Source of the DNA: Bifidobacterium animalis subsp. animalis ATCC 25527
Lineage (GTDB): Bacteria > Actinomycetota > Actinomycetes > Actinomycetales > Bifidobacteriaceae
Assembly: GCF_000260715.1 (NCBI RefSeq)
Contig: NC_017834.1
Coordinates: 1,116,001 to 1,180,000, forward strand
Reading direction: 5' to 3'
Length of the DNA stretch: 64,000 nt
The notes beneath the pieces are model-generated. The model was given only the letters and a program-made list of their open reading frames with translations. It was not told where the DNA came from and made no database searches. Below are positions 1 to 64,000 of this stretch, one piece after another (position 1 is the first letter of the stretch; every line of letters begins with the position of its first letter). The translations under genes were made by a program, and so were the position numbers.

Positions 1-126
1 GGTGCCATCGATGAGCGTTTTGACGAATTGTGCGGCCTCCATTGTCGTGACCGCGGGGTGTGTGACTTCGGTGTAGTCGATACCGAGTTCGTCGAGAATA
101 TTATAGAGCGTCACAGTGCCGAGCAT
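1..126 (-). CDS. ProX/YbaK-type aminoacyl-tRNA deacylase, N-terminal part (cut by window edge)
   Basis: Only the first 42 codons are in the window. The N-terminus reads roughly 'LYNILDELGIDYTEVTHPAV' followed by 'EAAQFVKTLIDGT'. This fits proteins of the prolyl-tRNA synthetase associated domain (ProX/PrdX, YbaK-like), which hydrolyse mischarged Ala- or Cys-tRNA(Pro) in the cytoplasm: a helix with L-D-E-L-G-I, then Y-x-x-V-x-H-P, then an I-D-G-x motif leading into the binding pocket. A GGGAGG ribosome site lies 10 bases before the ATG. It is separated from the ABC permease gene by a hairpin terminator, so it is probably a separate unit. Assignment rests on a short fragment; a general YbaK/EbsC domain protein is the alternative. 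Confidence 0.6.
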   Translation of the reverse strand, partial: MLGTVTLYNILDELGIDYTEVTHPAVTTMEAAQFVKTLIDGT

Positions 127-166
127 ACCCAAGCCGCCTCCCAGACATTCCCTATGCCATGACAAG

Positions 167-194
167 CCCCTCATGCCTCTGCGTGCATGAGGGG
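167..194 (-). terminator. Hairpin terminator after the ABC permease gene
   Basis: Perfect 10-bp arms CCCCTCATGC (167-176) and GCATGAGGGG (185-194) enclose an 8-base loop. It lies 30 bases beyond the permease stop codon in the direction of transcription. There is no strong T run. Confidence 0.6.
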
Positions 195-224
195 TGTCTG
201 CATCACAACCGCAGTTTCCGACAA

Positions 225-848
225 TCACCATTCGGCTCTGCTGAGTATGCGGTGGGATATCGATACTGATGTGACCGTGCACACCAAGCAGACAACGCCG
301 CCAATCAGTATCAGCATGCCGTTTGGGATGGAGATCAGAGCGACGAGGATGCCCTGATTGTTCGTGACGGAAACGACGAGTACGCATATCGTGAAGATGA
401 CGGCCATCGCCACGATGCGCATCACCGCGGCACGGTCACGGAAGGCGAGACTGATAGGGATTTCAACCGCCACCGTCACCGACACCGTCGTCAGGACAAT
501 CACCAAGGCAACAGGCACCTGGTTCCATGCCATCTGCGGGCTCAATGTGCCGAGGGCCATGAGCACAAGCGACAGGAGCATCGGAGGGATGATGGCGCCG
601 CAGTACTTCTCGATGAGATAATCGCGGGTATTAAATGGCATCGTGAAGAACATGCGCCGACATGCCCGTGACACGTCGTTCTGCACTGTCTTGCATACCA
701 GCATTGCCAGCATGAGCGGCAGGAATGCCACACCGAATGCGTAGAGGTCGGAAAAAAATAGGTAGAACACGGTCAACGCCAGCATGCACACCAGCAGCAT
801 GCGTTGCTTGCCAAGCCAGATCGCGTCTCTGACGAACAGACCTTTCAT
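225..848 (-). CDS. ABC transporter permease, small ABC-2-like membrane protein
   Basis: A 207-residue integral membrane protein with about six hydrophobic segments (roughly residues 14-50, 85-105, 110-130, 140-160, 165-190). It begins with a short basic cytoplasmic stretch and has a charged loop containing an 'RDYLIEKYCG'-like segment after the second helix, as in ABC-2 permeases of the YtrC/BcrB type. The start overlaps the stop of the ATPase gene by 4 bases (ATGA), so the two are translationally coupled and should form one exporter or an immunity-type transporter. The substrate cannot be read from sequence. In related GntR-YtrA type operons the transporter responds to cell-wall-active compounds; applying that here is inference. 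Confidence 0.75.
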   Translation of the reverse strand: MKGLFVRDAIWLGKQRMLLVCMLALTVFYLFFSDLYAFGVAFLPLMLAMLVCKTVQNDVSRACRRMFFTMPFNTRDYLIEKYCGAIIPPMLLSLVLMALGTLSPQMAWNQVPVALVIVLTTVSVTVAVEIPISLAFRDRAAVMRIVAMAVIFTICVLVVSVTNNQGILVALISIPNGMLILIGGVVCLVCTVTSVSISHRILSRAEW

Positions 849-1723
849 TGCATTGTCCTTTCCTGCATCGTTGTGGTTCGCGGGTCGGCACTCATCAGCG
901 TGATGATCTCATCGATGCTTGCCCCACAGATCCCCGCTCCAGGCAAGTTCTCCTCATAGAATCCACGTTCGTCGGTAACGGCTTTCCAGCCGCCGGGCGT
1001 GCGCTGTTTGGCGAGTATGTACCGTGGGTCTGCCGCTGACATCTGATCGTCGGTGAGTGTGAGCACCGCATATTCGTTGTGCAATGCATCGATGGTTTCG
1101 TGCATGCGAATTCGGCCGCGGTCAATGAGGTAGAAGTCGTCGCATAGATTCTCCAGGTCGGTGGCGATGTGCGAGCTGATGAGCATTGAACGGCCTGGGA
1201 TCTCCATGTATTCGCGGAGCAGGTCGAGCACTTCGTTACGGGCGATGACGTCCAGACCGGTCGTCGGCTCATCGAGGATCAGTAGTTCGGGGTGATGTGC
1301 CATTGCCATGATCGTTTTGCATTTGGCAAGCATGCCCGTGGAGAATTCCTGAATCTGCCGGTTCAGCGGAAGCATGAACCTCTGTAGCTGTGCCCTGCAC
1401 CATTGTTCGTCGAATGTCGTATAGAAGCGTCTGCGTTCGTCGATCTCATTGTTCAGCGTGAAGGTCGGCACGAACGTGCTGTCGCCGAAGGTGACGCCGG
1501 TGCGCGATTTCACGTTCACTCCCACCCGGCGGATGGGGTCACCGAGAATGGTCCCATCCCCTCCGTCCGGCCTGGCAAGTCCGAGCATGAGCCTGAATGT
1601 GGTGGTCTTGCCGGAACCGTTGGTGCCGATGAGAGCGGTGATGGTGTTGTCCGGCACCTCCATCGTCACGTCGAGGTCGAAATCCAGATAGTGCTTCGTC
1701 ACATGGTCAAGTGCAATCTTCAT
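845..1723 (-). CDS. ABC transporter ATP-binding protein of a GntR-controlled operon
   Basis: A 292-residue cytoplasmic ATPase that energises the neighbouring permease. The Walker A loop is 'GTNGSGKTT' near residue 33, and Walker B is 'LLILDEPTTGLD' near residue 150. The signature region is 'FSTGMLAKCK', a diverged LSGGQ as in YtrB/BcrA-like exporters, and a switch histidine follows in 'SSHIATDLE'. About 80 residues follow the ATPase core and probably contact the regulator or membrane partner. It overlaps the GntR gene by 4 bases upstream and the permease by 4 bases downstream, giving a tight three-gene operon. Confidence 0.85.
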   Translation of the reverse strand: MKIALDHVTKHYLDFDLDVTMEVPDNTITALIGTNGSGKTTTFRLMLGLARPDGGDGTILGDPIRRVGVNVKSRTGVTFGDSTFVPTFTLNNEIDERRRFYTTFDEQWCRAQLQRFMLPLNRQIQEFSTGMLAKCKTIMAMAHHPELLILDEPTTGLDVIARNEVLDLLREYMEIPGRSMLISSHIATDLENLCDDFYLIDRGRIRMHETIDALHNEYAVLTLTDDQMSAADPRYILAKQRTPGGWKAVTDERGFYEENLPGAGICGASIDEIITLMSADPRTTTMQERTMQ

Positions 1724-2139
1724 GATGCTCCTTCAGTCCGTTCGGCGGTGCCGCCCGAATCCGCGGAGGCGTCTTCAAGCAGCATGACGACAAGCTCGAG
1801 GATCTCCTCGCGGGTCAGCCCAAGCCGCTGGGCTTTGGCGATGGCCTGCGCGAACTGCTCCTCGACCTGGCGGTTGAGCTCCTCGGCGACGATGTTCGGC
1901 GAGATCTGCGCAACAAAGCTGCCCTTGCCCTGAACGGTGATGACAAGTCCCTCCCGTTCAAGTACGTCGTATGCTTTCTTCACCGTCAGTGCGGAGATTC
2001 TGCAGGTACGAGCGAGAGAGCGAACCGAATCCAGCGGCTCCCCTGCCTTGAGATTTCCCTCTTTGATGAGCGCACGTATCTGATCGACAATCTGTTCGTA
2101 GATTGGCGTCATCGAGGTGGTACTGATCAGAAGCTGCAT
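1720..2139 (-). CDS. GntR family regulator, YtrA-like
   Basis: A 139-residue regulator. Residues about 10-75 form the GntR winged helix ('PIYEQIVDQIRALI', then 'VRSLARTCRISALTVKKAYD', then a 'GLVITVQGKGSFV' wing). The C-terminal tail of about 60 residues is short and helical, too short for a ligand-binding FadR or HutC domain, which marks the YtrA subfamily. I place the start at 2139 because AAGGAGG precedes this ATG by a few bases; an in-frame extension to 2415 has no ribosome site and non-coding character. It is the first gene of the operon with the ABC ATPase and permease and probably represses it. Candidate operator repeats lie 45-75 bases upstream. Confidence 0.85.
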   Translation of the reverse strand: MQLLISTTSMTPIYEQIVDQIRALIKEGNLKAGEPLDSVRSLARTCRISALTVKKAYDVLEREGLVITVQGKGSFVAQISPNIVAEELNRQVEEQFAQAIAKAQRLGLTREEILELVVMLLEDASADSGGTAERTEGAS

Positions 2140-2182
2140 CTCCCCTCCTTTCGAACGTGAGAATACAATGTGTCCAAGTTCG

Positions 2183-2212
2183 ATATATAACAGTATATAA
2201 CAGATAAAACAG
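2183..2212 (-). promoter_or_regulatory. Tandem 10-bp repeats upstream of the GntR operon, candidate operator
   Basis: TATATAACAG occurs twice back to back (2184-2193 and 2194-2203), followed by a degenerate third copy ATAAAACAG (2204-2212). Copies are one helical turn apart, so a protein would see them on the same DNA face. They lie 45-73 bases upstream of the GntR start, where an operator or the -35/-10 region would be. Autoregulation by the GntR protein is inference. Confidence 0.45.
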
Positions 2213-2329
2213 TGCATATCTCTGGCGTGTTGGCTCACAGGCATGCTCACAGACACATTGCGCGACATTCCATATGACAAGATGGGAACGCGCTGATGAA
2301 AGACGCGAGCAATCATTGGAATTCCAACG

Positions 2330-2388
2330 ATGCAACCGCAAGTTGACATCAGATCGCCGGTTGCCGGAGCGAATGCAACCGCAAGTTG
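2330..2388 (+). promoter_or_regulatory. Duplicated 16-bp element with internal dyad, candidate operator pair
   Basis: ATGCAACCGCAAGTTG occurs at 2330-2345 and again, identical, at 2373-2388, 43 bp apart (about four helical turns). Within each copy CAAC-CGCAA-GTTG is an inverted repeat. The pair lies 93-151 bases upstream of the XRE-type regulator gene, which is the likely target. Confidence 0.5.
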
Positions 2389-2480
2389 GTGGCGCGCTTT
2401 CCGCATTTCGGGCATAGTAGGGGCATCGGCACCCGTGACGGTTGCCGAAACGAGTAGGCGCGAAGGAAAAGGACAGGACC

Positions 2481-3488
2481 ATGAGCTTCAAAGACAATCT
2501 GCAATATCTGCGTGGATCGCGCAATATGACGCAAGAGCAGCTGGCAATGCTGATTGGCGTGTCACGGCAATCAGTGAGCAAGTGGGAAAGCGAGAAGGCG
2601 TACCCCGAAATGGACAAGCTGCTCATGCTATGCGATATGTTCGGCGTGAGCCTCGATGACCTGGTCATGGGTGACGTGCGCAATGCAATGGTCACATCGG
2701 CAGATCACGGCGGGGATGGGCACCCAAAAGCACCGATGCCTGAGATGAAAGGATCGGCGTTGCCTCAGGACATCACCGGCTACGAGGAGCATATGCGCAA
2801 ATTCGACCTGATGATTCCCACCGGTGTGTTCGCCATCATCTTCGGCGTGGCCGTTGGCAGCCTGTTCGATTCGAGCAATTCAATTCTGGGTGCCAACAAC
2901 GCGAATGAGGTGCTGATATTCCTGTGCATCGCCATAGGCACGCTCGTCGGTCTCGCCCTGCTCATCCCCGCCGGACTGGCACACAGTGCGTTCAAACGTC
3001 AGCATCCCTATGTGGAGGACTTCTATACCGAGTCGGATCGTGCCGCCGCCCGCAAAGTGCTCGCCATAGCATTGATTGCAGGCATCACCCTCGTCATGGC
3101 CGGCATCGCCATCAACGTATGGGCCGATGAGGTGCTCAGCATAGACGAGGGATGGCCCAACACGGCACTCCTCATATTCGTCGCAGTCGGCGTGTGGTTC
3201 ATCGTATTCGGCGGCATGCAGTATGGACGGCTCAACATCGCCGACTACAACAAGGAATCGGAGGAGCAGCATGCGCAGGAGAACGCGGCGGAGTCAATCT
3301 ACGACAAGGTGAATGGGGCGGTATGCGGCATCATCATGATCACGGCCACCCTAGTCGGCCTCACGTTGCTGTTCTGCTTTGACGGTGGACCGCACGGCAT
3401 GTTCTGGATGTCTTGGGTGATCGGCGGTTTCCTCTGCGCAATCGCCTCGATTGTCACAGGACTCATCAAATCCACCAAATCCGTCTGA
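2481..3488 (+). CDS. XRE-type HTH regulator with C-terminal membrane domain
   Basis: A 335-residue protein. Residues 1-62 are a Cro/C1-type helix-turn-helix ('MTQEQLAMLIGVSRQSVSKWE', residues about 16-36, and an 'LCDMFGVSLDDLV' closing helix). About 45 polar residues follow, then five to six hydrophobic segments (about residues 112-135, 145-170, 200-222, 230-250, 285-305, 310-330). A DNA-binding domain tethered to the membrane suggests it senses a membrane or envelope signal; that is inference. The start is the ATG preceded by an AAGGAAAAGGACAGG stretch; an upstream extension to 2442 is less likely. It faces the GntR/ABC operon divergently and may regulate it or itself. Confidence 0.8.
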   Translation: MSFKDNLQYLRGSRNMTQEQLAMLIGVSRQSVSKWESEKAYPEMDKLLMLCDMFGVSLDDLVMGDVRNAMVTSADHGGDGHPKAPMPEMKGSALPQDITGYEEHMRKFDLMIPTGVFAIIFGVAVGSLFDSSNSILGANNANEVLIFLCIAIGTLVGLALLIPAGLAHSAFKRQHPYVEDFYTESDRAAARKVLAIALIAGITLVMAGIAINVWADEVLSIDEGWPNTALLIFVAVGVWFIVFGGMQYGRLNIADYNKESEEQHAQENAAESIYDKVNGAVCGIIMITATLVGLTLLFCFDGGPHGMFWMSWVIGGFLCAIASIVTGLIKSTKSV

Positions 3489-3522
3489 ACGGCGTCCTGG
3501 CACAACATGGAGTGGGTAGAAT

Positions 3523-4581
3523 ATGGGAAACCGATATCGCAATGGAACGAGGAACATGGTGGACGGGAAAATCAGGCAGGCATTGGAGACGATGCCGAAA
3601 AGCGAACTGCATCTGCATATCGAGGGAACGCTCGAACCGGAGCTTGCGCTGACGCTGGCGGACCGCAATGGGGTGACATTGCCTTGGAGGGGCATCGATG
3701 ACCTGCGGGCGCAGTATGAATTCGAGAATCTGCAGTCGTTCCTCGATCTCTACTATGCGCTGATGAAGACGCTGAAGACGAAGGACGACTTCAAGGATCT
3801 CATGCTCGCCTATCTCACACGGGCGAACGCGGATGGGGTCAAGCACGCCGAGGTTTTCTTCGATCCGCAGGTGCATGTATGCACGAATGGTTTGGATTTC
3901 AACATGGTGCTCGACGGCCTCCTTGAGGGAATGATGATCGGCCGCGAGCGCTTCGGCATCACCGGTGGCCTGATTCTGAGCATCGTACGCGACATGGATA
4001 TCGATTCGGCGAACCGGATCCTCGACATGGCGGCGCCGCGAAAAGCCGAGATCCTCGGCATCGGGCTCGATTCGGCGGAAGTCGGCTACCCACCGGCCGA
4101 ATTCATCGATCAGTTCGCGCGGGCAAGGGCCTTTGGCTGGCACTGCGTGGCGCACGCCGGCGAGGAGGGCCCGGCGGCGTATATCCGCGATGCGCTCGAT
4201 CTGCTGCACGCCGAGCGCATCGACCACGGCATCCACATTCAAGACGACCGCGAGCTGCTCGAGCGCGTCGCACGCGACGGCATTCCGCTCACCTGCTGCC
4301 CGTTGTCGAACCTCAGGCTGCAGGTCGTACACGACATGCGCGAGCATCCGATTCCCAGATTCCTGCATGAAGGGATCGTATGCACGATCAACTCGGATGA
4401 CCCCGCATATTTCGGAGGCTATGTCGCGGCGAACTATGCCGCGCTCGCCGACATCGGCATGTCGATGGAGGAATTGGCATCGCTCGCCAAGAACTCCATC
4501 GACGCATCGTTCGCCTCGGATGGGCGCAAGGCGCAGCTCCATGCGGAGCTCGCCGCGTGGCGCACGCAGCATGGTCTCTGA
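3523..4581 (+). CDS. add: Adenosine deaminase
   Basis: A 352-residue metal-dependent hydrolase that deaminates adenosine to inosine in purine salvage. Zinc and catalytic motifs are visible: 'ELHLHIEGTLEP' near residue 27 (first two metal histidines and the substrate glycine), 'HCVAHAGEEGP' (third histidine and catalytic glutamate), 'RIDHGI' and 'TINSDDPAYF' (metal aspartate). Length matches the family. The start is uncertain: the ATG at 3523 has GGAG ten bases upstream, while an in-frame ATG at 3556 has GAGG three bases upstream and would give a more typical N-terminus. It follows the XRE regulator by 34 bases in the same direction, but no functional link is evident. Confidence 0.92.
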   Translation: MGNRYRNGTRNMVDGKIRQALETMPKSELHLHIEGTLEPELALTLADRNGVTLPWRGIDDLRAQYEFENLQSFLDLYYALMKTLKTKDDFKDLMLAYLTRANADGVKHAEVFFDPQVHVCTNGLDFNMVLDGLLEGMMIGRERFGITGGLILSIVRDMDIDSANRILDMAAPRKAEILGIGLDSAEVGYPPAEFIDQFARARAFGWHCVAHAGEEGPAAYIRDALDLLHAERIDHGIHIQDDRELLERVARDGIPLTCCPLSNLRLQVVHDMREHPIPRFLHEGIVCTINSDDPAYFGGYVAANYAALADIGMSMEELASLAKNSIDASFASDGRKAQLHAELAAWRTQHGL

Positions 4582-4597
4582 TCATGCCATATGCATA

Positions 4598-5791
4598 TCA
4601 TTCGCCGGTCTCATATGGTTCGACACGCACCGGCAACGCACGCTTGATATACGCATCCATACCGGGGACGGTGAACGCCACCTGACCCCGCCGTGGTGCA
4701 TAGATCAATCCCAATTCGATGAGTTGATTGCGCACGTTCGTCAACGAAGAGTTCGGCCGACCAAGACTTCGGGCCACATCGGCGGTGTCCACAGCATCGG
4801 CGTCTTCAGCGGCCATCGCCGCCATATAGTCTCGTCCCAATTCGCTTGCACGCTGCCAACGGGAGATGTAGAGGCCTTGGTCCAACGTACGCCATGCTCC
4901 CGGCAGGCCGCGTTCGACCGCATCTATCGTCATCGGACTTGAATCTGCAGCGTCCCATGTGGCCGAACCATACGCCTGAATGAAATACGGATACCCCATG
5001 CTGCGTTCCACCAACTCGGCCAACGCCGTATCGTCGAACGACCTGCCCGCCTCCTGCGCGGGGCTCTGGAATCCCAGCGCACTCGCCTCTTTCGAGAGCG
5101 ATCCAAGCCGATGGTACGTGAACAGGCGTTCCGCGTAAGAACGTAGTTTGGTGAGCACGCCTGGCAGATTGGGCAATCCTGCGCCCACGATGAAGAATGG
5201 AAGATCCTGCTGCCCCATACGGTGCTGGATGCCGATGAGCGCGCCAAGCACTTCGTCGGACATCTCCTGCAATTCATCGACGAACATGAACAACCCGCTC
5301 TTGCACGCCTTGAGCTGCCTCGACAACTCCTCGACAAGCAGCTCCAAACGGTACGCATCGGTCTGTATCTGGGCGTCCTGCGGTTCCGTATCCACCGTCG
5401 CCTTAACGATGCCGAAATCGAATGACAGGTCCTTCACATACGAGAATGCGTTTTTCAACGCCTCCCTCAACGCGCGGTCGCGCATGCGTTGCGTCGCCAT
5501 CATCAATTCATGGAAGATGGCATCGTATTCCTTGCGCGCGTCCCCGTTCGCCTCGCATTGCACAACCATCATGCCATGCGCGCGGGCCTGTTTCGCGAAC
5601 TGCAGCAGCAGCACCGTCTTGCCCATGCCACGCAGACCGCTGTAGATCATGCCCCGATCGACGAACCCCAGCTCCGTACGGACGAGCAATTGTTCCATAT
5701 CCGCCAAATCGGCATCACGCCCGACAAGATCGCGCGGCGACTTGCCCGATCCCGGCATGAACGGGTTGAGCGCCTTCGTGGAAACCTCCAT
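4598..5791 (-). CDS. P-loop ATPase with C-terminal winged-helix-like domain
   Basis: A 397-residue protein of the AAA/STAND-like 'ATP-binding protein' type. The N-terminus has 'PFMPGSGKSPRDLVGRDAD', then Walker A 'SGLRGMGKTVLL' near residue 46 and Walker B 'GLFMFVDELQEM' near residue 172, with a sensor-like 'FFIVGAGLPNLP'. The last 90 residues ('ADVARSLGRPNSSLTNVRNQ', then 'LGLIYAPRRGQVAFTVPGM') look like a winged helix, as in Orc/Cdc6-like and NTPase regulators. The start is chosen for AGGAGA six bases upstream. Facing it divergently is a P-loop kinase gene, with a striking phased TATAT array between them. The cellular role is unknown. Confidence 0.75.
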   Translation of the reverse strand: MEVSTKALNPFMPGSGKSPRDLVGRDADLADMEQLLVRTELGFVDRGMIYSGLRGMGKTVLLLQFAKQARAHGMMVVQCEANGDARKEYDAIFHELMMATQRMRDRALREALKNAFSYVKDLSFDFGIVKATVDTEPQDAQIQTDAYRLELLVEELSRQLKACKSGLFMFVDELQEMSDEVLGALIGIQHRMGQQDLPFFIVGAGLPNLPGVLTKLRSYAERLFTYHRLGSLSKEASALGFQSPAQEAGRSFDDTALAELVERSMGYPYFIQAYGSATWDAADSSPMTIDAVERGLPGAWRTLDQGLYISRWQRASELGRDYMAAMAAEDADAVDTADVARSLGRPNSSLTNVRNQLIELGLIYAPRRGQVAFTVPGMDAYIKRALPVRVEPYETGE

Positions 5792-5830
5792 GTCATCTCC
5801 TGTGTGTGAGTTGTATGCAGTTTCATTTCC

Positions 5831-5900
5831 ATATATCACTGTATATTGCACTATATTCAACTATATCAGTGTATATTCGCATATATCATCGTATATACAC
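5831..5900. repeat. Seven consecutive decamers of the form N-TATAT-NNNN
   Basis: From 5831 the sequence can be cut into seven 10-base units, each with TATAT at positions 2-6 (units starting 5831, 5841, 5851, 5861, 5871, 5881, 5891). Units 1, 4 and 6 share a longer core TATATCA-NN-GTATAT that runs into the next unit. The array occupies most of the gap between two divergent P-loop genes, ending 40 bases from the ATPase start on one side and 44 bases from the kinase start on the other. It is probably a multi-site operator, a phased bendable element, or both. Confidence 0.85.
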
Positions 5901-5944
5901 GGACGTCTGTACACACCACATATCCATCGCTGTACCATGACATC

Positions 5945-6601
5945 ATGAGCGCACATGAGATAAACACCCGTCTGATCATCGTCGAAGGACTGCCAGGCAG
6001 CGGCAAGAGCACGACGGCCGCAATGGTCGCCGCCGAACTCGAAGCGCGGGGGAAGGACGTCGTCTGCGTCGACGAAGGAGCCGCGAACCACCCCGCCGAT
6101 GTCGGCGACTACGACTTCCCTGATTTCGCGAGCGAACGCGCCACGATACTCGATACATGGCGCGCGTTCGCAGCCCACGCCGAACCTGATACGACCTACG
6201 TGTTCAATTGCGTCCTGCTGCAGAATCCGATGTGCGAGACGATGATGCGGTTCGGCATGAACGAGGATGAGTCACGACGGTATATCGGTGAAATCACGGC
6301 GATCATCGCGCCGCTGCATCCCGTCATCATCTACATCGACGAACCGGACGCGAAGTCGGCTATTGATGGTGTCCTCGACGAACGCGGCGATGGTTGGCTC
6401 AATGCCGTCATCGACTACCACACGGCACAAGGGTACGGTGAAGCGCATGGGTTGCGCGGATACGAAGGGTACATCGCGTGCCTTGAAGAGCGCAGAGAGC
6501 GGGAGCTGCGCATCCTACGTTCACTTCCGGTTGACAGCCACATCATCGCGCCATTGAGCGATGCCAAACGGATATCGACGGTGGTGGATGCGATACCGTG
6601 A
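5945..6601 (+). CDS. P-loop nucleotide kinase-like protein
   Basis: A 218-residue protein with Walker A 'VEGLPGSGKSTTA' at residues 12-24, a nucleotide kinase-like continuation 'AAELEARGKDVVCVDEG', and an 'IAPLHPVIIYIDEPDAKSAI' segment where thymidylate-kinase-like folds carry the strand before the lid. It resembles small annotated 'AAA family ATPases' or thymidylate-kinase-like proteins; the substrate is unknown. The ATG at 5945 is chosen because the conserved P-loop begins shortly after it. There is no Shine-Dalgarno upstream, so the message may be leaderless or weakly translated. It is divergent from the winged-helix ATPase across the TATAT array. Confidence 0.65.
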   Translation: MSAHEINTRLIIVEGLPGSGKSTTAAMVAAELEARGKDVVCVDEGAANHPADVGDYDFPDFASERATILDTWRAFAAHAEPDTTYVFNCVLLQNPMCETMMRFGMNEDESRRYIGEITAIIAPLHPVIIYIDEPDAKSAIDGVLDERGDGWLNAVIDYHTAQGYGEAHGLRGYEGYIACLEERRERELRILRSLPVDSHIIAPLSDAKRISTVVDAIP

Positions 6602-6613
6602 CACGGCCGCGCA

Positions 6614-7054
6614 CTACAGCCACTGGATGAACGCGGTCTTGTCGGTGCTGTTGTAGCCGGCATGACGGTAGAAATCGAGGGTCTTCGGATCATGGGAGCC
6701 GGTGAGCAGCATCATCTTGTAGCAGCCGGCCTGTTGTGCGAGCGCTTTCGCATGGTTGAGGCATGCGGTCGCATAGCTGCGACCACGCACATCGGCGCGC
6801 GTCACGACGTTCTCAACGAACGCATACGGACGTACGCCACGCGTCAGATTTGGAATGATGACGCATACGCATGAGGCGACGATGTCCCCATCGTGCTCGC
6901 ATACGATGAGATGATGGTCGGGATCGGCGAGGATGCGCACCCACGTGTCATGCAGATGCCTGTCATGTTCCGGAATCGACTGTTCATGCAGGTCGAGGTA
7001 CAGCTCGAGCAATACGTCAAGGTCCCCTTCGTATGCTTCCCTGATATCCGTCAT
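6614..7054 (-). CDS. GNAT family N-acetyltransferase
   Basis: A 146-residue cytoplasmic protein with the GNAT fold pattern. An N-terminal 'IREAYEGDLDVLLELYLDL' is followed by a central strand and acetyl-CoA loop 'VENVVTRADVRGRSYATACL' (V-R-G-x-x-x-A in place of the usual Q/R-x-x-G-x-G/A), then 'YKMMLLTGSHDPKTLDFYRH' with the typical F-Y-x-x-A-G-Y end. The start has AAGGAG eight bases upstream. It converges on the P-loop kinase gene with only 12 bases between stops. The acceptor substrate cannot be predicted. Confidence 0.85.
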   Translation of the reverse strand: MTDIREAYEGDLDVLLELYLDLHEQSIPEHDRHLHDTWVRILADPDHHLIVCEHDGDIVASCVCVIIPNLTRGVRPYAFVENVVTRADVRGRSYATACLNHAKALAQQAGCYKMMLLTGSHDPKTLDFYRHAGYNSTDKTAFIQWL

Positions 7055-7136
7055 GCCCCGTCTCCTTCATCATCATGCCCGCCTTCTGTATGACCGCCCA
7101 TATTATCGCATCACGCAATGGCGCGTCCATGCCATC

Positions 7137-7559
7137 TTATGACCGTGGCGGCTTCCTACAGACAAGAACGCCTTTCATATTCTCCGTCTCATTGTGCACG
7201 CCGAAGATGAGCCGCTTCTCTTCCTTGGTGCAATCGATCAGAATCTTGATCTCTGAATCCCCTTTCACCAGATCCGCCACACAGATGATCGCATCGATGC
7301 CGCACAAGCCTGTTCCCACCCAGACATCGATCCCGCTTCCGTCCATCGACGCCGTATCGCGCAGATACCCATAATCAACCGGATAGATGGAGTCGGGGTA
7401 TCGCGGATGGCTTGTCCCTTTCGGCCTATCAATCACGATCGTCGACGTGGCGGCCAACCCATCTAGGATTCTCCAGTAGCCATCTTCCTCCATCGTACCG
7501 GCGCGCTGTGCTCCCATCCCCTCGGCCTCCCGCATCTTCCGTTTCCCCTCCCGGTTCAT
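7137..7559 (-). CDS. Short inorganic-pyrophosphatase-like protein
   Basis: A 140-residue protein whose middle resembles family I inorganic pyrophosphatase: 'VIDRPKGTSHPRYPDSIYPV' then 'DYGYLRDTASMDGSGIDVWV'. The two active-site aspartates of the D-G-x-x-x-D-V element are kept, but the family's later D-x-x-x-x-D-x-K metal cluster is replaced by a weak 'VKGDSEIKI', and the chain is shorter than the usual 170 residues. It could be an inactive or altered-specificity relative. The ATG at 7559 overlaps the upstream stop (ATGA); internal ATGs at 7517 (GGGAGG eight bases upstream) or 7493 are possible. Confidence 0.65.
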   Translation of the reverse strand: MNREGKRKMREAEGMGAQRAGTMEEDGYWRILDGLAATSTIVIDRPKGTSHPRYPDSIYPVDYGYLRDTASMDGSGIDVWVGTGLCGIDAIICVADLVKGDSEIKILIDCTKEEKRLIFGVHNETENMKGVLVCRKPPRS

Positions 7560-8140
7560 TCGTAATGACGCCCAGTATGCCGCATAGAGGCAACATGATG
7601 GACGCGCCAGCCATGCTCTTTCCCGTCTCCCGTTTCAAAACCGCTTGGAATGTCGGCAAGCGTTTGCGTCAACTCCTCCCGCGACGTGAATGTGCGGATG
7701 CGCACATCGTGATGCGCAGCGGCCTCGTCCAGTGCGGCGATCATCTGCGGACGCCGCCGGGTGGGAAAGCCGATGATGTACCGCCGGAACTCCTCATCGA
7801 ATTCATGCTCAACCCACGGCATATCCTCATGCTTTATGCCAATACGCCGCTCGACACCCTCAAGGCACACACCGGTGGGGAAATCAAGGAAGAACACAGT
7901 GTCGCAATATGCAAGTCGCATCGGCAACGTCCGGGCGAAATTGCCGTCGATGATCCACTCGTCCTGCTCGAGGATCATCTGCAGACGTACGTCGAATTCC
8001 TCACGCGTGATGGTCGTGCGGTCTGGCTTATGCCACAGCATGTCCAGATAGTACAGCGGCAATCCGGTCGCATCGCGCAGCCGGCGCGCGAACGTGCTTT
8101 TGCCCGCACCGGGGCATCCGATGACAAGTACGCGTCTCAT
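7556..8140 (-). CDS. Adenylate-kinase/FlaR-like P-loop protein (topology modulation family)
   Basis: A 194-residue protein starting 'MRRVLVIGCPGAGKSTFARR' (Walker A at residues 8-15), followed by 'LYYLDMLWHKPDRTTITREE' and 'LEQDEWIIDGNFARTL', the hallmark pattern of small P-loop kinases annotated as DNA topology modulation protein FlaR. A lid-like 'VERRIGIKHEDMP' and a helical tail follow. The start at 8140 is chosen because the P-loop begins at residue 4 and AGGGG lies just upstream. It overlaps the pyrophosphatase-like gene by 4 bases, so both are one transcript. The substrate is unknown. Confidence 0.75.
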   Translation of the reverse strand: MRRVLVIGCPGAGKSTFARRLRDATGLPLYYLDMLWHKPDRTTITREEFDVRLQMILEQDEWIIDGNFARTLPMRLAYCDTVFFLDFPTGVCLEGVERRIGIKHEDMPWVEHEFDEEFRRYIIGFPTRRRPQMIAALDEAAAHHDVRIRTFTSREELTQTLADIPSGFETGDGKEHGWRVHHVASMRHTGRHYE

Positions 8141-8274
8141 ATCCCCTACTATGCCATGGCCTTTTGTCCATCCCGGTCCACGCAGGAGGCATGCGGCTGC
8201 TATCATGAAGCTAAAAAATCACCCGGAACAGGAGATGCGCCATCAACGAACCATCCTTCTATCAGCTTCTTCAG

Positions 8275-9345
8275 ATGGATGCCCATGGGCTATGGGCGAA
8301 AGTGAAGGCGACCACGGAACCGCGAACAAAGGCTCGTCTCATCTTCGCCATGTCAATCAGGAGCATTCTGCTCGTCTCCTTCGCCGTCGTATTCATCGGC
8401 GGTTTGTCGGCGGTGTTCGGCCCCGATAACTCCGGGCTGGCCGTGGCGGGATTCTGCATCCTGCTCGGCATCAAGCATGTTCCTTATGGATACCGCGCCA
8501 CGGACAGTGTCATCGCTCTGGCGTTCGTCTTAGCGGCCATGGTGTGTGGGGGACTGGCGGCCCAGGCATGGCCGCCAGTCCCCTGTCTGATGGTGAACTT
8601 CCTGCTCATCACCGTCATCCTGGTACTCGTTGCCGACGAGCCACTGATGGGCAACGCCGGGCTCTATGTGTTCGGATACCTGTTCGTGAGCCAGACGCCT
8701 GTGAATGGGGAAGCGCTCGCAAGCCGGTGTGTGCTGGCGTTGCTGCTGTGGCTGGCATGCAGCGCCGTGCTCCTGCACAAGCACCACGGGAAGTTCCAGA
8801 ATGTTCGTTTGTATGACATGCTGGCTGCATTCAGCGTATCCAGCGCAAAGGGACTCTGGCAGATCAGACTGTCCGCAGGGGTGGCCATGGCTTTGCTCAT
8901 CGGGGAACTGGCAGGACTGCCCCGAGGCGTATGGGTGGGCTATGCCTGCATGTCGGTGCTTCTCCCCTTCGGCGAAGCGGGAACGAGCCTGCCAATGCGA
9001 GCGCTGCAGCGCATAGGCGGAGTTGTCGTGGGATCATTGCTATATGCCGGATTCTCGCTTGTGGTACCGGCCGGGTCCCGCATCCTGTTCGGCCCCATCG
9101 CAGGCATCTGTATGGGATTCTCCAGCAAGTACATGGTAAACAACGCCCTCAATTGTTTCGGCGCCCTCCTGCTTGCCGAGAGCGTCTACGGCGTCTCCGG
9201 ATCTGTGACGTTGCGGATCTACGACAACATGATTGGTGCGCTCTTCGCGGTATGCTGCACCGTGCTGTTCTCACTTCTGGAACGCCATGCCTCCTCCGAT
9301 GAAGCACCGGCAACCAACCGCACCAAGCCGTCGACGAATATATAA
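8275..9345 (+). CDS. FUSC-like integral membrane protein
   Basis: A 356-residue membrane protein with two blocks of hydrophobic helices (about residues 25-165 and 200-335) separated by a short polar linker, the layout of the FUSC / aromatic-acid exporter family (YccS, FusC). The linker and second block carry 'LSAGVAMALLIGELAGLPRG' and 'MRALQRIGGVVVGSLLY', the latter like the family's R-x-x-G-T-x-x-G element. The reading frame stays open upstream and continues plausibly to an ATC codon at 8242 that has AGGAG seven bases before it, whereas the ATG at 8275 has no ribosome site. The substrate is unknown. Confidence 0.75.
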   Translation: MDAHGLWAKVKATTEPRTKARLIFAMSIRSILLVSFAVVFIGGLSAVFGPDNSGLAVAGFCILLGIKHVPYGYRATDSVIALAFVLAAMVCGGLAAQAWPPVPCLMVNFLLITVILVLVADEPLMGNAGLYVFGYLFVSQTPVNGEALASRCVLALLLWLACSAVLLHKHHGKFQNVRLYDMLAAFSVSSAKGLWQIRLSAGVAMALLIGELAGLPRGVWVGYACMSVLLPFGEAGTSLPMRALQRIGGVVVGSLLYAGFSLVVPAGSRILFGPIAGICMGFSSKYMVNNALNCFGALLLAESVYGVSGSVTLRIYDNMIGALFAVCCTVLFSLLERHASSDEAPATNRTKPSTNI

Positions 9346-9394
9346 TTCCCATTCCAGACGGTGCCTGTCACAGTGCGCATTCATCCAAAAAGAA

Positions 9395-9423
9395 AGGCCT
9401 GCCGAACGTACTTCGGCAGGCCT
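9395..9423. terminator. Bidirectional terminator between the FUSC-like gene and guaA
   Basis: Perfect 12-bp arms AGGCCTGCCGAA and TTCGGCAGGCCT around a 5-base loop, between two convergent genes. An A-rich run precedes it, giving a T tract on the minus strand. Confidence 0.85.
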
Positions 9424-9539
9424 CGTCATGCGGAGCACAATCCATAAGGACGGCAGTTCATGCGTTCTCCCATGGAATGGACCCAATCATGCTCGATGGA
9501 GGGGCAACTCAGAAGTGTTCCCAGACCAGAGCGTCGCAC

Positions 9540-11102
9540 TCACTCCCACTCAATCGTCGCCGGCGGCTTCGACGTGCAGTCGAGCACAACACGGTTGATC
9601 TGGCGGCATTCGTTCGTGATGCGCGTCGAGATCGTCGCGAGCACGTCGTACGGCACGCGCGACCAGTCGGCCGTCATCGCGTCCTCGGAACTCACGGGAC
9701 GCAGCACGATCGGCATGCCGTACGTGCGTTCGTCACCCTGCACACCCACGGAGTGCACGTCGGCGAGCAGCACGACCGGGCACTGCCAGATGTCGCGATC
9801 CAGACCGGCCTTCGACAGTTCCTCACGGGCGATCGCGTCGGCGTCGCGCAGAATGTCGAGTCGTTCCTTCGTGATCTCGCCGATGATGCGGATGCCGAGG
9901 CCCGGGCCCGGGAACGGCTGGCGCCAGACGATCTCGTCCGGCAGGCCGAGCTCGGTGCCGATCGCGCGCACCTCATCCTTGAACAGCGAACGCAGCGGTT
10001 CGATCAATTCGAACTTGAGGTCGTCGGGCAGGCCGCCCACATTGTGGTGGGACTTGATGTTCGAGGCGCCGTCGCCGCCACCGGATTCGACGACGTCCGG
10101 GTAGAGCGTGCCCTGCACGAGGAACTTGACCTCCTTGCCCTGGGCACCGGCCTCTTCAATCACCTGACGCTGCGCCTTCTCGAAGGTGCGGATGAATTTT
10201 TCGCCGATGATCTTGCGCTTCGTCTCAGGATCGGAGACGCCCTTGAGCGCATCGAGGAAGTCCTTAGAGGCATCGACCGCGATGAGCTTGATGCCGGTCG
10301 CCGCGACGAAATCATGTTTGACCTGCTCGGCCTCGCCCTTGCGTAGCAGACCATGATCCACGAACACGCAGGTGAGCTGGTCTCCGATTGCGCGGTGCAC
10401 GAGCGCTGCGGCCACGGCCGAATCGACTCCACCAGACAGACCACAGATGACCTGTGCGTCACCGACCTTCTCACGAATCGCAGCGACCTGCTCGTCGATG
10501 ATGTTCCTTGCGTTCCAATCGGCTTCGATGCCGGCGCAATCATGCAGGAAATTCTCGATCAGATCCTGTCCCAGCGGCGTGTGCTTGACCTCAGGATGCC
10601 ACTGCACGCCGTAGAGCTTGCGTGAGGGATCCTCCATCGCAGCCACTGGCGCCCCTTCGGTATGCGCGGTGACTTCGAATCCGGCGGGTGCCTTGTTCAC
10701 GGCGACACCATGGCTCATCCAAGTGGTCTGCAGGGATGGCGAACCGTCGAGAATGCCCGTGGCATCGTCCACCACTGCTTCCGTCTTGCCGTACTCGCCG
10801 AGCGCCGCCTTGTCGACGTCGCCGCCGAGCTCATGGGCCATCACCTGGAAGCCATAGCAGATGCCAAGCACCGGCACTCCGGCCGTGAAGATGCTCTTGT
10901 CAATGGTAGGAGCACCGGGTTCGTACACCGACGCCGGGCCGCCTGACAGTATGATCGCGGACGGCTTCTTGGCCAGCATCTCCTCGACCGGCATCGAATG
11001 AGGCACCAATTCGGAATACACGTTCGCCTCGCGCACGCGGCGCGCGATGAGCTGCGCGTATTGCGCTCCGAAATCAACGACAAGGACAGGACCTGCTGCC
11101 AT
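9540..11102 (-). CDS. guaA: GMP synthase (glutamine-hydrolysing)
   Basis: A 520-residue enzyme converting XMP to GMP. The N-terminal class I glutamine amidotransferase domain (about 1-190) begins '[20 protein letters not shown]' and has the nucleophile motif '[10 protein letters not shown]' with His/Glu later in 'GVQWHPEV'. The ATP-pyrophosphatase domain carries the PP-loop '[16 protein letters not shown]', and the C-terminal dimerisation domain ends in 'PPATIEWE', the typical terminal I-E-W-E. The start is the ATG followed by the conserved N-terminus, with GGGGAG upstream; an in-frame extension to 11147 is unlikely. It is divergent from xfp across a long non-coding region. Confidence 0.97.
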
Positions 11103-11579
11103 TACGCTCCCCTTATATAGGTTCATTACTCGGGCATTACAACACATCTATTGTGCGCAGGCAAGTAGACATTGAAATTCGCACATGCCACGGGTCGCAT
11201 CGGTGTCGCCTCAAGCGCTCAAGCACTGCGATCACAAGGATTTTCCAGATTGTTCGCTTGTTTTCAACACGCCGCGTAATATCCTCACAAACCGCACGCG
11301 ACAACGACGGCGAAAATGCTTGCATTCGTTGGAATCTCAACGTTTCTCGCCTTTATTCACTGATTTTCCATTTTCACAAATCGCTCGAGCAATCGCCCAA
11401 ATTCGCAAATTATGCGCACAGATTCGCCCACACTGTTTCAAAAACTGCAAAAAGGTCAGCGTATTCGCGTAACATAATCAGCGATCGGACACGGAAACCG
11501 GCCTGCAGGACAGCACCGAAGCCCGTGTCCAATGGAATAAACAAATCGCACATTTATGTGCAGGAGTACAGGAGCACAC
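11103..11579. other. Long divergent intergenic region between guaA and xfp (477 bp)
   Basis: No coding gene is supported here. It must contain the guaA promoter (leftward) and the strong xfp promoter (rightward). Visible elements are a possible -10 CATAAT at 11473-11478, a long-range 8-bp stem in the presumed xfp leader, and two CG-centred palindromic sites, CAAGCGCTCA at 11213-11222 and GCTCGAGC at 11383-11390, that loosely resemble LacI-family operators. The region is more AT-rich than its neighbours. Confidence 0.6.
11487..11530 (+). promoter_or_regulatory. Stem in the xfp leader
   Basis: GGACACGG (11487-11494) pairs exactly with CCGTGTCC (11523-11530) across 28 bases. It sits about 9 bases after a possible -10 (CATAAT, 11473-11478) and 50 bases before the xfp start, so it would be at the very 5' end of the transcript and could stabilise it. 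This is inferred from sequence only. Confidence 0.35.
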
Positions 11580-14057
11580 ATGACTAATCCTGTTATTGGT
11601 ACCCCATGGCAGAAGCTGGACCGTCCGGTTTCCGAAGAGGCCATCGAAGGCATGGACAAGTACTGGCGCGTCGCCAACTACATGTCCATCGGCCAGATCT
11701 ACCTGCGTAGCAACCCGCTGATGAAGGAGCCCTTCACCCGCGATGACGTGAAGCACCGTCTGGTCGGCCACTGGGGCACCACCCCGGGCCTGAACTTCCT
11801 TCTCGCCCATATCAACCGCCTGATCGCCGATCACCAGCAGAACACCGTGTTCATCATGGGTCCTGGCCACGGCGGCCCTGCAGGTACCGCTCAGTCCTAC
11901 ATCGACGGCACCTACACCGAGTACTACCCGAACATCACCAAGGACGAGGCTGGCCTGCAGAAGTTCTTCCGCCAGTTCTCCTACCCGGGTGGCATTCCTT
12001 CCCACTTCGCTCCGGAGACGCCAGGCTCCATCCACGAAGGCGGCGAGCTGGGCTACGCCCTGTCGCACGCCTACGGCGCGATCATGAACAACCCGAGCCT
12101 CTTCGTCCCGTGCATCATCGGTGACGGCGAAGCCGAGACCGGCCCTCTGGCCACCGGCTGGCAGTCCAACAAGCTCGTCAACCCGCGCACCGACGGCATC
12201 GTGCTGCCGATCCTGCACCTCAACGGCTACAAGATCGCCAACCCGACGCTCCTCGCCCGCATCTCCGACGAGGAGCTGCACGACTTCTTCCGCGGTATGG
12301 GTTACCACCCGTACGAGTTCGTCGCCGGCTTCGACAACGAGGATCACCTGTCGATCCACCGTCGCTTCGCCGAGCTCTTCGAGACCATCTTCGACGAGAT
12401 CTGCGATATCAAGGCTGCGGCTCAGACCGACGACATGACCCGTCCGTTCTACCCGATGCTCATCTTCCGCACCCCGAAGGGCTGGACCTGCCCGAAGTTC
12501 ATCGACGGCAAGAAGACCGAAGGCTCCTGGCGTGCACACCAGGTCCCGCTGGCTTCCGCCCGCGACACCGAGGCCCACTTCGAAGTCCTCAAGGGCTGGA
12601 TGGAATCCTACAAGCCGGAGGAGCTCTTCAACGCCGACGGCTCCATCAAGGACGACGTCACCGCATTCATGCCTAAGGGCGAACTGCGCATCGGCGCCAA
12701 CCCGAACGCCAACGGTGGCCGCATCCGCGAGGATCTGAAGCTCCCTGAGCTCGATCAGTACGAGATCACCGGCGTCAAGGAATACGGCCATGGCTGGGGC
12801 CAGGTCGAGGCTCCGCGCTCCCTCGGCGCGTACTGCCGCGACATCATCAAGAACAACCCGGATTCGTTCCGCATCTTCGGACCTGATGAGACCGCATCCA
12901 ACCGTCTGAACGCGACCTACGAGGTCACCAAGAAGCAGTGGGACAACGGCTATCTCTCGGCTCTCGTCGACGAGAACATGGCTGTCACCGGCCAGGTTGT
13001 CGAGCAGCTCTCCGAGCATCAGTGCGAAGGCTTCCTCGAGGCCTACCTGCTCACGGGCCGCCACGGCATGTGGAGCACCTATGAGTCCTTCGCCCACGTG
13101 ATCGACTCGATGCTCAACCAGCATGCGAAGTGGCTCGAGGCGACCGTCCGCGAGATCCCGTGGCGCAAGCCGATCTCCTCGGTCAACCTCCTCGTCTCCT
13201 CGCACGTGTGGCGTCAGGACCACAACGGCTTCTCGCATCAGGACCCGGGTGTCACCTCCGTCCTGATCAACAAGACGTTCAACAACGACCACGTGACGAA
13301 CATCTACTTCGCGACCGACGCCAACATGCTGCTCGCGATCGCCGAGAAGTGCTTCAAGTCCACCAACAAGATCAACGCGATCTTCTCCGGCAAGCAGCCG
13401 GCTCCGACCTGGATTACCCTCGACGAGGCTCGTGCCGAGCTCGAGGCCGGCGCCGCCGAGTGGAAGTGGGCTTCCAACGCCAAGAGCAACGACGAGGTCC
13501 AGATTGTCCTCGCCGCCGCAGGCGATGTCCCGACCCAGGAGATCATGGCCGCTTCCGATGCCCTGAACAAGGATGGCATCAAGTTCAAGGTCGTCAACGT
13601 TGTTGACCTCCTGAAGCTGCAGTCCCCGGAGAACAACGACGAGGCCATGTCGAACGAAGACTTCACCGAGCTCTTCACCGCCGACAAACCGGTTCTGTTC
13701 GCCTACCACTCCTATGCCCAGGACGTTCGTGGTCTTATCTACGACCGCCCGAACCACGACAACTTCAACGTTGTCGGCTACAAGGAGCAGGGCTCCACGA
13801 CCACGCCGTTCGACATGGTCCGCGTCAACGACATGGATCGCTACGCGCTCGAAGCTCAGGCTCTCGAGCTGATCGACGCCGACAAGTATGCCGACAAGAT
13901 CGACGAGCTCAACGCGTTCCGCAAGACCGCGTTCCAGTTCGCCGTCGACAACGGCTACGACATCCCGGAGTTCACCGACTGGGTGTACCCGGACGTCAAG
14001 GTCGACGAGACGCAGATGCTCTCCGCGACCGCGGCGACCGCTGGCGACAACGAGTGA
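11580..14057 (+). CDS. xfp: Xylulose-5-phosphate/fructose-6-phosphate phosphoketolase
   Basis: An 825-residue TPP enzyme, the key step of the bifid shunt. It cleaves fructose-6-phosphate or xylulose-5-phosphate with phosphate to acetyl phosphate plus erythrose-4-phosphate or glyceraldehyde-3-phosphate. The start '[20 protein letters not shown]' and the length match the B. animalis enzyme as I recall it. Motifs include '[18 protein letters not shown]', '[17 protein letters not shown]', and the TPP/Mg motif '[20 protein letters not shown]'. The ATG at 11580 has GGAG five bases upstream and a second GGAG before it. Codon use is strongly biased to C-ending codons, as expected for a very highly expressed gene. 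A strong terminator follows, so it is probably monocistronic. Confidence 0.98.
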
Positions 14058-14083
14058 GCATAGTCTCATCGCTTAGCCGATGA

Positions 14084-14113
14084 AAGGCCCGGGTGCCAGC
14101 ACCCGGGCCTTTT
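14084..14113 (+). terminator. Rho-independent terminator of xfp
   Basis: Arms AAGGCCCGGGTG and CACCCGGGCCTT (12 bp, loop CCAG) followed by T residues, 26 bases after the stop codon. Confidence 0.92.
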
Positions 14114-14163
14114 GCTATCCATTTGCTATCCATCACACAACGTCGAATATCCCATATCCATAC

Positions 14164-14187
14164 AGAATGTGACCTGCATCACATTCT
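14164..14187 (+). promoter_or_regulatory. CRP/Fnr-family palindrome upstream of pta
   Basis: AGAATGTGA (14164-14172), six bases, then TCACATTCT (14179-14187): a perfect inverted repeat containing TGTGA-N6-TCACA, the consensus for CRP-family regulators including actinobacterial GlxR. It lies between the xfp terminator and pta. Its centre is about 70 bases upstream of the start point expected from a possible -10 TACAAT at 14233-14238, a position where such proteins can activate. Which protein binds is not shown here. Confidence 0.65.
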
Positions 14188-14297
14188 CGCGGCATTTGCA
14201 AAATAACCGGTCTGCCACGCCCCCATTCCAGTTACAATGGTCTGCGTGCACAACGCAGTCGCACGTCAGGCAGATTATCGATTTCAAAGGAGTCATC

Positions 14298-15980
14298 GTG
14301 AGCCTCAAAAACGTGAGCATCATCAGTCCCGAACCTGGAGACGGCCGGAACGTGGTGGCATTGGGTGTGGTGGATATGCTCGCCCACACCGCGAAGACCA
14401 GCATATTCCGGCCGGCGGTGCAGGCAGGCGAAAAGCTCACCGATGCCCTCCTCTCGGTGGCGAGCGCGCCGCAGACCCGCGAACAGGCCGTTGGCGTCAC
14501 ACTGCGTGACGCACGTCTCGACAAAGACAACGCCCGCCAGCAGATCGTCTCCAAATTCATCGACACGAATGCCGAGATCAATCCGCAGATCCGAGTGATC
14601 GTCGGATCAGACCGCACCAATGTGGGCGATCCCGAACGGTTCACCTTCAATGCGGACGTCTCCGCCGACCTGCAGTCTCCGGTGCTGCTCTCAGTGAGCT
14701 CGATGGGGCGCACGGCGGAAGAGATTCGCGAGACGATAGACGCATGCCGCGAGGTGGTCATCAACGCAGGCACCCAAGTGATTGGCGTGTTCATCACCGA
14801 CTGCACGAATTCGGCGCTGCCCACCCTCACCGACGAATTCGTGAGCTACGACCTGCCGACCTGGCCGCTTCCCCTCGTGGAACTCGGTTCCGATGACACG
14901 AATGTCAAGGCCGCACTCGAGGCCTTCGACGAGCATGTCGACAAGGAATCACTCCTCAACGTGCTTGACACACCTTTCGTACCGCCGACCACACCATTCG
15001 CGTTCCAGTACGATCTGCTCGCACGTGCGAAGAAAGACAAGAAGACGATTGTGCTGCCAGAAGGAGAGGATGACCGCATCATCACCGCCGCGAACTACCT
15101 GCTGCAGTCGAATGTGGTCGATCTCGTCATCATCGGCGACCGCGACGAGATTCTTGCCCGGGGTGAAAAACTCGGCCTCAAGGCGCTTGACCAGGCGAAG
15201 TTCGTTTCCATCGACGACAGGCATCTGCTCGACACCATGGTGCCCAAACTGTGTGAATTGCGCGCCAAGAAGGGCATGACCCCCGACGTGGCTTTGAAAA
15301 CGCTCAGAGACACGAACTACTTCGGCACCATGCTCATCGTGCTCGGCATGGCCGATGGTCTGGTCTCAGGTGCCATCAGCTCCACCGCCAACACCGTGCG
15401 CCCCGCGCTCCAGCTCATCAAGACGAAACCCGGTGTCTCCTCCGTATCGGGTGCCTTCCTCATGTGTCTCAAGGACCACGTGTCGGTATTTGCTGATTGC
15501 GCCATCAACCTCGATCCCAATCCGCAGCAGCTGGCCGACATCGCCATCCAGTCAGCCGAGACCGCCAAGGCATTCTCCATCGATCCTAAAATCGGTTTGC
15601 TCTCCTATTCCACCTTGGGTTCCGGTAAGGGACCGGATGTCGATCTGGTGGTCGAGGCCACTTCGATCGCCCAGAACAAACGACCGGACCTACCCATCGT
15701 CGGGCCCATCCAGTTCGACGCCGCCTGGTCGAAGACGGTTGCCAAGGTCAAGGCCTTCGGCAACCCGATCGCCGGCAATGTCACCGTGTTCGTGTTCCCG
15801 GACCTCGATGCGGGGAACATCTGCTACAAGGCAGTGCAGCGCACCTCCGGCGCCGTGGCGATCGGACCGGTGCTTCAGGGGCTCAACCGGCCTGTCAACG
15901 ACCTGAGCCGAGGCGCCTTGGTGCAGGACATCATCAATACCATCGCCTTGACCGCCATTGAAGCGCAAAGCAACGAATAG
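14298..15980 (+). CDS. pta: Phosphate acetyltransferase
   Basis: A 560-residue enzyme interconverting acetyl-CoA and acetyl phosphate, acting between phosphoketolase and acetate kinase. The N-terminal ~230 residues ('VSIISPEPGDGRNVVALGVV' onward) are the P-loop-like regulatory domain of long Pta proteins, though a clear Walker A is not visible. The C-terminal ~330 residues are the PTA_PTB catalytic domain, with 'VLPEGEDDRIITAANYLLQ', 'MADGLVSGAISSTANTVRPA' and 'FPDLDAGNICYKAVQR'. It starts with GTG: GGAG lies five bases before GTG at 14298, and the protein homology begins there, whereas upstream in-frame ATGs give non-coding sequence. Confidence 0.95.
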   Translation: MSLKNVSIISPEPGDGRNVVALGVVDMLAHTAKTSIFRPAVQAGEKLTDALLSVASAPQTREQAVGVTLRDARLDKDNARQQIVSKFIDTNAEINPQIRVIVGSDRTNVGDPERFTFNADVSADLQSPVLLSVSSMGRTAEEIRETIDACREVVINAGTQVIGVFITDCTNSALPTLTDEFVSYDLPTWPLPLVELGSDDTNVKAALEAFDEHVDKESLLNVLDTPFVPPTTPFAFQYDLLARAKKDKKTIVLPEGEDDRIITAANYLLQSNVVDLVIIGDRDEILARGEKLGLKALDQAKFVSIDDRHLLDTMVPKLCELRAKKGMTPDVALKTLRDTNYFGTMLIVLGMADGLVSGAISSTANTVRPALQLIKTKPGVSSVSGAFLMCLKDHVSVFADCAINLDPNPQQLADIAIQSAETAKAFSIDPKIGLLSYSTLGSGKGPDVDLVVEATSIAQNKRPDLPIVGPIQFDAAWSKTVAKVKAFGNPIAGNVTVFVFPDLDAGNICYKAVQRTSGAVAIGPVLQGLNRPVNDLSRGALVQDIINTIALTAIEAQSNE

Positions 15981-16135
15981 TCCACACCGTCTCGCGAATT
16001 CATGACGTGGATGGGTGCTCTTTCGAAATGTAGAACGGGAGGGCGCCCATTCACCGTTTTGTAGCAAACGTTGAGTAATCTTGTGTGTTGGAAAGCCGCG
16101 TAGCGGCAGAGCAATCACCAATGGAGGATGCCACA

Positions 16136-17368
16136 ATGGCGAAAACCGTCCTTGTTATCAATTCGGGTTCCAGCTCGATCAAGTACCAGCTGGTAGATCT
16201 CGAGTCCGGCGAAGGAATCGCATCGGGTATCGTCGAGAAGATCGGCGAACCGATCGACGGCCACTACAAGTACGAATACAACGGCGAAAAGCACGAGCTC
16301 GACGAGAAGGTCGAAAACCATGAGCAGGGCCTCAAGCGCGTGCTCGGGTTCTTCGAGGAATACGGCCCGAGCCTTGAGGAGGCCGGCATCATCGCCGTTG
16401 GACACCGAGTCGTCCAGGGTGGCGACACCTTCCCGAACCCTGCCTTGGTGACCCCCGACACCACTGCCAAGGTCGAGGAGCTAGCTGTGCTCGCTCCGCT
16501 GCACAACGGCCCGGAGGCCAAGGGTGCGCGAGTCATGCGCGAGCTGCTCCCCGAGATTCCCCAGGTCTACGTCTTCGACTCCTCCTTCTTCCAGCAGCTG
16601 CCGAAGGCATCGAGCACCTATGCGTTGAACAAGGAAGTCGCCGACAAGTACAAGATCAAGCGTTACGGCGCACACGGCACCTCGCACTGGTTCGTCTCCT
16701 CCCAAATCCCAGCGTTCCTCGGCATCGACGCCGAGGCCGCCAAGGGCCTCAAGCAGATCGTACTGCACATTGGCAACGGCGCCTCCGCCTCCGCAGAACT
16801 CGGCAGCCGCCCCATCGAGACCTCCATGGGCCTCACCCCGCTCGAAGGCCTCGTCATGGGCTCCCGAACCGGCGACATCGATCCAGCCGCCGTATTCCAC
16901 CTGATGCGCAATGCCGATATGGATGTCGATGAGCTCGACGACCTGTTCAACAAGAAGTCCGGCATGATGGGCATGACCGGCTTCGGCGACATGCGCGAAG
17001 TGCACCGCCTCGTTGCGGAAGGCGACGAGAACGCCAAGCTCGCCCTCGACATCTACGTACACCGCATCGTCAGCTACATCGGCGCCTACACCGCACAGCT
17101 CGGCGGCCTCGATGTGCTCACCTTCACCGCCGGGGTCGGCGAGAACGACGAGATCGTTCGCCGCATGGTGTGCGAGAAACTGGCACCGTTCGGTGTCAAG
17201 CTCGACAACGACAAGAACGACACCCGTTCGAAGGAACCGCGCATTATCTCCACGCCGGATTCCACTGTCACCGTCGTCGTCTACCCCACCAATGAGGAGC
17301 TCGCCATCGCACAGCGCGCCAACGAGATCGTCACCGCCGGGGAAGACACCTACGGCAACAAGATCTGA
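16136..17368 (+). CDS. ackA: Acetate kinase
   Basis: A 410-residue ASKHA-fold kinase that makes ATP from acetyl phosphate, the main energy-yielding step of the bifid shunt. Motifs: 'VLVINSGSSSIKYQLVDLE' at the start, 'GHRVVQGGDTF', 'YGAHGTSHWFVS', 'LHIGNGASASA' and 'GLVMGSRTGDIDPA'. The start is set by GGAGG eight bases upstream and the conserved 'MAKTVLVINSGSSS'. It follows pta by 155 bases in the same direction, a gap large enough for its own promoter. A 20-bp stem terminator ends the unit. Confidence 0.98.
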   Translation: MAKTVLVINSGSSSIKYQLVDLESGEGIASGIVEKIGEPIDGHYKYEYNGEKHELDEKVENHEQGLKRVLGFFEEYGPSLEEAGIIAVGHRVVQGGDTFPNPALVTPDTTAKVEELAVLAPLHNGPEAKGARVMRELLPEIPQVYVFDSSFFQQLPKASSTYALNKEVADKYKIKRYGAHGTSHWFVSSQIPAFLGIDAEAAKGLKQIVLHIGNGASASAELGSRPIETSMGLTPLEGLVMGSRTGDIDPAAVFHLMRNADMDVDELDDLFNKKSGMMGMTGFGDMREVHRLVAEGDENAKLALDIYVHRIVSYIGAYTAQLGGLDVLTFTAGVGENDEIVRRMVCEKLAPFGVKLDNDKNDTRSKEPRIISTPDSTVTVVVYPTNEELAIAQRANEIVTAGEDTYGNKI

Positions 17369-17380
17369 TCTCCACAGGAG

Positions 17381-17428
17381 AATGTGAGGGGCTGCAAGAC
17401 CGTTCGTCTTGCAGCCCCTCACATTTTT
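17381..17428. terminator. Strong bidirectional terminator between ackA and aroA
   Basis: A 20-bp perfect stem (17381-17400 with 17406-17425) and a 5-base loop, with T residues on one side and matching A residues on the other, between convergent genes. Confidence 0.93.
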
Positions 17429-17442
17429 CCGGGCGCCTACTG

Positions 17443-18831
17443 TCACCTGCCGCGCAACATGCCATTCCACATGCCCACGAAATCCGGAATCGTCTTACGC
17501 GTGGTCTCCACATTCCTTACTTCAATGCCATCAATCGCCAAACCGAGCATTGCGGCGAAGGTGGCCATACGGTGGTCGGCATAGGTCTCCATCACTGCGC
17601 CGTGCATCAGGTCCCGTGCAACCGGTGCTATGGAGATGCCCTCCGCCTCCTCCTGAGCGTCGGATCCCACACGATTGATCTCGGTGGCCAACGCCTCCAG
17701 ACGATTCGTCTCATGACCTCTCAGGTGTCCGATGCCTACCAGCACACTCGGCGCGTTTGCGAATACGGCTATGGCGGCAATGCTTGGCGTTATTTCGCCG
17801 ATTGCCGAAAGGTCGCACTCCCCCAGACCTTCGATTACACCGTCGCTGCTCACTTCCAAAATACCGTTGTAATCATCGGGGAAGCATTCGCAATCGTTCA
17901 CTTCATTGAATGGTTCGCCTCCCAAAGTGATGGTGGCACCGAACCGATGCAGAATATGCGGCAGGAAACCACCTGGCTGCGTGGTGTGTGCCGGCCAGTT
18001 CGGAATACGCACCGAGCCGGATGCGATCAATGCCGCACCCAGGAATGGTGCTGCATTCGACAGGTCCGGCTCCACCACCGCATGAGCCGCCATCTGCAAT
18101 TCGGCATGGTCCACAATCCATCTGCCCCGTTGTGGCATGTCGATGTGGCCTCCGGCTGCATCCACGTCTTCCATCGTCATACGGATATGGGGCATGCTTG
18201 GCAATTGCGCACCGGTATGCTCAAGAATCAAGCCATCAGGCAGCCGCGATCCAATGAGCAGGAGCCCCGAAATGAATTGTGAGGAAGCCGATGAGTCGAT
18301 GCGCACCTTCTGTGGCTTGCCTTTGAGATTGCCCAGTTGTGTAGGCGGCGTCACTGTGAATGGTAGATGGCCCTCCTCGCCTTCGAACTCTATGCGAGCG
18401 CCCAGCTGCCGCATCCCCTCAAGCACCGGGCCCATAGGGCGTGCATAGGCCTGCTCGTCACCATCGAAACGCACCGGTCCCTTGGCGAATAATGTCAGCG
18501 GCGGCACGAATCGCATCACGGTGCCCGCAAGGCCGCAAAACACCTCGGTATTGCCAGTGAACCCTTCGGCGGGAGGCGTCACCGTAACGGTGGTGGGCTC
18601 GCTCTCGTCTTCCTGGAAGGCCACGCCCAAGGCCCTCAATGCCCCCATCATCAGTTCAGTGTCACGCGATCGCAGCAGACCCTCGATGCGCACTGGCTTG
18701 CGAGATAGTGCCGCCAGAATGAGGAATCGGTTCGACAGCGACTTGGATCCGGGAATGGTCACCGTGGCGTCGATAGGCGCGGTCGCCACAGGTGCCTTCC
18801 ATATGGTTGTGTTCTGTTCACTCATACTCAT
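17443..18831 (-). CDS. aroA: 3-phosphoshikimate 1-carboxyvinyltransferase (EPSP synthase)
   Basis: A 462-residue enzyme of the shikimate pathway joining phosphoenolpyruvate and shikimate-3-phosphate. Seen: 'VTIPGSKSLSNRFLILAALS' (substrate-binding lysine, serine, asparagine, arginine), 'VFCGLAGTVMRFVPPLT' (variant of L-G-N-A-G-T-x-x-R), 'IDSSASSQFISGLLL', 'EPDLSNAAPFL', 'GLGECDLSAIGEITPSIAAI' and 'YADHRMATFAAMLGLA' near the end. Length is slightly above the usual 430. The first ATG lacks a clear ribosome site; ATG at codon 3 is an equally good start. It converges with ackA and is preceded by tRNA-Pro on the same strand. Confidence 0.95.
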   Translation of the reverse strand: MSMSEQNTTIWKAPVATAPIDATVTIPGSKSLSNRFLILAALSRKPVRIEGLLRSRDTELMMGALRALGVAFQEDESEPTTVTVTPPAEGFTGNTEVFCGLAGTVMRFVPPLTLFAKGPVRFDGDEQAYARPMGPVLEGMRQLGARIEFEGEEGHLPFTVTPPTQLGNLKGKPQKVRIDSSASSQFISGLLLIGSRLPDGLILEHTGAQLPSMPHIRMTMEDVDAAGGHIDMPQRGRWIVDHAELQMAAHAVVEPDLSNAAPFLGAALIASGSVRIPNWPAHTTQPGGFLPHILHRFGATITLGGEPFNEVNDCECFPDDYNGILEVSSDGVIEGLGECDLSAIGEITPSIAAIAVFANAPSVLVGIGHLRGHETNRLEALATEINRVGSDAQEEAEGISIAPVARDLMHGAVMETYADHRMATFAAMLGLAIDGIEVRNVETTRKTIPDFVGMWNGMLRGR

Positions 18832-18891
18832 ATCGTATCGTTACCGGTGAAATACCGTGTGAGAATGCTCCTGAGAGGGGCACATATGGAA

Positions 18892-18914
18892 AACTCCCGG
18901 CAATTGCGGGAGTT
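18892..18914 (-). terminator. Terminator of tRNA-Pro
   Basis: AACTCCCG and CGGGAGTT around a 7-base loop, followed by TTTT in the minus-strand direction, just beyond the tRNA 3' end. Confidence 0.8.
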
Positions 18915-18919
18915 CTAAG

Positions 18920-18993
18920 TCGGGCTGACAGGATTTGAACCTGCGACATTCTGCTCCCAAAGCAGACGCGCTACCAAGCTGCGCCACAGCCCG
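18920..18993 (-). tRNA. tRNA-Pro (anticodon UGG)
   Basis: A 74-base cloverleaf on the minus strand: acceptor stem CGGGCTG/CAGCCCG, T-arm with GGTTCAAATCC, and anticodon stem-loop TCTGC-TTTGGGA-GCAGA with anticodon TGG. The discriminator is A and CCA is not encoded. Confidence 0.95.
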
Positions 18994-19096
18994 AATGTAC
19001 CTTCTCGGGTCGTCGAAGCCCGTCAAGCACAGGAAATAACTATAACACAGGGTCTGACATTGTGCATACAATGGGGTGTCGGAAGATCGAGGTGAT

Positions 19097-20326
19097 ATGG
19101 GACGTCATCAACGGGCAGAGGCCTCCGGCCTCATCTCATTCGTGATTTGCGCCATCATAGGCGGATTCGGCATGTATTGGTACATGCAGGCGGCTTCAGC
19201 CTTCTGGCAGATCTCACAGCGCCGGTTCATGGCCTGCGCCGGAATCGTGGCGGCCTGCGGTGTGGCCTCGTTCATCGCCGGATATCTGCGGCGCAGGAGC
19301 TACAACACGTTCCGTGACATTTGGATGTTCCATCTGCGTCGCATATTCGAGGTGCTCGCCCTTTCCGTCGTCTACGCCTTCACGCTCTTCCTCACCTCGT
19401 ACATGCTGTTCAACGTGATGAACGGCGCTATGGGCAAAAACGTATTCAGCACTTATATTCCGGCCATATGCGCGGCATTCGCTGGGGTATCGGGTTACCT
19501 CACCTTTGTGCAGGCGGAATTGATGGATGCCAAGACGTTGGCGTCTCTGCTGCCCTTCTTCATTATTTCGGGCGTCTGCACTGCAAGCTTCACCACCAAC
19601 GATCCCTATTGGTTCAACAACAATTTCTCGCAGCTGGGTGACCGTACCACTTTTGCTGCCCGTATGTTCAACTCGACGCTCATTCTGGGCGGCACCTGCA
19701 TCATCATCATCAGTTACTTCGCGGTTTCCGAGCTCATCGCCACCTACCGAGTGAAGGGTCCTCACGGCACCGTGCACATGCGCAATCCGCATTTCTCATA
19801 CCATGTGCCGAAGTTCAGGGCGCGCATCATCACCTTGTCCATACTGCTGGTGCTGTGTGGCGTGTGCTTCATCGGCATCGGCTGCTTCCGCTATACCCCT
19901 CATCCGATTCTGCATAATGTGTTCGCCCGTGGCATGCCGTGCGTGATGTTCGTCATGCTCATCGGACTGCCTTGGCTGGCACCGCAGCTGTCGAGATCGT
20001 TCTTCGTCATTTCCGATCTCGCCTTGGTGGTCTGCGCCGTGGAGGGTGTCATGTGGCTCAAAGGTCACAATACGCTGACGAATGTGGAGGCGCTGGCAGC
20101 CATGCTGTTCCTTGGCTGGTTCATCGTCTTCTCTCGGCAGATCGCCTCCATTGAGGCCGACCGCATCCAGCAGCAGTTGCTACGCAGGCAGACAGTCTCG
20201 CTCGATGAGCTCGATGCGGATGAGGCTTTGGATGACGCCGCGGAGACGGAATTCCAGACCGTGCTCGACGAGAATCCCAGCATTGTGGGCAACGATTCGA
20301 AGGGTGTACCGACCCAACGGTCATAA
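19097..20326 (+). CDS. Multi-pass membrane protein of unknown function
   Basis: A 409-residue protein with about nine or ten transmembrane segments (around residues 12-30, 42-62, 85-110, 120-140, 148-168, 190-215, 250-272, 285-305, 312-330, 335-350). A cytoplasmic acidic tail of about 65 residues follows, rich in Asp/Glu and beginning 'RQIASIEADRIQQQLLRRQT'. I do not recognise the family. The ATG at 19097 is preferred because GAGGTGAT precedes it directly; a GTG at 19076 would add seven residues. It stands alone between tRNA-Pro and glgX and ends at a shared hairpin. Confidence 0.75.
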   Translation: MGRHQRAEASGLISFVICAIIGGFGMYWYMQAASAFWQISQRRFMACAGIVAACGVASFIAGYLRRRSYNTFRDIWMFHLRRIFEVLALSVVYAFTLFLTSYMLFNVMNGAMGKNVFSTYIPAICAAFAGVSGYLTFVQAELMDAKTLASLLPFFIISGVCTASFTTNDPYWFNNNFSQLGDRTTFAARMFNSTLILGGTCIIIISYFAVSELIATYRVKGPHGTVHMRNPHFSYHVPKFRARIITLSILLVLCGVCFIGIGCFRYTPHPILHNVFARGMPCVMFVMLIGLPWLAPQLSRSFFVISDLALVVCAVEGVMWLKGHNTLTNVEALAAMLFLGWFIVFSRQIASIEADRIQQQLLRRQTVSLDELDADEALDDAAETEFQTVLDENPSIVGNDSKGVPTQRS

Positions 20327-20345
20327 TGCCCTTATACCGACGCGT

Positions 20346-20378
20346 GTTGCGTATGCGAATGGTATTCGCATACGCAAC
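20346..20378. terminator. Hairpin between convergent membrane protein gene and glgX
   Basis: 15-bp perfect stem (20346-20360 with 20364-20378) and a 3-base loop. It probably acts as a shared terminator; no T run follows on either side. Confidence 0.7.
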
Positions 20379-20383
20379 ATATC

Positions 20384-22522
20384 TCAATGCTGGTTATGAT
20401 CCGCTTTACGGTCGCTCATGAGCATGAGGAACGATCTCGACTGGGCCGTGATGGCGAATCCCGCCTCGTAATTAAGCTCGGGTCCCTTTGGATTGTGTGT
20501 GTCGACGATGAGCCTCCATTTGCGACCATACTGCTCGCTGGGCAACGTGAACATGATCGGCTCGTAATGGGCATTGAAAATCAGAATGAAATCATTGTCC
20601 ACCATACGATTGCCGTACCAATCCGTCTCCGGCATTCCCCCGCCGTTGAGGAACACCATGATGGACGAGGCATGCGTATTCGACCAGGCCTCGGCATCCA
20701 TGATCTTGCCGTTATGCTCGAACCATTCCACCTGAGGCACTGCATCCTGCGGCATATCGCTGCTGCGTCCCGTGAAGAAACGCCGGCGATGCAGCACAGG
20801 ATGCTCAAGCCGTATATGGATGAGCTTCGTGACGAAGTCCAGCATGTCCTGCTGGTAGTCTTTGAGGTCCCAATGGGTCCATGACAATTCGTTGTCCTGG
20901 CAGTACGCGTTGTTGTTGCCCAACTGCGTGCGGCATACCTCGTCGCCGCCGCAGATCATGGGTATGCCCTGCGAAAGCAGCAACGTGGCGAACATGTTGC
21001 GCATCTGGCGATGCCTCAATTCGTTCACGTCGCGAATGGTGGTGGGACCTTCCACACCGCAGTTCCAGGAGCGGTTGTTGTTCTCGCCGTCCCGATTGCC
21101 CTCCTCGTTGGCTTCGTTGTGCTTCTCGTTATAGCTGACGAGGTCGTTCATGGTGAAACCATCGTGCGCCGTGACGAAGTTGATCGAGGCGACGGGCTTT
21201 CGGCCGTTCTTCTGGTAAAGGTCGGAGGAGCCCATGAGACGGCTGGCGAGCTCGGGCAACGTCGATGGCTGCGAGCGCCAGAAATCGCGCACACAGTCGC
21301 GGAAGTGACCGTTCCATTCCGACCAGTTCGGAGGGAATCCACCCACCTGATACCCGCCGGAACCCAGATCCCAAGGTTCCGCGATGAGTTTGACCCGTGA
21401 GATCACCGGATCCTGCTGCACGATGTCGAAGAACGCGGAGAGCTTGTCGACCTCCTGGAACTGGCGTGCGAGAGTCGCAGCCAAGTCGAAACGGAAACCG
21501 TCGACATGCATCTCCTCCACCCAGTACCGCAATGAGTCGGTGATGACCTGCAATGCGTGAGGCGAGCGCATCAGCAGCGAGTTGCCGGTGCCGGTGGTGT
21601 CGAAGTAATGCAACGGGTCGTTGTCGACCAAACGGTAATACGCCTGATTGTCAATGCCCTTGAAGCTGAGCGTCGGCCCCATGTGGTTGCCCTCCGCAGT
21701 GTGGTTGTACACCACGTCGAGGATCACCTCGATGCCGTTGCGGTGGAACTCCTTGACCATGGCGCGGAATTCGTTCACCTGCTCCCCGCGCTGGCCTTGG
21801 CTTGCATATGCGTTGTGCGGTGCGAAGAAGCCAATGGTGTTGTATCCCCAGTAATTGTTCAGGCCCTTCTCCTGCAGGAACGGGTCGTTGACGAACTGGT
21901 GGATCGGCATGAGTTCTATGGCGTTCACGCCGAGCTTCTTCAGGTATTCGATGACGCTGGGATGTGCGAGACCCGCATAGGTGCCGCGGATCTCCGGAGG
22001 CACTTGTTTGTTCAGATTGGTCATGCCACGCACATGGGCCTCGTAGATCACGCAATCCGAATAGGGGATGTACGGGTGCTGGTCATTGCCCCAATCGAAG
22101 AACGGGTTGATCACGGCGGCCTTCATCATATGCGCCGCGGAATCGAGATCGTTCATGTTCCCGGGGTTGTTCGGGTCGTTGAACCAATACGAGTATAGGC
22201 TCTCATCACCGTCGATATTGCCTTCGATCGCCTTGGCGTACGGGTCGAGCAGCAGCTTGTTCGGATTGCACCACTGCCCCTGCTCTGGGTTGTACGGCCC
22301 GTGGATGCGATAGCCGTAGCGCTGTCCCGGTTGGATCCCGGGCAGGTAGGTGTGCCATACGTACGAGTTCTGTTCGGTGAGTTCCACGCGCGTCTCGTTG
22401 TCCTGATCGTCGAACAGACACAGCTCCACGCGTTCGGCTACCTGGGAGAACAGCGCGAAGTTGACCCCCGCGCCGTCGTAACTCGCTCCGAGCGGATACA
22501 TTAAACCTGGTCGTGCTTGCAT
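20384..22522 (-). CDS. glgX: Glycogen debranching enzyme (isoamylase type, GH13)
   Basis: A 712-residue alpha-1,6-glucosidase that trims branches of glycogen. The N-terminal CBM48 region is 'MYPLGASYDGAGVNFALFSQ'. The GH13 barrel shows 'IYEAHVRGMT', 'GVNAIELMPIHQF', 'VILDVVYNHTAEGNHMGPT', nucleophile 'DGFRFDLAATL', acid/base 'KLIAEPWDLGSGGYQVG' and 'NFVTAHDGFTMNDLVSYNEK'. Length is typical. It is transcribed leftward behind a NUDIX gene (63 bases), and the window also holds glgB, so both branching and debranching are encoded here. Confidence 0.95.
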   Translation of the reverse strand: MQARPGLMYPLGASYDGAGVNFALFSQVAERVELCLFDDQDNETRVELTEQNSYVWHTYLPGIQPGQRYGYRIHGPYNPEQGQWCNPNKLLLDPYAKAIEGNIDGDESLYSYWFNDPNNPGNMNDLDSAAHMMKAAVINPFFDWGNDQHPYIPYSDCVIYEAHVRGMTNLNKQVPPEIRGTYAGLAHPSVIEYLKKLGVNAIELMPIHQFVNDPFLQEKGLNNYWGYNTIGFFAPHNAYASQGQRGEQVNEFRAMVKEFHRNGIEVILDVVYNHTAEGNHMGPTLSFKGIDNQAYYRLVDNDPLHYFDTTGTGNSLLMRSPHALQVITDSLRYWVEEMHVDGFRFDLAATLARQFQEVDKLSAFFDIVQQDPVISRVKLIAEPWDLGSGGYQVGGFPPNWSEWNGHFRDCVRDFWRSQPSTLPELASRLMGSSDLYQKNGRKPVASINFVTAHDGFTMNDLVSYNEKHNEANEEGNRDGENNNRSWNCGVEGPTTIRDVNELRHRQMRNMFATLLLSQGIPMICGGDEVCRTQLGNNNAYCQDNELSWTHWDLKDYQQDMLDFVTKLIHIRLEHPVLHRRRFFTGRSSDMPQDAVPQVEWFEHNGKIMDAEAWSNTHASSIMVFLNGGGMPETDWYGNRMVDNDFILIFNAHYEPIMFTLPSEQYGRKWRLIVDTHNPKGPELNYEAGFAITAQSRSFLMLMSDRKADHNQH

Positions 22523-22585
22523 GTGTTCCAGTATCTCACAATCTTGTAGGCAACGGGTGATTTAGCTTCCCGACTACTTTGCCGA

Positions 22586-23227
22586 CTATTCACGCAGTCT
22601 GCGAATCTGTTCATGCTGAATCGCGATGATCGAATTCGACGCGGTGACCGGCAATGCCAACAGATCGTCCCAACCGACCCACGCCGACTCAACATGCTCA
22701 TCACCGTCGAACTCAGTGTGTGTGGCATGCCAGGCATGCAGATGGAGCACGAAGATATGCGCCAGCTCATCGGTCATGCCCTCCGAGGAGTAGTAATCGC
22801 CGACGATATCGAAATGCACGTCACCGTCGGTGTCCGCAACCACACCCGTCTCCTCGCGTAGCTCACGCAACGCGGCGGTATGCGGGTCCTCGTCATGGTC
22901 GATCAGCCCGGCGGGGAGCCCGTAGGTGAACCGTCCGATCCCCGCGCGGTACTCGCGTTCGATCAGGTAGGTGTCGCGCACGCAATCATGCACGAGCATG
23001 ACCACACAGGGCGCGTGCACCAGCACCTGTCGGCGAATGACAATCTGGTCGCCGTTGTTCCGCGTCAATGCGATTCTACGATCGTCGACATGGAATATCG
23101 CACCCCTGTATTTGGTCTCACTGTCCAGTACTCGCGCGGGGATGTCCATGTTCACACCATCTGAACTACGGTCAAGCATGGCATCGATGATCTCAGACTC
23201 CACATTCCGCTCCCTGTCGCAGCCCAT
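22586..23227 (-). CDS. NUDIX hydrolase, ADP-ribose pyrophosphatase-like
   Basis: A 213-residue protein. The intact NUDIX box is 'GLIDHDEDPHTAALRELREE' followed by T-G-V near residue 115 (G-x5-E-x7-R-E-L-x-E-E-x-G), preceded by 'LIEREYRAGIGRFTYGLPAG' as in ADP-ribose pyrophosphatases. The first ~35 residues are a variable extension. The gene starts 3 bases after the Nif3-like stop, so it is cotranscribed with it. It probably hydrolyses a nucleoside diphosphate linked to another moiety; the exact substrate is not predictable. Confidence 0.85.
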   Translation of the reverse strand: MGCDRERNVESEIIDAMLDRSSDGVNMDIPARVLDSETKYRGAIFHVDDRRIALTRNNGDQIVIRRQVLVHAPCVVMLVHDCVRDTYLIEREYRAGIGRFTYGLPAGLIDHDEDPHTAALRELREETGVVADTDGDVHFDIVGDYYSSEGMTDELAHIFVLHLHAWHATHTEFDGDEHVESAWVGWDDLLALPVTASNSIIAIQHEQIRRLRE

Positions 23228-23230
23228 GGG

Positions 23231-24166
23231 TCACCTACCGGCTTCCGGCAATGGACCGGGATGGCCGCAGACGCCCGGAAGGGGCAGATCCCATGGGTCG
23301 GTGCTCGTCGTGTTCCAACGCACGTCGATAATGTCTCCCGCAACTTCCTGCACCATCCGCGGAACGTCTTCGAGCGCATAGTTGAACCACATGCTCTCTA
23401 TGGCGCTGTGCGGGGTGTTGATGAGTGCGGGGCGCATGTGGAGGCAATCGGACGGCCCGCCCAAACCAATCCCCTCCCTGCGCATGGCGGCCTCATAGTA
23501 CGATTCCTGAAGCTCATCGGTGGCAGGGTGGTGGCGCAGGTCGCTGGTCACATACACATCTGCGTGCAATGCATGCACATTTGCGAACATGGAATCACCG
23601 GAACCGGGAAGCACTGCAACCGTGCGAATCGGCATATCGAGTGGACCGGCCACCTGTATGCCGTATTTCGTGAATGGCAGCACCTGGGCCACAAGGGAGG
23701 CGAAGCGTTCCAATGTCGTCGGCGTACCAAGTCTGCCGAAACGGCCAATGCCCACCGCATGGGAGGAGGTCGGATCGTCAATCGGCACTATCGGCACCTG
23801 ATCCTCAAGCCCGAATGCGTCAGCGGCTGCCTGCGCAACACCGCGGTAGGCGGCATCGGCATTCGTGTGTCCCACCCACAACGCACAGTCGTGCTTGGCA
23901 AGCAGGTTGACTATGCGCCCGCGGAATGTGCGGCCTGAAACCTCGTGCACGGCGCGGAAGAACAGCGGATGGTGCGTCACCAGCATGTCGGCTCCACTCG
24001 CGATGGCGTCTTCGACCACTTCCATGGTCGGATCAGCCGCGAACACGATGTTGTTCACCGTATTGCACAGATCACCCACAATGAGTCCGGGATGGTCCCA
24101 ATCCTCCGCATATCGCAATGGGTACAGCGTTTCCAGCGCACCCATCACATCGTATACCGTGGTCAT
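23231..24166 (-). CDS. Nif3-like dinuclear metal centre protein
   Basis: A 311-residue protein of the Nif3/YqfO (GTP cyclohydrolase I type 2 homologue) family. The signature metal ligands are visible: 'SGADMLVTHHPLFFRAVHEV' (two histidines), 'ALWVGHTNADAAYRGVAQAA' (His/Asp) and later 'YVTSDLRHHPATDELQ'. The extra ~45 C-terminal residues after the usual end of the fold ('DIIDVRWNTTSTDPWDL' onward) are unusual. The ATG at 24166 is chosen since AAGGAG lies five bases upstream; a GTG two codons earlier overlaps that site. It lies 34 bases after polA on the same strand. Biochemical function in bacteria is uncertain. Confidence 0.85.
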   Translation of the reverse strand: MTTVYDVMGALETLYPLRYAEDWDHPGLIVGDLCNTVNNIVFAADPTMEVVEDAIASGADMLVTHHPLFFRAVHEVSGRTFRGRIVNLLAKHDCALWVGHTNADAAYRGVAQAAADAFGLEDQVPIVPIDDPTSSHAVGIGRFGRLGTPTTLERFASLVAQVLPFTKYGIQVAGPLDMPIRTVAVLPGSGDSMFANVHALHADVYVTSDLRHHPATDELQESYYEAAMRREGIGLGGPSDCLHMRPALINTPHSAIESMWFNYALEDVPRMVQEVAGDIIDVRWNTTSTDPWDLPLPGVCGHPGPLPEAGR

Positions 24167-24200
24167 ATTCACTCCTTATTCCACGCCGCCCTGAACTTGC

Positions 24201-27083
24201 TTAGTGGGCAGCCTGCTGCCAATCGAACCCCACGCCTGTGGACACGTCAAGCGGCACGGCGATGTTGACCGCATGCTCCATCGCATCACGCACCAGCTCA
24301 GTCACACGCTTCTCCTCGCCGGGCGCCAGCTCCACCACCAGTTCATCGTGGATCTGCAACACGATGCGGCTGTTCAGGTTGCCGTCCCGCAAAGCGCGAT
24401 CCGCGCGGATCATCGCGATCTTCATGATGTCTGCGGCAGTGCCCTGAATCGGGGCGTTCAGTGCACCCCGTTCTGCGGCATCGCGTGCCACCCGGTTGGC
24501 CGAGGTCAAGGCGGGGAAATAGCGCCGCCGGCCGAACATCGTCTGCGTATAGCCGGTATTGCGGGCATTGAATACCAGCGACTCCAGATAATCATGCACT
24601 TTGCCGAAGGTCTGGAAATACCGCGATCGCAGTGCAGCCGCCTCCTTCGACGGGATGCCCAGCTGCTGCGAGAGCCCATAGGTGCTCAACCCGTAGGCCA
24701 GCCCATAGCTCATCGCCTTCACGTGGCTGCGTTGGTCGGGCGTCACCTCGTCGACCGGGATGCCGTACACCATACTGGCCACATACCGGTGGAAGTCCGC
24801 CCCTGACTTGAATGCCTTGATGAGCGTCTCGTCACCCGACAGATCCGCCATGATGCGCAGCTCCACCTGCGAATAGTCGGCGCTGAGCAGGTCTGCGAAC
24901 CCCTCACTGGGTACGAAGGCCGAGCGGATGTCACGGCCGGCAGCATTGCGGTTCGGAATGTTCTGCAGATTCGGGTCCACGGAACTCAGACGTCCCGTTG
25001 CGGCGACCGTCTGCGTGAACGTCGTGTGAATACGCCCATCGCGCGGATTGATGGCGTCGATGAGCGTCTGCACGATCTGACGTAGTTTGTTCACCTCACG
25101 ATGCCGCAGCAATGCTCCGAGGAACTCGTTGGGGCGGCTCCCCTCCTCGGAGGCCGCGTACAAGGTGGTGAGCGCCTTGGCATTGGTGGAGTACGAGCCT
25201 CTTTTCGTCTTCTTGGTGGGATTGAGCTTCATCTCTTCGAACAGCACCACACCGAGTTGCTTGGGACTCTGCAGATTCACCTCATGGCCTGCGGCCTCAT
25301 AACAGATCTGTTCCATGCGGTCGGATTCGTCGGTGAACATCTCCAGCAATTCATCGAGACGGGCACGGTCCACGCTGGCTCCGGTGTGCTCCATATGGAA
25401 CAGCACCACCGAGGTGGGCAATTCGATATCGCGCAACAGGCTGTACTGGCAGCGTTGTTCAAGCGGCCGAGCCAACGTGCGGGCCAGCAGGCTCGCAATG
25501 GCGACATTGCGCACCACCTTCCGGTCACGTTCGGCGCGTTCGTCATCCATTTCGATATCGAGGGTGCCCTGTTCGGGTTCCGTCACTTCCTCAGCGTGCA
25601 GATGCAGGAAGTGATCGGCACAATCCTGCAGCGATCCTCCTTGGAAATCTGGGTCTATGAGATATCCGGCGAGGTTGGTGTCGAACAGCACCATCGGCAA
25701 TCGCAGGTTCACAGCACCAAGCATGTGCAGATGTTCCTTGTACCCGTGGACGCTCAGCGTGGCAGCATAGGTGTCGAGAATACGCTGCAGAGCCGTATGG
25801 TACTGCTCGTCATGCGGGTCAACCACCACCGCATGACCGTCGGCCATCAACGCCAGTCCCGAGATCGAAGACCGGCCCGGCTTGGGGCTTCCCGATGCGA
25901 ACAGACTCCAGGAACCATCCACGGCATCGACGCATTGCTGGCTCTGTGCGTCGTATTCGCCCACCACATCCAATGTGGTTGACGAGATGCCCTTGCCCGA
26001 GGCGATGGGACAGTGTTGTTGGGCCCACACCTCGAGTGACGCGGCGTCCCCGATTTCATCCACCACGGGTTCCTGCACCCTCACCGATTCAGGGGTGTCG
26101 AACGACCCGTCGTCAAATTCCCCGTCGAATTCGAACCGTTCCGCGGCAGAGGCCTTTTTCGCGACCGGGTGGCCGGGATCCCCCGCATTGAAGGTTTTGA
26201 GCAGTTTGCTTCGAATGCGTGCGCCGAAGTTGAGTTGGTTGAACAGCTCCTCCGCCTTGGCGGGATCCACTTTGCCGAAGGTGAGGTCGGCAATGTCAAC
26301 ACCTAGGTCCAGATCACGCACCAAGGCGTTCACCTTGCGGTTGAGCCTGACCTGTTCAATGCTCTCACGCAGCGCGTCGCCTTTCTTGCCCTTGATCTCG
26401 TCGGCATGTTCGATCACACCGTCCAAACCACCGTATTGGTTGATCCACTTGGCGGCGAAGCCGTCACCCACACCCGGCACACCCGGTATGTTATCGGCGG
26501 TCTCACCGCGCAATGCTGCCAGATCGGGGTATTGGCGCGGGGTGACATGGTATTTGTCCTCCACGGCCTGCGGGGTCATGGCCTTGAGTTCCTTGAAATG
26601 ATAGCCCGGGTACAGTACCGTGATGTCGTCATCGATGAGCTGGAATGCATCACGATCTCCGGACAGCACATAGGTGCGGTAATCCGCATGCTCCCCCATC
26701 GTGGCCAGCGTGGCAATCACATCGTCGCCCTCGTATCCCTGCTTGGTCACATAGGTCACACCGAACGCCTCAAGCATATCCTGGATGAGCGGAATCTGCG
26801 AGATGAGTTCTTCAGGGGCTGCTTCACGTGTGCCTTTGTACTGGGTGAGCATCTTGTTGCGGAAGGTGCCCCCCTTCACGTCGAAGGCCACGCCGAGCAG
26901 ATCGGGCTTCTGCGATGCAATGACCTGCGAAAGCATCGTGAAGAAGCCATAGACTGCATTGGTGGCCTGACCGTCTTTGGCCGAAAAATTCTCCGCTGGC
27001 AGTGCGTAGAACGCACGGAATGCCAGCGAATGGCCATCGATCACCAGCAACGTTCCGTTGGTGCCCTGTTCATTCGTTTCCAT
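24201..27083 (-). CDS. polA: DNA polymerase I
   Basis: A 960-residue polymerase for gap filling and repair. The N-terminal 5'-3' exonuclease domain (1-300) starts 'LLVIDGHSLAFRAFYALP' and has 'VYGFFTMLSQVI', 'GDRDAFQLIDDD' and 'RGETADNIPGVPGVGDGFA'. The middle 3'-5' exonuclease-like domain lacks the D-x-E and later carboxylates, so it should not proofread, as is common in actinobacterial PolA. The polymerase domain carries motif A 'LLSADYSQVELRIMADLSGD', motif B 'RSHVKAMSYGLAYGLS' and motif C 'LQIHDELVVE'. The start at 27083 is chosen because the conserved region follows shortly; an ATG at 27113 is also possible. Confidence 0.96.
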   Translation of the reverse strand: METNEQGTNGTLLVIDGHSLAFRAFYALPAENFSAKDGQATNAVYGFFTMLSQVIASQKPDLLGVAFDVKGGTFRNKMLTQYKGTREAAPEELISQIPLIQDMLEAFGVTYVTKQGYEGDDVIATLATMGEHADYRTYVLSGDRDAFQLIDDDITVLYPGYHFKELKAMTPQAVEDKYHVTPRQYPDLAALRGETADNIPGVPGVGDGFAAKWINQYGGLDGVIEHADEIKGKKGDALRESIEQVRLNRKVNALVRDLDLGVDIADLTFGKVDPAKAEELFNQLNFGARIRSKLLKTFNAGDPGHPVAKKASAAERFEFDGEFDDGSFDTPESVRVQEPVVDEIGDAASLEVWAQQHCPIASGKGISSTTLDVVGEYDAQSQQCVDAVDGSWSLFASGSPKPGRSSISGLALMADGHAVVVDPHDEQYHTALQRILDTYAATLSVHGYKEHLHMLGAVNLRLPMVLFDTNLAGYLIDPDFQGGSLQDCADHFLHLHAEEVTEPEQGTLDIEMDDERAERDRKVVRNVAIASLLARTLARPLEQRCQYSLLRDIELPTSVVLFHMEHTGASVDRARLDELLEMFTDESDRMEQICYEAAGHEVNLQSPKQLGVVLFEEMKLNPTKKTKRGSYSTNAKALTTLYAASEEGSRPNEFLGALLRHREVNKLRQIVQTLIDAINPRDGRIHTTFTQTVAATGRLSSVDPNLQNIPNRNAAGRDIRSAFVPSEGFADLLSADYSQVELRIMADLSGDETLIKAFKSGADFHRYVASMVYGIPVDEVTPDQRSHVKAMSYGLAYGLSTYGLSQQLGIPSKEAAALRSRYFQTFGKVHDYLESLVFNARNTGYTQTMFGRRRYFPALTSANRVARDAAERGALNAPIQGTAADIMKIAMIRADRALRDGNLNSRIVLQIHDELVVELAPGEEKRVTELVRDAMEHAVNIAVPLDVSTGVGFDWQQAAH

Positions 27084-27118
27084 TACCCACCCGTTCCGTC
27101 GATTTGTCGCCATATGAA

Positions 27119-27150
27119 AACGTGACGTGCAATGCCTTGCACGTCACGTT
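27119..27150 (-). terminator. Terminator between pdtaR and polA
   Basis: 14-bp perfect stem AACGTGACGTGCAA with TTGCACGTCACGTT, loop of 4 bases, followed by TTTT on the minus strand. It lies 12 bases past the pdtaR stop and only ~36 bases before the polA start, so polA must use a promoter overlapping it or rely on read-through. Confidence 0.8.
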
Positions 27151-27162
27151 GAGCGCCATAGG

Positions 27163-27921
27163 TCACTCCCCATCGTTCGGCTTGTCGCTGTATTTCTCGA
27201 TGATGGCCTGTGCAAGGCGTTTCTTCGGAATGCGCTGGTCCATCGAGGTCTTCTGGATCCAACGGAACGCCCCGGACTCCGAGAAGTTCGTTTTGTCCAT
27301 GAGCAGCCCCTTGGCACGGTCTATGAGCTTACGTTCCTCGAGGGTCTCCTTGGTCTTGCGCAGTTCCTCCTCGGCGTCCCTCAACTGCTCCTGGGTGGTG
27401 CGCAATTCGCTTTCGTTGCGTTCCACGCTGTCAAGCAGATCGTTGATCTCGGCGAAACGGCCCATAGCCACCGCCAGGGCAGGCAGCAGCTTGGATTCCT
27501 CATAGGGCTTGGTCACATAGGCCATGGCTCCGGCACCAATGGCCTCCTTCACCAGATCGGCCTGGGAGAACGCCGTGAGCATGACCACAGGGGCCAGATT
27601 CTCATCGCAGATCACACCCGCCGCGGTGATGCCGTCCATATGCGGCATCTTGACGTCCATGCATACGACATCAGGACGCTTCTCACGGGTGAGTTCGATG
27701 GCCTCCTCACCATTGGCAGCCTCGCCCACCACCTCATATCCGTTGTCTTCGAGCATGGCCACAAGATCCATGCGGTTCACCGATTCATCTTCGGCCACAA
27801 CCACGGTGGGATTACGCTTGGCCTCCTTCTTGGCGACCTGGGCTTCAGCCACCTCGATCGCATCGGCGGCGTGGTCAACCGTCGGCTCCTCGGTGATGCT
27901 CTCCTGCTCTTCGTTGGACAT
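27163..27921 (-). CDS. pdtaR: ANTAR-domain response regulator (PdtaR)
   Basis: A 252-residue response regulator. A ~35-residue acidic leader precedes the receiver domain, with 'TVVVAEDESVNRMDLVAMLE', phosphoacceptor 'VVCMDVKMPHMDG', 'VVMLTAFSQADLV' and 'AYVTKPYEESKLLPAL'. A coiled-coil linker of heptads ('LRTTQEQLRDAEEELRKTKE') leads to the C-terminal ANTAR domain ('RKLIDRAKGLLMDKTNFSES' and 'RIPKKRLAQAII'), which binds paired hairpins in RNA to prevent termination or alter translation. The partner should be the PdtaS-type kinase encoded at 57824-59302, since no kinase gene adjoins it. The start has GGAGA six bases upstream. Confidence 0.93.
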   Translation of the reverse strand: MSNEEQESITEEPTVDHAADAIEVAEAQVAKKEAKRNPTVVVAEDESVNRMDLVAMLEDNGYEVVGEAANGEEAIELTREKRPDVVCMDVKMPHMDGITAAGVICDENLAPVVMLTAFSQADLVKEAIGAGAMAYVTKPYEESKLLPALAVAMGRFAEINDLLDSVERNESELRTTQEQLRDAEEELRKTKETLEERKLIDRAKGLLMDKTNFSESGAFRWIQKTSMDQRIPKKRLAQAIIEKYSDKPNDGE

Positions 27922-28053
27922 ACAAGCTCTCCATTCATTATTTCATGCCCGCGCTCCATATACGCATACACATGCGGGCCATGACATGTTCCTGTTGGAC
28001 GTATTCAGTACTCCAACAGCACAGTGTAGCGCACTTATGCGCTAACATGCGTG

Positions 28054-28683
28054 TCAGTCTCGGGCCGGCGCTTCGTCGTCCGGGGAAACACCGATCATGT
28101 TGTTCGGCGCCATATACAGGCGTTGGATGGCGATGATGGACTTGGCATCGAGAATCGTTCCATTGAGCACCAGATCATAGCATTCCTGCGGTGTGAGGAA
28201 ACGAACCTGCGCGCGGGCCTCGTTGGCGTACTGCTCGCGTTCGTCGATCGGTTCGAGATCATAGGCGAAGTAGAGGGCGGTATGCTGTGTGGAGTAGCTT
28301 GGGGTGTTGATGAAGCGGCAGAACTGTGTCATCACCCCCGCTTTGTACCCCACCTCCTCGGCAAGCTTGCGACGGGCCACATCGACTGGCTTCTCGTTCT
28401 TGTCTATCGCATGTCCTGCGGGAATCTCCAGAGTCCACCGATGCACGGGGATGCGGTACTGTTCGATGAGCGGCACCCTGCCGTCCTTCGTCAGGCCGAT
28501 CACCCCCACGGAATCGCCATTGTTCTTGTGCAGGATGAGCCGTTCGAAATGCCCCACCGTCGGCGAGGCGAACGACACGCGGTCGATGTTGAAGTAATGA
28601 CCACCGACGATGGTCTCGCGCGCCTCCTCATGGATGGGGGTGCTGCGCCATGGATCGAAGCGACGGTATGTTTGCTTGCTCAT
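28054..28683 (-). CDS. NUDIX hydrolase with an altered NUDIX box
   Basis: A 209-residue protein resembling ADP-ribose pyrophosphatases: 'LIEQYRIPVHRWTLEIPAGH' followed by a NUDIX box 'AIDKNEKPVDVARRKLAEEV' then G-Y. Compared with G-x5-E-x7-R-E-x2-E-E-x-G, the first glutamate is displaced by one residue and the R-E pair is R-K, while the metal-binding E-E is kept. Activity may be altered. The start at 28683 is supported by AAGGA seven bases upstream and by 'MSKQTYRRFDPWRSTPIHEE' fitting the family; the frame upstream runs into a tRNA gene and is not coding. Confidence 0.85.
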   Translation of the reverse strand: MSKQTYRRFDPWRSTPIHEEARETIVGGHYFNIDRVSFASPTVGHFERLILHKNNGDSVGVIGLTKDGRVPLIEQYRIPVHRWTLEIPAGHAIDKNEKPVDVARRKLAEEVGYKAGVMTQFCRFINTPSYSTQHTALYFAYDLEPIDEREQYANEARAQVRFLTPQECYDLVLNGTILDAKSIIAIQRLYMAPNNMIGVSPDDEAPARD

Positions 28684-28784
28684 GCCAGTCCTTTCTGGTT
28701 GCCTGCGGCTCATCTGCCTGTTTCCCATTGTATACAGCGCGAACCGCGACGTTCCGTTAACAGCGGATAACATACGATGAAAAA

Positions 28785-28814
28785 AGGCTCGCCATGAACG
28801 TTCACGGCGAGCCT
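28785..28814 (-). terminator. Terminator of the tRNA with CAA anticodon
   Basis: AGGCTCGCC/GGCGAGCCT arms with a self-complementary centre and one A.C mismatch, ending in six T residues on the minus strand, directly after the tRNA. Confidence 0.9.
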
Positions 28815-28819
28815 GTCGG

Positions 28820-28893
28820 TGCCCCCGGTGGGACTCGAACCCACACTGTACAGATTTTGAGGCTGTCTCCTCTACCAATTGGGATACAGGGGC
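28820..28893 (-). tRNA. Unusual class I tRNA with anticodon CAA (Leu codon UUG)
   Basis: A 74-base cloverleaf on the minus strand. The acceptor stem is GCCCCTG with CGGGGGC (one G.U), the discriminator is A, and the T-arm is GTGGG-TTCGAGT-CCCAC. The anticodon loop CTCAAAA gives CAA, which decodes UUG leucine. The variable region is only about 5 bases, whereas normal tRNA-Leu has a long variable arm (the tRNA-Leu(UAA) at 63759 does). The anticodon stem ends in a C-U mismatch and the D-stem has only three clear pairs. It may be an atypical or divergent tRNA; identity as tRNA-Leu follows only from the anticodon. Confidence 0.75.
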
Positions 28894-28960
28894 AAAAGCA
28901 ACCTATGTGAATATAGCACATACCTCGACTTTTGCCAATTCAGACACTCCGAGCTGACAA

Positions 28961-28996
28961 CATGGGGGTGTGCATCCGCGGATGCACACCCCCATG
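28961..28996 (-). terminator. Perfect 36-nt palindrome downstream of pyk
   Basis: 18-bp arms with no loop (centre between 28978 and 28979), rich in GGGGGTGTGCATCC. It lies about 46 bases past the pyk stop and between pyk and the CAA tRNA gene. A probable terminator without a T run. Confidence 0.65.
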
Positions 28997-29042
28997 AGCG
29001 TCCTGCCCGTCATGCGCTTAGGATGCTGACGGGTATATGCAA

Positions 29043-30485
29043 TCAGTCGCAGGCACCCACGGTGTGAACGTAGATCGAATCGGTGCGGCCGGGCAGATGC
29101 TCGCCCTGGGCGGAGCTCAGCACAACGATCTTGTCGCCGTTGGCGACCTTGCCGTTCTTGCGCAGCACCTCGTCGGTGAAGGTCATCAGATCCTTGCGGG
29201 ACATGTCGTGGTAATCCTCATCGAGCTTGATGCCTTCGGTGCCCCAGCTCAAAGCCAGCCAGTGGAAGGTGTGCTCGTTGTTGGTGAGACCATAGATCGG
29301 GGTAGCCGGGCGCTCGCGGGAGACGCGGTGCACGGTGGATCCGGTCTGCGTGTAGGCGACGATGGCCTTGGCATTGAGCTTCTCTGCCAGGTCAACGGCT
29401 GCGGACGACACGGCGCCGGTGCTCGACATATCGAGGTCCTTGAGGTGAGGGATGCGATCGAAGCCGTGCTCGGTGGCATAGCCGGAGATGCGGGACATCG
29501 TCTTGACGGTCTCGACCGGATATTCGCCGACGGCGGTCTCGTTGGAGGTCATCGTTGCATCGGCGCCGTCAAGCACGGCATTGGCGCAATCGGAGGCCTC
29601 TGCACGCGACGGAACCGGCGAATGCACCATGGAGCCGAGAACCTCGGTCGCCACGATGACCGGCTTGGCGTACTGGCGGGAAAGCTCGATGCAGCGCTTG
29701 GTGACAAGCGGCACCTCTTCGAACGGCATCTCAACGGCCATGTCGCCACGAGCGACCATGATGCCATCGAACACCTTGACAATGTCCTCGAGGTTCTCAA
29801 CGGCCTGCGGCTTCTCGATCTTCGCGACGACCGGGATGCGGCGACCTTCTTCGTCCATGATCTCATGGGCGCGGTCGATGTCGGTGGCGAAACGCACGAA
29901 CGACATGGCGATGATATCGGCGCCGGTGCGGATGGCCCAGCGCAGGTCCTCCTCATCCTTGGCGGTCAGCGCAGGCAGCGAGACGGCGACGCCCGGCAGG
30001 TTGATGCCCTTGTGGCTGGAAACCGGACCGGCCACGACGACCTTGGTGTAGACGTTGTTGCCCTCGACCTTGGTGACCTCAAGACGGACCTTGCCATCGT
30101 CGATGAGGATCGGATCTCCGGGATGGCAGTCGCCCGGCAGGCCCTTGAACGTGGTGGAGGTGATGTGCTCGTCGCCTTCGACGTCATCGGTGGTGATGAT
30201 GAATTCCTGGCCCTCTTCGAGCTGGACCTTGTCTTCGCCTTCGGCGTTCTTCTTGAACCAACCGCAGCGGATCTTCGGACCCTGCAGATCGACGAGGACG
30301 GCCACGTTGCGACCCGTGGTCTTCGAGGCCTCGCGCACGTTGTTGTACACGCGAAGATGATCCTCCGGGGTGCCATGGGAGCGGTTCAGACGAGCCACGT
30401 CCATACCGGCTTCAACGAGTTCCGTGATCTTCTCGAGAGATTCGGTGGCTGGACCGATGGTATCTACGATCTTGGCTTTACGCAT
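29043..30485 (-). CDS. pyk: Pyruvate kinase
   Basis: A 480-residue glycolytic enzyme making pyruvate and ATP. It begins 'MRKAKIVDTIGPATESLEKI'; other motifs are 'AGMDVARLNRSHGTPEDH' (R-x-N-x-S-H-G), 'VLVDLQGPKIRCG', 'PVVAKIEKPQAVENLEDI' (catalytic lysine), 'GIMVARGDMAVEMPFEEVP', 'KPVIVATEVLGSMVHSPVPS' and 'SNETAVGEYPVETVK'. The C-terminal allosteric domain includes 'AIVAYTQTGSTVHRVSRERP'. In the final stage of carbon flow it also supplies phosphoenolpyruvate-derived ATP. Upstream are a candidate LacI-type operator and a leader hairpin (30511-30530). Confidence 0.97.
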   Translation of the reverse strand: MRKAKIVDTIGPATESLEKITELVEAGMDVARLNRSHGTPEDHLRVYNNVREASKTTGRNVAVLVDLQGPKIRCGWFKKNAEGEDKVQLEEGQEFIITTDDVEGDEHITSTTFKGLPGDCHPGDPILIDDGKVRLEVTKVEGNNVYTKVVVAGPVSSHKGINLPGVAVSLPALTAKDEEDLRWAIRTGADIIAMSFVRFATDIDRAHEIMDEEGRRIPVVAKIEKPQAVENLEDIVKVFDGIMVARGDMAVEMPFEEVPLVTKRCIELSRQYAKPVIVATEVLGSMVHSPVPSRAEASDCANAVLDGADATMTSNETAVGEYPVETVKTMSRISGYATEHGFDRIPHLKDLDMSSTGAVSSAAVDLAEKLNAKAIVAYTQTGSTVHRVSRERPATPIYGLTNNEHTFHWLALSWGTEGIKLDEDYHDMSRKDLMTFTDEVLRKNGKVANGDKIVVLSSAQGEHLPGRTDSIYVHTVGACD

Positions 30486-30510
30486 GAATGCCTACCTATT
30501 CTTTGACGGT

Positions 30511-30530
30511 TGTGCTCCTTGGAGAGCACA
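30511..30530 (-). promoter_or_regulatory. Hairpin in the pyk leader
   Basis: TGTGCTC and GAGCACA (7 bp) enclose a hexaloop that reads UCCAAG on the pyk mRNA, 26-45 bases before the start codon. The loop does not match the A1/G4 pattern expected for ANTAR targets. Confidence 0.4.
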
Positions 30531-30591
30531 TTCAACATTGCTCTAGCTTACTCCTTTTTCGCTTTAGCTTGTCGCAAATAGCGAAGAAGTC

Positions 30592-30605
30592 TGTGAGCGC
30601 TCACA
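30592..30605 (-). promoter_or_regulatory. LacI-family operator upstream of pyk
   Basis: TGTGAGCGCTCACA is a perfect 14-bp palindrome with the central CG characteristic of LacI-family operators; it is identical to the core of the symmetric lac operator. It is centred 113 bases before the pyk start, between pyk and terC. In bifidobacteria LacI-type global regulators such as AraQ are known to control central carbon genes; assignment to that protein is inference. Confidence 0.65.
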
Positions 30606-30652
30606 ACCATTGTGCCGCAGGTACACACCATATGGCTCACCGGCATGTCGCC

Positions 30653-31666
30653 TTAGGGGCGCTCCTGAGGATTCGAAGGTGCCGCGGCCTGCTTCGCGTC
30701 GATCGACTTCATCTTGATGACACTGGCTAATGCCGAACCGCCGATGCAGACGATGATGACCACCAGCGACAGCCACGTGGGCACTTCCGGCACCATGCCC
30801 AACGGTTGGCCGTGGTTGATGAACGGAAGCGTGTTGCCATGCAATGCCTCGAGAATGAGTTTGACACCGATGAACCCGAGGACAAGCGACAGGCCGACCG
30901 GCAGATACACCAGCTTGTCAAGCAGGCGCCCCAGCAGGAAGTACAGCTGCTGGAGGCCGAGCAATGCGAACACATTGGAGGTGAACACGATGAACGGATC
31001 CTTGGTGAGACCGAATATCGCCGGAATCGAGTCGAAAGCGAACATGACGTCGGTGGTGCCGATCGTGATGAACACGATGAGCATGGGGGTCCAATACTTC
31101 CTACCGTCGATGGTGGTGCGCAGCCTCTCGCCGTCGTATTCATTCGTGACATGGGAGAATCGCCGCATGAGGCGAATCAGTCCGTTCTCATGGAACTCCT
31201 CATCGTCGTCCTCCCCTATCGCCACTTTGACGGCCGTATAGATGAGGAAGGCGCCGAAAATGAAGAACACCCAGGTGAACCGCGAGACCAAGGCGGCTCC
31301 GATGAGAATAAACAGCCCACGGAGCACCAATGCGATCGTGATGCCAACCGAGAGAACGAACTTCTGCAGTTTCTTCGGCACCGCGAAGTTCGACATGATG
31401 ATGACGAACACGAAGAGGTTGTCGATGCTGAGTGAATACTCGGTGAGCCAGCCCGAGTAGAACTCAACGGCCGGCTTGGCCCCGGCCACCCACCATATCA
31501 ATCCGCCGAAGACGAGCGCCATGGCGACGAAGAACGCAATGTGCTGCACGCATTCCTTGGTCGACGGTACATGAGGCCTGCGCCCCAGGACGAAGAGATC
31601 CACGACGAAGAAGACGACCAGCACGACATAGGTGCCGATCATGAACGAGATAGGGGTTTCTGCCAT
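30653..31666 (-). CDS. TerC family integral membrane protein
   Basis: A 337-residue membrane protein with about nine transmembrane helices. It has the TerC/Alx signatures: 'EYSLSIDNLFVFVIIMSNFA' (membrane-embedded acidic and Asn residues), 'GAFLIYTAVKVAIGEDDDEE' and 'TTDVMFAFDSIPAIFGLTKD' with the second conserved Asp. Family members export Mn(II) or support metal loading of exported proteins; tellurite resistance is the historical name. It lies 38 bases after uvrB on the same strand, leaving no room for a manganese riboswitch. Confidence 0.9.
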   Translation of the reverse strand: MAETPISFMIGTYVVLVVFFVVDLFVLGRRPHVPSTKECVQHIAFFVAMALVFGGLIWWVAGAKPAVEFYSGWLTEYSLSIDNLFVFVIIMSNFAVPKKLQKFVLSVGITIALVLRGLFILIGAALVSRFTWVFFIFGAFLIYTAVKVAIGEDDDEEFHENGLIRLMRRFSHVTNEYDGERLRTTIDGRKYWTPMLIVFITIGTTDVMFAFDSIPAIFGLTKDPFIVFTSNVFALLGLQQLYFLLGRLLDKLVYLPVGLSLVLGFIGVKLILEALHGNTLPFINHGQPLGMVPEVPTWLSLVVIIVCIGGSALASVIKMKSIDAKQAAAPSNPQERP

Positions 31667-31704
31667 ACAGGTCAGCTTAGCGCAAGCCGTCCGAAATGGG
31701 TTGT

Positions 31705-33816
31705 CTACTGCTGTGCCTGTGTGATGGCCCGCAGCTCCTTCTTGAGGTCGCGAATCTCGTCACGCAGGCGCGCCGCCAGTTCGAATTGCAGCTGTTCGGC
31801 CGCGGTATGCATCTGATCGGAAAGCTGGCGAATAAGGTCTGCGAGATCCTGCGCGGGAAGGCCGGCCTTGAGAATCTCCTCATGGCGCCTGTCGGCTTCC
31901 TCGGGCGTCGTGTTCGGCAATCCAAGATGCGAGTTACCTGCCTTGCCGGAATTGCGGTAGCCGCCCTCGAGCAGTTCCTGCGTGTCCACGTCCTCCTTGG
32001 CGAGCATGTCGTTGACGTCGCTGATCTTCTTGATGAGCGGCTTGGGATCGATGCGATGCTCCTCGTTGTACGCCATCTGGATCTCACGACGACGATTGGT
32101 CTCCTCGATTGCCTTGCTCATCGAGTCCGTCATCTCATCGGCATACATGATCACCGTACCGCTCACATTGCGTGCAGCACGTCCAATGGTCTGGATGAGC
32201 GATCGGTACGAGCGCAGGAAGCCTTCCTTGTCGGCGTCGAGGATCGCCACGAGCGACACCTCCGGCAGATCCAGCCCTTCACGCAGCAGGTTGATGCCCA
32301 CGATGACGTCGATCTTGCCCTCACGCAGTTCGCGCAGCAGTTCAACGCGCCGCAGCGTGTCGACGTCGGAGTGCAGGTATTCCACCTTGATGCCACGTTC
32401 CAGCAGGTAATCGGTGAGATCCTCAGCCATCTTCTTCGTCATCGTCGTGACGAGCGTGCGCTCCCCCGCGGCCACACGATCTTTGATTTTGGCGAGCAGA
32501 TCATCGATCTGGCCTTCGACCGGACGCACATCGATCTTCGGATCGAGCAGGCCTGTGGGTCGTATGATCTGTTCGACCACGCCATCCGAAAGCCCCAGCT
32601 CGTAATCTCCCGGCGTTGCCGACAGATAGACGGTCTGGCCCACCCGATCGAGGAATTCCGGCCATTTGAGCGGACGGTTGTCCATTGCCGAAGGAAGCCG
32701 GAACCCATGCTCCACCAGCGTGCGTTTGCGGCTGGCGTCACCTTCGTACATGGCGCCGATTTGAGGAACGGTCACGTGTGATTCGTCGATGACCAGCAGG
32801 AAATCGTCGGGGAAGAAGTCGAGCAATGTGTGCGGTGGCGTGCCGGCCGCACGGCCATCGAAATGACGTGAATAGTTCTCCACACCCGAGCACACCCCCA
32901 CTTGCGAGAGCATCTCCAGATCGTACGTCGTACGCATGCTCAGACGTTGCGCCTCAAGCTCCTTGCCCTGCTTGCGCAGCTCGGCCACGCGCTCGTCGAG
33001 TTCGCGCTGGATCGAATCCAACGCCTTCGCCATGCGTTCGGGACCGGCAACGTAGTGCGAAGCCGGGAAGATGTGCACGTCACTGACCTGCTCGATCACG
33101 TCGCCAGTGAGCGGATGCAGCGTGGAGATGCGGTCGATCTCGTCGCCGAAGAACTCGATGCGTATGGCCAGCTCCTCATACACCGGGATGATCTCCACCG
33201 TGTCCCCGCGCACCCGAAATGTGCCGCGGGTGAATGCTATGTCGTTGCGTTTGTACTGCATGTCGACGAAGGTGCGCAGCAGATCGTCTCGGTCGATCTG
33301 GTCCCCCTCATGCAGGAAGAGCATGCGGCCGGCGTACTCTTCGGGCGTGCCCAGGCCATATATGCAGGACACGGTGGCCACGACCACGCAGTCGCGGCGT
33401 GTGAGCAGATTCGCGGTCGCAGCGTGGCGCAAACGCTCGACGTCGTCGTTGATGTTCGAATCCTTCTCGATATAGGTGTCGGTCTGCGGAATGTAGGCCT
33501 CGGGCTGGTAGTAGTCATAGTACGAAACGAAGTAGCTCACCGCGTTGTCCGGCATGAGCTCGCGGAACTCTGCACATAGCTGGGCGGCGAGCGTCTTGTT
33601 CGGTTCGATGATGAGCGTGGGCCGTTGCAGCCGTTCGATGAGCCATGCGGTGGTGGCGGTCTTGCCGGTGCCGGTAGCACCCATCAGCACAACGTCGTTC
33701 TCGCCGTTCTCGATACGCGTGGCCAGCTCCTCGATGGCCTTCGGCTGGTCTCCGGAGGGCTTGTACGGCGATTTGACCACAAACGGCCTGTTCGTGCGTT
33801 CGATATTGAATCCCAT
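31705..33816 (-). CDS. uvrB: Excinuclease ABC subunit B
   Basis: A 703-residue nucleotide excision repair helicase-like protein that verifies damage with UvrA and recruits UvrC. Seen: '[20 protein letters not shown]', Walker A '[15 protein letters not shown]', the beta-hairpin region '[20 protein letters not shown]', '[20 protein letters not shown]', '[20 protein letters not shown]' and '[20 protein letters not shown]', and a C-terminal UVR motif '[20 protein letters not shown]'. The start has GGGAGGG upstream. It lies 12 bases behind coaE. A candidate LexA site sits in the 3' end of coaE, about 70 bases upstream. Confidence 0.97.
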
Positions 33817-33828
33817 GCGCCCTCCCGG

Positions 33829-34464
33829 CTACTTCCCCTCCATCTCGCGTCGCCACGAGCTCATGAGGGAATCGACTTGTTCGAACATCTGTTCTATGGA
33901 TGTGCTGCCATCGATAATAACATCGCTGATCCGCTCGCGCCAACGGTCGTCGGTCTGGCTGGCGATTCGCGCCAGCGCCTGTGCCCGGCTCATCCCACGT
34001 GTGCGCATCATGCGCTCGACGCGCAATGCCACCGGCGCCTCGACGGTTACGATGTGGTCGAAACGGAATGGCAGCTCGTCATACACCTCGGTGAGCAACG
34101 GGATGTCATGCACAATGACCACATTGTCGCCAAACCGCCCGAGAATCTGACGTTCACTCTCACTGGCCGCGCGATAGATGAGCGGATGCAAAATCGATTC
34201 CAATACACGCCGTGAGCGAACCGCCTGCTTCCCGTTCGCAGCGAACACATGGGCGGCCATCCAGACACGGTCCAAAGCTCCCTGCTCGGTGATTGCCTTA
34301 TTGCCGAACGCCATGCGAATGAGTTCAATGGCAGGCGACCCCGGTCCGCTGAGATCATGTGCGAGCTTGTCGTAGTCTATGACCTGCGCCCCAGCCTCGG
34401 CCATTCGCTCTGCCACGGTGCTTTTACCCGCCGCAATGGCACCTGTCAATCCGATTCGTCTCAT
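33829..34464 (-). CDS. coaE: Dephospho-CoA kinase
   Basis: A 211-residue P-loop kinase for the last step of coenzyme A synthesis. 'MRRIGLTGAIAAGKSTVAER' contains Walker A, followed by 'AQVIDYDKLAHDL' (the conserved D-x-D/D-K-x-A-H pair region), 'HPLIYRAASESERQI', 'IVHDIPLLTEVYDELPFRFD' (lid) and 'ERMMRTRGMSRAQALARIAS'. Length is typical. It is 12 bases upstream of uvrB, an arrangement common in actinobacteria, and separated from rpsA by the rpsA terminator. Confidence 0.96.
   Translation of the reverse strand: MRRIGLTGAIAAGKSTVAERMAEAGAQVIDYDKLAHDLSGPGSPAIELIRMAFGNKAITEQGALDRVWMAAHVFAANGKQAVRSRRVLESILHPLIYRAASESERQILGRFGDNVVIVHDIPLLTEVYDELPFRFDHIVTVEAPVALRVERMMRTRGMSRAQALARIASQTDDRWRERISDVIIDGSTSIEQMFEQVDSLMSSWRREMEGK
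33883..33894 (-). promoter_or_regulatory. Candidate LexA (SOS) box for uvrB inside coaE
   Basis: GAAC-ATCT-GTTC matches the Gram-positive and actinobacterial LexA consensus GAAC-N4-GTTC, with a flanking C on the left. It lies in the last codons of coaE, centred about 72 bases before the uvrB start codon, which suggests SOS induction of uvrB from an internal promoter. Confidence 0.55.
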
Positions 34465-34541
34465 ACTTGAGGGATATCAGGCAGCCACGATTTTGCAATG
34501 TCCGGATTCCTCCCACCCCATATCCATATAGTCATGCAAAA

Positions 34542-34566
34542 GGCCCCGACGCTATACGTCGGGGCC
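34542..34566 (-). terminator. Terminator of rpsA
   Basis: GGCCCCGACG and CGTCGGGGCC, 10 bp, 5-base loop, followed by TTTT on the minus strand, 27 bases beyond the rpsA stop. Confidence 0.92.
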
Positions 34567-34592
34567 CTCATCTCACAACCTAAAAGCTATGC

Positions 34593-36074
34593 TCACTTCT
34601 TCTCGCTCAGCAGCTGCTCGCGAAGAGCGGCAAGCTGGTCGGAATCGGCGAGGGTGCCGTTGGATTCGGACTCGGAGGAGTAGTTCGAAGTCTCTTCGAC
34701 CTTCTCTTCCTTGGCAGGAGCCTGACCGTCCTCCTGAGCGGAGGCTTCGGCATTCTCGAGCTCCTTGCGCACGAACTCCTTGTGCAGCTCCCACAGACCG
34801 TGAGCCGAGGCGTACTGGGACTCCCATTCCTCACGCTGCTTCTCGTAGCCCGGAATCCACTCGTTGGTGTTCGGGTCGAAGCCCTCCGGGTACTTGTAGT
34901 TGCCGTCCTCGTCGTACTCGGCCGGCATGCCGTAGAGCGCCGGATCGAAGTCCTCGGAGTTCGGGTCGACGGAATCGTTGGCCTGCTTGAGCGACAGGGA
35001 GATGCGACGACGGTCGAGATCGACGTCGATCACCTTGACGAAGACCTCTTCGCCCGGCTTGACAACGGTCTCCGGGTTCTCGACATGGCGGTTGGCGAGC
35101 TCGGAGATGTGCACCAAACCCTCGATGCCGTCCTCGACGGAGATGAACACACCGAACTGGACGATCTTCGTGACCTTGCCACGCACGATCTGACCCGGAA
35201 CGTGGGTGCGTGCGAAGCGCTGCCACGGATCCTCCTGGGTCGCCTTGAGCGACAGCGAGATGCGCTCGCGGTCCAGATCGACGTCGAGTACCTCGACGGT
35301 GACCTTGTCGCCGACCTTGACGACCTCGGACGGGTGGTCAATGTGCTTCCAGGAGAGCTCGGAGACGTGGATGAGGCCGTCGACGCCGCCAAGATCGACG
35401 AATGCACCGAAGTTGACGATGGACGAGACGACGCCTTCGCGAATCTGGCCCTTCTTGAGCTGCGAGAGGAAGGTCTCGCGAACCTCGGACTGGGTCTCCT
35501 CGAGGTACTGGCGGCGGGACAGGACCACGTTGTTGCGGTTCTTGTCGAGCTCGAGCACCTTGGCCTTGATCTTCTGACCGATGTACGGCGAGAGATCGCG
35601 CACGCGGCGCATCTCGACGAGGGAGGCCGGCAGGAAGCCACGCAGGCCGATGTCGACGATCAGGCCGCCCTTGACAGCCTCGATGACAGTGCCCTCGACG
35701 ACGCCGTCGTCTTCCTTGATCTTCTCGATGTCGCCCCAGGCACGCTCGTACTGGGCACGCTTCTTGGACAGGATGAGACGCCCTTCCTTGTCTTCCTTCG
35801 TGACGACAAGGGCTTCGATAGTGTCGCCGACCTTGACGACATCATCCGGATCGACGTCCTTCTTGATGGAAAGTTCGCGGGAAGGAATTACACCTTCGGT
35901 CTTGTAGCCGATGTCCAGGAGAACCTCGTCGTGATCGACCTTGACGACGGTGCCCTCTACCAGATCACCATCGTCGAAGTTCTTGATGGTGGAATCGACT
36001 GCCTTGATGAAGTCGTCAACGGTGCCGATGTCGTTGATGGCGACCTTTTCGACTTCTGCTTTGTTTTCTGCCAT
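34593..36074 (-). CDS. rpsA: 30S ribosomal protein S1
   Basis: A 493-residue RNA-binding protein that helps mRNA engage the 30S subunit. Four S1 (OB-fold) repeats are visible at about residues 35-105, 120-190, 205-275 and 290-360 ('GDLVEGTVVKVDHDEVLLDI', 'DGVVEGTVIEAVKGGLIVDI', 'GQIREGVVSSIVNFGAFVDL', 'GQIVRGKVTKIVQFGVFISV'). A ~130-residue acidic, Glu/Ser-rich tail ends 'QLAALREQLLSEKK'. The four-repeat form is usual for actinobacteria, against six in E. coli. Codon use is highly biased. No clear ribosome site precedes the ATG, a known trait of some rpsA genes. Confidence 0.96.
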   Translation of the reverse strand: MAENKAEVEKVAINDIGTVDDFIKAVDSTIKNFDDGDLVEGTVVKVDHDEVLLDIGYKTEGVIPSRELSIKKDVDPDDVVKVGDTIEALVVTKEDKEGRLILSKKRAQYERAWGDIEKIKEDDGVVEGTVIEAVKGGLIVDIGLRGFLPASLVEMRRVRDLSPYIGQKIKAKVLELDKNRNNVVLSRRQYLEETQSEVRETFLSQLKKGQIREGVVSSIVNFGAFVDLGGVDGLIHVSELSWKHIDHPSEVVKVGDKVTVEVLDVDLDRERISLSLKATQEDPWQRFARTHVPGQIVRGKVTKIVQFGVFISVEDGIEGLVHISELANRHVENPETVVKPGEEVFVKVIDVDLDRRRISLSLKQANDSVDPNSEDFDPALYGMPAEYDEDGNYKYPEGFDPNTNEWIPGYEKQREEWESQYASAHGLWELHKEFVRKELENAEASAQEDGQAPAKEEKVEETSNYSSESESNGTLADSDQLAALREQLLSEKK

Positions 36075-36245
36075 TAATGTGGTTTCTTCAAATAGTTGGG
36101 TGGATAATATCGATATTCAGTTATTCAGGCATATGCTCGGCGGCTGGATACACCAAGCCCCAAACACATGCAGATTCGATTGTAGGCGAAGCACTGGCCA
36201 AAACGTGCATTTCTCCCGGCGTGTCGCGCACCCAGAGCGAATGGC

Positions 36246-37139
36246 TCACGAATCTTCACGAATGCCGGCCATGCGCTCAGCCTGTTCCACGACGTTGGCA
36301 AGCAGCATGGCACGTGTCATGGGCCCCACTCCTCCCGGATTCGGGGAATACGCACCGGCAACGGCATGGGCCCTCGAATCGACGTCTCCGACTATGCGCA
36401 TTCTGCCAGCCTGTTCGTCGAATACCCGCGATACACCGACATCGATGAGCACGGCCCCCGGCTTGACGTGCTCCATTTGGACGAACCCCGCGACACCAAC
36501 CGCGGCAATGACAACGTCCGCCCGGCGAATGTGCTCCTCAATGTTGCGGGTGCCCGTGTGACAGAGCGTCACCGTGGCATCGACACCGCTCCTCGTGAGC
36601 ATCAGGCCAATGGTGCGACCGATGGTGATGCCGCGTCCGAGTACGCATACGTTCCTGCCTGCCAGTTCTATGCCGTAGGCGTCGAGGAGGGCGAGCACCC
36701 CGCGGGGAGTGCAGGGCAGTGGAGTGGTGATGTCACCCCGAACATGCAGCACCAGTTCCCCCAGATTGTAGGGGTGCATGCCATCGGCGTCCTTGACCGG
36801 ATCGATGGCGCTGATGATGGCGTTCGAATCGATGTGGGCAGGCAAAGGCAGCTGGATGATGTAGCCGGTGCATGCCGGGTCCTCATTGAGGTCGCGCACG
36901 ACGGCAAGCACGTCTTCCGTCGTCGCGGTCGCCGGAAGCTGCCTGCGTATCGAGGCGATTCCCACCTCCTCGCAATCCCTGTGCTTGCCCTCCACATACT
37001 TCATGGAACCCGGATCGCCACCAACCAGCACAGTGCCCAGACCGGGCACCACACCCATCCGCGCCAAGCCGGCCACACGCGAGGCGAGGTCGGCCTTGAT
37101 CTGACCGGCCACCTTCTTTCCGTCCAATACGATTGCCAT
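36246..37139 (-). CDS. folD: Methylenetetrahydrofolate dehydrogenase / cyclohydrolase
   Basis: A 297-residue bifunctional one-carbon enzyme. It begins '[20 protein letters not shown]'; the catalytic lysine region is '[18 protein letters not shown]', followed by '[13 protein letters not shown]' and '[20 protein letters not shown]'. The NADP-binding part '[20 protein letters not shown]' departs from the common V-V-G-R-S-x-x-V-G but keeps the G-R-x-x-x-G-R pattern, and '[20 protein letters not shown]' and '[20 protein letters not shown]' follow. AAAGGG precedes the start. It is divergent from the zinc-transport genes. Confidence 0.95.
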
Positions 37140-37246
37140 ATGAATGTCCCTTTCACACTCGGTGGAGTCCTTCCTCGGCCATGTCCCGACCTATTATTGC
37201 AGAAGAAACAAGGAATCGACATCAAGCACCCATATTAAGGAACGTC

Positions 37247-38251
37247 ATGCGTACATTCGGCAACGGACTCCGCGCCATCGTCGTCATCTTGGCCGGCATC
37301 GCACTGATTCTGGGTACCAGCGCCTGCAGCTGGTTCGATTCCCGGCAGACGAACGAGCCAACGCCAAACGGCTCCACCACCTCCGCCTCGAAAATCACCG
37401 TCGTCGCCACGCTGAACCAATGGGGGTCATTGGCGAAGCAGATTGGCGGCAATCAGGTGGAGGTCTCGTCGATCCTCTCCTCCGACACCACCAACGCACA
37501 TTCCTTCGATCCGAATGCCAAACAGGTCACCCAGATGCGCAAGGCCCAAGTGCTGCTGACCAACGGCGCAGGATACGACACCTGGGCAGACCGTTCGCTT
37601 CCCCGGAGCGTTACACGGGTGTCCGTGGCCGACACGGTGGGTGCATTGGATGGCGACAACCCGCACCTGTGGTTCTCGCGTGACGCCCGGCAGGCCGTGG
37701 CCAAGGAATTGACAGAGGTGTTCAGCAGGATCCACCCTGAATACAAGGCGTACTTCGAAAGCAATCTGAAAACATGGCAGGGCGACGAGGACGAGCTTGA
37801 ATCCCAGATGAGGGAACACAGCAGGTCGCTCAAAGATCCCACCTATGCCGCCACGGAAGATGTTGCGTATTATCTGATGAGCGACTTGGGATTCAGGGAC
37901 GTTACGCCGAAGGACTACGCCAAGGCCATGCTCGACGGCGCCGAGCCCGACGAGAAGGATATCAAGGCGTTCAGCGACGTGCTGCAGGACAGGCAAGCCA
38001 ATCTGCTGGTCAACAACCCGCAGCAAAGGGCGCAAACCGACGCCACGCTCACCCAGGCTGCGCACAAGGCAGGCATCCCGGTGGTCGACATCACCGAGCA
38101 GATGCCCAAGGATTGCAAAGACCTCACCTCCTGGATCGACACCCTGAGCGAATCAATCATTTCCAAAGTCTCCCAGGAACAGGAACACGACGCCGCATCA
38201 TCACCTTCTCCGAACGCCGGCGCACAGCAGGAGACTCCTGACACGAAGTAG
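37247..38251 (+). CDS. znuA: Metal (probably zinc) ABC transporter substrate-binding lipoprotein
   Basis: A 334-residue exported lipoprotein. The signal peptide 'AIVVILAGIALILGTSACSW' has a lipobox ending at Cys about 27. The ZnuA/TroA-type fold follows: 'KITVVATLNQWGSLAKQIGG', ligand histidine in 'TTNAHSFDPNAKQVTQMRKA', second in 'GDNPHLWFSRDARQAVAKEL', and a long helix. A third ligand His is not obvious; 'ATEDVAYYLMSDLGFRDVTP' has Asp/Glu at that place, so metal choice is less certain. The start has AAGGA five bases upstream. The ATPase and permease follow, giving the full importer; the gap to the ATPase holds a Zur-like box. Confidence 0.85.
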   Translation: MRTFGNGLRAIVVILAGIALILGTSACSWFDSRQTNEPTPNGSTTSASKITVVATLNQWGSLAKQIGGNQVEVSSILSSDTTNAHSFDPNAKQVTQMRKAQVLLTNGAGYDTWADRSLPRSVTRVSVADTVGALDGDNPHLWFSRDARQAVAKELTEVFSRIHPEYKAYFESNLKTWQGDEDELESQMREHSRSLKDPTYAATEDVAYYLMSDLGFRDVTPKDYAKAMLDGAEPDEKDIKAFSDVLQDRQANLLVNNPQQRAQTDATLTQAAHKAGIPVVDITEQMPKDCKDLTSWIDTLSESIISKVSQEQEHDAASSPSPNAGAQQETPDTK

Positions 38252-38293
38252 ACAACGTCATGCATCTGCCTCCATCGACCAGCGGCCCTCTTA

Positions 38294-38310
38294 TTGAGAA
38301 TGATTGTCAA
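38294..38310 (+). promoter_or_regulatory. Zur/Fur-type box upstream of znuC
   Basis: TTGAGAAT-G-ATTGTCAA is a 17-bp near-palindrome with one mismatch, close to the Fur/Zur family core TGAnAAT-x-ATTnTCA. It lies between the binding-protein gene and the ATPase gene, 82 bases before the ATPase start. It suggests a metal-repressed internal promoter for the ATPase-permease pair. Confidence 0.6.
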
Positions 38311-38391
38311 TACCGATTGGAACACTGAATTCGTCGGATATGCGCACGCCGTTGGCAGTCGCATACGAATCCAAGAAGAAGAGGTGAGCGA

Positions 38392-39306
38392 ATGGCCGAT
38401 CGGACGACACCGACGCAGCCCTGCATCGTATGCCACGACATCGCGATCTCACGCGGGGGGCGAACAATTTGGAGCGAAGGCACCTTCACCATTCCACGCG
38501 GCAGCGTGACCGCCATAGTCGGCACAAATGGCGCGGGCAAAACCACACTGATGAAAGCGGAGCTCGGAGTCATACCGCTTTCCCACGGCACGATGACCGT
38601 GCTGGGCAAACCGGCCGGTGAGATGAATGCGCACATCGGTTATGTACCGCAAAGCTACACCTCCGACATCGACTCGTCGCTGACCGCTGAACAATCAGTG
38701 CTGCTCGGTCTCACAGGCACCCGTTTCGGCTTCCACATCGTCTCGAAAAAGGAGCGGGACAAGGCACGTGAGGCGATGGAATTCGTGGGCGTGCTCGACA
38801 AGGCCTCATACCGTCTCCCCCAGCTTTCAGGCGGCCTGCGTCAACGCGTCGCCATAGCCCAGGCCTTGGTGTCGGACCCGGAGCTGCTCATGCTCGACGA
38901 ACCCTTGGCCAATCTCGACCTGGCCAGCCAACGCTCCACCGTGCACATTCTGGCCAAGCTCAACAGGGAACTCGGCATGACCATCCAGGTGGTGGCGCAC
39001 GACCTCAATATGCTGCTGCCGATTCTCACCGGCGCCGTATACCTGCTCGACGGGCACCCCCACTTCGCCAAGCTGAACGAGGTGCTCGACTCCAAGTTGC
39101 TCACACACCTCTACGGCACCCAAGTGCAGGTGGTCACCACCCCGCAGGGAGACATGTTCGTCACCCCGAACGCAGACAACATCGGATACAACGATCACCC
39201 GGACATGCACCCCTCGTCTGACGTCGCACAATTCCACCACCATGAGGATGCAAGCCGCACGGACGACGACCACGCGCACATCGACAGGAAAGGCAATGGA
39301 CAATGA
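38392..39306 (+). CDS. znuC: Metal ABC transporter ATP-binding protein
   Basis: A 304-residue ATPase of the zinc/manganese importer family. Walker A 'VGTNGAGKTTLMKAELGV', Q-loop 'HIGYVPQSYTSDID', signature 'LPQLSGGLRQRVAIAQALVS', Walker B 'LLMLDEPLANLDLAS' and switch 'QVVAHDLNML' are all present. The C-terminal tail carries many histidines ('DVAQFHHHEDASRTDDDHAH'), suggesting zinc buffering or sensing, as in ZnuC. The GAGGTGA ribosome site precedes the ATG, and its end overlaps the permease start by 4 bases. Confidence 0.9.
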   Translation: MADRTTPTQPCIVCHDIAISRGGRTIWSEGTFTIPRGSVTAIVGTNGAGKTTLMKAELGVIPLSHGTMTVLGKPAGEMNAHIGYVPQSYTSDIDSSLTAEQSVLLGLTGTRFGFHIVSKKERDKAREAMEFVGVLDKASYRLPQLSGGLRQRVAIAQALVSDPELLMLDEPLANLDLASQRSTVHILAKLNRELGMTIQVVAHDLNMLLPILTGAVYLLDGHPHFAKLNEVLDSKLLTHLYGTQVQVVTTPQGDMFVTPNADNIGYNDHPDMHPSSDVAQFHHHEDASRTDDDHAHIDRKGNGQ

Positions 39307-40148
39307 GCTCGTTCTTCTTCTACGACCCGCTATGGATGCAGACGCTTACGATGCCCTTCATGCGCAATGCCTTCCTCGCAGGTCTGTGCATCGCGCTGAG
39401 TGCCGGCATCATCGGCTACTTCACCATTGCCCGCAACTCCACCTTCGCCTCGCATGCGCTTGCGCACATCGCATTGCCCGGAGCCACCGGCGCGGCGCTC
39501 CTGGGCGTTCCCATCGCCTTCGGCCTGGGCGTGTTTGCCTTGGGGGGCGCATGGGTGATTGCGGCCCTGGGCAAACGGGCCGGTGAACGCGAGATCGCCA
39601 CGGGTACCGTGCTCGCGTTCGCCACCGGCCTCGGCCTGTACTTCGCCAGAATGTCAAGCTCCGCATCCCAGCAGCTGCAGGCCATTCTGTTTGGGTCAAT
39701 CCTCACGATCACACCGGACCAGATTATCGGTTTCGCCATTTTCGACGTCGTGCTGATCATCCTCATGTGCATCGTCTATCGGCCATTGCTGTTCAGCTCG
39801 CTCGATGAGCAGGTGGCGCAGGCGAAAGGCGTTCGGGTCGGCATCATGAATGCACTGTTCATGACCGTCCTGGCCGGGGTGATCACCATCGCGGTGCCGG
39901 CGGTAGGAACGCTGCTCATCTTCGCGCTCGTGGTCACGCCGGCTGCCACGTCCATGATCATCACCGATTCGCCGTTCAAAGCCATTGTGATGGCCATGGT
40001 GCTGTGTCTGGTGAGCATCTGGGGTGGTCTGGTGATCTCCACGATGTTCCCCGCCCCTCCGAGTTTCGTGATCGTCACGTTGTCCACACTGTTCTGGGGC
40101 ATTGCAAAGGGCATCGAAAGCGTTAGAAACCACCGGAACGGCGACTGA
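39303..40148 (+). CDS. znuB: Metal ABC transporter permease
   Basis: A 281-residue membrane protein of the ABC-3 family with about eight helices. It begins 'FFFYDPLWMQTLTMPFMRNA' and has 'HIALPGATGAALLGVP' (the family's S/A-H-x-x-L-P/x-G element), 'GSILTITPDQIIGF' and 'LLIFALVVTPAATSMIITDS'. The ATGA overlap with the ATPase gene couples their translation. Together with the binding protein it forms a zinc-type importer. The operon ends at an 18-bp stem terminator. Confidence 0.9.
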   Translation: MSSFFFYDPLWMQTLTMPFMRNAFLAGLCIALSAGIIGYFTIARNSTFASHALAHIALPGATGAALLGVPIAFGLGVFALGGAWVIAALGKRAGEREIATGTVLAFATGLGLYFARMSSSASQQLQAILFGSILTITPDQIIGFAIFDVVLIILMCIVYRPLLFSSLDEQVAQAKGVRVGIMNALFMTVLAGVITIAVPAVGTLLIFALVVTPAATSMIITDSPFKAIVMAMVLCLVSIWGGLVISTMFPAPPSFVIVTLSTLFWGIAKGIESVRNHRNGD

Positions 40149-40183
40149 CGAGATAGGAGCAACCCAGATTCAGCTGATACGTT

Positions 40184-40225
40184 GAGTGCGCCGTGACAAT
40201 CCTCGTAGATTGTCACGGCGCACTC
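40184..40225. terminator. Bidirectional terminator between znuB and ispF
   Basis: 18-bp perfect stem (40184-40201 with 40208-40225), loop of 6 bases, between convergent genes. Confidence 0.88.
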
Positions 40226-40256
40226 GCACACATGCCTCATGATGACCTGAGACTGC

Positions 40257-40760
40257 TCACGCAAACGCGACCGTTTTCCTCACCAGTACGCTGGCGATGG
40301 CGGCCAACCCCTCGCCTCTGCCGGTGAAACCCATGCCATCGGTGGTGGTCGCCGTGATGCCGACCGGGCAACCGCAGATCTGTGACATGCGTTGCTGGGC
40401 CTCATCAAGGCGACGACCGATCTTGGGGCGGTTGCCGATGATGCTGATCGACATGCTCACCGGTTCGAACCCGTGGGCGTGCACCAGCCCGAGGGTTTCA
40501 CGGAGCATCGCTTCACCGCGCATACCGGCTCCCCGGGAATCCGCACCCACACCGAACAGCGTGCCGATATCACCCAATCCAGTGGCCGACAACAATGCAT
40601 CGATGGTGGCATGCACGGCGACATCGCCATCCGAATCACCCTCGACGCCATTGCCTTCCCATTCCAGACAGGCAAGAAAAAGCGGTCTGGGATTGCGGGC
40701 ATCGGCGAACCGATGCGCGTCGAATCCCAAACCGTTGCGCAGATCAGACGAATCGCTCAC
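40257..40760 (-). CDS. ispF: 2-C-methyl-D-erythritol 2,4-cyclodiphosphate synthase
   Basis: A 167-residue enzyme of the MEP isoprenoid pathway. The metal motif 'GLGFDAHRFADARNPRPLFL' (D-x-H) is followed by 'VEGDSDGDVAVHATIDALLS' (D-x-D-G-D with third metal His and substrate residues) and 'DIGTLFGVGADSRGAG', and the C-terminus has 'ITATTTDGMGFTGRGEGLAA'. Length is typical. The start overlaps the carD stop by 4 bases, the arrangement seen in other actinobacteria. It implies that this organism makes isoprenoids by the non-mevalonate route. Confidence 0.95.
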   Translation of the reverse strand: MSDSSDLRNGLGFDAHRFADARNPRPLFLACLEWEGNGVEGDSDGDVAVHATIDALLSATGLGDIGTLFGVGADSRGAGMRGEAMLRETLGLVHAHGFEPVSMSISIIGNRPKIGRRLDEAQQRMSQICGCPVGITATTTDGMGFTGRGEGLAAIASVLVRKTVAFA

Positions 40761-41353
40761 TTCTTCTTCGACTTCTTGCTCTCGGACTCGAGACGGGCCA
40801 ACGTGTCTTGTGCCGGCTCCTCGGGGGCCTCGGTGTGATGCTCGGCATCGCCTTCCTGCGGCTCGGTGTAACCGAGGTTCACATCGAGCAGGCGCTGCGT
40901 CTCCTCCTCGCTGAGTTCCTCCGACAGGGCGATCTCGGAGGTGAGTATGCTGCGCGCCTTCGTGAGCATGCGCTTCTCACCTGCAGAGAGCCCGTGTTCA
41001 TCCACGTCGCGCTGAGAAAGGTCGCGCACCACTTCGGCAATGTTGTTCACGTCGCCTGTGGCGATCTTCTCCACGTTGAGCTTGTACCGGCGTGACCAGT
41101 TCATCTCCTTCTCGACGATCGGTGTGCGCAGAATCTCGAACACACGGCTCACCTCGTCGCCGTCCACGATGTCGCGCACACCCACCTTCTTCAGGTTGTC
41201 GACCGGCACGAAGATCTCAAGATCATCGGATGAGAGCACCGAGAGCTTCAGGTACTCCCGGGTGACGCCCTTGACGGTCCGCTGCGAAATCTCTTCGACC
41301 CTAGCCGCACCGTGACGCGGATATACGACCATATCGCCGACCTTGTATCCCAT
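40757..41353 (-). CDS. carD: CarD family transcription factor
   Basis: A 198-residue RNA polymerase-binding protein. The N-terminal Tudor-like RNAP-interaction domain is 'YKVGDMVVYPRHGAARVEEI', with the beta-strand region to residue ~55. The C-terminal helical DNA-interacting domain contains 'WSRRYKLNVEKIATGDVNNI' and 'RDLSQRDVDEHGLSAGEKRM'. The last ~35 residues are a low-complexity tail of acidic then lysine-rich sequence not found in the minimal family. The start has GGAGG upstream. CarD stabilises the open complex at rRNA and other promoters and is essential in mycobacteria. It is coupled to ispF. Confidence 0.94.
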   Translation of the reverse strand: MGYKVGDMVVYPRHGAARVEEISQRTVKGVTREYLKLSVLSSDDLEIFVPVDNLKKVGVRDIVDGDEVSRVFEILRTPIVEKEMNWSRRYKLNVEKIATGDVNNIAEVVRDLSQRDVDEHGLSAGEKRMLTKARSILTSEIALSEELSEEETQRLLDVNLGYTEPQEGDAEHHTEAPEEPAQDTLARLESESKKSKKK

Positions 41354-41426
41354 GAATCCTCCGTAAGAGCAATGCAAAAACCCGTATAAGTATGCCCTAT
41401 CGCTTGGACTTGCAAGGGTTTTGGGC

Positions 41427-41443
41427 AAAAAAGACGCTTTTTT
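41427..41443. promoter_or_regulatory. A-tract/T-tract inverted element between carD and glgB
   Basis: AAAAAAG, three bases, then CTTTTTT in the 137-bp divergent gap. It could be intrinsically bent promoter DNA; no protein can be assigned. Confidence 0.35.
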
Positions 41444-41478
41444 ACGCAGAATGGCTCCCGAACCCCGTGTTGCATGCT

Positions 41479-41484
41479 TATTCT
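41479..41484 (+). promoter_or_regulatory. Possible -10 (TATTCT) for a leaderless glgB transcript
   Basis: TATTCT ends 7 bases before the glgB ATG, which has no ribosome site. That spacing would place the transcription start at the A of ATG. No -35 of good quality was found. Confidence 0.35.
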
Positions 41485-41490
41485 CTATGT

Positions 41491-43743
41491 ATGAGTAACA
41501 ATCATTTCAACAAAGATGCCATCGTTGCGGTGGATCATGACCAACTCGGCACCGTGAGCGAGGGTCGATTCTACAACCCTCACGAGATTCTCGGCGCCCA
41601 CCTCGGTAGCGGTGAATACAGCGACACCGCCACCGTCCGCGTACTTCGCCCCGACGCCAAGGAAGTCGTCATCGTCACCCCCGACGGCGAGACCAAGGCC
41701 GAACCGGAATTCAACGGCGTCTATGTCGCCGTGGTCCCCGCTGTGAAAACCGACAAGGGATATTCGGTTCCCGACTACCGCCTGCGCATCACCAAGGAGG
41801 ACGGCTCCACGGTGGTGGAGAACGACCCGTATCGATACCTGCCGACCGTGGGTGAGATGGATCTTTACCTGTTCGGCGAAGGACGCCATGAACGCCTATG
41901 GGAGGCCATGGGCGCCAACGTCAAGCGATATGAGGACTCCATGGGCGGCAATGACGGCACCCAAGGCGAACCGGTGGTCGGCACTGCGTTCACCGTCTGG
42001 GCGCCGAATGCACATTCGGTGCGAGTGGTGGGCGATTTCAACGGATGGAACGGCATCTGCCATTCGATGCGCGAACTCGGCTCCTCCGGCGTCTGGGAGA
42101 TCTTCATCCCGGGTGTGACGGCCGGCGAGAAATACAAGTACCAGATCCTCAACGCGTTCAACAATTGGGAGATGAAGGCCGATCCGATGGAACGCTCGCA
42201 CGAGGTGCCACCGAACACGGCCTCGATTGTAGTGGAGTCCGAATACCAATGGAACGACTCCGACTGGATGGCCAAGCGCGCGAAGACCGACCCACACCAG
42301 GGCCCTGTGGCGATCTACGAGGTGAATGCGAACAGCTGGCGCGACGACGTACACAACTACCGCGAACTTGCCGACAAGCTCGTGCCGTACGTCGCGAAGC
42401 TGGGCTTCACCCACGTGGAATTCATGCCGCTCGAGGAATACCCGTACCTCGGCAGCTGGGGCTACCAGGTGACCGGCTACTATGGCGTGGACTCCCGCCT
42501 GGGCTCCCCCGACGACTTCAAGTATCTCGTCGACAAGCTTCACGAGGCGGGCATCGGCGTGATCATGGATTGGGTACCCGCGCACTTCCCGAAGGACGCC
42601 TTCGCATTGGGCCGTTTCGACGGCACGCCATTGTATGAGGACCCGGATCCGACCCGCGGCGAGCATCCGGATTGGGGTACGTACATCTTCAACTTCGGCC
42701 GTCGCGAGGTGCGCAACTTCCTAGTGGCCGACGCCTGCTTCTGGCTCGATGAGTATCATATGGACGGCCTGCGCGTCGACGCGGTCTCCTCGATGCTCTA
42801 TCTCGACTACAGCCGTCAGCCCGGTCAATGGCATCCGAACAAGTTCGGAGGACGTGAGAACCTCGAGGCCATCGACTTCATCAAGGAAGCCAACGCCACG
42901 GCTTACAAGAACAATCCGGGCATCATGATGATCGCCGAGGAATCCACCGCCTACCCGGGCGTCACCGCCCCGACCGACCAAGGCGGTCTCGGTTATGGAC
43001 TCAAATGGAACATGGGCTGGATGCACGATACGCTTGAATACCTGCACGAGCAACCAATCAACCGCAAGTGGCACCACAACGAGATCACATTCTCCATGGT
43101 CTATGCCTATTCGGAGCATTATGTGCTGCCGATCAGCCATGACGAGGTGGTGTACGGCAAAGGGTCGCTGTTCGGCAAGATGCCGGGCGACGATTGGCAG
43201 CGCTACGCCGGAGTGCGTTCGCTGTTCGCCTATCAATGGGCACATCCGGGCAAGAACCTCACCTTCATGGGCAACGAACTCGCCCAGTACGGTGAGTGGG
43301 ACTACAACAGCCAGCTTGACTGGGATTGCCTGAACTGGCCTGATCACCGTGGCGTGCAGCAACTGGTGGCCGACCTCAACGCGCTGTACAAGAAGTCCCC
43401 AGCCCTGTGGAGCCAGGACTTCACCCCCGACGGTTTCCAGTGGCTCACCAGTGACGATTCGGACCACAATACGTTGAGCTTCGTGCGAATCGGCAAAAAC
43501 GGCGAGCAGATGGTCGTCGTGGTCAACTTCTCCGGAACGGCATGGCAGGACTACCAGGTGGCGCTCCCACAAGGCGGCCGTTGGCGCGAGGTGCTCACCA
43601 CCGACGACAGGAAGTACAGCGGCTCCGACATCCACAACACCGATATCGAAGCCAACGCCGGCCCCTACCATTCGCGCGATTATTCTACGAAGATAACCGT
43701 ACCGGCCCTCGGTGTCGTATTCTTGGAACCGGATAACAACTGA
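41491..43743 (+). CDS. glgB: 1,4-alpha-glucan branching enzyme
   Basis: A 750-residue GH13 enzyme forming alpha-1,6 branches in glycogen. N-terminal CBM48-type modules include '[20 protein letters not shown]' and '[20 protein letters not shown]'. The catalytic barrel shows 'YEVNANSWR', '[20 protein letters not shown]', nucleophile '[18 protein letters not shown]', acid/base '[14 protein letters not shown]' and '[20 protein letters not shown]'. Length is normal. The start is the ATG followed by '[20 protein letters not shown]'; no Shine-Dalgarno is visible, in line with a leaderless message. It precedes the two-component genes by 27 bases. Confidence 0.95.
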
Positions 43744-43770
43744 CACAAGTAGGAGGAGGGGAGCAATAGC

Positions 43771-44490
43771 ATGGCTGCTCCTTCGAATGACAACGAAGAA
43801 CGACGCACCATACTCGTGGTCGAGGATGAACCCACGCTGGCTACAGCCATCGCCCAGAGGCTGACCAATGAAGGCTGGACGGCCCGTGTCGCCGGAGACG
43901 GCGCCACAGCGGTGAAAGCCGCCGACAAGCTGCATCCGGATCTCATCATCATGGATCTCATGCTGCCCGTCATGGACGGCATCGAGGCGACGAAGCGCAT
44001 CGAGACACAGCATCCCATTCCGGTGCTCATGCTCACTGCGCGCGATGATGAGGCGGATGTGGTGATCGGGCTCGGCGCCGGGGCCGACGACTACATGAGC
44101 AAGCCGTTCTCGATGCGCGAACTTGTCGCACGTGTGCGCGCATTGCTGCGTCGCGTGGACCGGGCCAAGGTGATCGCACATAAGAGCGAGAATGATCGCA
44201 TCCTCGATTTCGGCACGTTGGTCATCGATCCGGCCAAACGCCATGTGACACTCGATGGCAAGCAAGTGCATCTGACTCCCACCGAGTTCGACCTGCTCAC
44301 CACACTCGCCAAACAGCCGCATTCCGTGCTCACGCGCGAACAGCTGCTCGAAGAGGTGTGGGATTGGGTTGACGCCTCCGGCACCCGCACCGTCGATTCT
44401 CATGTGAAGGCGCTGCGTCATAAGCTCGGCGCCTCCACGATTCGCACCGTGCATGGTGTGGGGTACGCCTTCGAACCGCCAGAAGCGTAA
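43771..44490 (+). CDS. OmpR/PhoB-family response regulator
   Basis: A 239-residue regulator. The receiver domain carries 'TILVVEDEPTLATAIAQRL', phosphoacceptor 'LIIMDLMLPVMDG', 'VLMLTARDDEADVVIGLGAG' and 'DYMSKPFSMRELVARVRALL'. The C-terminal OmpR-type winged helix has 'LTPTEFDLLTTLAKQPHSVL', recognition 'TREQLLEEVWDW' and 'RTVDSHVKALRHKLG'. GGAGGGGAG precedes the ATG. The partner kinase begins 6 bases after its stop. It lies near comFC, as mtrAB does in some actinobacteria, but the kinase is much shorter than MtrB, so I give no name. Confidence 0.93.
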   Translation: MAAPSNDNEERRTILVVEDEPTLATAIAQRLTNEGWTARVAGDGATAVKAADKLHPDLIIMDLMLPVMDGIEATKRIETQHPIPVLMLTARDDEADVVIGLGAGADDYMSKPFSMRELVARVRALLRRVDRAKVIAHKSENDRILDFGTLVIDPAKRHVTLDGKQVHLTPTEFDLLTTLAKQPHSVLTREQLLEEVWDWVDASGTRTVDSHVKALRHKLGASTIRTVHGVGYAFEPPEA

Positions 44491-44495
44491 GGCTC

Positions 44496-45593
44496 ATGAC
44501 GGACGAGGCATACAACCGCCGAATGAGGCGCTCGCAGCATCGTAGGGATGCCAAGCGGCGCCTCGTTCGCTACTGTTCCACACTCAAGGTGGAGATCACG
44601 GTGCTCATTGTGGTCGCCACCGTGGGCGCCTTCCTGCTGGCATGGGTGTTTTCGAAGACCAGAATCAACGATTGGCTGGCGCTGCCCATCACCCTCATCG
44701 CCATTCTGGTGTTCACCTACGCGACGTCGCGGCATCTGACCGATCCTTTGGGCCAGATGCGCGATGCCGCCGAGCGTCTCTCCGACGGAGACTACACGGC
44801 ACGTGTTCCCGACTTCTCGAACAAGCACGATGAAGTGGGGCAACTTGCCCGCGCCTTCAACGACATGGCCGAGGAACTGCAGCATGAGGACCAGCTGCGG
44901 CGCGACATGATCGCGAATGTGGCGCATGAGCTGCGCACACCCGTCTCCGCACTGCAGGCGATGGTGGAGAACATGGCAGACGGCGTGGTGGAGCCGAACG
45001 AGAAGAATATGGAGAACATTCTCGCCCAGACCCACCGACTCACCGACCTGATCTCCTTCCTGCTCGATCTATCGCGCATCGAGGCCGGTTCCTCGAGCCT
45101 CGACATCGAGGAGTTCAACTTCGCGGATTTCATCGACGAAACGATTGCCCCCTTGAAGCTCCTTGACAGCAGTCGCGGGCATGACATCGAGATGCACATT
45201 CCCTCGAACATCGTAATGGAGGGCGATGTGGACCGCCTACGTCAGCTGTTCACGAACATCATCGCCAACGCGCTCAAGCATTCCCTCGACGACGCCAGTG
45301 TGCTCGTCGAGGCGCATGTGGACGATTCGCGTGATACGGTGGTGACGCACATCGTCAACTTCGGTTCCCAGATTCCTGAAGATGTGCGCCACAAGATCTT
45401 CCAGCGCTTCGTCAAGGGCATCACCACACGCGGTAGTGAATCCGGCGGCACCGGTCTTGGACTGTCGATTGCGAAATGGGCTGCCACGTTGCATGGTGGT
45501 TCCATCCATGTGGTTGACGATTCGAGAGGCGTCGATTTCGAGATCGTGCTGCCGCTGCATCCCGACGTCGAGGACACAAGGTCTCGTAACTAG
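44496..45593 (+). CDS. Sensor histidine kinase, short sensor loop
   Basis: A 365-residue kinase paired with the upstream response regulator. A basic N-terminus (residues 1-25) is followed by two hydrophobic helices (about 27-48 and 56-75) with a very short external loop. Next come a HAMP domain ('HLTDPLGQMRDAAERLSDGD'), a HisKA dimerisation domain with phosphoacceptor 'MIANVAHELRTPVSALQAMV', and a HATPase domain with N-box 'QLFTNIIANALKHSLDDASV' and G2-box 'SGGTGLGLSIAKWAATLHGG'. The absence of an external sensor domain suggests sensing within or at the membrane, as in intramembrane-sensing kinases. Confidence 0.93.
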   Translation: MTDEAYNRRMRRSQHRRDAKRRLVRYCSTLKVEITVLIVVATVGAFLLAWVFSKTRINDWLALPITLIAILVFTYATSRHLTDPLGQMRDAAERLSDGDYTARVPDFSNKHDEVGQLARAFNDMAEELQHEDQLRRDMIANVAHELRTPVSALQAMVENMADGVVEPNEKNMENILAQTHRLTDLISFLLDLSRIEAGSSSLDIEEFNFADFIDETIAPLKLLDSSRGHDIEMHIPSNIVMEGDVDRLRQLFTNIIANALKHSLDDASVLVEAHVDDSRDTVVTHIVNFGSQIPEDVRHKIFQRFVKGITTRGSESGGTGLGLSIAKWAATLHGGSIHVVDDSRGVDFEIVLPLHPDVEDTRSRN

Positions 45594-45641
45594 TCGGTGT
45601 CCCAGAGGGCAAGTCTACGGCTTCCCTCACCATCTCCTTCT

Positions 45642-45674
45642 ACGGCTTCCCGCTCCTCGTGGTCGGGAAGCCGT
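45642..45674. terminator. Terminator between convergent histidine kinase and comFC
   Basis: 11-bp stem ACGGCTTCCCG/CGGGAAGCCGT with an 11-base loop. A second copy of the left arm, ACGGCTTCCC, lies at 45617-45626, so the right arm could pair with either. Confidence 0.75.
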
Positions 45675-45684
45675 TCCTATGCCG

Positions 45685-46452
45685 TCAGGCAACCATGTAC
45701 CCGTGTTTCGAGGGGGTATAGGCCAGTGCCAGTGCGGTGAACACCGTATATCCATGTTCGGTGAGCACGGTGGCACATCGATTGATCGTGGCGCCGGTGG
45801 TCACGATGTCATCGATCAGGATCACCGTGCGGCAGGCTTCCGTCTCCTCGGCGTGGATGGCACGTTCATTGATGCAGATCGTCCGTCGCGCACGTTGCGC
45901 GCGTTGGTCGGCGCCGTTCGTCTCGACTGATTTGCTATTGGCGCGTACGATGAGCAGCGGCACGACCGCTGCCCGTACACCCCGTGCGTTGGCGTGTGCA
46001 CACAGTGCCTTGGCCAGTGGCGCCAGCTGACTACGACCTCGCGCATGCAGTGAGGAGGCGGAGGACGGTGCGGAGACAATCAGCACTTCACGGGGAATGA
46101 CCGCATCCGGAGAGTGCTCGCCCACTCGCCCGCAGCCTGCAAGCAAATCATCGAACAATCGGTTGAGGGTCGCGATGAACACCGCATCGCATTCCTCGTC
46201 ACCGTGATCCTTCCAGTTGAGAATCGCATTACGCACCACGCCACGGTAGAGCGCGCAGGCGAATCCCGACCGCAGCACACCGGCACGCAGCCGGAACGGT
46301 ATGCAGTGATGGAATTGTGCCTCGCATCGGCCGCAAAGCACTGCATCTGGTGTATCGCACCCTGCACATCCGCGTGGGAACAGCAGATACCCCAGCTCCC
46401 TGAGCAATCCTGCGGTGGCCGCACACCGTTCCCGAACGAACGATGCACCCAT
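45685..46452 (-). CDS. ComFC-like phosphoribosyltransferase family protein
   Basis: A 255-residue protein with an N-terminal zinc-binding pair of cysteine motifs ('FPRGCAGCDTPDAVLCGRCE') and a C-terminal type I phosphoribosyltransferase fold with the PRPP loop 'VILIDDIVTTGATINRCATV'. This layout is ComFC/GntX, linked to DNA uptake or single-strand handling in competent bacteria; in bifidobacteria the role is unproven. GAGGAG lies seven bases before the start. It is followed on the same strand, upstream, by the HAD phosphatase gene, with 23 bases between. Confidence 0.88.
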   Translation of the reverse strand: MGASFVRERCAATAGLLRELGYLLFPRGCAGCDTPDAVLCGRCEAQFHHCIPFRLRAGVLRSGFACALYRGVVRNAILNWKDHGDEECDAVFIATLNRLFDDLLAGCGRVGEHSPDAVIPREVLIVSAPSSASSLHARGRSQLAPLAKALCAHANARGVRAAVVPLLIVRANSKSVETNGADQRAQRARRTICINERAIHAEETEACRTVILIDDIVTTGATINRCATVLTEHGYTVFTALALAYTPSKHGYMVA

Positions 46453-46475
46453 ACCGCACTCCTCACGCCTGCCGA

Positions 46476-47300
46476 CTACCGTGAATTCCTGTTATACCAG
46501 TCGATGATGCGGTTGCAAAGCTGCAGGGTGTCTTCCGGACCGGTGACCCGAATGGCGATCGTTCCGGCCAAAGCCGCCGGATAGTCATTGCCATCGGGAT
46601 CCATGCGATCTCCGACAAAGGCGATCTGTCCGACCGTCACACCGAGCATGCCGGCGAGCTTGCGCACGGCGTATGCCTTATCGACGCCCCTGTTTGAAAT
46701 GTCGACGCTGGTGGAGCCTCCCGAACGCACTGCGAGATGGGGCACGTCTTTCTGCACGGCTTCGGCGAGCCGGTTCTTCTTCTCATTAGTGGGATCCCAC
46801 GCCTCCTTGGCTTCCACGGGGGCCTGCTGCCCGAGGGCCGAGAAGGTGATCTGGCTGCCTCGGTCTTCAATGCGAGGCCCCCAGGTATGCGACTGCCAAA
46901 TGCCGAGCTCACGAGCGTGGCGTTCCAGTGATTCAATGACCAGTTTACGGTCCTCGTCACTCAGGTTGTGCTCGTACACCTCCTGCCAATCGGCACCCTC
47001 GGGGTTCCAACGATAGTAGCGTGTACCGGATGTGGGCATGAGGTGCATATGTGAACGGTCGGATTCTTCGGAAAGCATATCGGTGACCTGCGAGCGCACG
47101 AGGTCGATGGTGCCTCCGGAGATGATGGCCACCGGCAGCAGGCGTGTCAGCTGCGACACCGCGTCAGCCATGGGCTTGTGCATCGGTTTCTTCGAGCGGG
47201 CGAGCGTGCCGTCGAGGTCGAAGGCCATCACCTTCATCGTGGCGCATAGCCGTTCGATGTCGACCTCGTTCGCCATGGCCATTGAGACTGACTGTGACAT
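46476..47300 (-). CDS. HAD-IIB hydrolase, phosphomannomutase-like
   Basis: A 274-residue HAD-superfamily protein. Motif I 'VMAFDLDGTLARSKKPMHKP', motif II 'VAIISGGTIDLVRSQV' and motif IV 'IAFVGDRMDPDGNDYPAALA' are present, with a type IIB cap between ('TSGTRYYRWNPEGADWQEVY', 'DISNRGVDKAYAVRKLAGML'). The cap and the 'N-R-G-V-D-K' element resemble eukaryotic-type phosphomannomutases and sugar phosphatases. It could act on a sugar phosphate for the cell-wall polysaccharides made by the neighbouring block. The start at 47300 has GAGGAG ten bases upstream. Confidence 0.85.
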   Translation of the reverse strand: MSQSVSMAMANEVDIERLCATMKVMAFDLDGTLARSKKPMHKPMADAVSQLTRLLPVAIISGGTIDLVRSQVTDMLSEESDRSHMHLMPTSGTRYYRWNPEGADWQEVYEHNLSDEDRKLVIESLERHARELGIWQSHTWGPRIEDRGSQITFSALGQQAPVEAKEAWDPTNEKKNRLAEAVQKDVPHLAVRSGGSTSVDISNRGVDKAYAVRKLAGMLGVTVGQIAFVGDRMDPDGNDYPAALAGTIAIRVTGPEDTLQLCNRIIDWYNRNSR

Positions 47301-47374
47301 GTTCGCCTTACTCCTCGCGTTCTGTTCCACTAGAGTAATATACCAAAGACGGTGCGATGCCCTACAGTGGAACC

Positions 47375-47803
47375 ATGATTCGCGCACCATGGGAAGAGAA
47401 GACGTACCGCAATCGCCACGGCAGGGGGATCCGCACTCCCCCATTCGGCCGGCGCCTACCGCGCTACCGCACGCGCAGCGGCATGTTCGACGACATGGCG
47501 ATTGCCCAGATTCGCCGTCTCAACGATGCTTGGCCTCAGCTGCTGGCACCGTTGCAGTTCGCCGTCGAAGACGTTCCCCCCTCGTCACCGGCTCCTTGGG
47601 AGACGAATCCGAGGCTCAATTCTCAGGCATTTCCCGCTGCGCATGGCATTCCGGCCCGTGTGGTGCTCTACCGCATGCCATTGCAAAGCCATGCACGGTC
47701 CCGCATGGACCTGCAGCTCGCCATTCGCGATGAACTGGTGCTGCGCATAGCGGAACTCTACGGCCGCAGGCCGGAGGAAATCGACCCACAGTGGGGTATG
47801 TGA
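47375..47803 (+). CDS. Minimal metallopeptidase-family protein, catalytic motif missing
   Basis: A 142-residue protein resembling the actinobacterial 'metallopeptidase family' (minimal zincin-like, Rv3259-type). Seen: 'RNRHGRGIRTPPFGRRLPRY', 'GMFDDMAIAQIRRLNDAWPQ', 'FAVEDVPPSSPAPWE', 'GIPARVVLYRMPLQSHARS' and 'LVLRIAELYGRRPEEIDPQW'. In proteobacterial relatives the penultimate helix has H-E-x-x-H; here that place reads 'AIRDELVLRI', so no zinc protease site remains. It is convergent with the DUF5719 gene, 5 bases between stops. The family assignment is from memory of the pattern. Confidence 0.75.
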   Translation: MIRAPWEEKTYRNRHGRGIRTPPFGRRLPRYRTRSGMFDDMAIAQIRRLNDAWPQLLAPLQFAVEDVPPSSPAPWETNPRLNSQAFPAAHGIPARVVLYRMPLQSHARSRMDLQLAIRDELVLRIAELYGRRPEEIDPQWGM

Positions 47804-47808
47804 CGACT

Positions 47809-49353
47809 CTAATGCACGATGGTGGCATCGTGCATGGCACGCACCGTCTGTTTGGCCACCTCGAGTCGGTCGGCGCCGATATAGGCCAACCCACTATGGT
47901 CTGATGAACTGACCTTGTCGCTGGTGAGGAACGCACCCCACACCACGTCATTCCCCTCGTAATCCGTGGAGAGTGCGACGGCATTCTTCGAGATGTCCGT
48001 CGGGCTGAACATCACCGCGGAATCGCCGTCCAAATGGATATCGCGGGTTCCAACCGACTCGCCATGCTCATCGTATGCCGTGAGCGACAACTCGATCGGC
48101 TTGGATGAGGCGTTGACCATGCTCACATGCGCCTGAACCCCGGAGGGGAGGGCCAAGGCGGATTGCGCGTAGGGACTTGCCGCATTCACGAAGGCGAAAT
48201 CACGGGATCCGCCATCGGAAACGTCGATGCCGGCCGCAGCTTGGAAGTCAGCGTCACTTTCGATGAGCAGCCCCAAGGCATCGTCAGGGATGTCATTCAA
48301 TTCCATGACGTTCACCACATTCGCCTTCATGGCTCGTTTCCCTGCGCTTTTGACACCGGATTGCGTGATCCACGACAGGTTGAGGGAAGCCGCTTGGGAC
48401 GCGTATGCTCGTAGTGTCATCACATTGCGGGAATCCCCCATATTGACAATCTGTGTGGTGGAGGCAGGATTCAAGGGCAACGTGAAATCATTGCCATCAG
48501 GATCAAGTCCCTTCATCGAGACCGTTCGTATCACCGACGCCACCGGCGACTCCTGCGATACCAGATTCACTCGGAGAGCATCCTGATTAGGTGCCGCGGC
48601 TGCCAGATCCACGGTCCTCTGTTCGCCGGCGCCAACCACGACGCTGCTTTGCGTGGCCATCACAATCTGCCCGGGCTTCGTCCCCGTCATGGAAAGCTGC
48701 ACAGTCGTCGACTTGTCTGTAGGATTCGCGATGAGCAGTTGCTGGGTGGTGCCCTCCTTCGTCCCTGAAATGAGGAAGCTCTGGTTCAATTGCATGTTGA
48801 TGCATGTAGAGGCGGCCACACCGGCGATATCGCCATTGCTCGCCCAAGAGGCCATGGATCCACTCGCCCCTGTTCCTGCACTCGCTCCCAGCAGTCTCGT
48901 CTCGAACACCTGCGGGGCTTCGGCGGAATCGGATGACGCCACCACGACCGAATCCGCAGTGGAATCCGCATCATCCGACTGTGGTCCCTGCAACACCGTG
49001 GATTTCGAATCGTCGCCCAATGGGGAAACCTGTGCGTGGAAAATCGAACCGAAGGCCGCATACCGTGCACCCGAAGCCAGATCCCCCACGCTAGCTTGGA
49101 ATTCCTTGTCTCCGTAAGTACCCGTATCCGCCAGCCCCATCTGCGCCGGACAATACTGGTCCATGACCTTCGGGCTCACTTCCTGCACCACCGAGGCATT
49201 AGCCGGATTGGCGTTGCCGAAACTCAGCTGCCGTCCGGGGATGAAGGCCATGACCAGTAGTGCGCCAGCCACCACGCATGCGGAAACCGTGGTGGCAGCG
49301 ACTTTCGTCACCTTTGAATGCTTGGATGAACCGGACTCAAGGTGCTTGCTCAT
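47809..49353 (-). CDS. DUF5719 family secreted/membrane-anchored protein
   Basis: A 514-residue protein with a short Ser/Lys-rich cytoplasmic N-terminus, one transmembrane helix at about residues 19-38 ('TVSACVVAGALLVMAFIPG'), and a long extracellular beta-rich region rich in Ser, Ala, Val and Asp. Repeated strands such as 'QQLLIANPTDKSTTVQLSMT' and 'VHVSMVNASSKPIELSLTAY'-like segments resemble Ig-like folds. This is the DUF5719 type found next to large membrane glycosyltransferases in actinobacteria. Its start overlaps the glycosyltransferase stop by 4 bases (ATGA), so the two act together, probably in envelope polysaccharide assembly. Confidence 0.85.
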   Translation of the reverse strand: MSKHLESGSSKHSKVTKVAATTVSACVVAGALLVMAFIPGRQLSFGNANPANASVVQEVSPKVMDQYCPAQMGLADTGTYGDKEFQASVGDLASGARYAAFGSIFHAQVSPLGDDSKSTVLQGPQSDDADSTADSVVVASSDSAEAPQVFETRLLGASAGTGASGSMASWASNGDIAGVAASTCINMQLNQSFLISGTKEGTTQQLLIANPTDKSTTVQLSMTGTKPGQIVMATQSSVVVGAGEQRTVDLAAAAPNQDALRVNLVSQESPVASVIRTVSMKGLDPDGNDFTLPLNPASTTQIVNMGDSRNVMTLRAYASQAASLNLSWITQSGVKSAGKRAMKANVVNVMELNDIPDDALGLLIESDADFQAAAGIDVSDGGSRDFAFVNAASPYAQSALALPSGVQAHVSMVNASSKPIELSLTAYDEHGESVGTRDIHLDGDSAVMFSPTDISKNAVALSTDYEGNDVVWGAFLTSDKVSSSDHSGLAYIGADRLEVAKQTVRAMHDATIVH

Positions 49354-52300
49354 GCTTCCTCCTCGTTACTCGCATGGGTGCGTGGAATGGCGACGATGCA
49401 ATACAGGAACACGATGGTTCCGAGGCACCACAACCATGCGATCCTCCATGGGTTGTGGCTCTGCTCCACAATACCGGCATCATCAATGTGCTGTTCAGCG
49501 GGTGGATTCAAGGTGAACCGGTAATAGGTTCCTTTTGCATTGCTCACCACGGACTGCACTCCAGAGCAGGAGGTGATGTTCGCCAGCAACTGCGCACTGG
49601 CTCGTCCGCTGACATCATGACCATCGGTGACCACATAGATGCCTCCAAACCCCAGATCCGAGAGCTGAACGATCGCATCATCGTCGTTCTGTGCCAGCAA
49701 TTGGGCTCCTGCACGGGCTATCTTGGTTTGACCCGCACCATCAGCGAAACCTTCGACGGCTTCGCGGGCACGCTGCGCAGGCGATGAGTCGATGAGATCA
49801 CCGCTACCTGTGCGCATCACCGCATACTCGATCGTGTCAGCGCCTGTGGCCTCCAACGCCAGAATGCGCCGGTTTGCATCTGCACGCAAATACTCCTGTG
49901 CGACCTGCGGCAGCGCATAGTCGCTTTGGCCTATGCCGTCACGGTAGGCAATCTGGTAGCCATAAAATATTCCGGCGAAGGATGTCAAGGCCAATACGAA
50001 CGCCACTGCCGCACGACCTGCGATGCGCGCCGTCCCATTTGAAACATGCTCCACAACAAGACGGGTGAATTGCTTGGTGCCCGACCCTGCCAACACAGCA
50101 ACATTGGCGATGATGCCACACAGCGCCATGGCGATTCCCGGCAGCACCGAGCCGGCGGCCAGGCCATATGGCTCTGCGGCGATCACCACTGCCGCAGAAA
50201 CCATTGCCAGCAGCAGACCGCATAGAGAGACCGTCCACAGGATTCTACTTGCGCGGAACACCGAAGGACGCAGCAATGCGAGCACGGCAAGCATAATGAT
50301 AAGGCATGCGGCAATGAACAGCGCCGCGTCACGGGCGCCATTCAGCGTGAGCCATGTGCCCCATTGCGTGGGAGGTACAATGCCGAAAGCCTGCCAGGTC
50401 AATTCGCTCAAGTTCATGAGACGGGGAGCACCGTTGACCTGCTCGACAGGCACCATGACATCGCCGAACAATTGGCGCATCATGCCATTGCCCGCATAGC
50501 GCACCGCATTCACCAAAGTGGGGGCGATGGCGAATGCAGACGGGAAGGGGATGAGCACCAGCATCATACGGTGCTGACGCACGAACACCAGAAAAGCCAC
50601 GAACACGACGATGAGAGCGAGCAGTAATTGCGGCTCCGCCGCCACCGCCGGAATGAACATGAGCGCGGCGGCAGCGGCAGCCTGCACAGAAGCGCGGGGA
50701 TTGACCGGCTGTTCGGTGCGGTACATGCCCACAGCCTTGAAACATAGGGCGAAAGCACCCGGCAGGAACACCATGACAGTCAGCATCGGAAGGTTCGCGC
50801 TGGAATACAGGCCCAGCGACAACGCCGTGGCGAACCACAGCAGGCCGCAGAACACACGAATCTCATCGGAACGCGTCACCACGCCCGCCAGTGCCCAGAA
50901 ACTCAAGACGCATGCAGGAGCAGAGAGGAAGAAGATCGACGTCACCGCCGCAGCCACATGACCGCCGGTGAACACCGACGCCACCATGAGCACCAGAAGC
51001 CAGGGGGCGGGAGGCGCAGCCACACCGGTACCGGCACCGAAATTCCATGTGGTGGTGGCTGCCTCCATCAGCTGCCGGAATGTGGCATCAGTGGCCGGCA
51101 ACTGATTGGAATACAGTGACCCGCCAGCGAATGCCGGACCGAACAATGGCCAATACATCACCATGAGACAGAGGAATGCCACTACGGAGGCAAGAAGGGC
51201 GTACGTCCAGCGACGTATGAGTCGGCGATGGAGATGGGACTGCGCCAATGGATCAAGCACCACGCCACCCTGTTCATCGGCAAACGCTTTGCTGCGCGCA
51301 TTCCAGATCTTCAGTTGGGCCCTGTCTGCCACCAGATTTGACAGCTGGCTTCGGGATATGGTCTGAACCAGTTTGAGCCTATGTCGTGCCACCAATGCAG
51401 GCGGCACATTCAACAATGCCAGCACCGGCATACACAGCATGCACCACGCACGGTAAGGCTGTTTGCGAAACAGGAGTCTGAGCGCTTGGAATAGGAATGC
51501 AAACACACTGCCGACCCAAAGCAGAGGCCACCAGCCGGCTGTAACATCGGTGTACAGGTATTTCTGCTCGCCGCTCAACTGTGGCATCGATGTGTCGATG
51601 ATCCTGCCGTCTGAGGTGGGCTGACCGTCATGGGTGCGAATGCCTTCGAACCTTGCACGTCGATGCGCGATACGGGCCGATGGAACGACCACCACGCGTT
51701 TGCCTGCTCGACATAGGCGCCGGCAGAAATCCGCCGATTCGTCGTAAGTGGTGAACCATGCATTGATGCCATGCACACTGCGCCATGTATTCACCGGAAT
51801 CAGGGCGCCGGCGAGGGAGACCGCGAACATGTCACTGCGGGAGTCGTACTGTTCCTGATCGGGCTCACCGTCCACGACCAACGACACCACCTCATGGTGT
51901 GATGCATATTTGCCTACATCGTGCAGACGCACGGCATCCCAATCCAATTGTTTGCAGCCGATCAACGCGGCAGTCGGCGTATTCGTCCACGTGTCGAGCA
52001 GCTGTTCCAGGCAGATCGGGTCAGCGGGCCGTGAATCGTCGTGCAGCAGCCATAGGGTCTTCGCCGTCGTATCAATCTGCGCATTGCGCAGTACCTTCGC
52101 CACCGCATCGCCGAAGGAACGCGCCTGCGCCACCTTGAGCACCTGCACGTGCACTGTATGCTCCTGAGGAACACCATGCAGCGCATCAGCCTGCGTGGGG
52201 ATCACTTTGAAACTCGTCTGCACCGACTGCAGAGTCTGCCCTGAGCAATCCGCAATCACAATGGTCGACGGCAGTACGCTCTGTCTCAGCACGGCGGCAA

Positions 52301-52445
52301 GGGTGTCCGGGAAGAATCGCATGTCACTCTCCACCGTGATCACCGCCACCACATCGTCACGCACCGTTTGGTCGTGGGAATAGGGCCGTTGCGCCAAGGT
52401 GTCGCTGATCAGCTGCTGAATCTCGCTGTCGCCGGAAAGTCTCAT
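49350..52445 (-). CDS. Large membrane glycosyltransferase, family 2
   Basis: A 1031-residue protein. The N-terminal GT2 domain (about 30-290) has 'VVAVITVESDMRFFPDTLAA', a nucleotide-binding 'TIVIADCSGQ', a D-D-S element 'LWLLHDDSRPAD', 'AVSLAGALIPVNTWRSVHGI' and 'WFTTYDESADFCRRLCRAGK' (the E-S-x-D-x-x-R acceptor site). Next come at least ten transmembrane helices (residues about 300-880) and an extracellular C-terminal domain with a final helix and basic anchor. This is the actinobacterial GT2-membrane family partnered with DUF5719. The ATG at 52445 lacks a ribosome site but sits seven bases after TACACT, a possible leaderless arrangement. The glycan made is unknown. Confidence 0.88.
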   Translation of the reverse strand: MRLSGDSEIQQLISDTLAQRPYSHDQTVRDDVVAVITVESDMRFFPDTLAAVLRQSVLPSTIVIADCSGQTLQSVQTSFKVIPTQADALHGVPQEHTVHVQVLKVAQARSFGDAVAKVLRNAQIDTTAKTLWLLHDDSRPADPICLEQLLDTWTNTPTAALIGCKQLDWDAVRLHDVGKYASHHEVVSLVVDGEPDQEQYDSRSDMFAVSLAGALIPVNTWRSVHGINAWFTTYDESADFCRRLCRAGKRVVVVPSARIAHRRARFEGIRTHDGQPTSDGRIIDTSMPQLSGEQKYLYTDVTAGWWPLLWVGSVFAFLFQALRLLFRKQPYRAWCMLCMPVLALLNVPPALVARHRLKLVQTISRSQLSNLVADRAQLKIWNARSKAFADEQGGVVLDPLAQSHLHRRLIRRWTYALLASVVAFLCLMVMYWPLFGPAFAGGSLYSNQLPATDATFRQLMEAATTTWNFGAGTGVAAPPAPWLLVLMVASVFTGGHVAAAVTSIFFLSAPACVLSFWALAGVVTRSDEIRVFCGLLWFATALSLGLYSSANLPMLTVMVFLPGAFALCFKAVGMYRTEQPVNPRASVQAAAAAALMFIPAVAAEPQLLLALIVVFVAFLVFVRQHRMMLVLIPFPSAFAIAPTLVNAVRYAGNGMMRQLFGDVMVPVEQVNGAPRLMNLSELTWQAFGIVPPTQWGTWLTLNGARDAALFIAACLIIMLAVLALLRPSVFRASRILWTVSLCGLLLAMVSAAVVIAAEPYGLAAGSVLPGIAMALCGIIANVAVLAGSGTKQFTRLVVEHVSNGTARIAGRAAVAFVLALTSFAGIFYGYQIAYRDGIGQSDYALPQVAQEYLRADANRRILALEATGADTIEYAVMRTGSGDLIDSSPAQRAREAVEGFADGAGQTKIARAGAQLLAQNDDDAIVQLSDLGFGGIYVVTDGHDVSGRASAQLLANITSCSGVQSVVSNAKGTYYRFTLNPPAEQHIDDAGIVEQSHNPWRIAWLWCLGTIVFLYCIVAIPRTHASNEEEA

Positions 52446-52540
52446 ACACGCCAGTGTACGCAACAGGGTCTATTCAAGGCATCTTGGGGTGAAAAGCGTG
52501 CAGATGCGCCCATTCCCATCTTTTTCTCAAGCGAGTACCT

Positions 52541-52546
52541 TATAAT
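52541..52546 (+). promoter_or_regulatory. Consensus -10 (TATAAT) upstream of the first LCP gene
   Basis: A perfect TATAAT 91 bases before the TTG start; no good -35 hexamer is visible at 16-18 bases. The GC-rich leader that follows (52560-52615) can fold but no specific structure is claimed. Confidence 0.5.
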
Positions 52547-52637
52547 CATGAAACTGAATCGACATGTACGTGTGCACGCAGCGCGCGGGCGGCGCCGGCA
52601 CTCCCCGGCGGAGACGACGAACAGAAAGGTATGAGCT

Positions 52638-54092
52638 TTGGCTTCACATACCGACGACAGCAAGCGTATCGTGAACATCGGCGGTCCTGTTGACGAGCAT
52701 CCGCGGCACAGCACCGTGCAGGTCAGGCACGTGCGATACCGGATCCTCAAGATCATCGCGATGGTGCTGGTCGCTGTGCTCGTGTTCGCGGGCTCTGTGG
52801 CCGCGGCCACCTGGCTCAACATCAACAATGCGGTGCAGAGCGGCAAAATCAGAAGTCTCATCGAGGGCGGGTCAGACGAAGACGCCTATCTCGATCCCAA
52901 TTCAGGCAAGCCAATCAACTTCGTGCTCATCGGCCAGGACACTCGCGATGGCGACGGCAACGGTGATGTCTCCGGAGACGGGGCCACTGAGGGAGGGCTA
53001 CACAACGCCGACACCACAATGGTGGTGCAGATCGGGGCCGACAGAAACTATGTGAATCTCGTCTCCATTCCGCGAGACTCCCTTGTCGACGTGCCGGCAT
53101 GCCATACCTCCAAGGAGACGATTCCGGCCCAATATGGCGTGCAGTTCAACTCGATCTTCGCGAATGCCTATTCGGTGGGAGGTGACCTCTCCTCCGCCGC
53201 CAGCTGCACGGTCAACGCCGTGAATGCGCTGACCGGACTTCATATCAGCAACTTCATCGTCGTCGATTTCAACGGTCTGAGCAAGATGATTGATTCAATC
53301 GATGGCGTCGACCTGTGCTTCCCCTCCGACGTGGACGACCCGAACACGAACATGCATCTGAAGAAGGGCATGCACCATCTCAATGGCGTGGAGGCGACCA
53401 ATTATGCACGCCGTCGCCACGGCAACGACACCGACGGCTCCGACATCATGCGCACGACACGTCAGCAATACCTCATCAAATCCGTGTTGCAGAAGGCCAT
53501 CTCCCGGAACCTGTTCACGCAGACCAGCCAGCTGTACCAGCTGGTCATGAATGCAATCCGTTCACTCAACTTCAGCTCGGGCATGGCCGATACCAATGCA
53601 TTGATGGGTCTGGCCTTGAGTCTGCGCAATCTCAAGGTCGACCGCCTGTATTCCCAGACTGTTCCGATCATGTCGGCCCCTCAGGACCCCAACCGCGTGG
53701 TTTGGACCGAGGATGCCAAGGCGGTGTGGGCCAAGTTCAAGGAAGCCAAGCCGTTATTCGGTTCAGATGACTCCGCAGGTGCAGACAAGCAGGAGGAGCA
53801 ATCCCAAGCTCCCGCTTCCGAGGAGCCGACGGAGCCCGCGCAGACCGAAGACCCCTCACCACAGCCGTCCGATGACTCGGGTTCGCCGAGTCAGGAGGAA
53901 AAGCCCAGGCTTGATGAGAAAACCGGGCTGCTAGTGCATCCCGATGGCACCTTGACCGACCCTGAAACCGGTGGCGTGGTGGACCCGGACGACGGATCGA
54001 TCAAGGATCCGAACACGAACCAATACGTCGGCATCTCCTATCGTTACCTCAACAACACTATCTGCAAAGTGCCGGAGCACAGCGACGACTGA
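52638..54092 (+). CDS. LytR-CpsA-Psr (LCP) family protein 1
   Basis: A 484-residue enzyme type that attaches polysaccharides or teichoic-acid-like polymers to peptidoglycan. A cytoplasmic N-terminus of ~35 residues is followed by one transmembrane helix ('ILKIIAMVLVAVLVFAGSVA') and the extracellular LCP domain, with 'NFVLIGQDTRDGDGN', 'MVVQIGADRNYVNLVSIPRD' (catalytic Arg/Asp), 'VDGVDLCFPSDVDDPNTNMH' (one residue variant) and 'GVEATNYARRRHGNDTDGSD'. A C-terminal ~115-residue low-complexity tail is rich in Pro, Ser, Glu and Asp. Translation starts at TTG, with AAAGG eight bases upstream; an overlapping ATG at 52631 opens only a 20-codon frame. Confidence 0.92.
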   Translation: MASHTDDSKRIVNIGGPVDEHPRHSTVQVRHVRYRILKIIAMVLVAVLVFAGSVAAATWLNINNAVQSGKIRSLIEGGSDEDAYLDPNSGKPINFVLIGQDTRDGDGNGDVSGDGATEGGLHNADTTMVVQIGADRNYVNLVSIPRDSLVDVPACHTSKETIPAQYGVQFNSIFANAYSVGGDLSSAASCTVNAVNALTGLHISNFIVVDFNGLSKMIDSIDGVDLCFPSDVDDPNTNMHLKKGMHHLNGVEATNYARRRHGNDTDGSDIMRTTRQQYLIKSVLQKAISRNLFTQTSQLYQLVMNAIRSLNFSSGMADTNALMGLALSLRNLKVDRLYSQTVPIMSAPQDPNRVVWTEDAKAVWAKFKEAKPLFGSDDSAGADKQEEQSQAPASEEPTEPAQTEDPSPQPSDDSGSPSQEEKPRLDEKTGLLVHPDGTLTDPETGGVVDPDDGSIKDPNTNQYVGISYRYLNNTICKVPEHSDD

Positions 54093-54096
54093 AACG

Positions 54097-54130
54097 GCGA
54101 AGGGGTCGGCCCGATGGCCGGCCCCTTCGC
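54097..54130 (+). terminator. Terminator of LCP gene 1
   Basis: 15-bp stem including one G.U pair, arms beginning GCGAAGGGG and ending CCCCTTCGC, with a 4-base loop, starting 4 bases after the stop codon. Confidence 0.85.
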
Positions 54131-54213
54131 ATTCCGCTGGATCTCGTTGGTCCATAATATCGGTATATCTTGGCAATATAGGCTTCTCAAGGAAAATCAA
54201 CAGGCGAGGGCAT

Positions 54214-55572
54214 ATGACGAACAACAATGCTACAGGCAATGATCTCCCACCGAGCTTTGCCCCTTCCCATTCCAAGAAGGGCTCCGCGCAGCCTCCAGTC
54301 ACATCGGCGCCCAACGCTTCCTCGCCAACGCCCCCCAGCTTCGCCCCAGGCCACATCTCATCACCCCATACTGGCAGGACCTCCTCGGCCGTGCCCGCAT
54401 CATTCAAGCCGGAGCACAACCGAAATCCGCGCAGCTCATCATCGTCATCCTCGGTGGTTGGTTCCGATTCCCCCCGACAGCCTTCCCCCACAACCGCGCC
54501 ATCCTATGCCCCACGCTACTCACCAAGTCGGCACCAACACTCACATCAGATTCCCACGAACTCTCGAAATGGACGATTCCCCGCACCGGCCGCCATGCGT
54601 AATACGACGACCGCCGCAACCATGAAACCACACCGCGTGCGCAACATGGTACTTGGTGTGCTGCTTGTCATCGTCATCGTGCTCGGCATAAGCGGCATCG
54701 GCACCTACAACTGGATCAATTCCAATCTGCGCAAGGAAGCGTGGCTTACCACAGGCTCCGACACTCCCGGCACCTCCTGGCTCATTCTGGGTTCCGATGA
54801 ACGTGACGGCACCACCGGTGCCGATGACACCCCAGGTGAGCGTACCGACACGATTCTCATACTGACCAAGCCGAAGCACGGATCCTGTTCACTCATCTCA
54901 GTGCCCCGCGATTCCCTCGTGCAGGTCGGCGACCAAATGCTCAAGATCAATGCCGTCATGCAGGTGTTCGGCAAGAAGGAACTCGTGACACAGGTGGAAT
55001 CGATCACCGGTCAGCACATCGACCATGTAGCCAAGCTCACCTTCGGCGGCCTCACCAAGGTGGTGGACGCCTTGGGCGGCATCGAATTGTGCTACGACCA
55101 GGATGTGGATGACGAGAAATCCGAGTTGCATTGGAAATCCGGTTGCCATGTGGTGGACGGTAGGACGGCCTTGGCATTCTCCCGTATGAGATACTCGGAT
55201 CCACGCTCCGACTTCGGCCGTTCCGACCGCCAGCGCCAGGTGATCGGCGCCATCGCACAGAAGGCCACCTCGAAAAGTTCATTGCTTAACATCGGGAAAC
55301 TGAAGAAAGTGGGCGAGGCCGCACTTGGCTCCCTCACGGTGGATGACAAATCCACTCCATGGACGATGCTGCAGATGCTGCTCGCCTTCCGCGACGCCTC
55401 GGGATCCAACGGCATCACCGGAAGTCTGTACTGGACAGATCCCGGGTATTATGTGGACGGCGTGGGTTCCAGCGTCTTGCTGGACAACCAGAAGAACCTC
55501 GAGCTTTTCAAGCAGCTGCATGACGGCGACCATGCCCCGGGTCAGGTGGGCTCAACCTCCGAACAACAATAG
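54214..55572 (+). CDS. LytR-CpsA-Psr (LCP) family protein 2 with repetitive N-terminus
   Basis: A 452-residue LCP protein. Residues 1-135 are a disordered cytoplasmic segment rich in Ser, Pro and His with four copies of a motif like P-x-S-F/Y-x-P-x-H/Y ('PPSFAPSH', 'PPSFAPGH', 'PASFKPEH', 'APSYAPRY'). A transmembrane helix follows ('MVLGVLLVIVIVLGISGIGT'), then the LCP domain with 'SWLILGSDERDGTTGADD', 'GSCSLISVPRDSLVQVGDQM', 'LGGIELCYDQDVDDEKSELH' and 'TALAFSRMRYSDPRSDFGRS'. The start has GAGGG four to five bases upstream. It follows LCP1 after a terminator, so it has its own promoter. Confidence 0.92.
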   Translation: MTNNNATGNDLPPSFAPSHSKKGSAQPPVTSAPNASSPTPPSFAPGHISSPHTGRTSSAVPASFKPEHNRNPRSSSSSSSVVGSDSPRQPSPTTAPSYAPRYSPSRHQHSHQIPTNSRNGRFPAPAAMRNTTTAATMKPHRVRNMVLGVLLVIVIVLGISGIGTYNWINSNLRKEAWLTTGSDTPGTSWLILGSDERDGTTGADDTPGERTDTILILTKPKHGSCSLISVPRDSLVQVGDQMLKINAVMQVFGKKELVTQVESITGQHIDHVAKLTFGGLTKVVDALGGIELCYDQDVDDEKSELHWKSGCHVVDGRTALAFSRMRYSDPRSDFGRSDRQRQVIGAIAQKATSKSSLLNIGKLKKVGEAALGSLTVDDKSTPWTMLQMLLAFRDASGSNGITGSLYWTDPGYYVDGVGSSVLLDNQKNLELFKQLHDGDHAPGQVGSTSEQQ

Positions 55573-55630
55573 TTATCCACATACCCGGGTCGCGCTTGAT
55601 TCACCCCGATAACCGGCGCATAGTGGACGC

Positions 55631-57367
55631 ATGGGCATTGAGACACCATATCGGGCGGTGCGCACCGCAGTCGGCCGGAAACGGTGGAGGCACAGGGGAC
55701 ACCTCCTGCGTGCAGCCATGCCTGCTCTCGCCCAGATCATCGTGCTGACGGCGTTGCTGTTGCAACGTCAATGGCTATTCGCCCTGATGGTCTCTTCAGG
55801 CATATTCGGCATGCTGGCGTCATTTACCCTGACATACACCCCCGATTCTCCGCATCACTCTCCCCCGATCGGATCATACGAATCGGATGGCGCATGCGAG
55901 CCTCATCACCACAACATGAATCGTATTGCCCGCATGCCCACACCGCGTGATCGGGACTTCATGACGATCTTCGGATTCGGCGATGACGAGGCTCCCATGC
56001 GCACAATCTGTCATCGATGGTGCGTCGCATCTCACACCTCGGGGTTGCGGGCGACTCTTGGCGTAGATGCCAGCGGGAGGCCGCTCAGCGTGGATATCGA
56101 CAGCGAAGGGCCGCATGCCATTGTGGCAGGCACCACGGGTTCCGGCAAATCGGTGCTGCTGCAATGCTGGTGCCTGGCGCTCGCCGTCACCTACCCACCC
56201 GACAGACTCGGATTCGTGTTCCTTGACTTCAAGGGCGGTTCCGCTCTGGATTGCCTGGCCGCACTTCCCCATGTCCGTGGATGCGTCAACGACCTCGACC
56301 TGTCATATGCCTCCAGGGCATTGCGTGCCTTGGAAGATGAACTGTCATGCCGCGAGCATCTCGCCGCCCGCCATCATGTGAGCGATATACGTCAGCTACC
56401 GGATGCACCGGCACAACTCATGATTGTCGTCGACGAATTCCATATGCTCAATGAACAGTTGCCCGGCTATATGGACAGACTGCTTCGCGTGGCCTCGCTC
56501 GGTCGTTCGCTTGGCATGCATCTGGTGGTGTGCACGCAGAATCCGATGGTGGAGATCAACGCCTCGATGAAGGCCAATATGAGTCTGCGCATATGTCTTC
56601 GAGTCCAGGATGCCATGCAATCCCAAGAGATGATCGGATCGGCACTGGCTTCGACCATTCCCGCGGATTGTCCCGGAACGGCAGTGCTGAACCATGAGGG
56701 TGAGTGCGTGATATTGCAGTGTTTGCAGCCTTCGAATATCAGGGCATTGACCGTGCAGATACACCAATCCGCCCGTTTTTTCGGTCAGACGAACCGTGCG
56801 ATGCTGTTCACTCCTCCGTTGCCATCGGACATCGATAAGGATGAACTGTCCTGCATGCACATCGACGCATGCAGCGATGCCTCACGTATACTCATTGGCG
56901 TCGCAGACACTGGCGTCTCGTTCGAACCGGCCTTCATCGACCTTTGTGCCGGTTCCGTCGCCATCATCGCACCGCCACACCGCGGTGCGCATACACTGCT
57001 TGAACGCATCCGGCGGGAGGCCATGCGTCATGGCACACCGGTGGACTGTTTCCCCGATGCGGATGAGGCCTTGGAACCGATGACGTATATGAGCGGTGAC
57101 AATGCCCTGCAGCTCAGCATAGCAGACACTTCCACGCTCACCGTGTTCAGCCTGCGCACCTCACGCCCACTGCGCATTCCCGACCATGCATCCGTACGCA
57201 TCGTGTTCGCCTGCGGAGACAGGAACGCAGATCTTGCAGATGGCATCCCCGCCGCCATGCTTGCGGACCATGCGCCTTCCGAGCTCATGAGGCCCGGTCG
57301 CGCCGTGCTGCTGGAACAAGGGCGTGCCCGACTTATTCAGTGCATACGAGACAGGTCGGGAACATGA
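55631..57367 (+). CDS. EccC/FtsK-SpoIIIE-like membrane ATPase
   Basis: A 578-residue protein. Basic N-terminal residues and two hydrophobic helices (about 33-50 and 52-68) precede an FtsK/SpoIIIE ATPase domain with Walker A 'HAIVAGTTGSGKSVLLQCWC', 'LGFVFLDFKGGSALDCLAAL', Walker B 'LMIVVDEFHMLNEQLPGYMD' and 'LGMHLVVCTQNPMVEINASM'. This layout resembles the first half of EccC, the type VII secretion motor. A second, degenerate domain (about 420-578) lacks a Walker A. No WXG100 substrate or other Ecc gene lies nearby. It sits 58 bases after LCP2 and before whiB. Role unknown; an orphan secretion or translocation motor is plausible. Confidence 0.8.
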   Translation: MGIETPYRAVRTAVGRKRWRHRGHLLRAAMPALAQIIVLTALLLQRQWLFALMVSSGIFGMLASFTLTYTPDSPHHSPPIGSYESDGACEPHHHNMNRIARMPTPRDRDFMTIFGFGDDEAPMRTICHRWCVASHTSGLRATLGVDASGRPLSVDIDSEGPHAIVAGTTGSGKSVLLQCWCLALAVTYPPDRLGFVFLDFKGGSALDCLAALPHVRGCVNDLDLSYASRALRALEDELSCREHLAARHHVSDIRQLPDAPAQLMIVVDEFHMLNEQLPGYMDRLLRVASLGRSLGMHLVVCTQNPMVEINASMKANMSLRICLRVQDAMQSQEMIGSALASTIPADCPGTAVLNHEGECVILQCLQPSNIRALTVQIHQSARFFGQTNRAMLFTPPLPSDIDKDELSCMHIDACSDASRILIGVADTGVSFEPAFIDLCAGSVAIIAPPHRGAHTLLERIRREAMRHGTPVDCFPDADEALEPMTYMSGDNALQLSIADTSTLTVFSLRTSRPLRIPDHASVRIVFACGDRNADLADGIPAAMLADHAPSELMRPGRAVLLEQGRARLIQCIRDRSGT

Positions 57368-57394
57368 TATTTTCCGCCTTTTTGAACGAAACCC

Positions 57395-57423
57395 TTGAAA
57401 AATCCATGAAGGTTGCATAGTAT
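57395..57423 (+). promoter_or_regulatory. Promoter of whiB
   Basis: TTGAAA (57395-57400), 17 bases, then TAGTAT (57418-57423). The start point would be near 57430, about 30 bases before the whiB ATG. Confidence 0.55.
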
Positions 57424-57460
57424 AGCGATTTAGCGTTACCACTCGAGCGTGAGGATTGAC

Positions 57461-57739
57461 ATGAGCAGTGCTTTCGATTGGCGTGCCAAAGCTGCATGCC
57501 GTGATAAGGATCCGGAGCTTTTCTTCCCTGTAGGCAACACCGGCGCGGCCTACCAGCAGATCGAAGAGGCTAAAGCAGTGTGCCGCACCTGCAAGGTGAT
57601 TGATGCCTGCCTCAAATGCGCTCTTGACACAAATCAGGATTACGGCGTATGGGGCGGTCTGAGTGAGGACGAACGACGCGCCTTGAAGCGACGCGCCATG
57701 CGCGCGCGTCGCTCCCAGTCGCTCCAGATGCAGATTTGA
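57461..57739 (+). CDS. WhiB family iron-sulfur transcription factor
   Basis: A 92-residue regulator that binds a [4Fe-4S] cluster and the main sigma factor. Four cysteines match the family: Cys13, Cys41, Cys44 and Cys50 (C-x27-C-x2-C-x5-C), with an additional Cys53. Then comes 'YGVWGGLSEDERRALKRRAM', the G-V-W-G-G turn and basic DNA-binding tail. N-terminal 'FDWRAKAACRDKDPELFFPV' is typical. GAGG lies six bases before the ATG. The neighbouring genes (metallopeptidase-like, DUF5719, glycosyltransferase, LCP) correspond to the whiB2 region of mycobacteria, so WhiB2/WhmD, a cell-division regulator, is the likely orthologue. Confidence 0.93.
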   Translation: MSSAFDWRAKAACRDKDPELFFPVGNTGAAYQQIEEAKAVCRTCKVIDACLKCALDTNQDYGVWGGLSEDERRALKRRAMRARRSQSLQMQI

Positions 57740-57750
57740 GCTTCTACGTT

Positions 57751-57818
57751 CGCATCCCCTATGCGCAAGGTGCCCGGCATCCAATTGGATGCCGGGCACC
57801 TTGCGCATAGGGGATGCG
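57751..57818. terminator. 68-bp perfect palindrome between convergent whiB and pdtaS
   Basis: Two 34-base arms, with no mismatch and no loop (centre CAATTG at 57782-57787), occupying most of the 84-base gap between the stop codons. It probably works as a bidirectional terminator; as DNA it could extrude a cruciform. It is much longer than a terminator needs to be. Confidence 0.8.
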
Positions 57819-57823
57819 TCATC

Positions 57824-59302
57824 TCAGGCTGCACGCAATGTCATGTCGAGAATCACTCTGGTGCCACCATCACGCCCATGTTCCCAGCGCACATTGCCAC
57901 CGAAGTCGTTGGTGACGAAAGTGTTGATGATCTGCGTGCCAAGGCCTGATCCTGAGGCCTTGGCCATGCCATTGCTCTCCTCCTGGTCCATGCCGTTGCC
58001 ATCGTCTTCCACCACGACATTAAGACATTTGCCCTCACGCCCCACCGATACGGTGATGTGCCCCTCCTTGCGTCCCTCGTAACCATGTTCCACGGCATTC
58101 GTAATGAGTTCGGTGAGCACCAACGACAACGGGGTGGCATCCTGCGCGGGCATCTTGCCGAATTTGCCCACGAAGTCGATGGTGATGTGTTGGTCCCGCA
58201 TCGAGGCCAGGTCGACGCTCATGCGCAGCAGATTGGAAATCACCTTGTCGAAATCCACGTTCTCATCGGCGGTCTGGCTGAGCCCCTCATGCACTATGGC
58301 GATTGTCTGCACGCGACGCATGGCCTCCTGCAGCTCCTTCTTCACCTCTTGGGACTTCGTCTTACGCGCCTGCAGTCTCAACAACGCAGACACTGCCTGC
58401 AGGTTGTTCTTCACGCGATGGTGAATTTCAGAAATTGTGGCATCCTTCGTCTGCAACTCCACTTCCCGGCGGCGCAGTTCGGTGATGTCACGGCACAATA
58501 CAATGGCGCCCGTGCGCCCATGGTCGTCCATCAACGGCATAGAACGGATGGAGACCACTGAGTGATTCGCATTGAGTTCGGAATCCACCGGCGCCTTGCC
58601 CAACAGCACCAACGGCAAAGACTCCGGCACCGGATCGTTCTGGTGAATGAGACCTGCACCCACCTCACCGAGGTTCTTTCCCTGCATCATGTCGACCATA
58701 CCCAGGCGCCTGAAACAGCTGATGGCATTCGGCGATGCATACGTGACGTCGCCATCCACCGTCAGGCGCATGAAGCCGTCGGACACACGTGCATTATGCC
58801 GTTGGTTCATCACGGCATCGCGGTATGGGAACTGCTCGCGGGTGATCATGGCGAACAGCTGGCGCCCCACCTCCAGACTCTCCCATTCATACCGACCATT
58901 GGATTCCCGGTTCTCCAGATTCGTTTCGCGGAGCACCAATCCCAAGGTCTTACCGTTGTGACGGATGGGCGCATAGGTGTTGCAGATGTTCATCCCATCG
59001 ATATGCTGCAGATTCTGCGATCTGTAGACGCCATCATGCTGCATGGCGGCCGCACATTCGTTCCTCATCCATGCATCGACCTGCTGGCCCACCACATCGT
59101 CCACCCGCATGCTCACCACCGTGGATGGCCTGCACTGCTCGGCGAAGATATAGCTTCCATCGCCTTTCTGCAGGATGAGCAGAAGATCGGCGAAGCTCAG
59201 GTCGGCGATGACCTGCCAATCCGCCACCAAATGGTGAAGCCATTCCCGATCGCTGTCGTCGAAATCCGGTCGCGTCGCGAGTATCTGTGAAAAATCAGCC
59301 AT
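57824..59302 (-). CDS. pdtaS: PdtaS-type sensor histidine kinase
   Basis: A 492-residue soluble kinase. The N-terminal GAF-like domain has 'WQVIADLSFADLLLILQKGD' (as in mycobacterial PdtaS) and 'CRPSTVVSMRVDDVVGQQVD'. A PAS domain follows near residues 180-280 ('MRLTVDGDVTYASPNAISCF'). The HisKA_2/HWE-type dimerisation domain has 'TISEIHHRVKNNLQAVSALL', and the ATPase domain 'PLSLVLTELITNAVEHGYEG' and 'VVVEDDGNGMD' with 'SGLGTQIINTFVTNDFGGNV'. No transmembrane segment. It should phosphorylate the ANTAR regulator at 27163-27921, encoded about 30 kb away. A start at 59302 (ATG) is preferred to a GTG nine codons earlier. Confidence 0.94.
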   Translation of the reverse strand: MADFSQILATRPDFDDSDREWLHHLVADWQVIADLSFADLLLILQKGDGSYIFAEQCRPSTVVSMRVDDVVGQQVDAWMRNECAAAMQHDGVYRSQNLQHIDGMNICNTYAPIRHNGKTLGLVLRETNLENRESNGRYEWESLEVGRQLFAMITREQFPYRDAVMNQRHNARVSDGFMRLTVDGDVTYASPNAISCFRRLGMVDMMQGKNLGEVGAGLIHQNDPVPESLPLVLLGKAPVDSELNANHSVVSIRSMPLMDDHGRTGAIVLCRDITELRRREVELQTKDATISEIHHRVKNNLQAVSALLRLQARKTKSQEVKKELQEAMRRVQTIAIVHEGLSQTADENVDFDKVISNLLRMSVDLASMRDQHITIDFVGKFGKMPAQDATPLSLVLTELITNAVEHGYEGRKEGHITVSVGREGKCLNVVVEDDGNGMDQEESNGMAKASGSGLGTQIINTFVTNDFGGNVRWEHGRDGGTRVILDMTLRAA

Positions 59303-59382
59303 GGCTTCATCATAGCCAGCAACGCGCACAAGAACAGCTACGCAGATACGCAGTGTAAGGACGTGCCACCTGTCATTATGCT

Positions 59383-59408
59383 ACGGTATCGTAACTTACG
59401 GTAGCGTA
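59383..59408 (+). promoter_or_regulatory. Tandem TACG-N4-CGTA dyads upstream of the PAQR gene
   Basis: TACGGTATCGTA (59382-59393) and TACGGTAGCGTA (59397-59408), each an inverted repeat TACG/CGTA, 15 bp apart. The second ends 28 bases before the ATG. The pattern resembles TetR-type operators; the binding protein is unknown. Confidence 0.5.
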
Positions 59409-59435
59409 GGATTGGAGGTAGGAAGGAGACGGCAT

Positions 59436-60320
59436 ATGACACCGGAGCAAGTCGAACGCAAGCGCGCAGCCGTGATCGAGGCCCGTGAACAGGCATTGGA
59501 GGCAAAGGCGAATCTGGTGCGTACGAAAGCGCATGCCAAGGCCGAGAAGATTCGTCGCAAGGCCGACAACAAGGCGAAGAGAACGATAGCCAAGGGTGAG
59601 GAGAAGGCCGCTAAGCTCGAGGGAATCGGACCTCGGGAAATCGAGCGCAAGATCCGCCTCGATGTGCATGGGCGAGAGAAGCCCGCCATGCGCGGTTGGA
59701 TTCACGCAGGCGCCGCCCCGTTGGCCATCGCGGCTGGTATTGTGCTCATCTGTCTGGCCCATGGGGCAGCACTCAAATGGGCTTGCGCCGTGTTCATGGC
59801 ATCCTCTGCATTCCTGTTCACGAACTCCGCACTATACCATCTCGGCGACTGGTCGCCCAGGGTCACCGACGTGCTGCGCCGCATCGACCATGTCAACATC
59901 TTCCTGCTCATCGCCGGCACCTATACGCCTGTCTCCTTCGCCCTCGACGATTTCTGGCGCAAGGCGATCATCATCGGCATGTGGTCCTGCACACTCATCG
60001 CCCTGATCATTCATGTGGTGTGGATCAATGCACCGCGTTGGCTCTATGTGCTGGTCTACATCATCTTCGGCGTCTCCGGCGTGGCGTTCATGGGCTTGTT
60101 CTGGATGTCACCGGTGGCCGGCCCTGCTGTGGTATGGCTGCTACTTGCCGGCGGCGCATGCTATATCGCCGGCGCCGTCGTCTATGCCAAACGGTGGCCC
60201 GACCCATGGCCGAAAGTGTTCGGCTTCCATGAGATATTCCACATCGGCACCGTGTTCGGGTATGCCTGCCATGTGGTGGCCATCTACTTGGTCGTATGTC
60301 ATCTGGCCGCCCTCGCCTGA
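59436..60320 (+). CDS. PAQR/hemolysin III family membrane protein with coiled-coil N-terminus
   Basis: A 294-residue protein. Residues 1-75 are a highly charged helix rich in Lys, Arg, Glu and Ala ('ERKRAAVIEAREQALEAKAN', 'AEKIRRKADNKAKRTIAKGE'), which looks like a coiled coil and is not part of the usual family. Seven transmembrane helices follow, with PAQR/TrhA signatures: 'FLFTNSALYHLGDWSPRVTD' (metal histidine), 'RRIDHVNIFLLIAGTYTPVS' (Asp-His) and 'HEIFHIGTVFGYACHVVAIY' (two or three histidines). Members are zinc-dependent hydrolase-like proteins of membrane homeostasis; the name hemolysin III is historical. AAGGAG precedes the ATG by about 8 bases. Confidence 0.88.
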   Translation: MTPEQVERKRAAVIEAREQALEAKANLVRTKAHAKAEKIRRKADNKAKRTIAKGEEKAAKLEGIGPREIERKIRLDVHGREKPAMRGWIHAGAAPLAIAAGIVLICLAHGAALKWACAVFMASSAFLFTNSALYHLGDWSPRVTDVLRRIDHVNIFLLIAGTYTPVSFALDDFWRKAIIIGMWSCTLIALIIHVVWINAPRWLYVLVYIIFGVSGVAFMGLFWMSPVAGPAVVWLLLAGGACYIAGAVVYAKRWPDPWPKVFGFHEIFHIGTVFGYACHVVAIYLVVCHLAALA

Positions 60321-60336
60321 CGGGGCCTCTCTACCA

Positions 60337-60400
60337 ACCGGGAATATGGCAGGGCCCGCGAACACATGCATGTGTTCGCGGGCCCTGCCATATTCCCGGT
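60337..60400. terminator. 64-bp perfect palindrome between convergent PAQR gene and greA
   Basis: Two 32-base arms without mismatch or loop (centre ATGCAT at 60366-60371). It ends 1 base before the greA stop codon and starts 16 bases after the PAQR stop. A bidirectional terminator is the simplest reading. Confidence 0.8.
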
Positions 60401-60401
60401 A

Positions 60402-60884
60402 TCAATTCAATGGCTTGGATTCCTTGATCGTGACCGAGATCTCACGACCGTTCGGCGCCTTGTACGTGACCACATCCCCCACTTTGTGGCCGATGATTGC
60501 ACCGCCGATCGGCGACTCAGGGCTAATCACATCGTAATCGGTGGCCACCGTGATGTCACGCGAACCAATCACGTACTGCATCTCATTGCCACCCAAATCG
60601 ATGGTGACCAACGAACCATTGCCCACCTCGCCGGCCTTGGGCGCCTCTATGATCTTGGCATTGCGCAGCTTGACGATGAGTTCGTTGATGCGCCCCTCAT
60701 TCTTGCTCTGTTCCTCGCGCGCGGCCTGATATCCGCCGTTCTCCGAGAGGTCGCCCTCTGCGCGGGCCGCGGCGATGCGTTCGGTGATCTCGTCGCGGTA
60801 CTCACCCTCGCGATGAGCGAGCTCCTCCTTCATCTTGTCGTACGCTTCCTGCGTGAGCAGCACGACCTTTTCTTCCTGTTCCAT
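60402..60884 (-). CDS. greA: Transcription elongation factor GreA
   Basis: A 160-residue protein that rescues backtracked RNA polymerase by stimulating transcript cleavage. The N-terminal antiparallel coiled coil contains the tip motif 'AAARAEGDLSENGGYQAARE' with the catalytic acidic residues, and the C-terminal FKBP-like domain has 'MQYVIGSRDITVATDYDVIS' and 'SPIGGAIIGHKVGDVVTYKA'. The start has GGAGGG upstream and gives the family length; a longer in-frame extension to 61094 is not coding. It is transcribed after the FKBP gene, with 85 bases and a hairpin between them. Confidence 0.97.
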   Translation of the reverse strand: MEQEEKVVLLTQEAYDKMKEELAHREGEYRDEITERIAAARAEGDLSENGGYQAAREEQSKNEGRINELIVKLRNAKIIEAPKAGEVGNGSLVTIDLGGNEMQYVIGSRDITVATDYDVISPESPIGGAIIGHKVGDVVTYKAPNGREISVTIKESKPLN

Positions 60885-60925
60885 ATGACCCTCCATATGA
60901 CGCGGCTTATGCCGCCATTGTACAG

Positions 60926-60956
60926 CAAGGGCACCGGCATTCCACCGGTGCCCTTG
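60926..60956 (-). terminator. Hairpin between FKBP gene and greA
   Basis: 12-bp perfect stem CAAGGGCACCGG/CCGGTGCCCTTG with a 7-base loop, 13 bases after the FKBP stop codon. No T run in the minus-strand direction, so it may be a processing or attenuating structure. Confidence 0.65.
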
Positions 60957-60969
60957 AAAACCCGTTCGC

Positions 60970-61377
60970 TCAGCGCGTGGAGATGATGTCCACCACGAAC
61001 ACAAGCGTGTCATCGCCGCCGATACCGGCCTGAGGCGCACCGTTGGCCCCATAGCCGTATTGCGGCGGAATCGAAATGAGCAGACGCGAACCAACGTTGT
61101 GCCCCGGCACGGTCTGGTCCCAACCCTTGATTACCTGTCCGACGCCAATGCCGAAACTCGCCGGATGGTGCCTTTCGAAGCTTGAATCGAACGCCTTGTC
61201 GTTGCCCCACACCTGACCATGGTAGTTCACGGTCACCGTGTCGCCACGACGTACAATCGGCCCGTTGCCCTCTTCGAGCTCCACGACCTTGAGCCCCTGC
61301 GGGGCCTGCTCACTAGGGAATTCGATTTGCGGCGTATCGCCGAATGCTCCCTTGACCACAGGCATATCTGTTGCCAT
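60970..61377 (-). CDS. FKBP-type peptidyl-prolyl cis-trans isomerase
   Basis: A 135-residue cytoplasmic isomerase without a signal peptide. FKBP signatures: 'VTVNYHGQVWGNDKAFDSSF' (substrate pocket Tyr and Asp), 'FGIGVGQVIKGWDQTVPGHN' (pocket Val, Ile, Trp) and 'SRLLISIPPQYGYGANGAPQ', ending with 'DDTLVFVVDIIS'. A ~30-residue N-terminal strand precedes the core. AAGGAG before the ATG at 61377 fixes the start. It is followed by greA on the same strand. Confidence 0.95.
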   Translation of the reverse strand: MATDMPVVKGAFGDTPQIEFPSEQAPQGLKVVELEEGNGPIVRRGDTVTVNYHGQVWGNDKAFDSSFERHHPASFGIGVGQVIKGWDQTVPGHNVGSRLLISIPPQYGYGANGAPQAGIGGDDTLVFVVDIISTR

Positions 61378-61464
61378 ATCAGTCTCCTTTGCTCGGAATA
61401 CCACAGCCTAGCATACCCCCGTCCTAGCATATGCGGGCATTTCATTCACCGCCGCATGCAGGCG

Positions 61465-63003
61465 CTAGCATTCCACCACATTCAAGGCGAGGCCTCCGGT
61501 GGCGGTCTCCTTGTATTTCGCCATCATGTCTTCACCGGTGTCTTTCATCGTCTTGATCACCTGATCGAGGGTGACGATATGCGTACCATCGCCGAGCATG
61601 GCCATACGCACTGCGGATATCGCGGTGTTCGCCGCTATTGCGTTGCGTTCGATGCATGGAATCTGCACCAATCCGGCGATGGGGTCGCATGTGAGTCCCA
61701 GATGGTGCTCCATGCCGATCTCCGCGGCGTTCTCCACCTGCCGAGGATTTCCCCCGACCACGGCGCACAGGCCAGCCGCAGCCATGGAGCATGCGGATCC
61801 CACCTCCCCCTGGCATCCGACCTCGGCCCCTGAAATCGAGGCATTGCGCTTGATGAGGTATCCGATTGCCGATGCGGTGAGCAGGAACTTCTTCACCCCC
61901 GCCATATTCGCATTCGCGATGAAATGCCAATAGTACATGAGCACTGCGGGAATCACTCCCGCCGAACCGTTCGTCGGCGCGGTGACGATGCGTCCTCCCG
62001 CCGCGTTCTGCTCATTGACTGCCAGGGCGAACAAATCAACCCAGGCCTCGTTCGACGACTCGAGCTCCCGCACGCTGTCGGCCGCCGGCTGATTGAGCAG
62101 GTCTCCGCTGCCCGCAAGCCGGTCATACATGGCGGGTGCGCGCCGCGGCACATTGAGCCCACCCGGCAGCACCGCTTGCCGGCTGGTGCATCCTTCATGG
62201 ATGCAGTCGCACATCGTGCGGAACACCGTTTCGATATGCCGGTCGATCTGTTCGGCAGGTCGTATGGCAGTCTCATTCGCCCAGACGACCTCGTCTATGC
62301 CTAAACCGGTACGTACGCATATGTCGATGAGCTCGGACGCCGTGGAGAATGGGTAGGGCAGCCCGGCCATGCTGTCACCTTCCACCGACAACGCAGTCTG
62401 CTCGCTCATCTGCTCCTCGGAATCACGCTGCACAGCTGGGGGGATTTCCGCGTGAATCGGCACAAGCGGATCCGTGGCCAAACCACGTTGGATGAATCCA
62501 CCGCCGATCGAATACCACACCTGTTCGAGCAGTTGCTCACCGTGCTCGTCATATGCCGTGAACCGCATGCCATTCGGATGCGCGGCGAAACGTCGCCAGT
62601 GGTCGAACTCGACATCGCGTCCATATTCGAATGCGATCTCGTGTTCGCCGTTCAGATTCAACGTGCCACGCTCATCATAGATCTCATGGATGCGCGCGAG
62701 ATAATCCGTATCCACCGTCTTCGGCTCGTTGTTTTCCAACCCGACCACGGCGGCACGGTCAGTGCCATGCCCGAGTCCGGTCAATGCCAGCGACCCATAG
62801 AGCGTGACATGCACACGGGTCACACGGGCAAGCAGATGCCCGTCTGCGAGCGCCTTCGAGAAACGCTGTGCGGCGAGCATGGGGCCCACGGTATGCGATG
62901 AGCTTGGGCCCACACCAACGGAGAACATATCGAGCACACTGAACACACACGGCATTGTACACGCGTCTGCGAGCGACAAGCCGGTTCGGAGGGGATCAGG
63001 CAT
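61465..63003 (-). CDS. sdaA: L-serine ammonia-lyase (iron-sulfur, single chain)
   Basis: A 512-residue enzyme deaminating serine to pyruvate and ammonia. The beta domain has '[20 protein letters not shown]'. The alpha domain has the [4Fe-4S] cysteines in '[20 protein letters not shown]' and '[20 protein letters not shown]', with '[20 protein letters not shown]' as the catalytic region. Length fits the fused form, as in E. coli SdaA. The start is uncertain: ATG at 63003 overlaps the upstream stop (ATG-CC-TGA) and could be coupled, but conserved sequence starts at ATG 62955 ('[20 protein letters not shown]'). Neither has a clear ribosome site. Confidence 0.93.
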
Positions 63004-63616
63004 GCACGGACTGGTACATCGCCGCGAATAGGAAGCCTCCAGCGATGGCGAGCAATACGGTGATCACACCGATGGCGATCATCACCTTCGTGTATTTGGC
63101 GAGGCGCTCACCCAGCGTGGATGCGAAGAAGAACGAGGCAAACCCGAGAATCGCGCCATTGACACCGGCGACTATGGTGTCATGGTGCGACACGGTTTGG
63201 CCGAGCACCGGCCCCGCGATCATGTTCATGAATCCGAGCACGACCCAAATGGTCCACACGGCGAAGCCGACGGCACCGATAAGCGAATAGACGACCGGCT
63301 GCAGTTTGCGCTTCATGCGGTAGGCGAACGATTCGGCGCACCACAGCAGCGCGAAGCCCACGACATATGCGAACGCGACGGCGAGCAACATGGCCACAAG
63401 CACCCATGAACCAATCGGGAACAGACCGGGTGTGAATGAAAGGTAGATCGGTGAGCATACGAGTTCGCACACACATAGCGTGGCCGCGATGATGATGGCC
63501 TGCACGAGCATGACCGGCATGCCACTCTCCCCGTGCACTTGGACGGAGCTACCCGCAGGAGTGACTGTGGACTCGTGCGTATTCGATGCCTTGACTGCGG
63601 TTCCCTTGGATGCCAT
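62996..63616 (-). CDS. Membrane protein with four helices, unknown function
   Basis: A 206-residue protein. The first ~35 residues are polar (Ser/Thr-rich); four transmembrane segments follow at about 37-58, 70-98, 110-135 and 150-205, the last a long hydrophobic pair with 'ILGFASFFFASTLGERLAKY' between them. I do not recognise the family. The start at 63616 is supported by GGGAGG nine bases upstream. The end overlaps the possible sdaA start by a few bases, so a shared transcript is likely. A role in serine transport is conceivable but not supported by any motif. Confidence 0.6.
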   Translation of the reverse strand: MASKGTAVKASNTHESTVTPAGSSVQVHGESGMPVMLVQAIIIAATLCVCELVCSPIYLSFTPGLFPIGSWVLVAMLLAVAFAYVVGFALLWCAESFAYRMKRKLQPVVYSLIGAVGFAVWTIWVVLGFMNMIAGPVLGQTVSHHDTIVAGVNGAILGFASFFFASTLGERLAKYTKVMIAIGVITVLLAIAGGFLFAAMYQSVHA

Positions 63617-63758
63617 GTTCCTCCCATGCCCTGGAGCGTGATCTGTCATATGAGTGTAGGGAACAGATGTATCAGGCAGTTTTCGAACATGCGAAGAACC
63701 GCAAGGTTCTCACAGTACGGACATATGGCCGTACCGCATGCCGTGCCCGGTGAGGAGG

Positions 63759-63837
63759 TGCCCCTGGCGGGACTCGAACCCGCAAGCCGAAGCGACCGAT
63801 TTTAAGTCGGCTGCGTATACCATTTCGCCACAGGGGC
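63759..63837 (-). tRNA. tRNA-Leu (anticodon UAA)
   Basis: A 79-base class II tRNA on the minus strand: acceptor GCCCCTG/CAGGGGC, anticodon loop CTTAAAA with anticodon TAA, variable arm around CGCTTCGGCT, T-arm GCGGG-TTCGAGT-CCCGC. Confidence 0.93.
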
Positions 63838-63920
63838 TTCGGGACGCACACGCCCCAAAACAGACATTATGTCACACTCACCTGATTTACGTCGATCACG
63901 GGAGTGCGCCATATCGGCGT

Positions 63921-64000
63921 TCAGTGTTCTGTAGGGCGCTCGTTGCAGGTCTCAAGCGTCCTGCGCCCCAGATCGATGATGAGCCCGTCAAGCAAGCCGT
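63921..64000 (-). CDS. 3' end of an unidentified gene (cut by window edge)
   Basis: Twenty-five codons of an open frame end with a TGA at 63921-63923: the visible end reads like 'LLDGLIIDLGRRTLETCNER' then P-T-E-H. The sequence has coding character but is too short to classify. It is separated from tRNA-Leu by 83 bases. Confidence 0.4.
   Translation of the reverse strand, partial: GLLDGLIIDLGRRTLETCNERPTEH

Follow-up and report, generated by a model that had tools for sequence, protein, structure and literature searches.

The window, which is the whole 64-kb stretch of DNA analysed here, holds two divergent P-loop genes with a phased repeat array between them, as the preliminary description had stated. 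The gene on the minus strand (4598..5791) encodes an orphan AAA+ ATPase of the AAA_16 type with 397 aa. The gene on the plus strand (5945..6601) encodes a kinase-like protein whose match to PRK06761 scores 168.8 bits and stays under the model's cut-off of 270. The array spans positions 5830 to 5899 with no assigned strand and consists of seven decamers, in each of which TATAT takes an identical place (5832, 5842, ... 5892). Its letters are CATATATCAC TGTATATTGC ACTATATTCA ACTATATCAG TGTATATTCG CATATATCAT CGTATATACA. The three TATATCA-NN-GTATAT stretches that had been pointed out earlier are found at 5832, 5862, and 5882, and in the orientation of the ATPase gene the unit is mostly RATATANNNN (GATATA or AATATA). 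On the gene side, GCATACAACT (5809..5818, minus strand) lies in phase with the array and is a candidate −10 region for the ATPase promoter. The divergent kinase gene may use the array as a common upstream element. Elsewhere in the window, three near-10-bp repeats TGTTATATAC are located at 2184 to 2213, 5′ of a GntR-family gene.

The ATPase is characterized by a P-loop (GLRGMGKT) and a DE box (FVDE). The Walker A and Walker B residues G52, L53, R54, G55, G57, K58, and T59 as well as D172 and E173 are invariant in all 31 aligned sequences, and the Pfam model AAA_16 matches above its own cut-off. No NCBIfam model matches at E ≤ 0.01, and a defence library gives weak matches only (best E 0.005). 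Relatives are mostly annotated as ATP-binding protein or AAA family ATPase in the records examined. The AlphaFold model (pLDDT 88) takes on an AAA+ core and a winged helix-turn-helix (wHTH), which supports the winged-helix-like C-terminus that had been proposed from the translation. This predicted domain follows the lid, as in the Orc1/Cdc6-STAND type, and covers approximately residues 315 to 388 (4628..4849, minus strand) with helices 317-328, 336-343, and 347-359 and a strand at 370-373. The best structural matches among those listed are PABY2304, SSO1545, and Orc2. The sequence GYPYF resembles the GxP motif of STAND proteins. The protein is predicted to be an Orc1/STAND-like AAA+ ATPase, whose C-terminal winged helix is presumed to be the DNA reader.

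The phasing exceeds random AT richness, as had been claimed. In a scan of the whole window the array has the top five-unit period-10 score (0.64; runner-up 0.52, mean 0.26), and none of 500 dinucleotide-preserving shuffles of the ATPase upstream region matches it. The three-unit word ATATANNNNNATATANNNNNATATA occurs without mismatch only at the array (five overlapping matches in the whole 1.93-Mb genome), and with up to two mismatches it occurs at five further places in the same genome. The reversed-pattern control for such word searches is uninformative because the words are mirror-like. The nearest other proteins, two at 90 and 91% identity, include one that its source assigns to B. animalis; the genome is probably from this species or one close to it.

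One of these five places, with one mismatch, is a phased array with a different unit (G000:C1:1014287-1014321, at about 1480-1530 of L049). It is built from GTTATAYNNN, with approximately five units counted by eye, and lies directly 5′ of a BrxA and BrxB pair (Pfam 106 and 105 bits, respectively) that is probably a BREX operon. BrxA was considered as a general binder of such arrays and rejected: a period-10 array, reached by 0 or 1 of 100 shuffles, was found in one of 20 BrxA upstream regions, that of the own genome. A 77%-identical BrxA in the sister species G067 has no period-10 array upstream. In this comparison the sequences L117-L119 do not give a fair test, since they start within the gene, and L121-L125 were left out.

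Arrays at other copies of the ATPase gene

Among 112 genomes of the genus, 24 contain an ATPase match at E ≤ 1e-40; 22 full-length copies are spread over 21 of them, and the other three have fragments. A scan of the genome contigs with one protein gave two distant loci. A five-unit period-10 array (p ≤ 0.01) is located just upstream of 17 of the 22 full-length copies. The five copies above this threshold are L006, L008, L010, L034, and L038, where 14, 67, 16, 9, and 19 of 500 shuffles, respectively, reach the score; in 21 of the 22 copies, it is reached by at most 19. Periods of 7, 8, 9, 11, 12, and 13 give an array at 0 or 1 of 22 copies. The base identity upstream of the 22 copies averages 0.38 at lag 10 and 0.37 at lag 20, whereas the remaining lags between 4 and 25 give 0.24-0.31. 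As a control, promoters of other genes, 122 in number, were drawn from 20 ATPase loci and the window. A period-10 array passes p ≤ 0.01 at three of them, each of which is divergent from an ATPase gene and shares its array; the same five-unit test gives nine promoters at period 9 and three at period 11. The end of the array lies 9-91 bp before the start codon (median 39), as measured for 21 of the 22 copies with an automatically chosen start.

The loci are largely unlinked. The window locus and 20 others were compared over approximately 6 kb on each side (222 neighbour ORFs, with the surroundings of L039 left out). Of the 210 locus pairs, 11 have at least one neighbour in common at ≥40% identity; if a link requires at least two such neighbours, the 21 loci form 16 groups.

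The unit differs between copies at constant spacing. It takes forms such as CTATAC, TTTAGATT, TATCT, GGAATAA, TATTTATA, and GCAT. The word is CTATACNNNN in L014 (ten units counted), TTTAGATTNN in L012, TATCTNNNNN in L015, GGAATAANNN in L017, and TATTTATAAG in L036; the L037 word is GCAT-based, and that of the L005-L011 group is loosely GATA-based. Where the word is asymmetric (L012, L014, L015, L036), all units of an array point in one direction. The arrays of L038 and L039, in contrast to the one-way arrays elsewhere, look two-armed: TTATTCC... is followed by ...GGAATAA, or something similar, in the opposite orientation. In G035, G052, and G018 the local three-unit word, searched with 2, 3, and 3 mismatches, is present only at the ATPase array (10, 4, and 4 overlapping matches, respectively). 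A single genome can contain different units, as at the copies L016, L043, and L062 of G010, and a core can also be common to two copies in one genome, as L005 and L061 of G005 are both GATA-based.

These words bear on the suggestion that the array is intrinsically bent or flexible promoter DNA, in which helix-phased TA steps act by their shape and require no specific reader. A TA step that recurs roughly once per turn is indeed present in most units inspected. However, the units within an array have G/C positions and a specific word in common (CTATACAGCA, TTTAGATT, GGAATAA), and a shape-only model needs no private word and does not account for the GCAT-based array of L037. Phasing at the control promoters is furthermore confined to the three that share an ATPase array. 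Bent DNA alone is thus disfavoured, and we judge it unlikely.

The trait extends to paralogues. In a sample of 20 chosen homologues at 24-32% identity, of which L074, L075, and L080 are from outside the genus, 16 have a four-unit array of period 9 or 10 at p ≤ 0.01 (12 at period 9, 6 at period 10, two in both). The same test gives 1, 0, 4, 3, and 1 of 20 at periods 7, 8, 11, 12, and 13, respectively. In the matched control, 8 of the 122 other promoters pass at period 9 and 4 at period 10 (three of which share an ATPase array), and 12 pass at either period. The five-unit period-10 test is passed by 5 of the 20. The paralogue words include TTTTTGATA (L067, L069), TTATATCTG (L062), and ATTCTTTTAT (L078, 10 bp). 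Beyond the paralogues, 15 homologues with 35-40% identity represent other families of the order, and a period-10 array was detected at two of them, of which L026 is convincing and L032 is not TA-based. Such an array was detected (p ≤ 0.01) in none of five plasmid homologues and not in the one phage-contig homologue examined; L126 is significant at period 12. Not all members of the superfamily therefore carry the array. A 9-bp paralogue used as query across the class (E ≤ 1e-60) gave a match in 2 of 296 genomes. Upstream of the ATPase homologue on a Paenarthrobacter plasmid (L128, 70 bases before 2992), a 17-base inverted repeat ACTATAAAGGAGTATCC...GGATACTCCTTTATAGT was seen by eye in place of an array.

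The same data address a partition or replication site, at which an Orc-like ATPase would assemble on an iteron-like array; a segregation-type array had been among the earlier proposals. The Cdc6/Orc1-like fold fits this explanation, and so does the presence of homologues in 116 plasmid records out of 72,556. Against it, no partition or replication partner beside the array is common to the 21 loci, and no neighbour family is shared across them: no Pfam family occurs in more than four of 60 scanned neighbours (120 were listed), and no replication neighbour appears, among the 25 of 99 families listed in that tally. The array lies directly 5′ of the ATPase gene, and the six plasmid and phage-contig homologues have no significant 10-bp array. 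The segregation site was rejected on the missing common partner genes and on the single place of the local word in G035, G052, and G018, which is the ATPase promoter. A partition or replication function is accordingly considered very improbable.

Separately, a 12.7-kb contig of G067 (G067:C40, L170) carries several TATATAACTA clusters at about 7062, 11498, 11554, and 12578. The sequence near 11.6 kb resembles by eye the start of a ParA-type gene, and the clusters are possibly a different, plasmid-type repeat system.

The kinase locus in sister species

In two sister species, G067 and G043, the ATPase gene is absent at the kinase locus. A remnant of its 3′ end (4598..4647 of the window, minus strand) is retained beside the kinase, on the side away from the array. 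It contains 29 bases identical to the window, and its last residues are KHALPVCVEPYETGE and RRASPARVEPYETGE with the same stop, compared to KRALPVRVEPYETGE in the window ATPase. Since this remnant was left behind, loss of the ATPase in the sisters is likelier than its gain in the window. In the kinase region, the window differs from G067 at 39 of 700 bases and from G043 at 80 of 700, while G067 and G043 differ at 85 of 700. The kinase groups the window with G067 and not with G043, so the presence of the ATPase does not follow the kinase tree; these sequence comparisons make loss and regain, or allele exchange, possible at this locus.

The array is retained before the kinase in both sisters, in phase and with its cores, as five units in G067 and seven units in G043. 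The two arrays differ by one exact 20-bp indel and at none of 52 other positions, and the flanks differ at 12 of 160 bases on the left and 3 of 24 on the right. Between these kinase loci (L147 and L148), the difference in array length thus amounts to two whole units, and the helical phase is preserved.

Such a change of whole units, as between G067 and G043, is what neutral tandem duplication would produce, by which the array would be a minisatellite that is AT-rich by chance. The pattern of substitutions is at odds with this origin. Compared at the same intergenic place, the window and G043 differ at 1 of 35 core positions and 15 of 35 spacer positions (p 9e-5), and two pairs of close ATPase copies (L007/L034 and L009/L010) differ at 5 of 68 core and 24 of 102 spacer positions (p 0.006), with the core columns of both comparisons chosen after inspection of the arrays. 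Conserved spacing with variable bases in between, which the preliminary description had named as a sign of function, is hence found where it was tested, in the close-copy pairs and between the window and G043. Spacers have diverged while cores and phase are kept, and the array recurs at 17 of 22 copies of one gene family and at few other promoters. Neutral duplication is given very little weight.

The sisters bear more directly on whether the ATPase is the reader. Because they keep the array without the ATPase, either the array outlives the gene, another reader exists, or the loss was recent. The array in these species may be a recent relic, may be read by another protein, or may serve the kinase. 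One alternative holds that the reader of the array is some other trans-acting regulator, or a different ATPase, and that the array mainly serves the kinase; its position next to the ATPase gene would reflect common control. The preserved phase and cores beside the kinase in two species without the ATPase fit this explanation. However, the kinase is rare, with a match at E ≤ 1e-20 in 6 of the 112 genomes of the genus, and its more distant copies L149 and L150 have no obvious array by eye. At other loci it is the ATPase that is accompanied by arrays, and the differing units of L016, L043, and L062 within G010 are not predicted by a single common regulator. We regard a different reader as rather unlikely.

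A proposed self-operator and related systems

The array is most reasonably read as a private self-operator of the adjacent ATPase, an assignment that we hold to be somewhat probable. Self-regulation by the ATPase had been suggested at the outset. It gains from the association across the gene family (17 of 22 copies, 16 unlinked groups, 3 of 122 other promoters), and it loses from the two sisters, in which the array persists and the ATPase is absent. That the word varies among copies suggests a reader encoded by the respective copy itself, although L005 and L061 are both GATA-based.

In the proposed mechanism, the C-terminal winged helix of one ATPase molecule would read one decamer. Units repeated every 10 bp (mostly 9 bp in the paralogous subfamily) would place successive molecules on one face of the helix. 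The equal spacing of one turn and the single direction of the asymmetric arrays suggest a head-to-tail row, in which neighbouring molecules would touch and bind cooperatively. The ATP state of the protein may set the length of the row. Since the array coincides with the expected core promoter, 9-91 bp before the start codon, the bound row would most likely repress the ATPase's own gene; in the window it may also affect the divergent kinase.

A wider proposal is tentative and, in our estimate, less likely than not. Each orphan Orc1/STAND-like ATPase gene would own a private, fast-diverging array with one site per turn, on which the protein would polymerize in line in a nucleotide-dependent manner and keep itself off until triggered. 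A copy-specific lock and key would prevent cross-talk between paralogues. The similarity of units was compared with that of winged helices (Mantel r 0.06, p 0.29, with crude unit registration and a predominance of close relatives) and with that of recognition helices (r 0.09, p 0.19), and partial tests were also null. As no co-variation was found in these tests, the lock-and-key part is put forward as a hypothesis. The common promoter architecture would offer a first handle on this class of single-gene ATPases, as a self-operator and as a readout of their trigger. The copies would also form a natural series of recognition words, which may illustrate how target choice by a winged helix can shift under a constant geometry of 9 or 10 bp. 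In the open-access literature, no paper was found that, by its title or the start of its abstract, deals with promoter arrays in this ATPase family.

Several known systems resemble parts of this arrangement. The archaeal Orc1/Cdc6 proteins, PABY2304, and SSO1545 have in common with the window ATPase the AAA+ core, the lid, and the C-terminal winged helix that are predicted for it. Orc1/Cdc6 proteins mark replication origins, and we know of no tandem 10-bp array at their own promoters. TnsC and MuB, which are among the structural matches listed for the ATPase, are AAA+ proteins that form rows on DNA. Their filaments contain several subunits per turn and have little sequence specificity, whereas the array in the window provides one unit per turn with a specific word.

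Two oligomeric wHTH-type systems are closer in their use of DNA. RdfS is described (PMC11963761) as a recombination directionality factor that assembles head to tail on DNA and controls promoters. Unlike the window ATPase, it is presented there as binding attP and the promoters of a mobile element, and no ATPase is attributed to it.

The geometry of the array is BldC-like, by analogy. In the account of BldC from Streptomyces (PMC5859096), each protomer occupies one 9-bp AT-rich direct repeat in a head-to-tail arrangement; the repeat number is variable, and the protomers form an extended filament at the promoter. Near-one-turn tandem direct repeats at promoters are likewise found at 17 of 22 genus copies and 16 of 20 paralogues, with the promoter placed by its distance from the start codon, and a wHTH-type reader is presumed here as well. 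BldC is described there as a 68-residue MerR-like protein that has no ATPase and controls a regulon. The product in the window is not a MerR-like wHTH protein of approximately 70 residues but a 397-aa AAA_16 protein; the array lies at the gene of its presumed reader, and the word changes by copy. The AAA+ reader of 397 residues and the change of word at a fixed geometry are what would be new compared to BldC.
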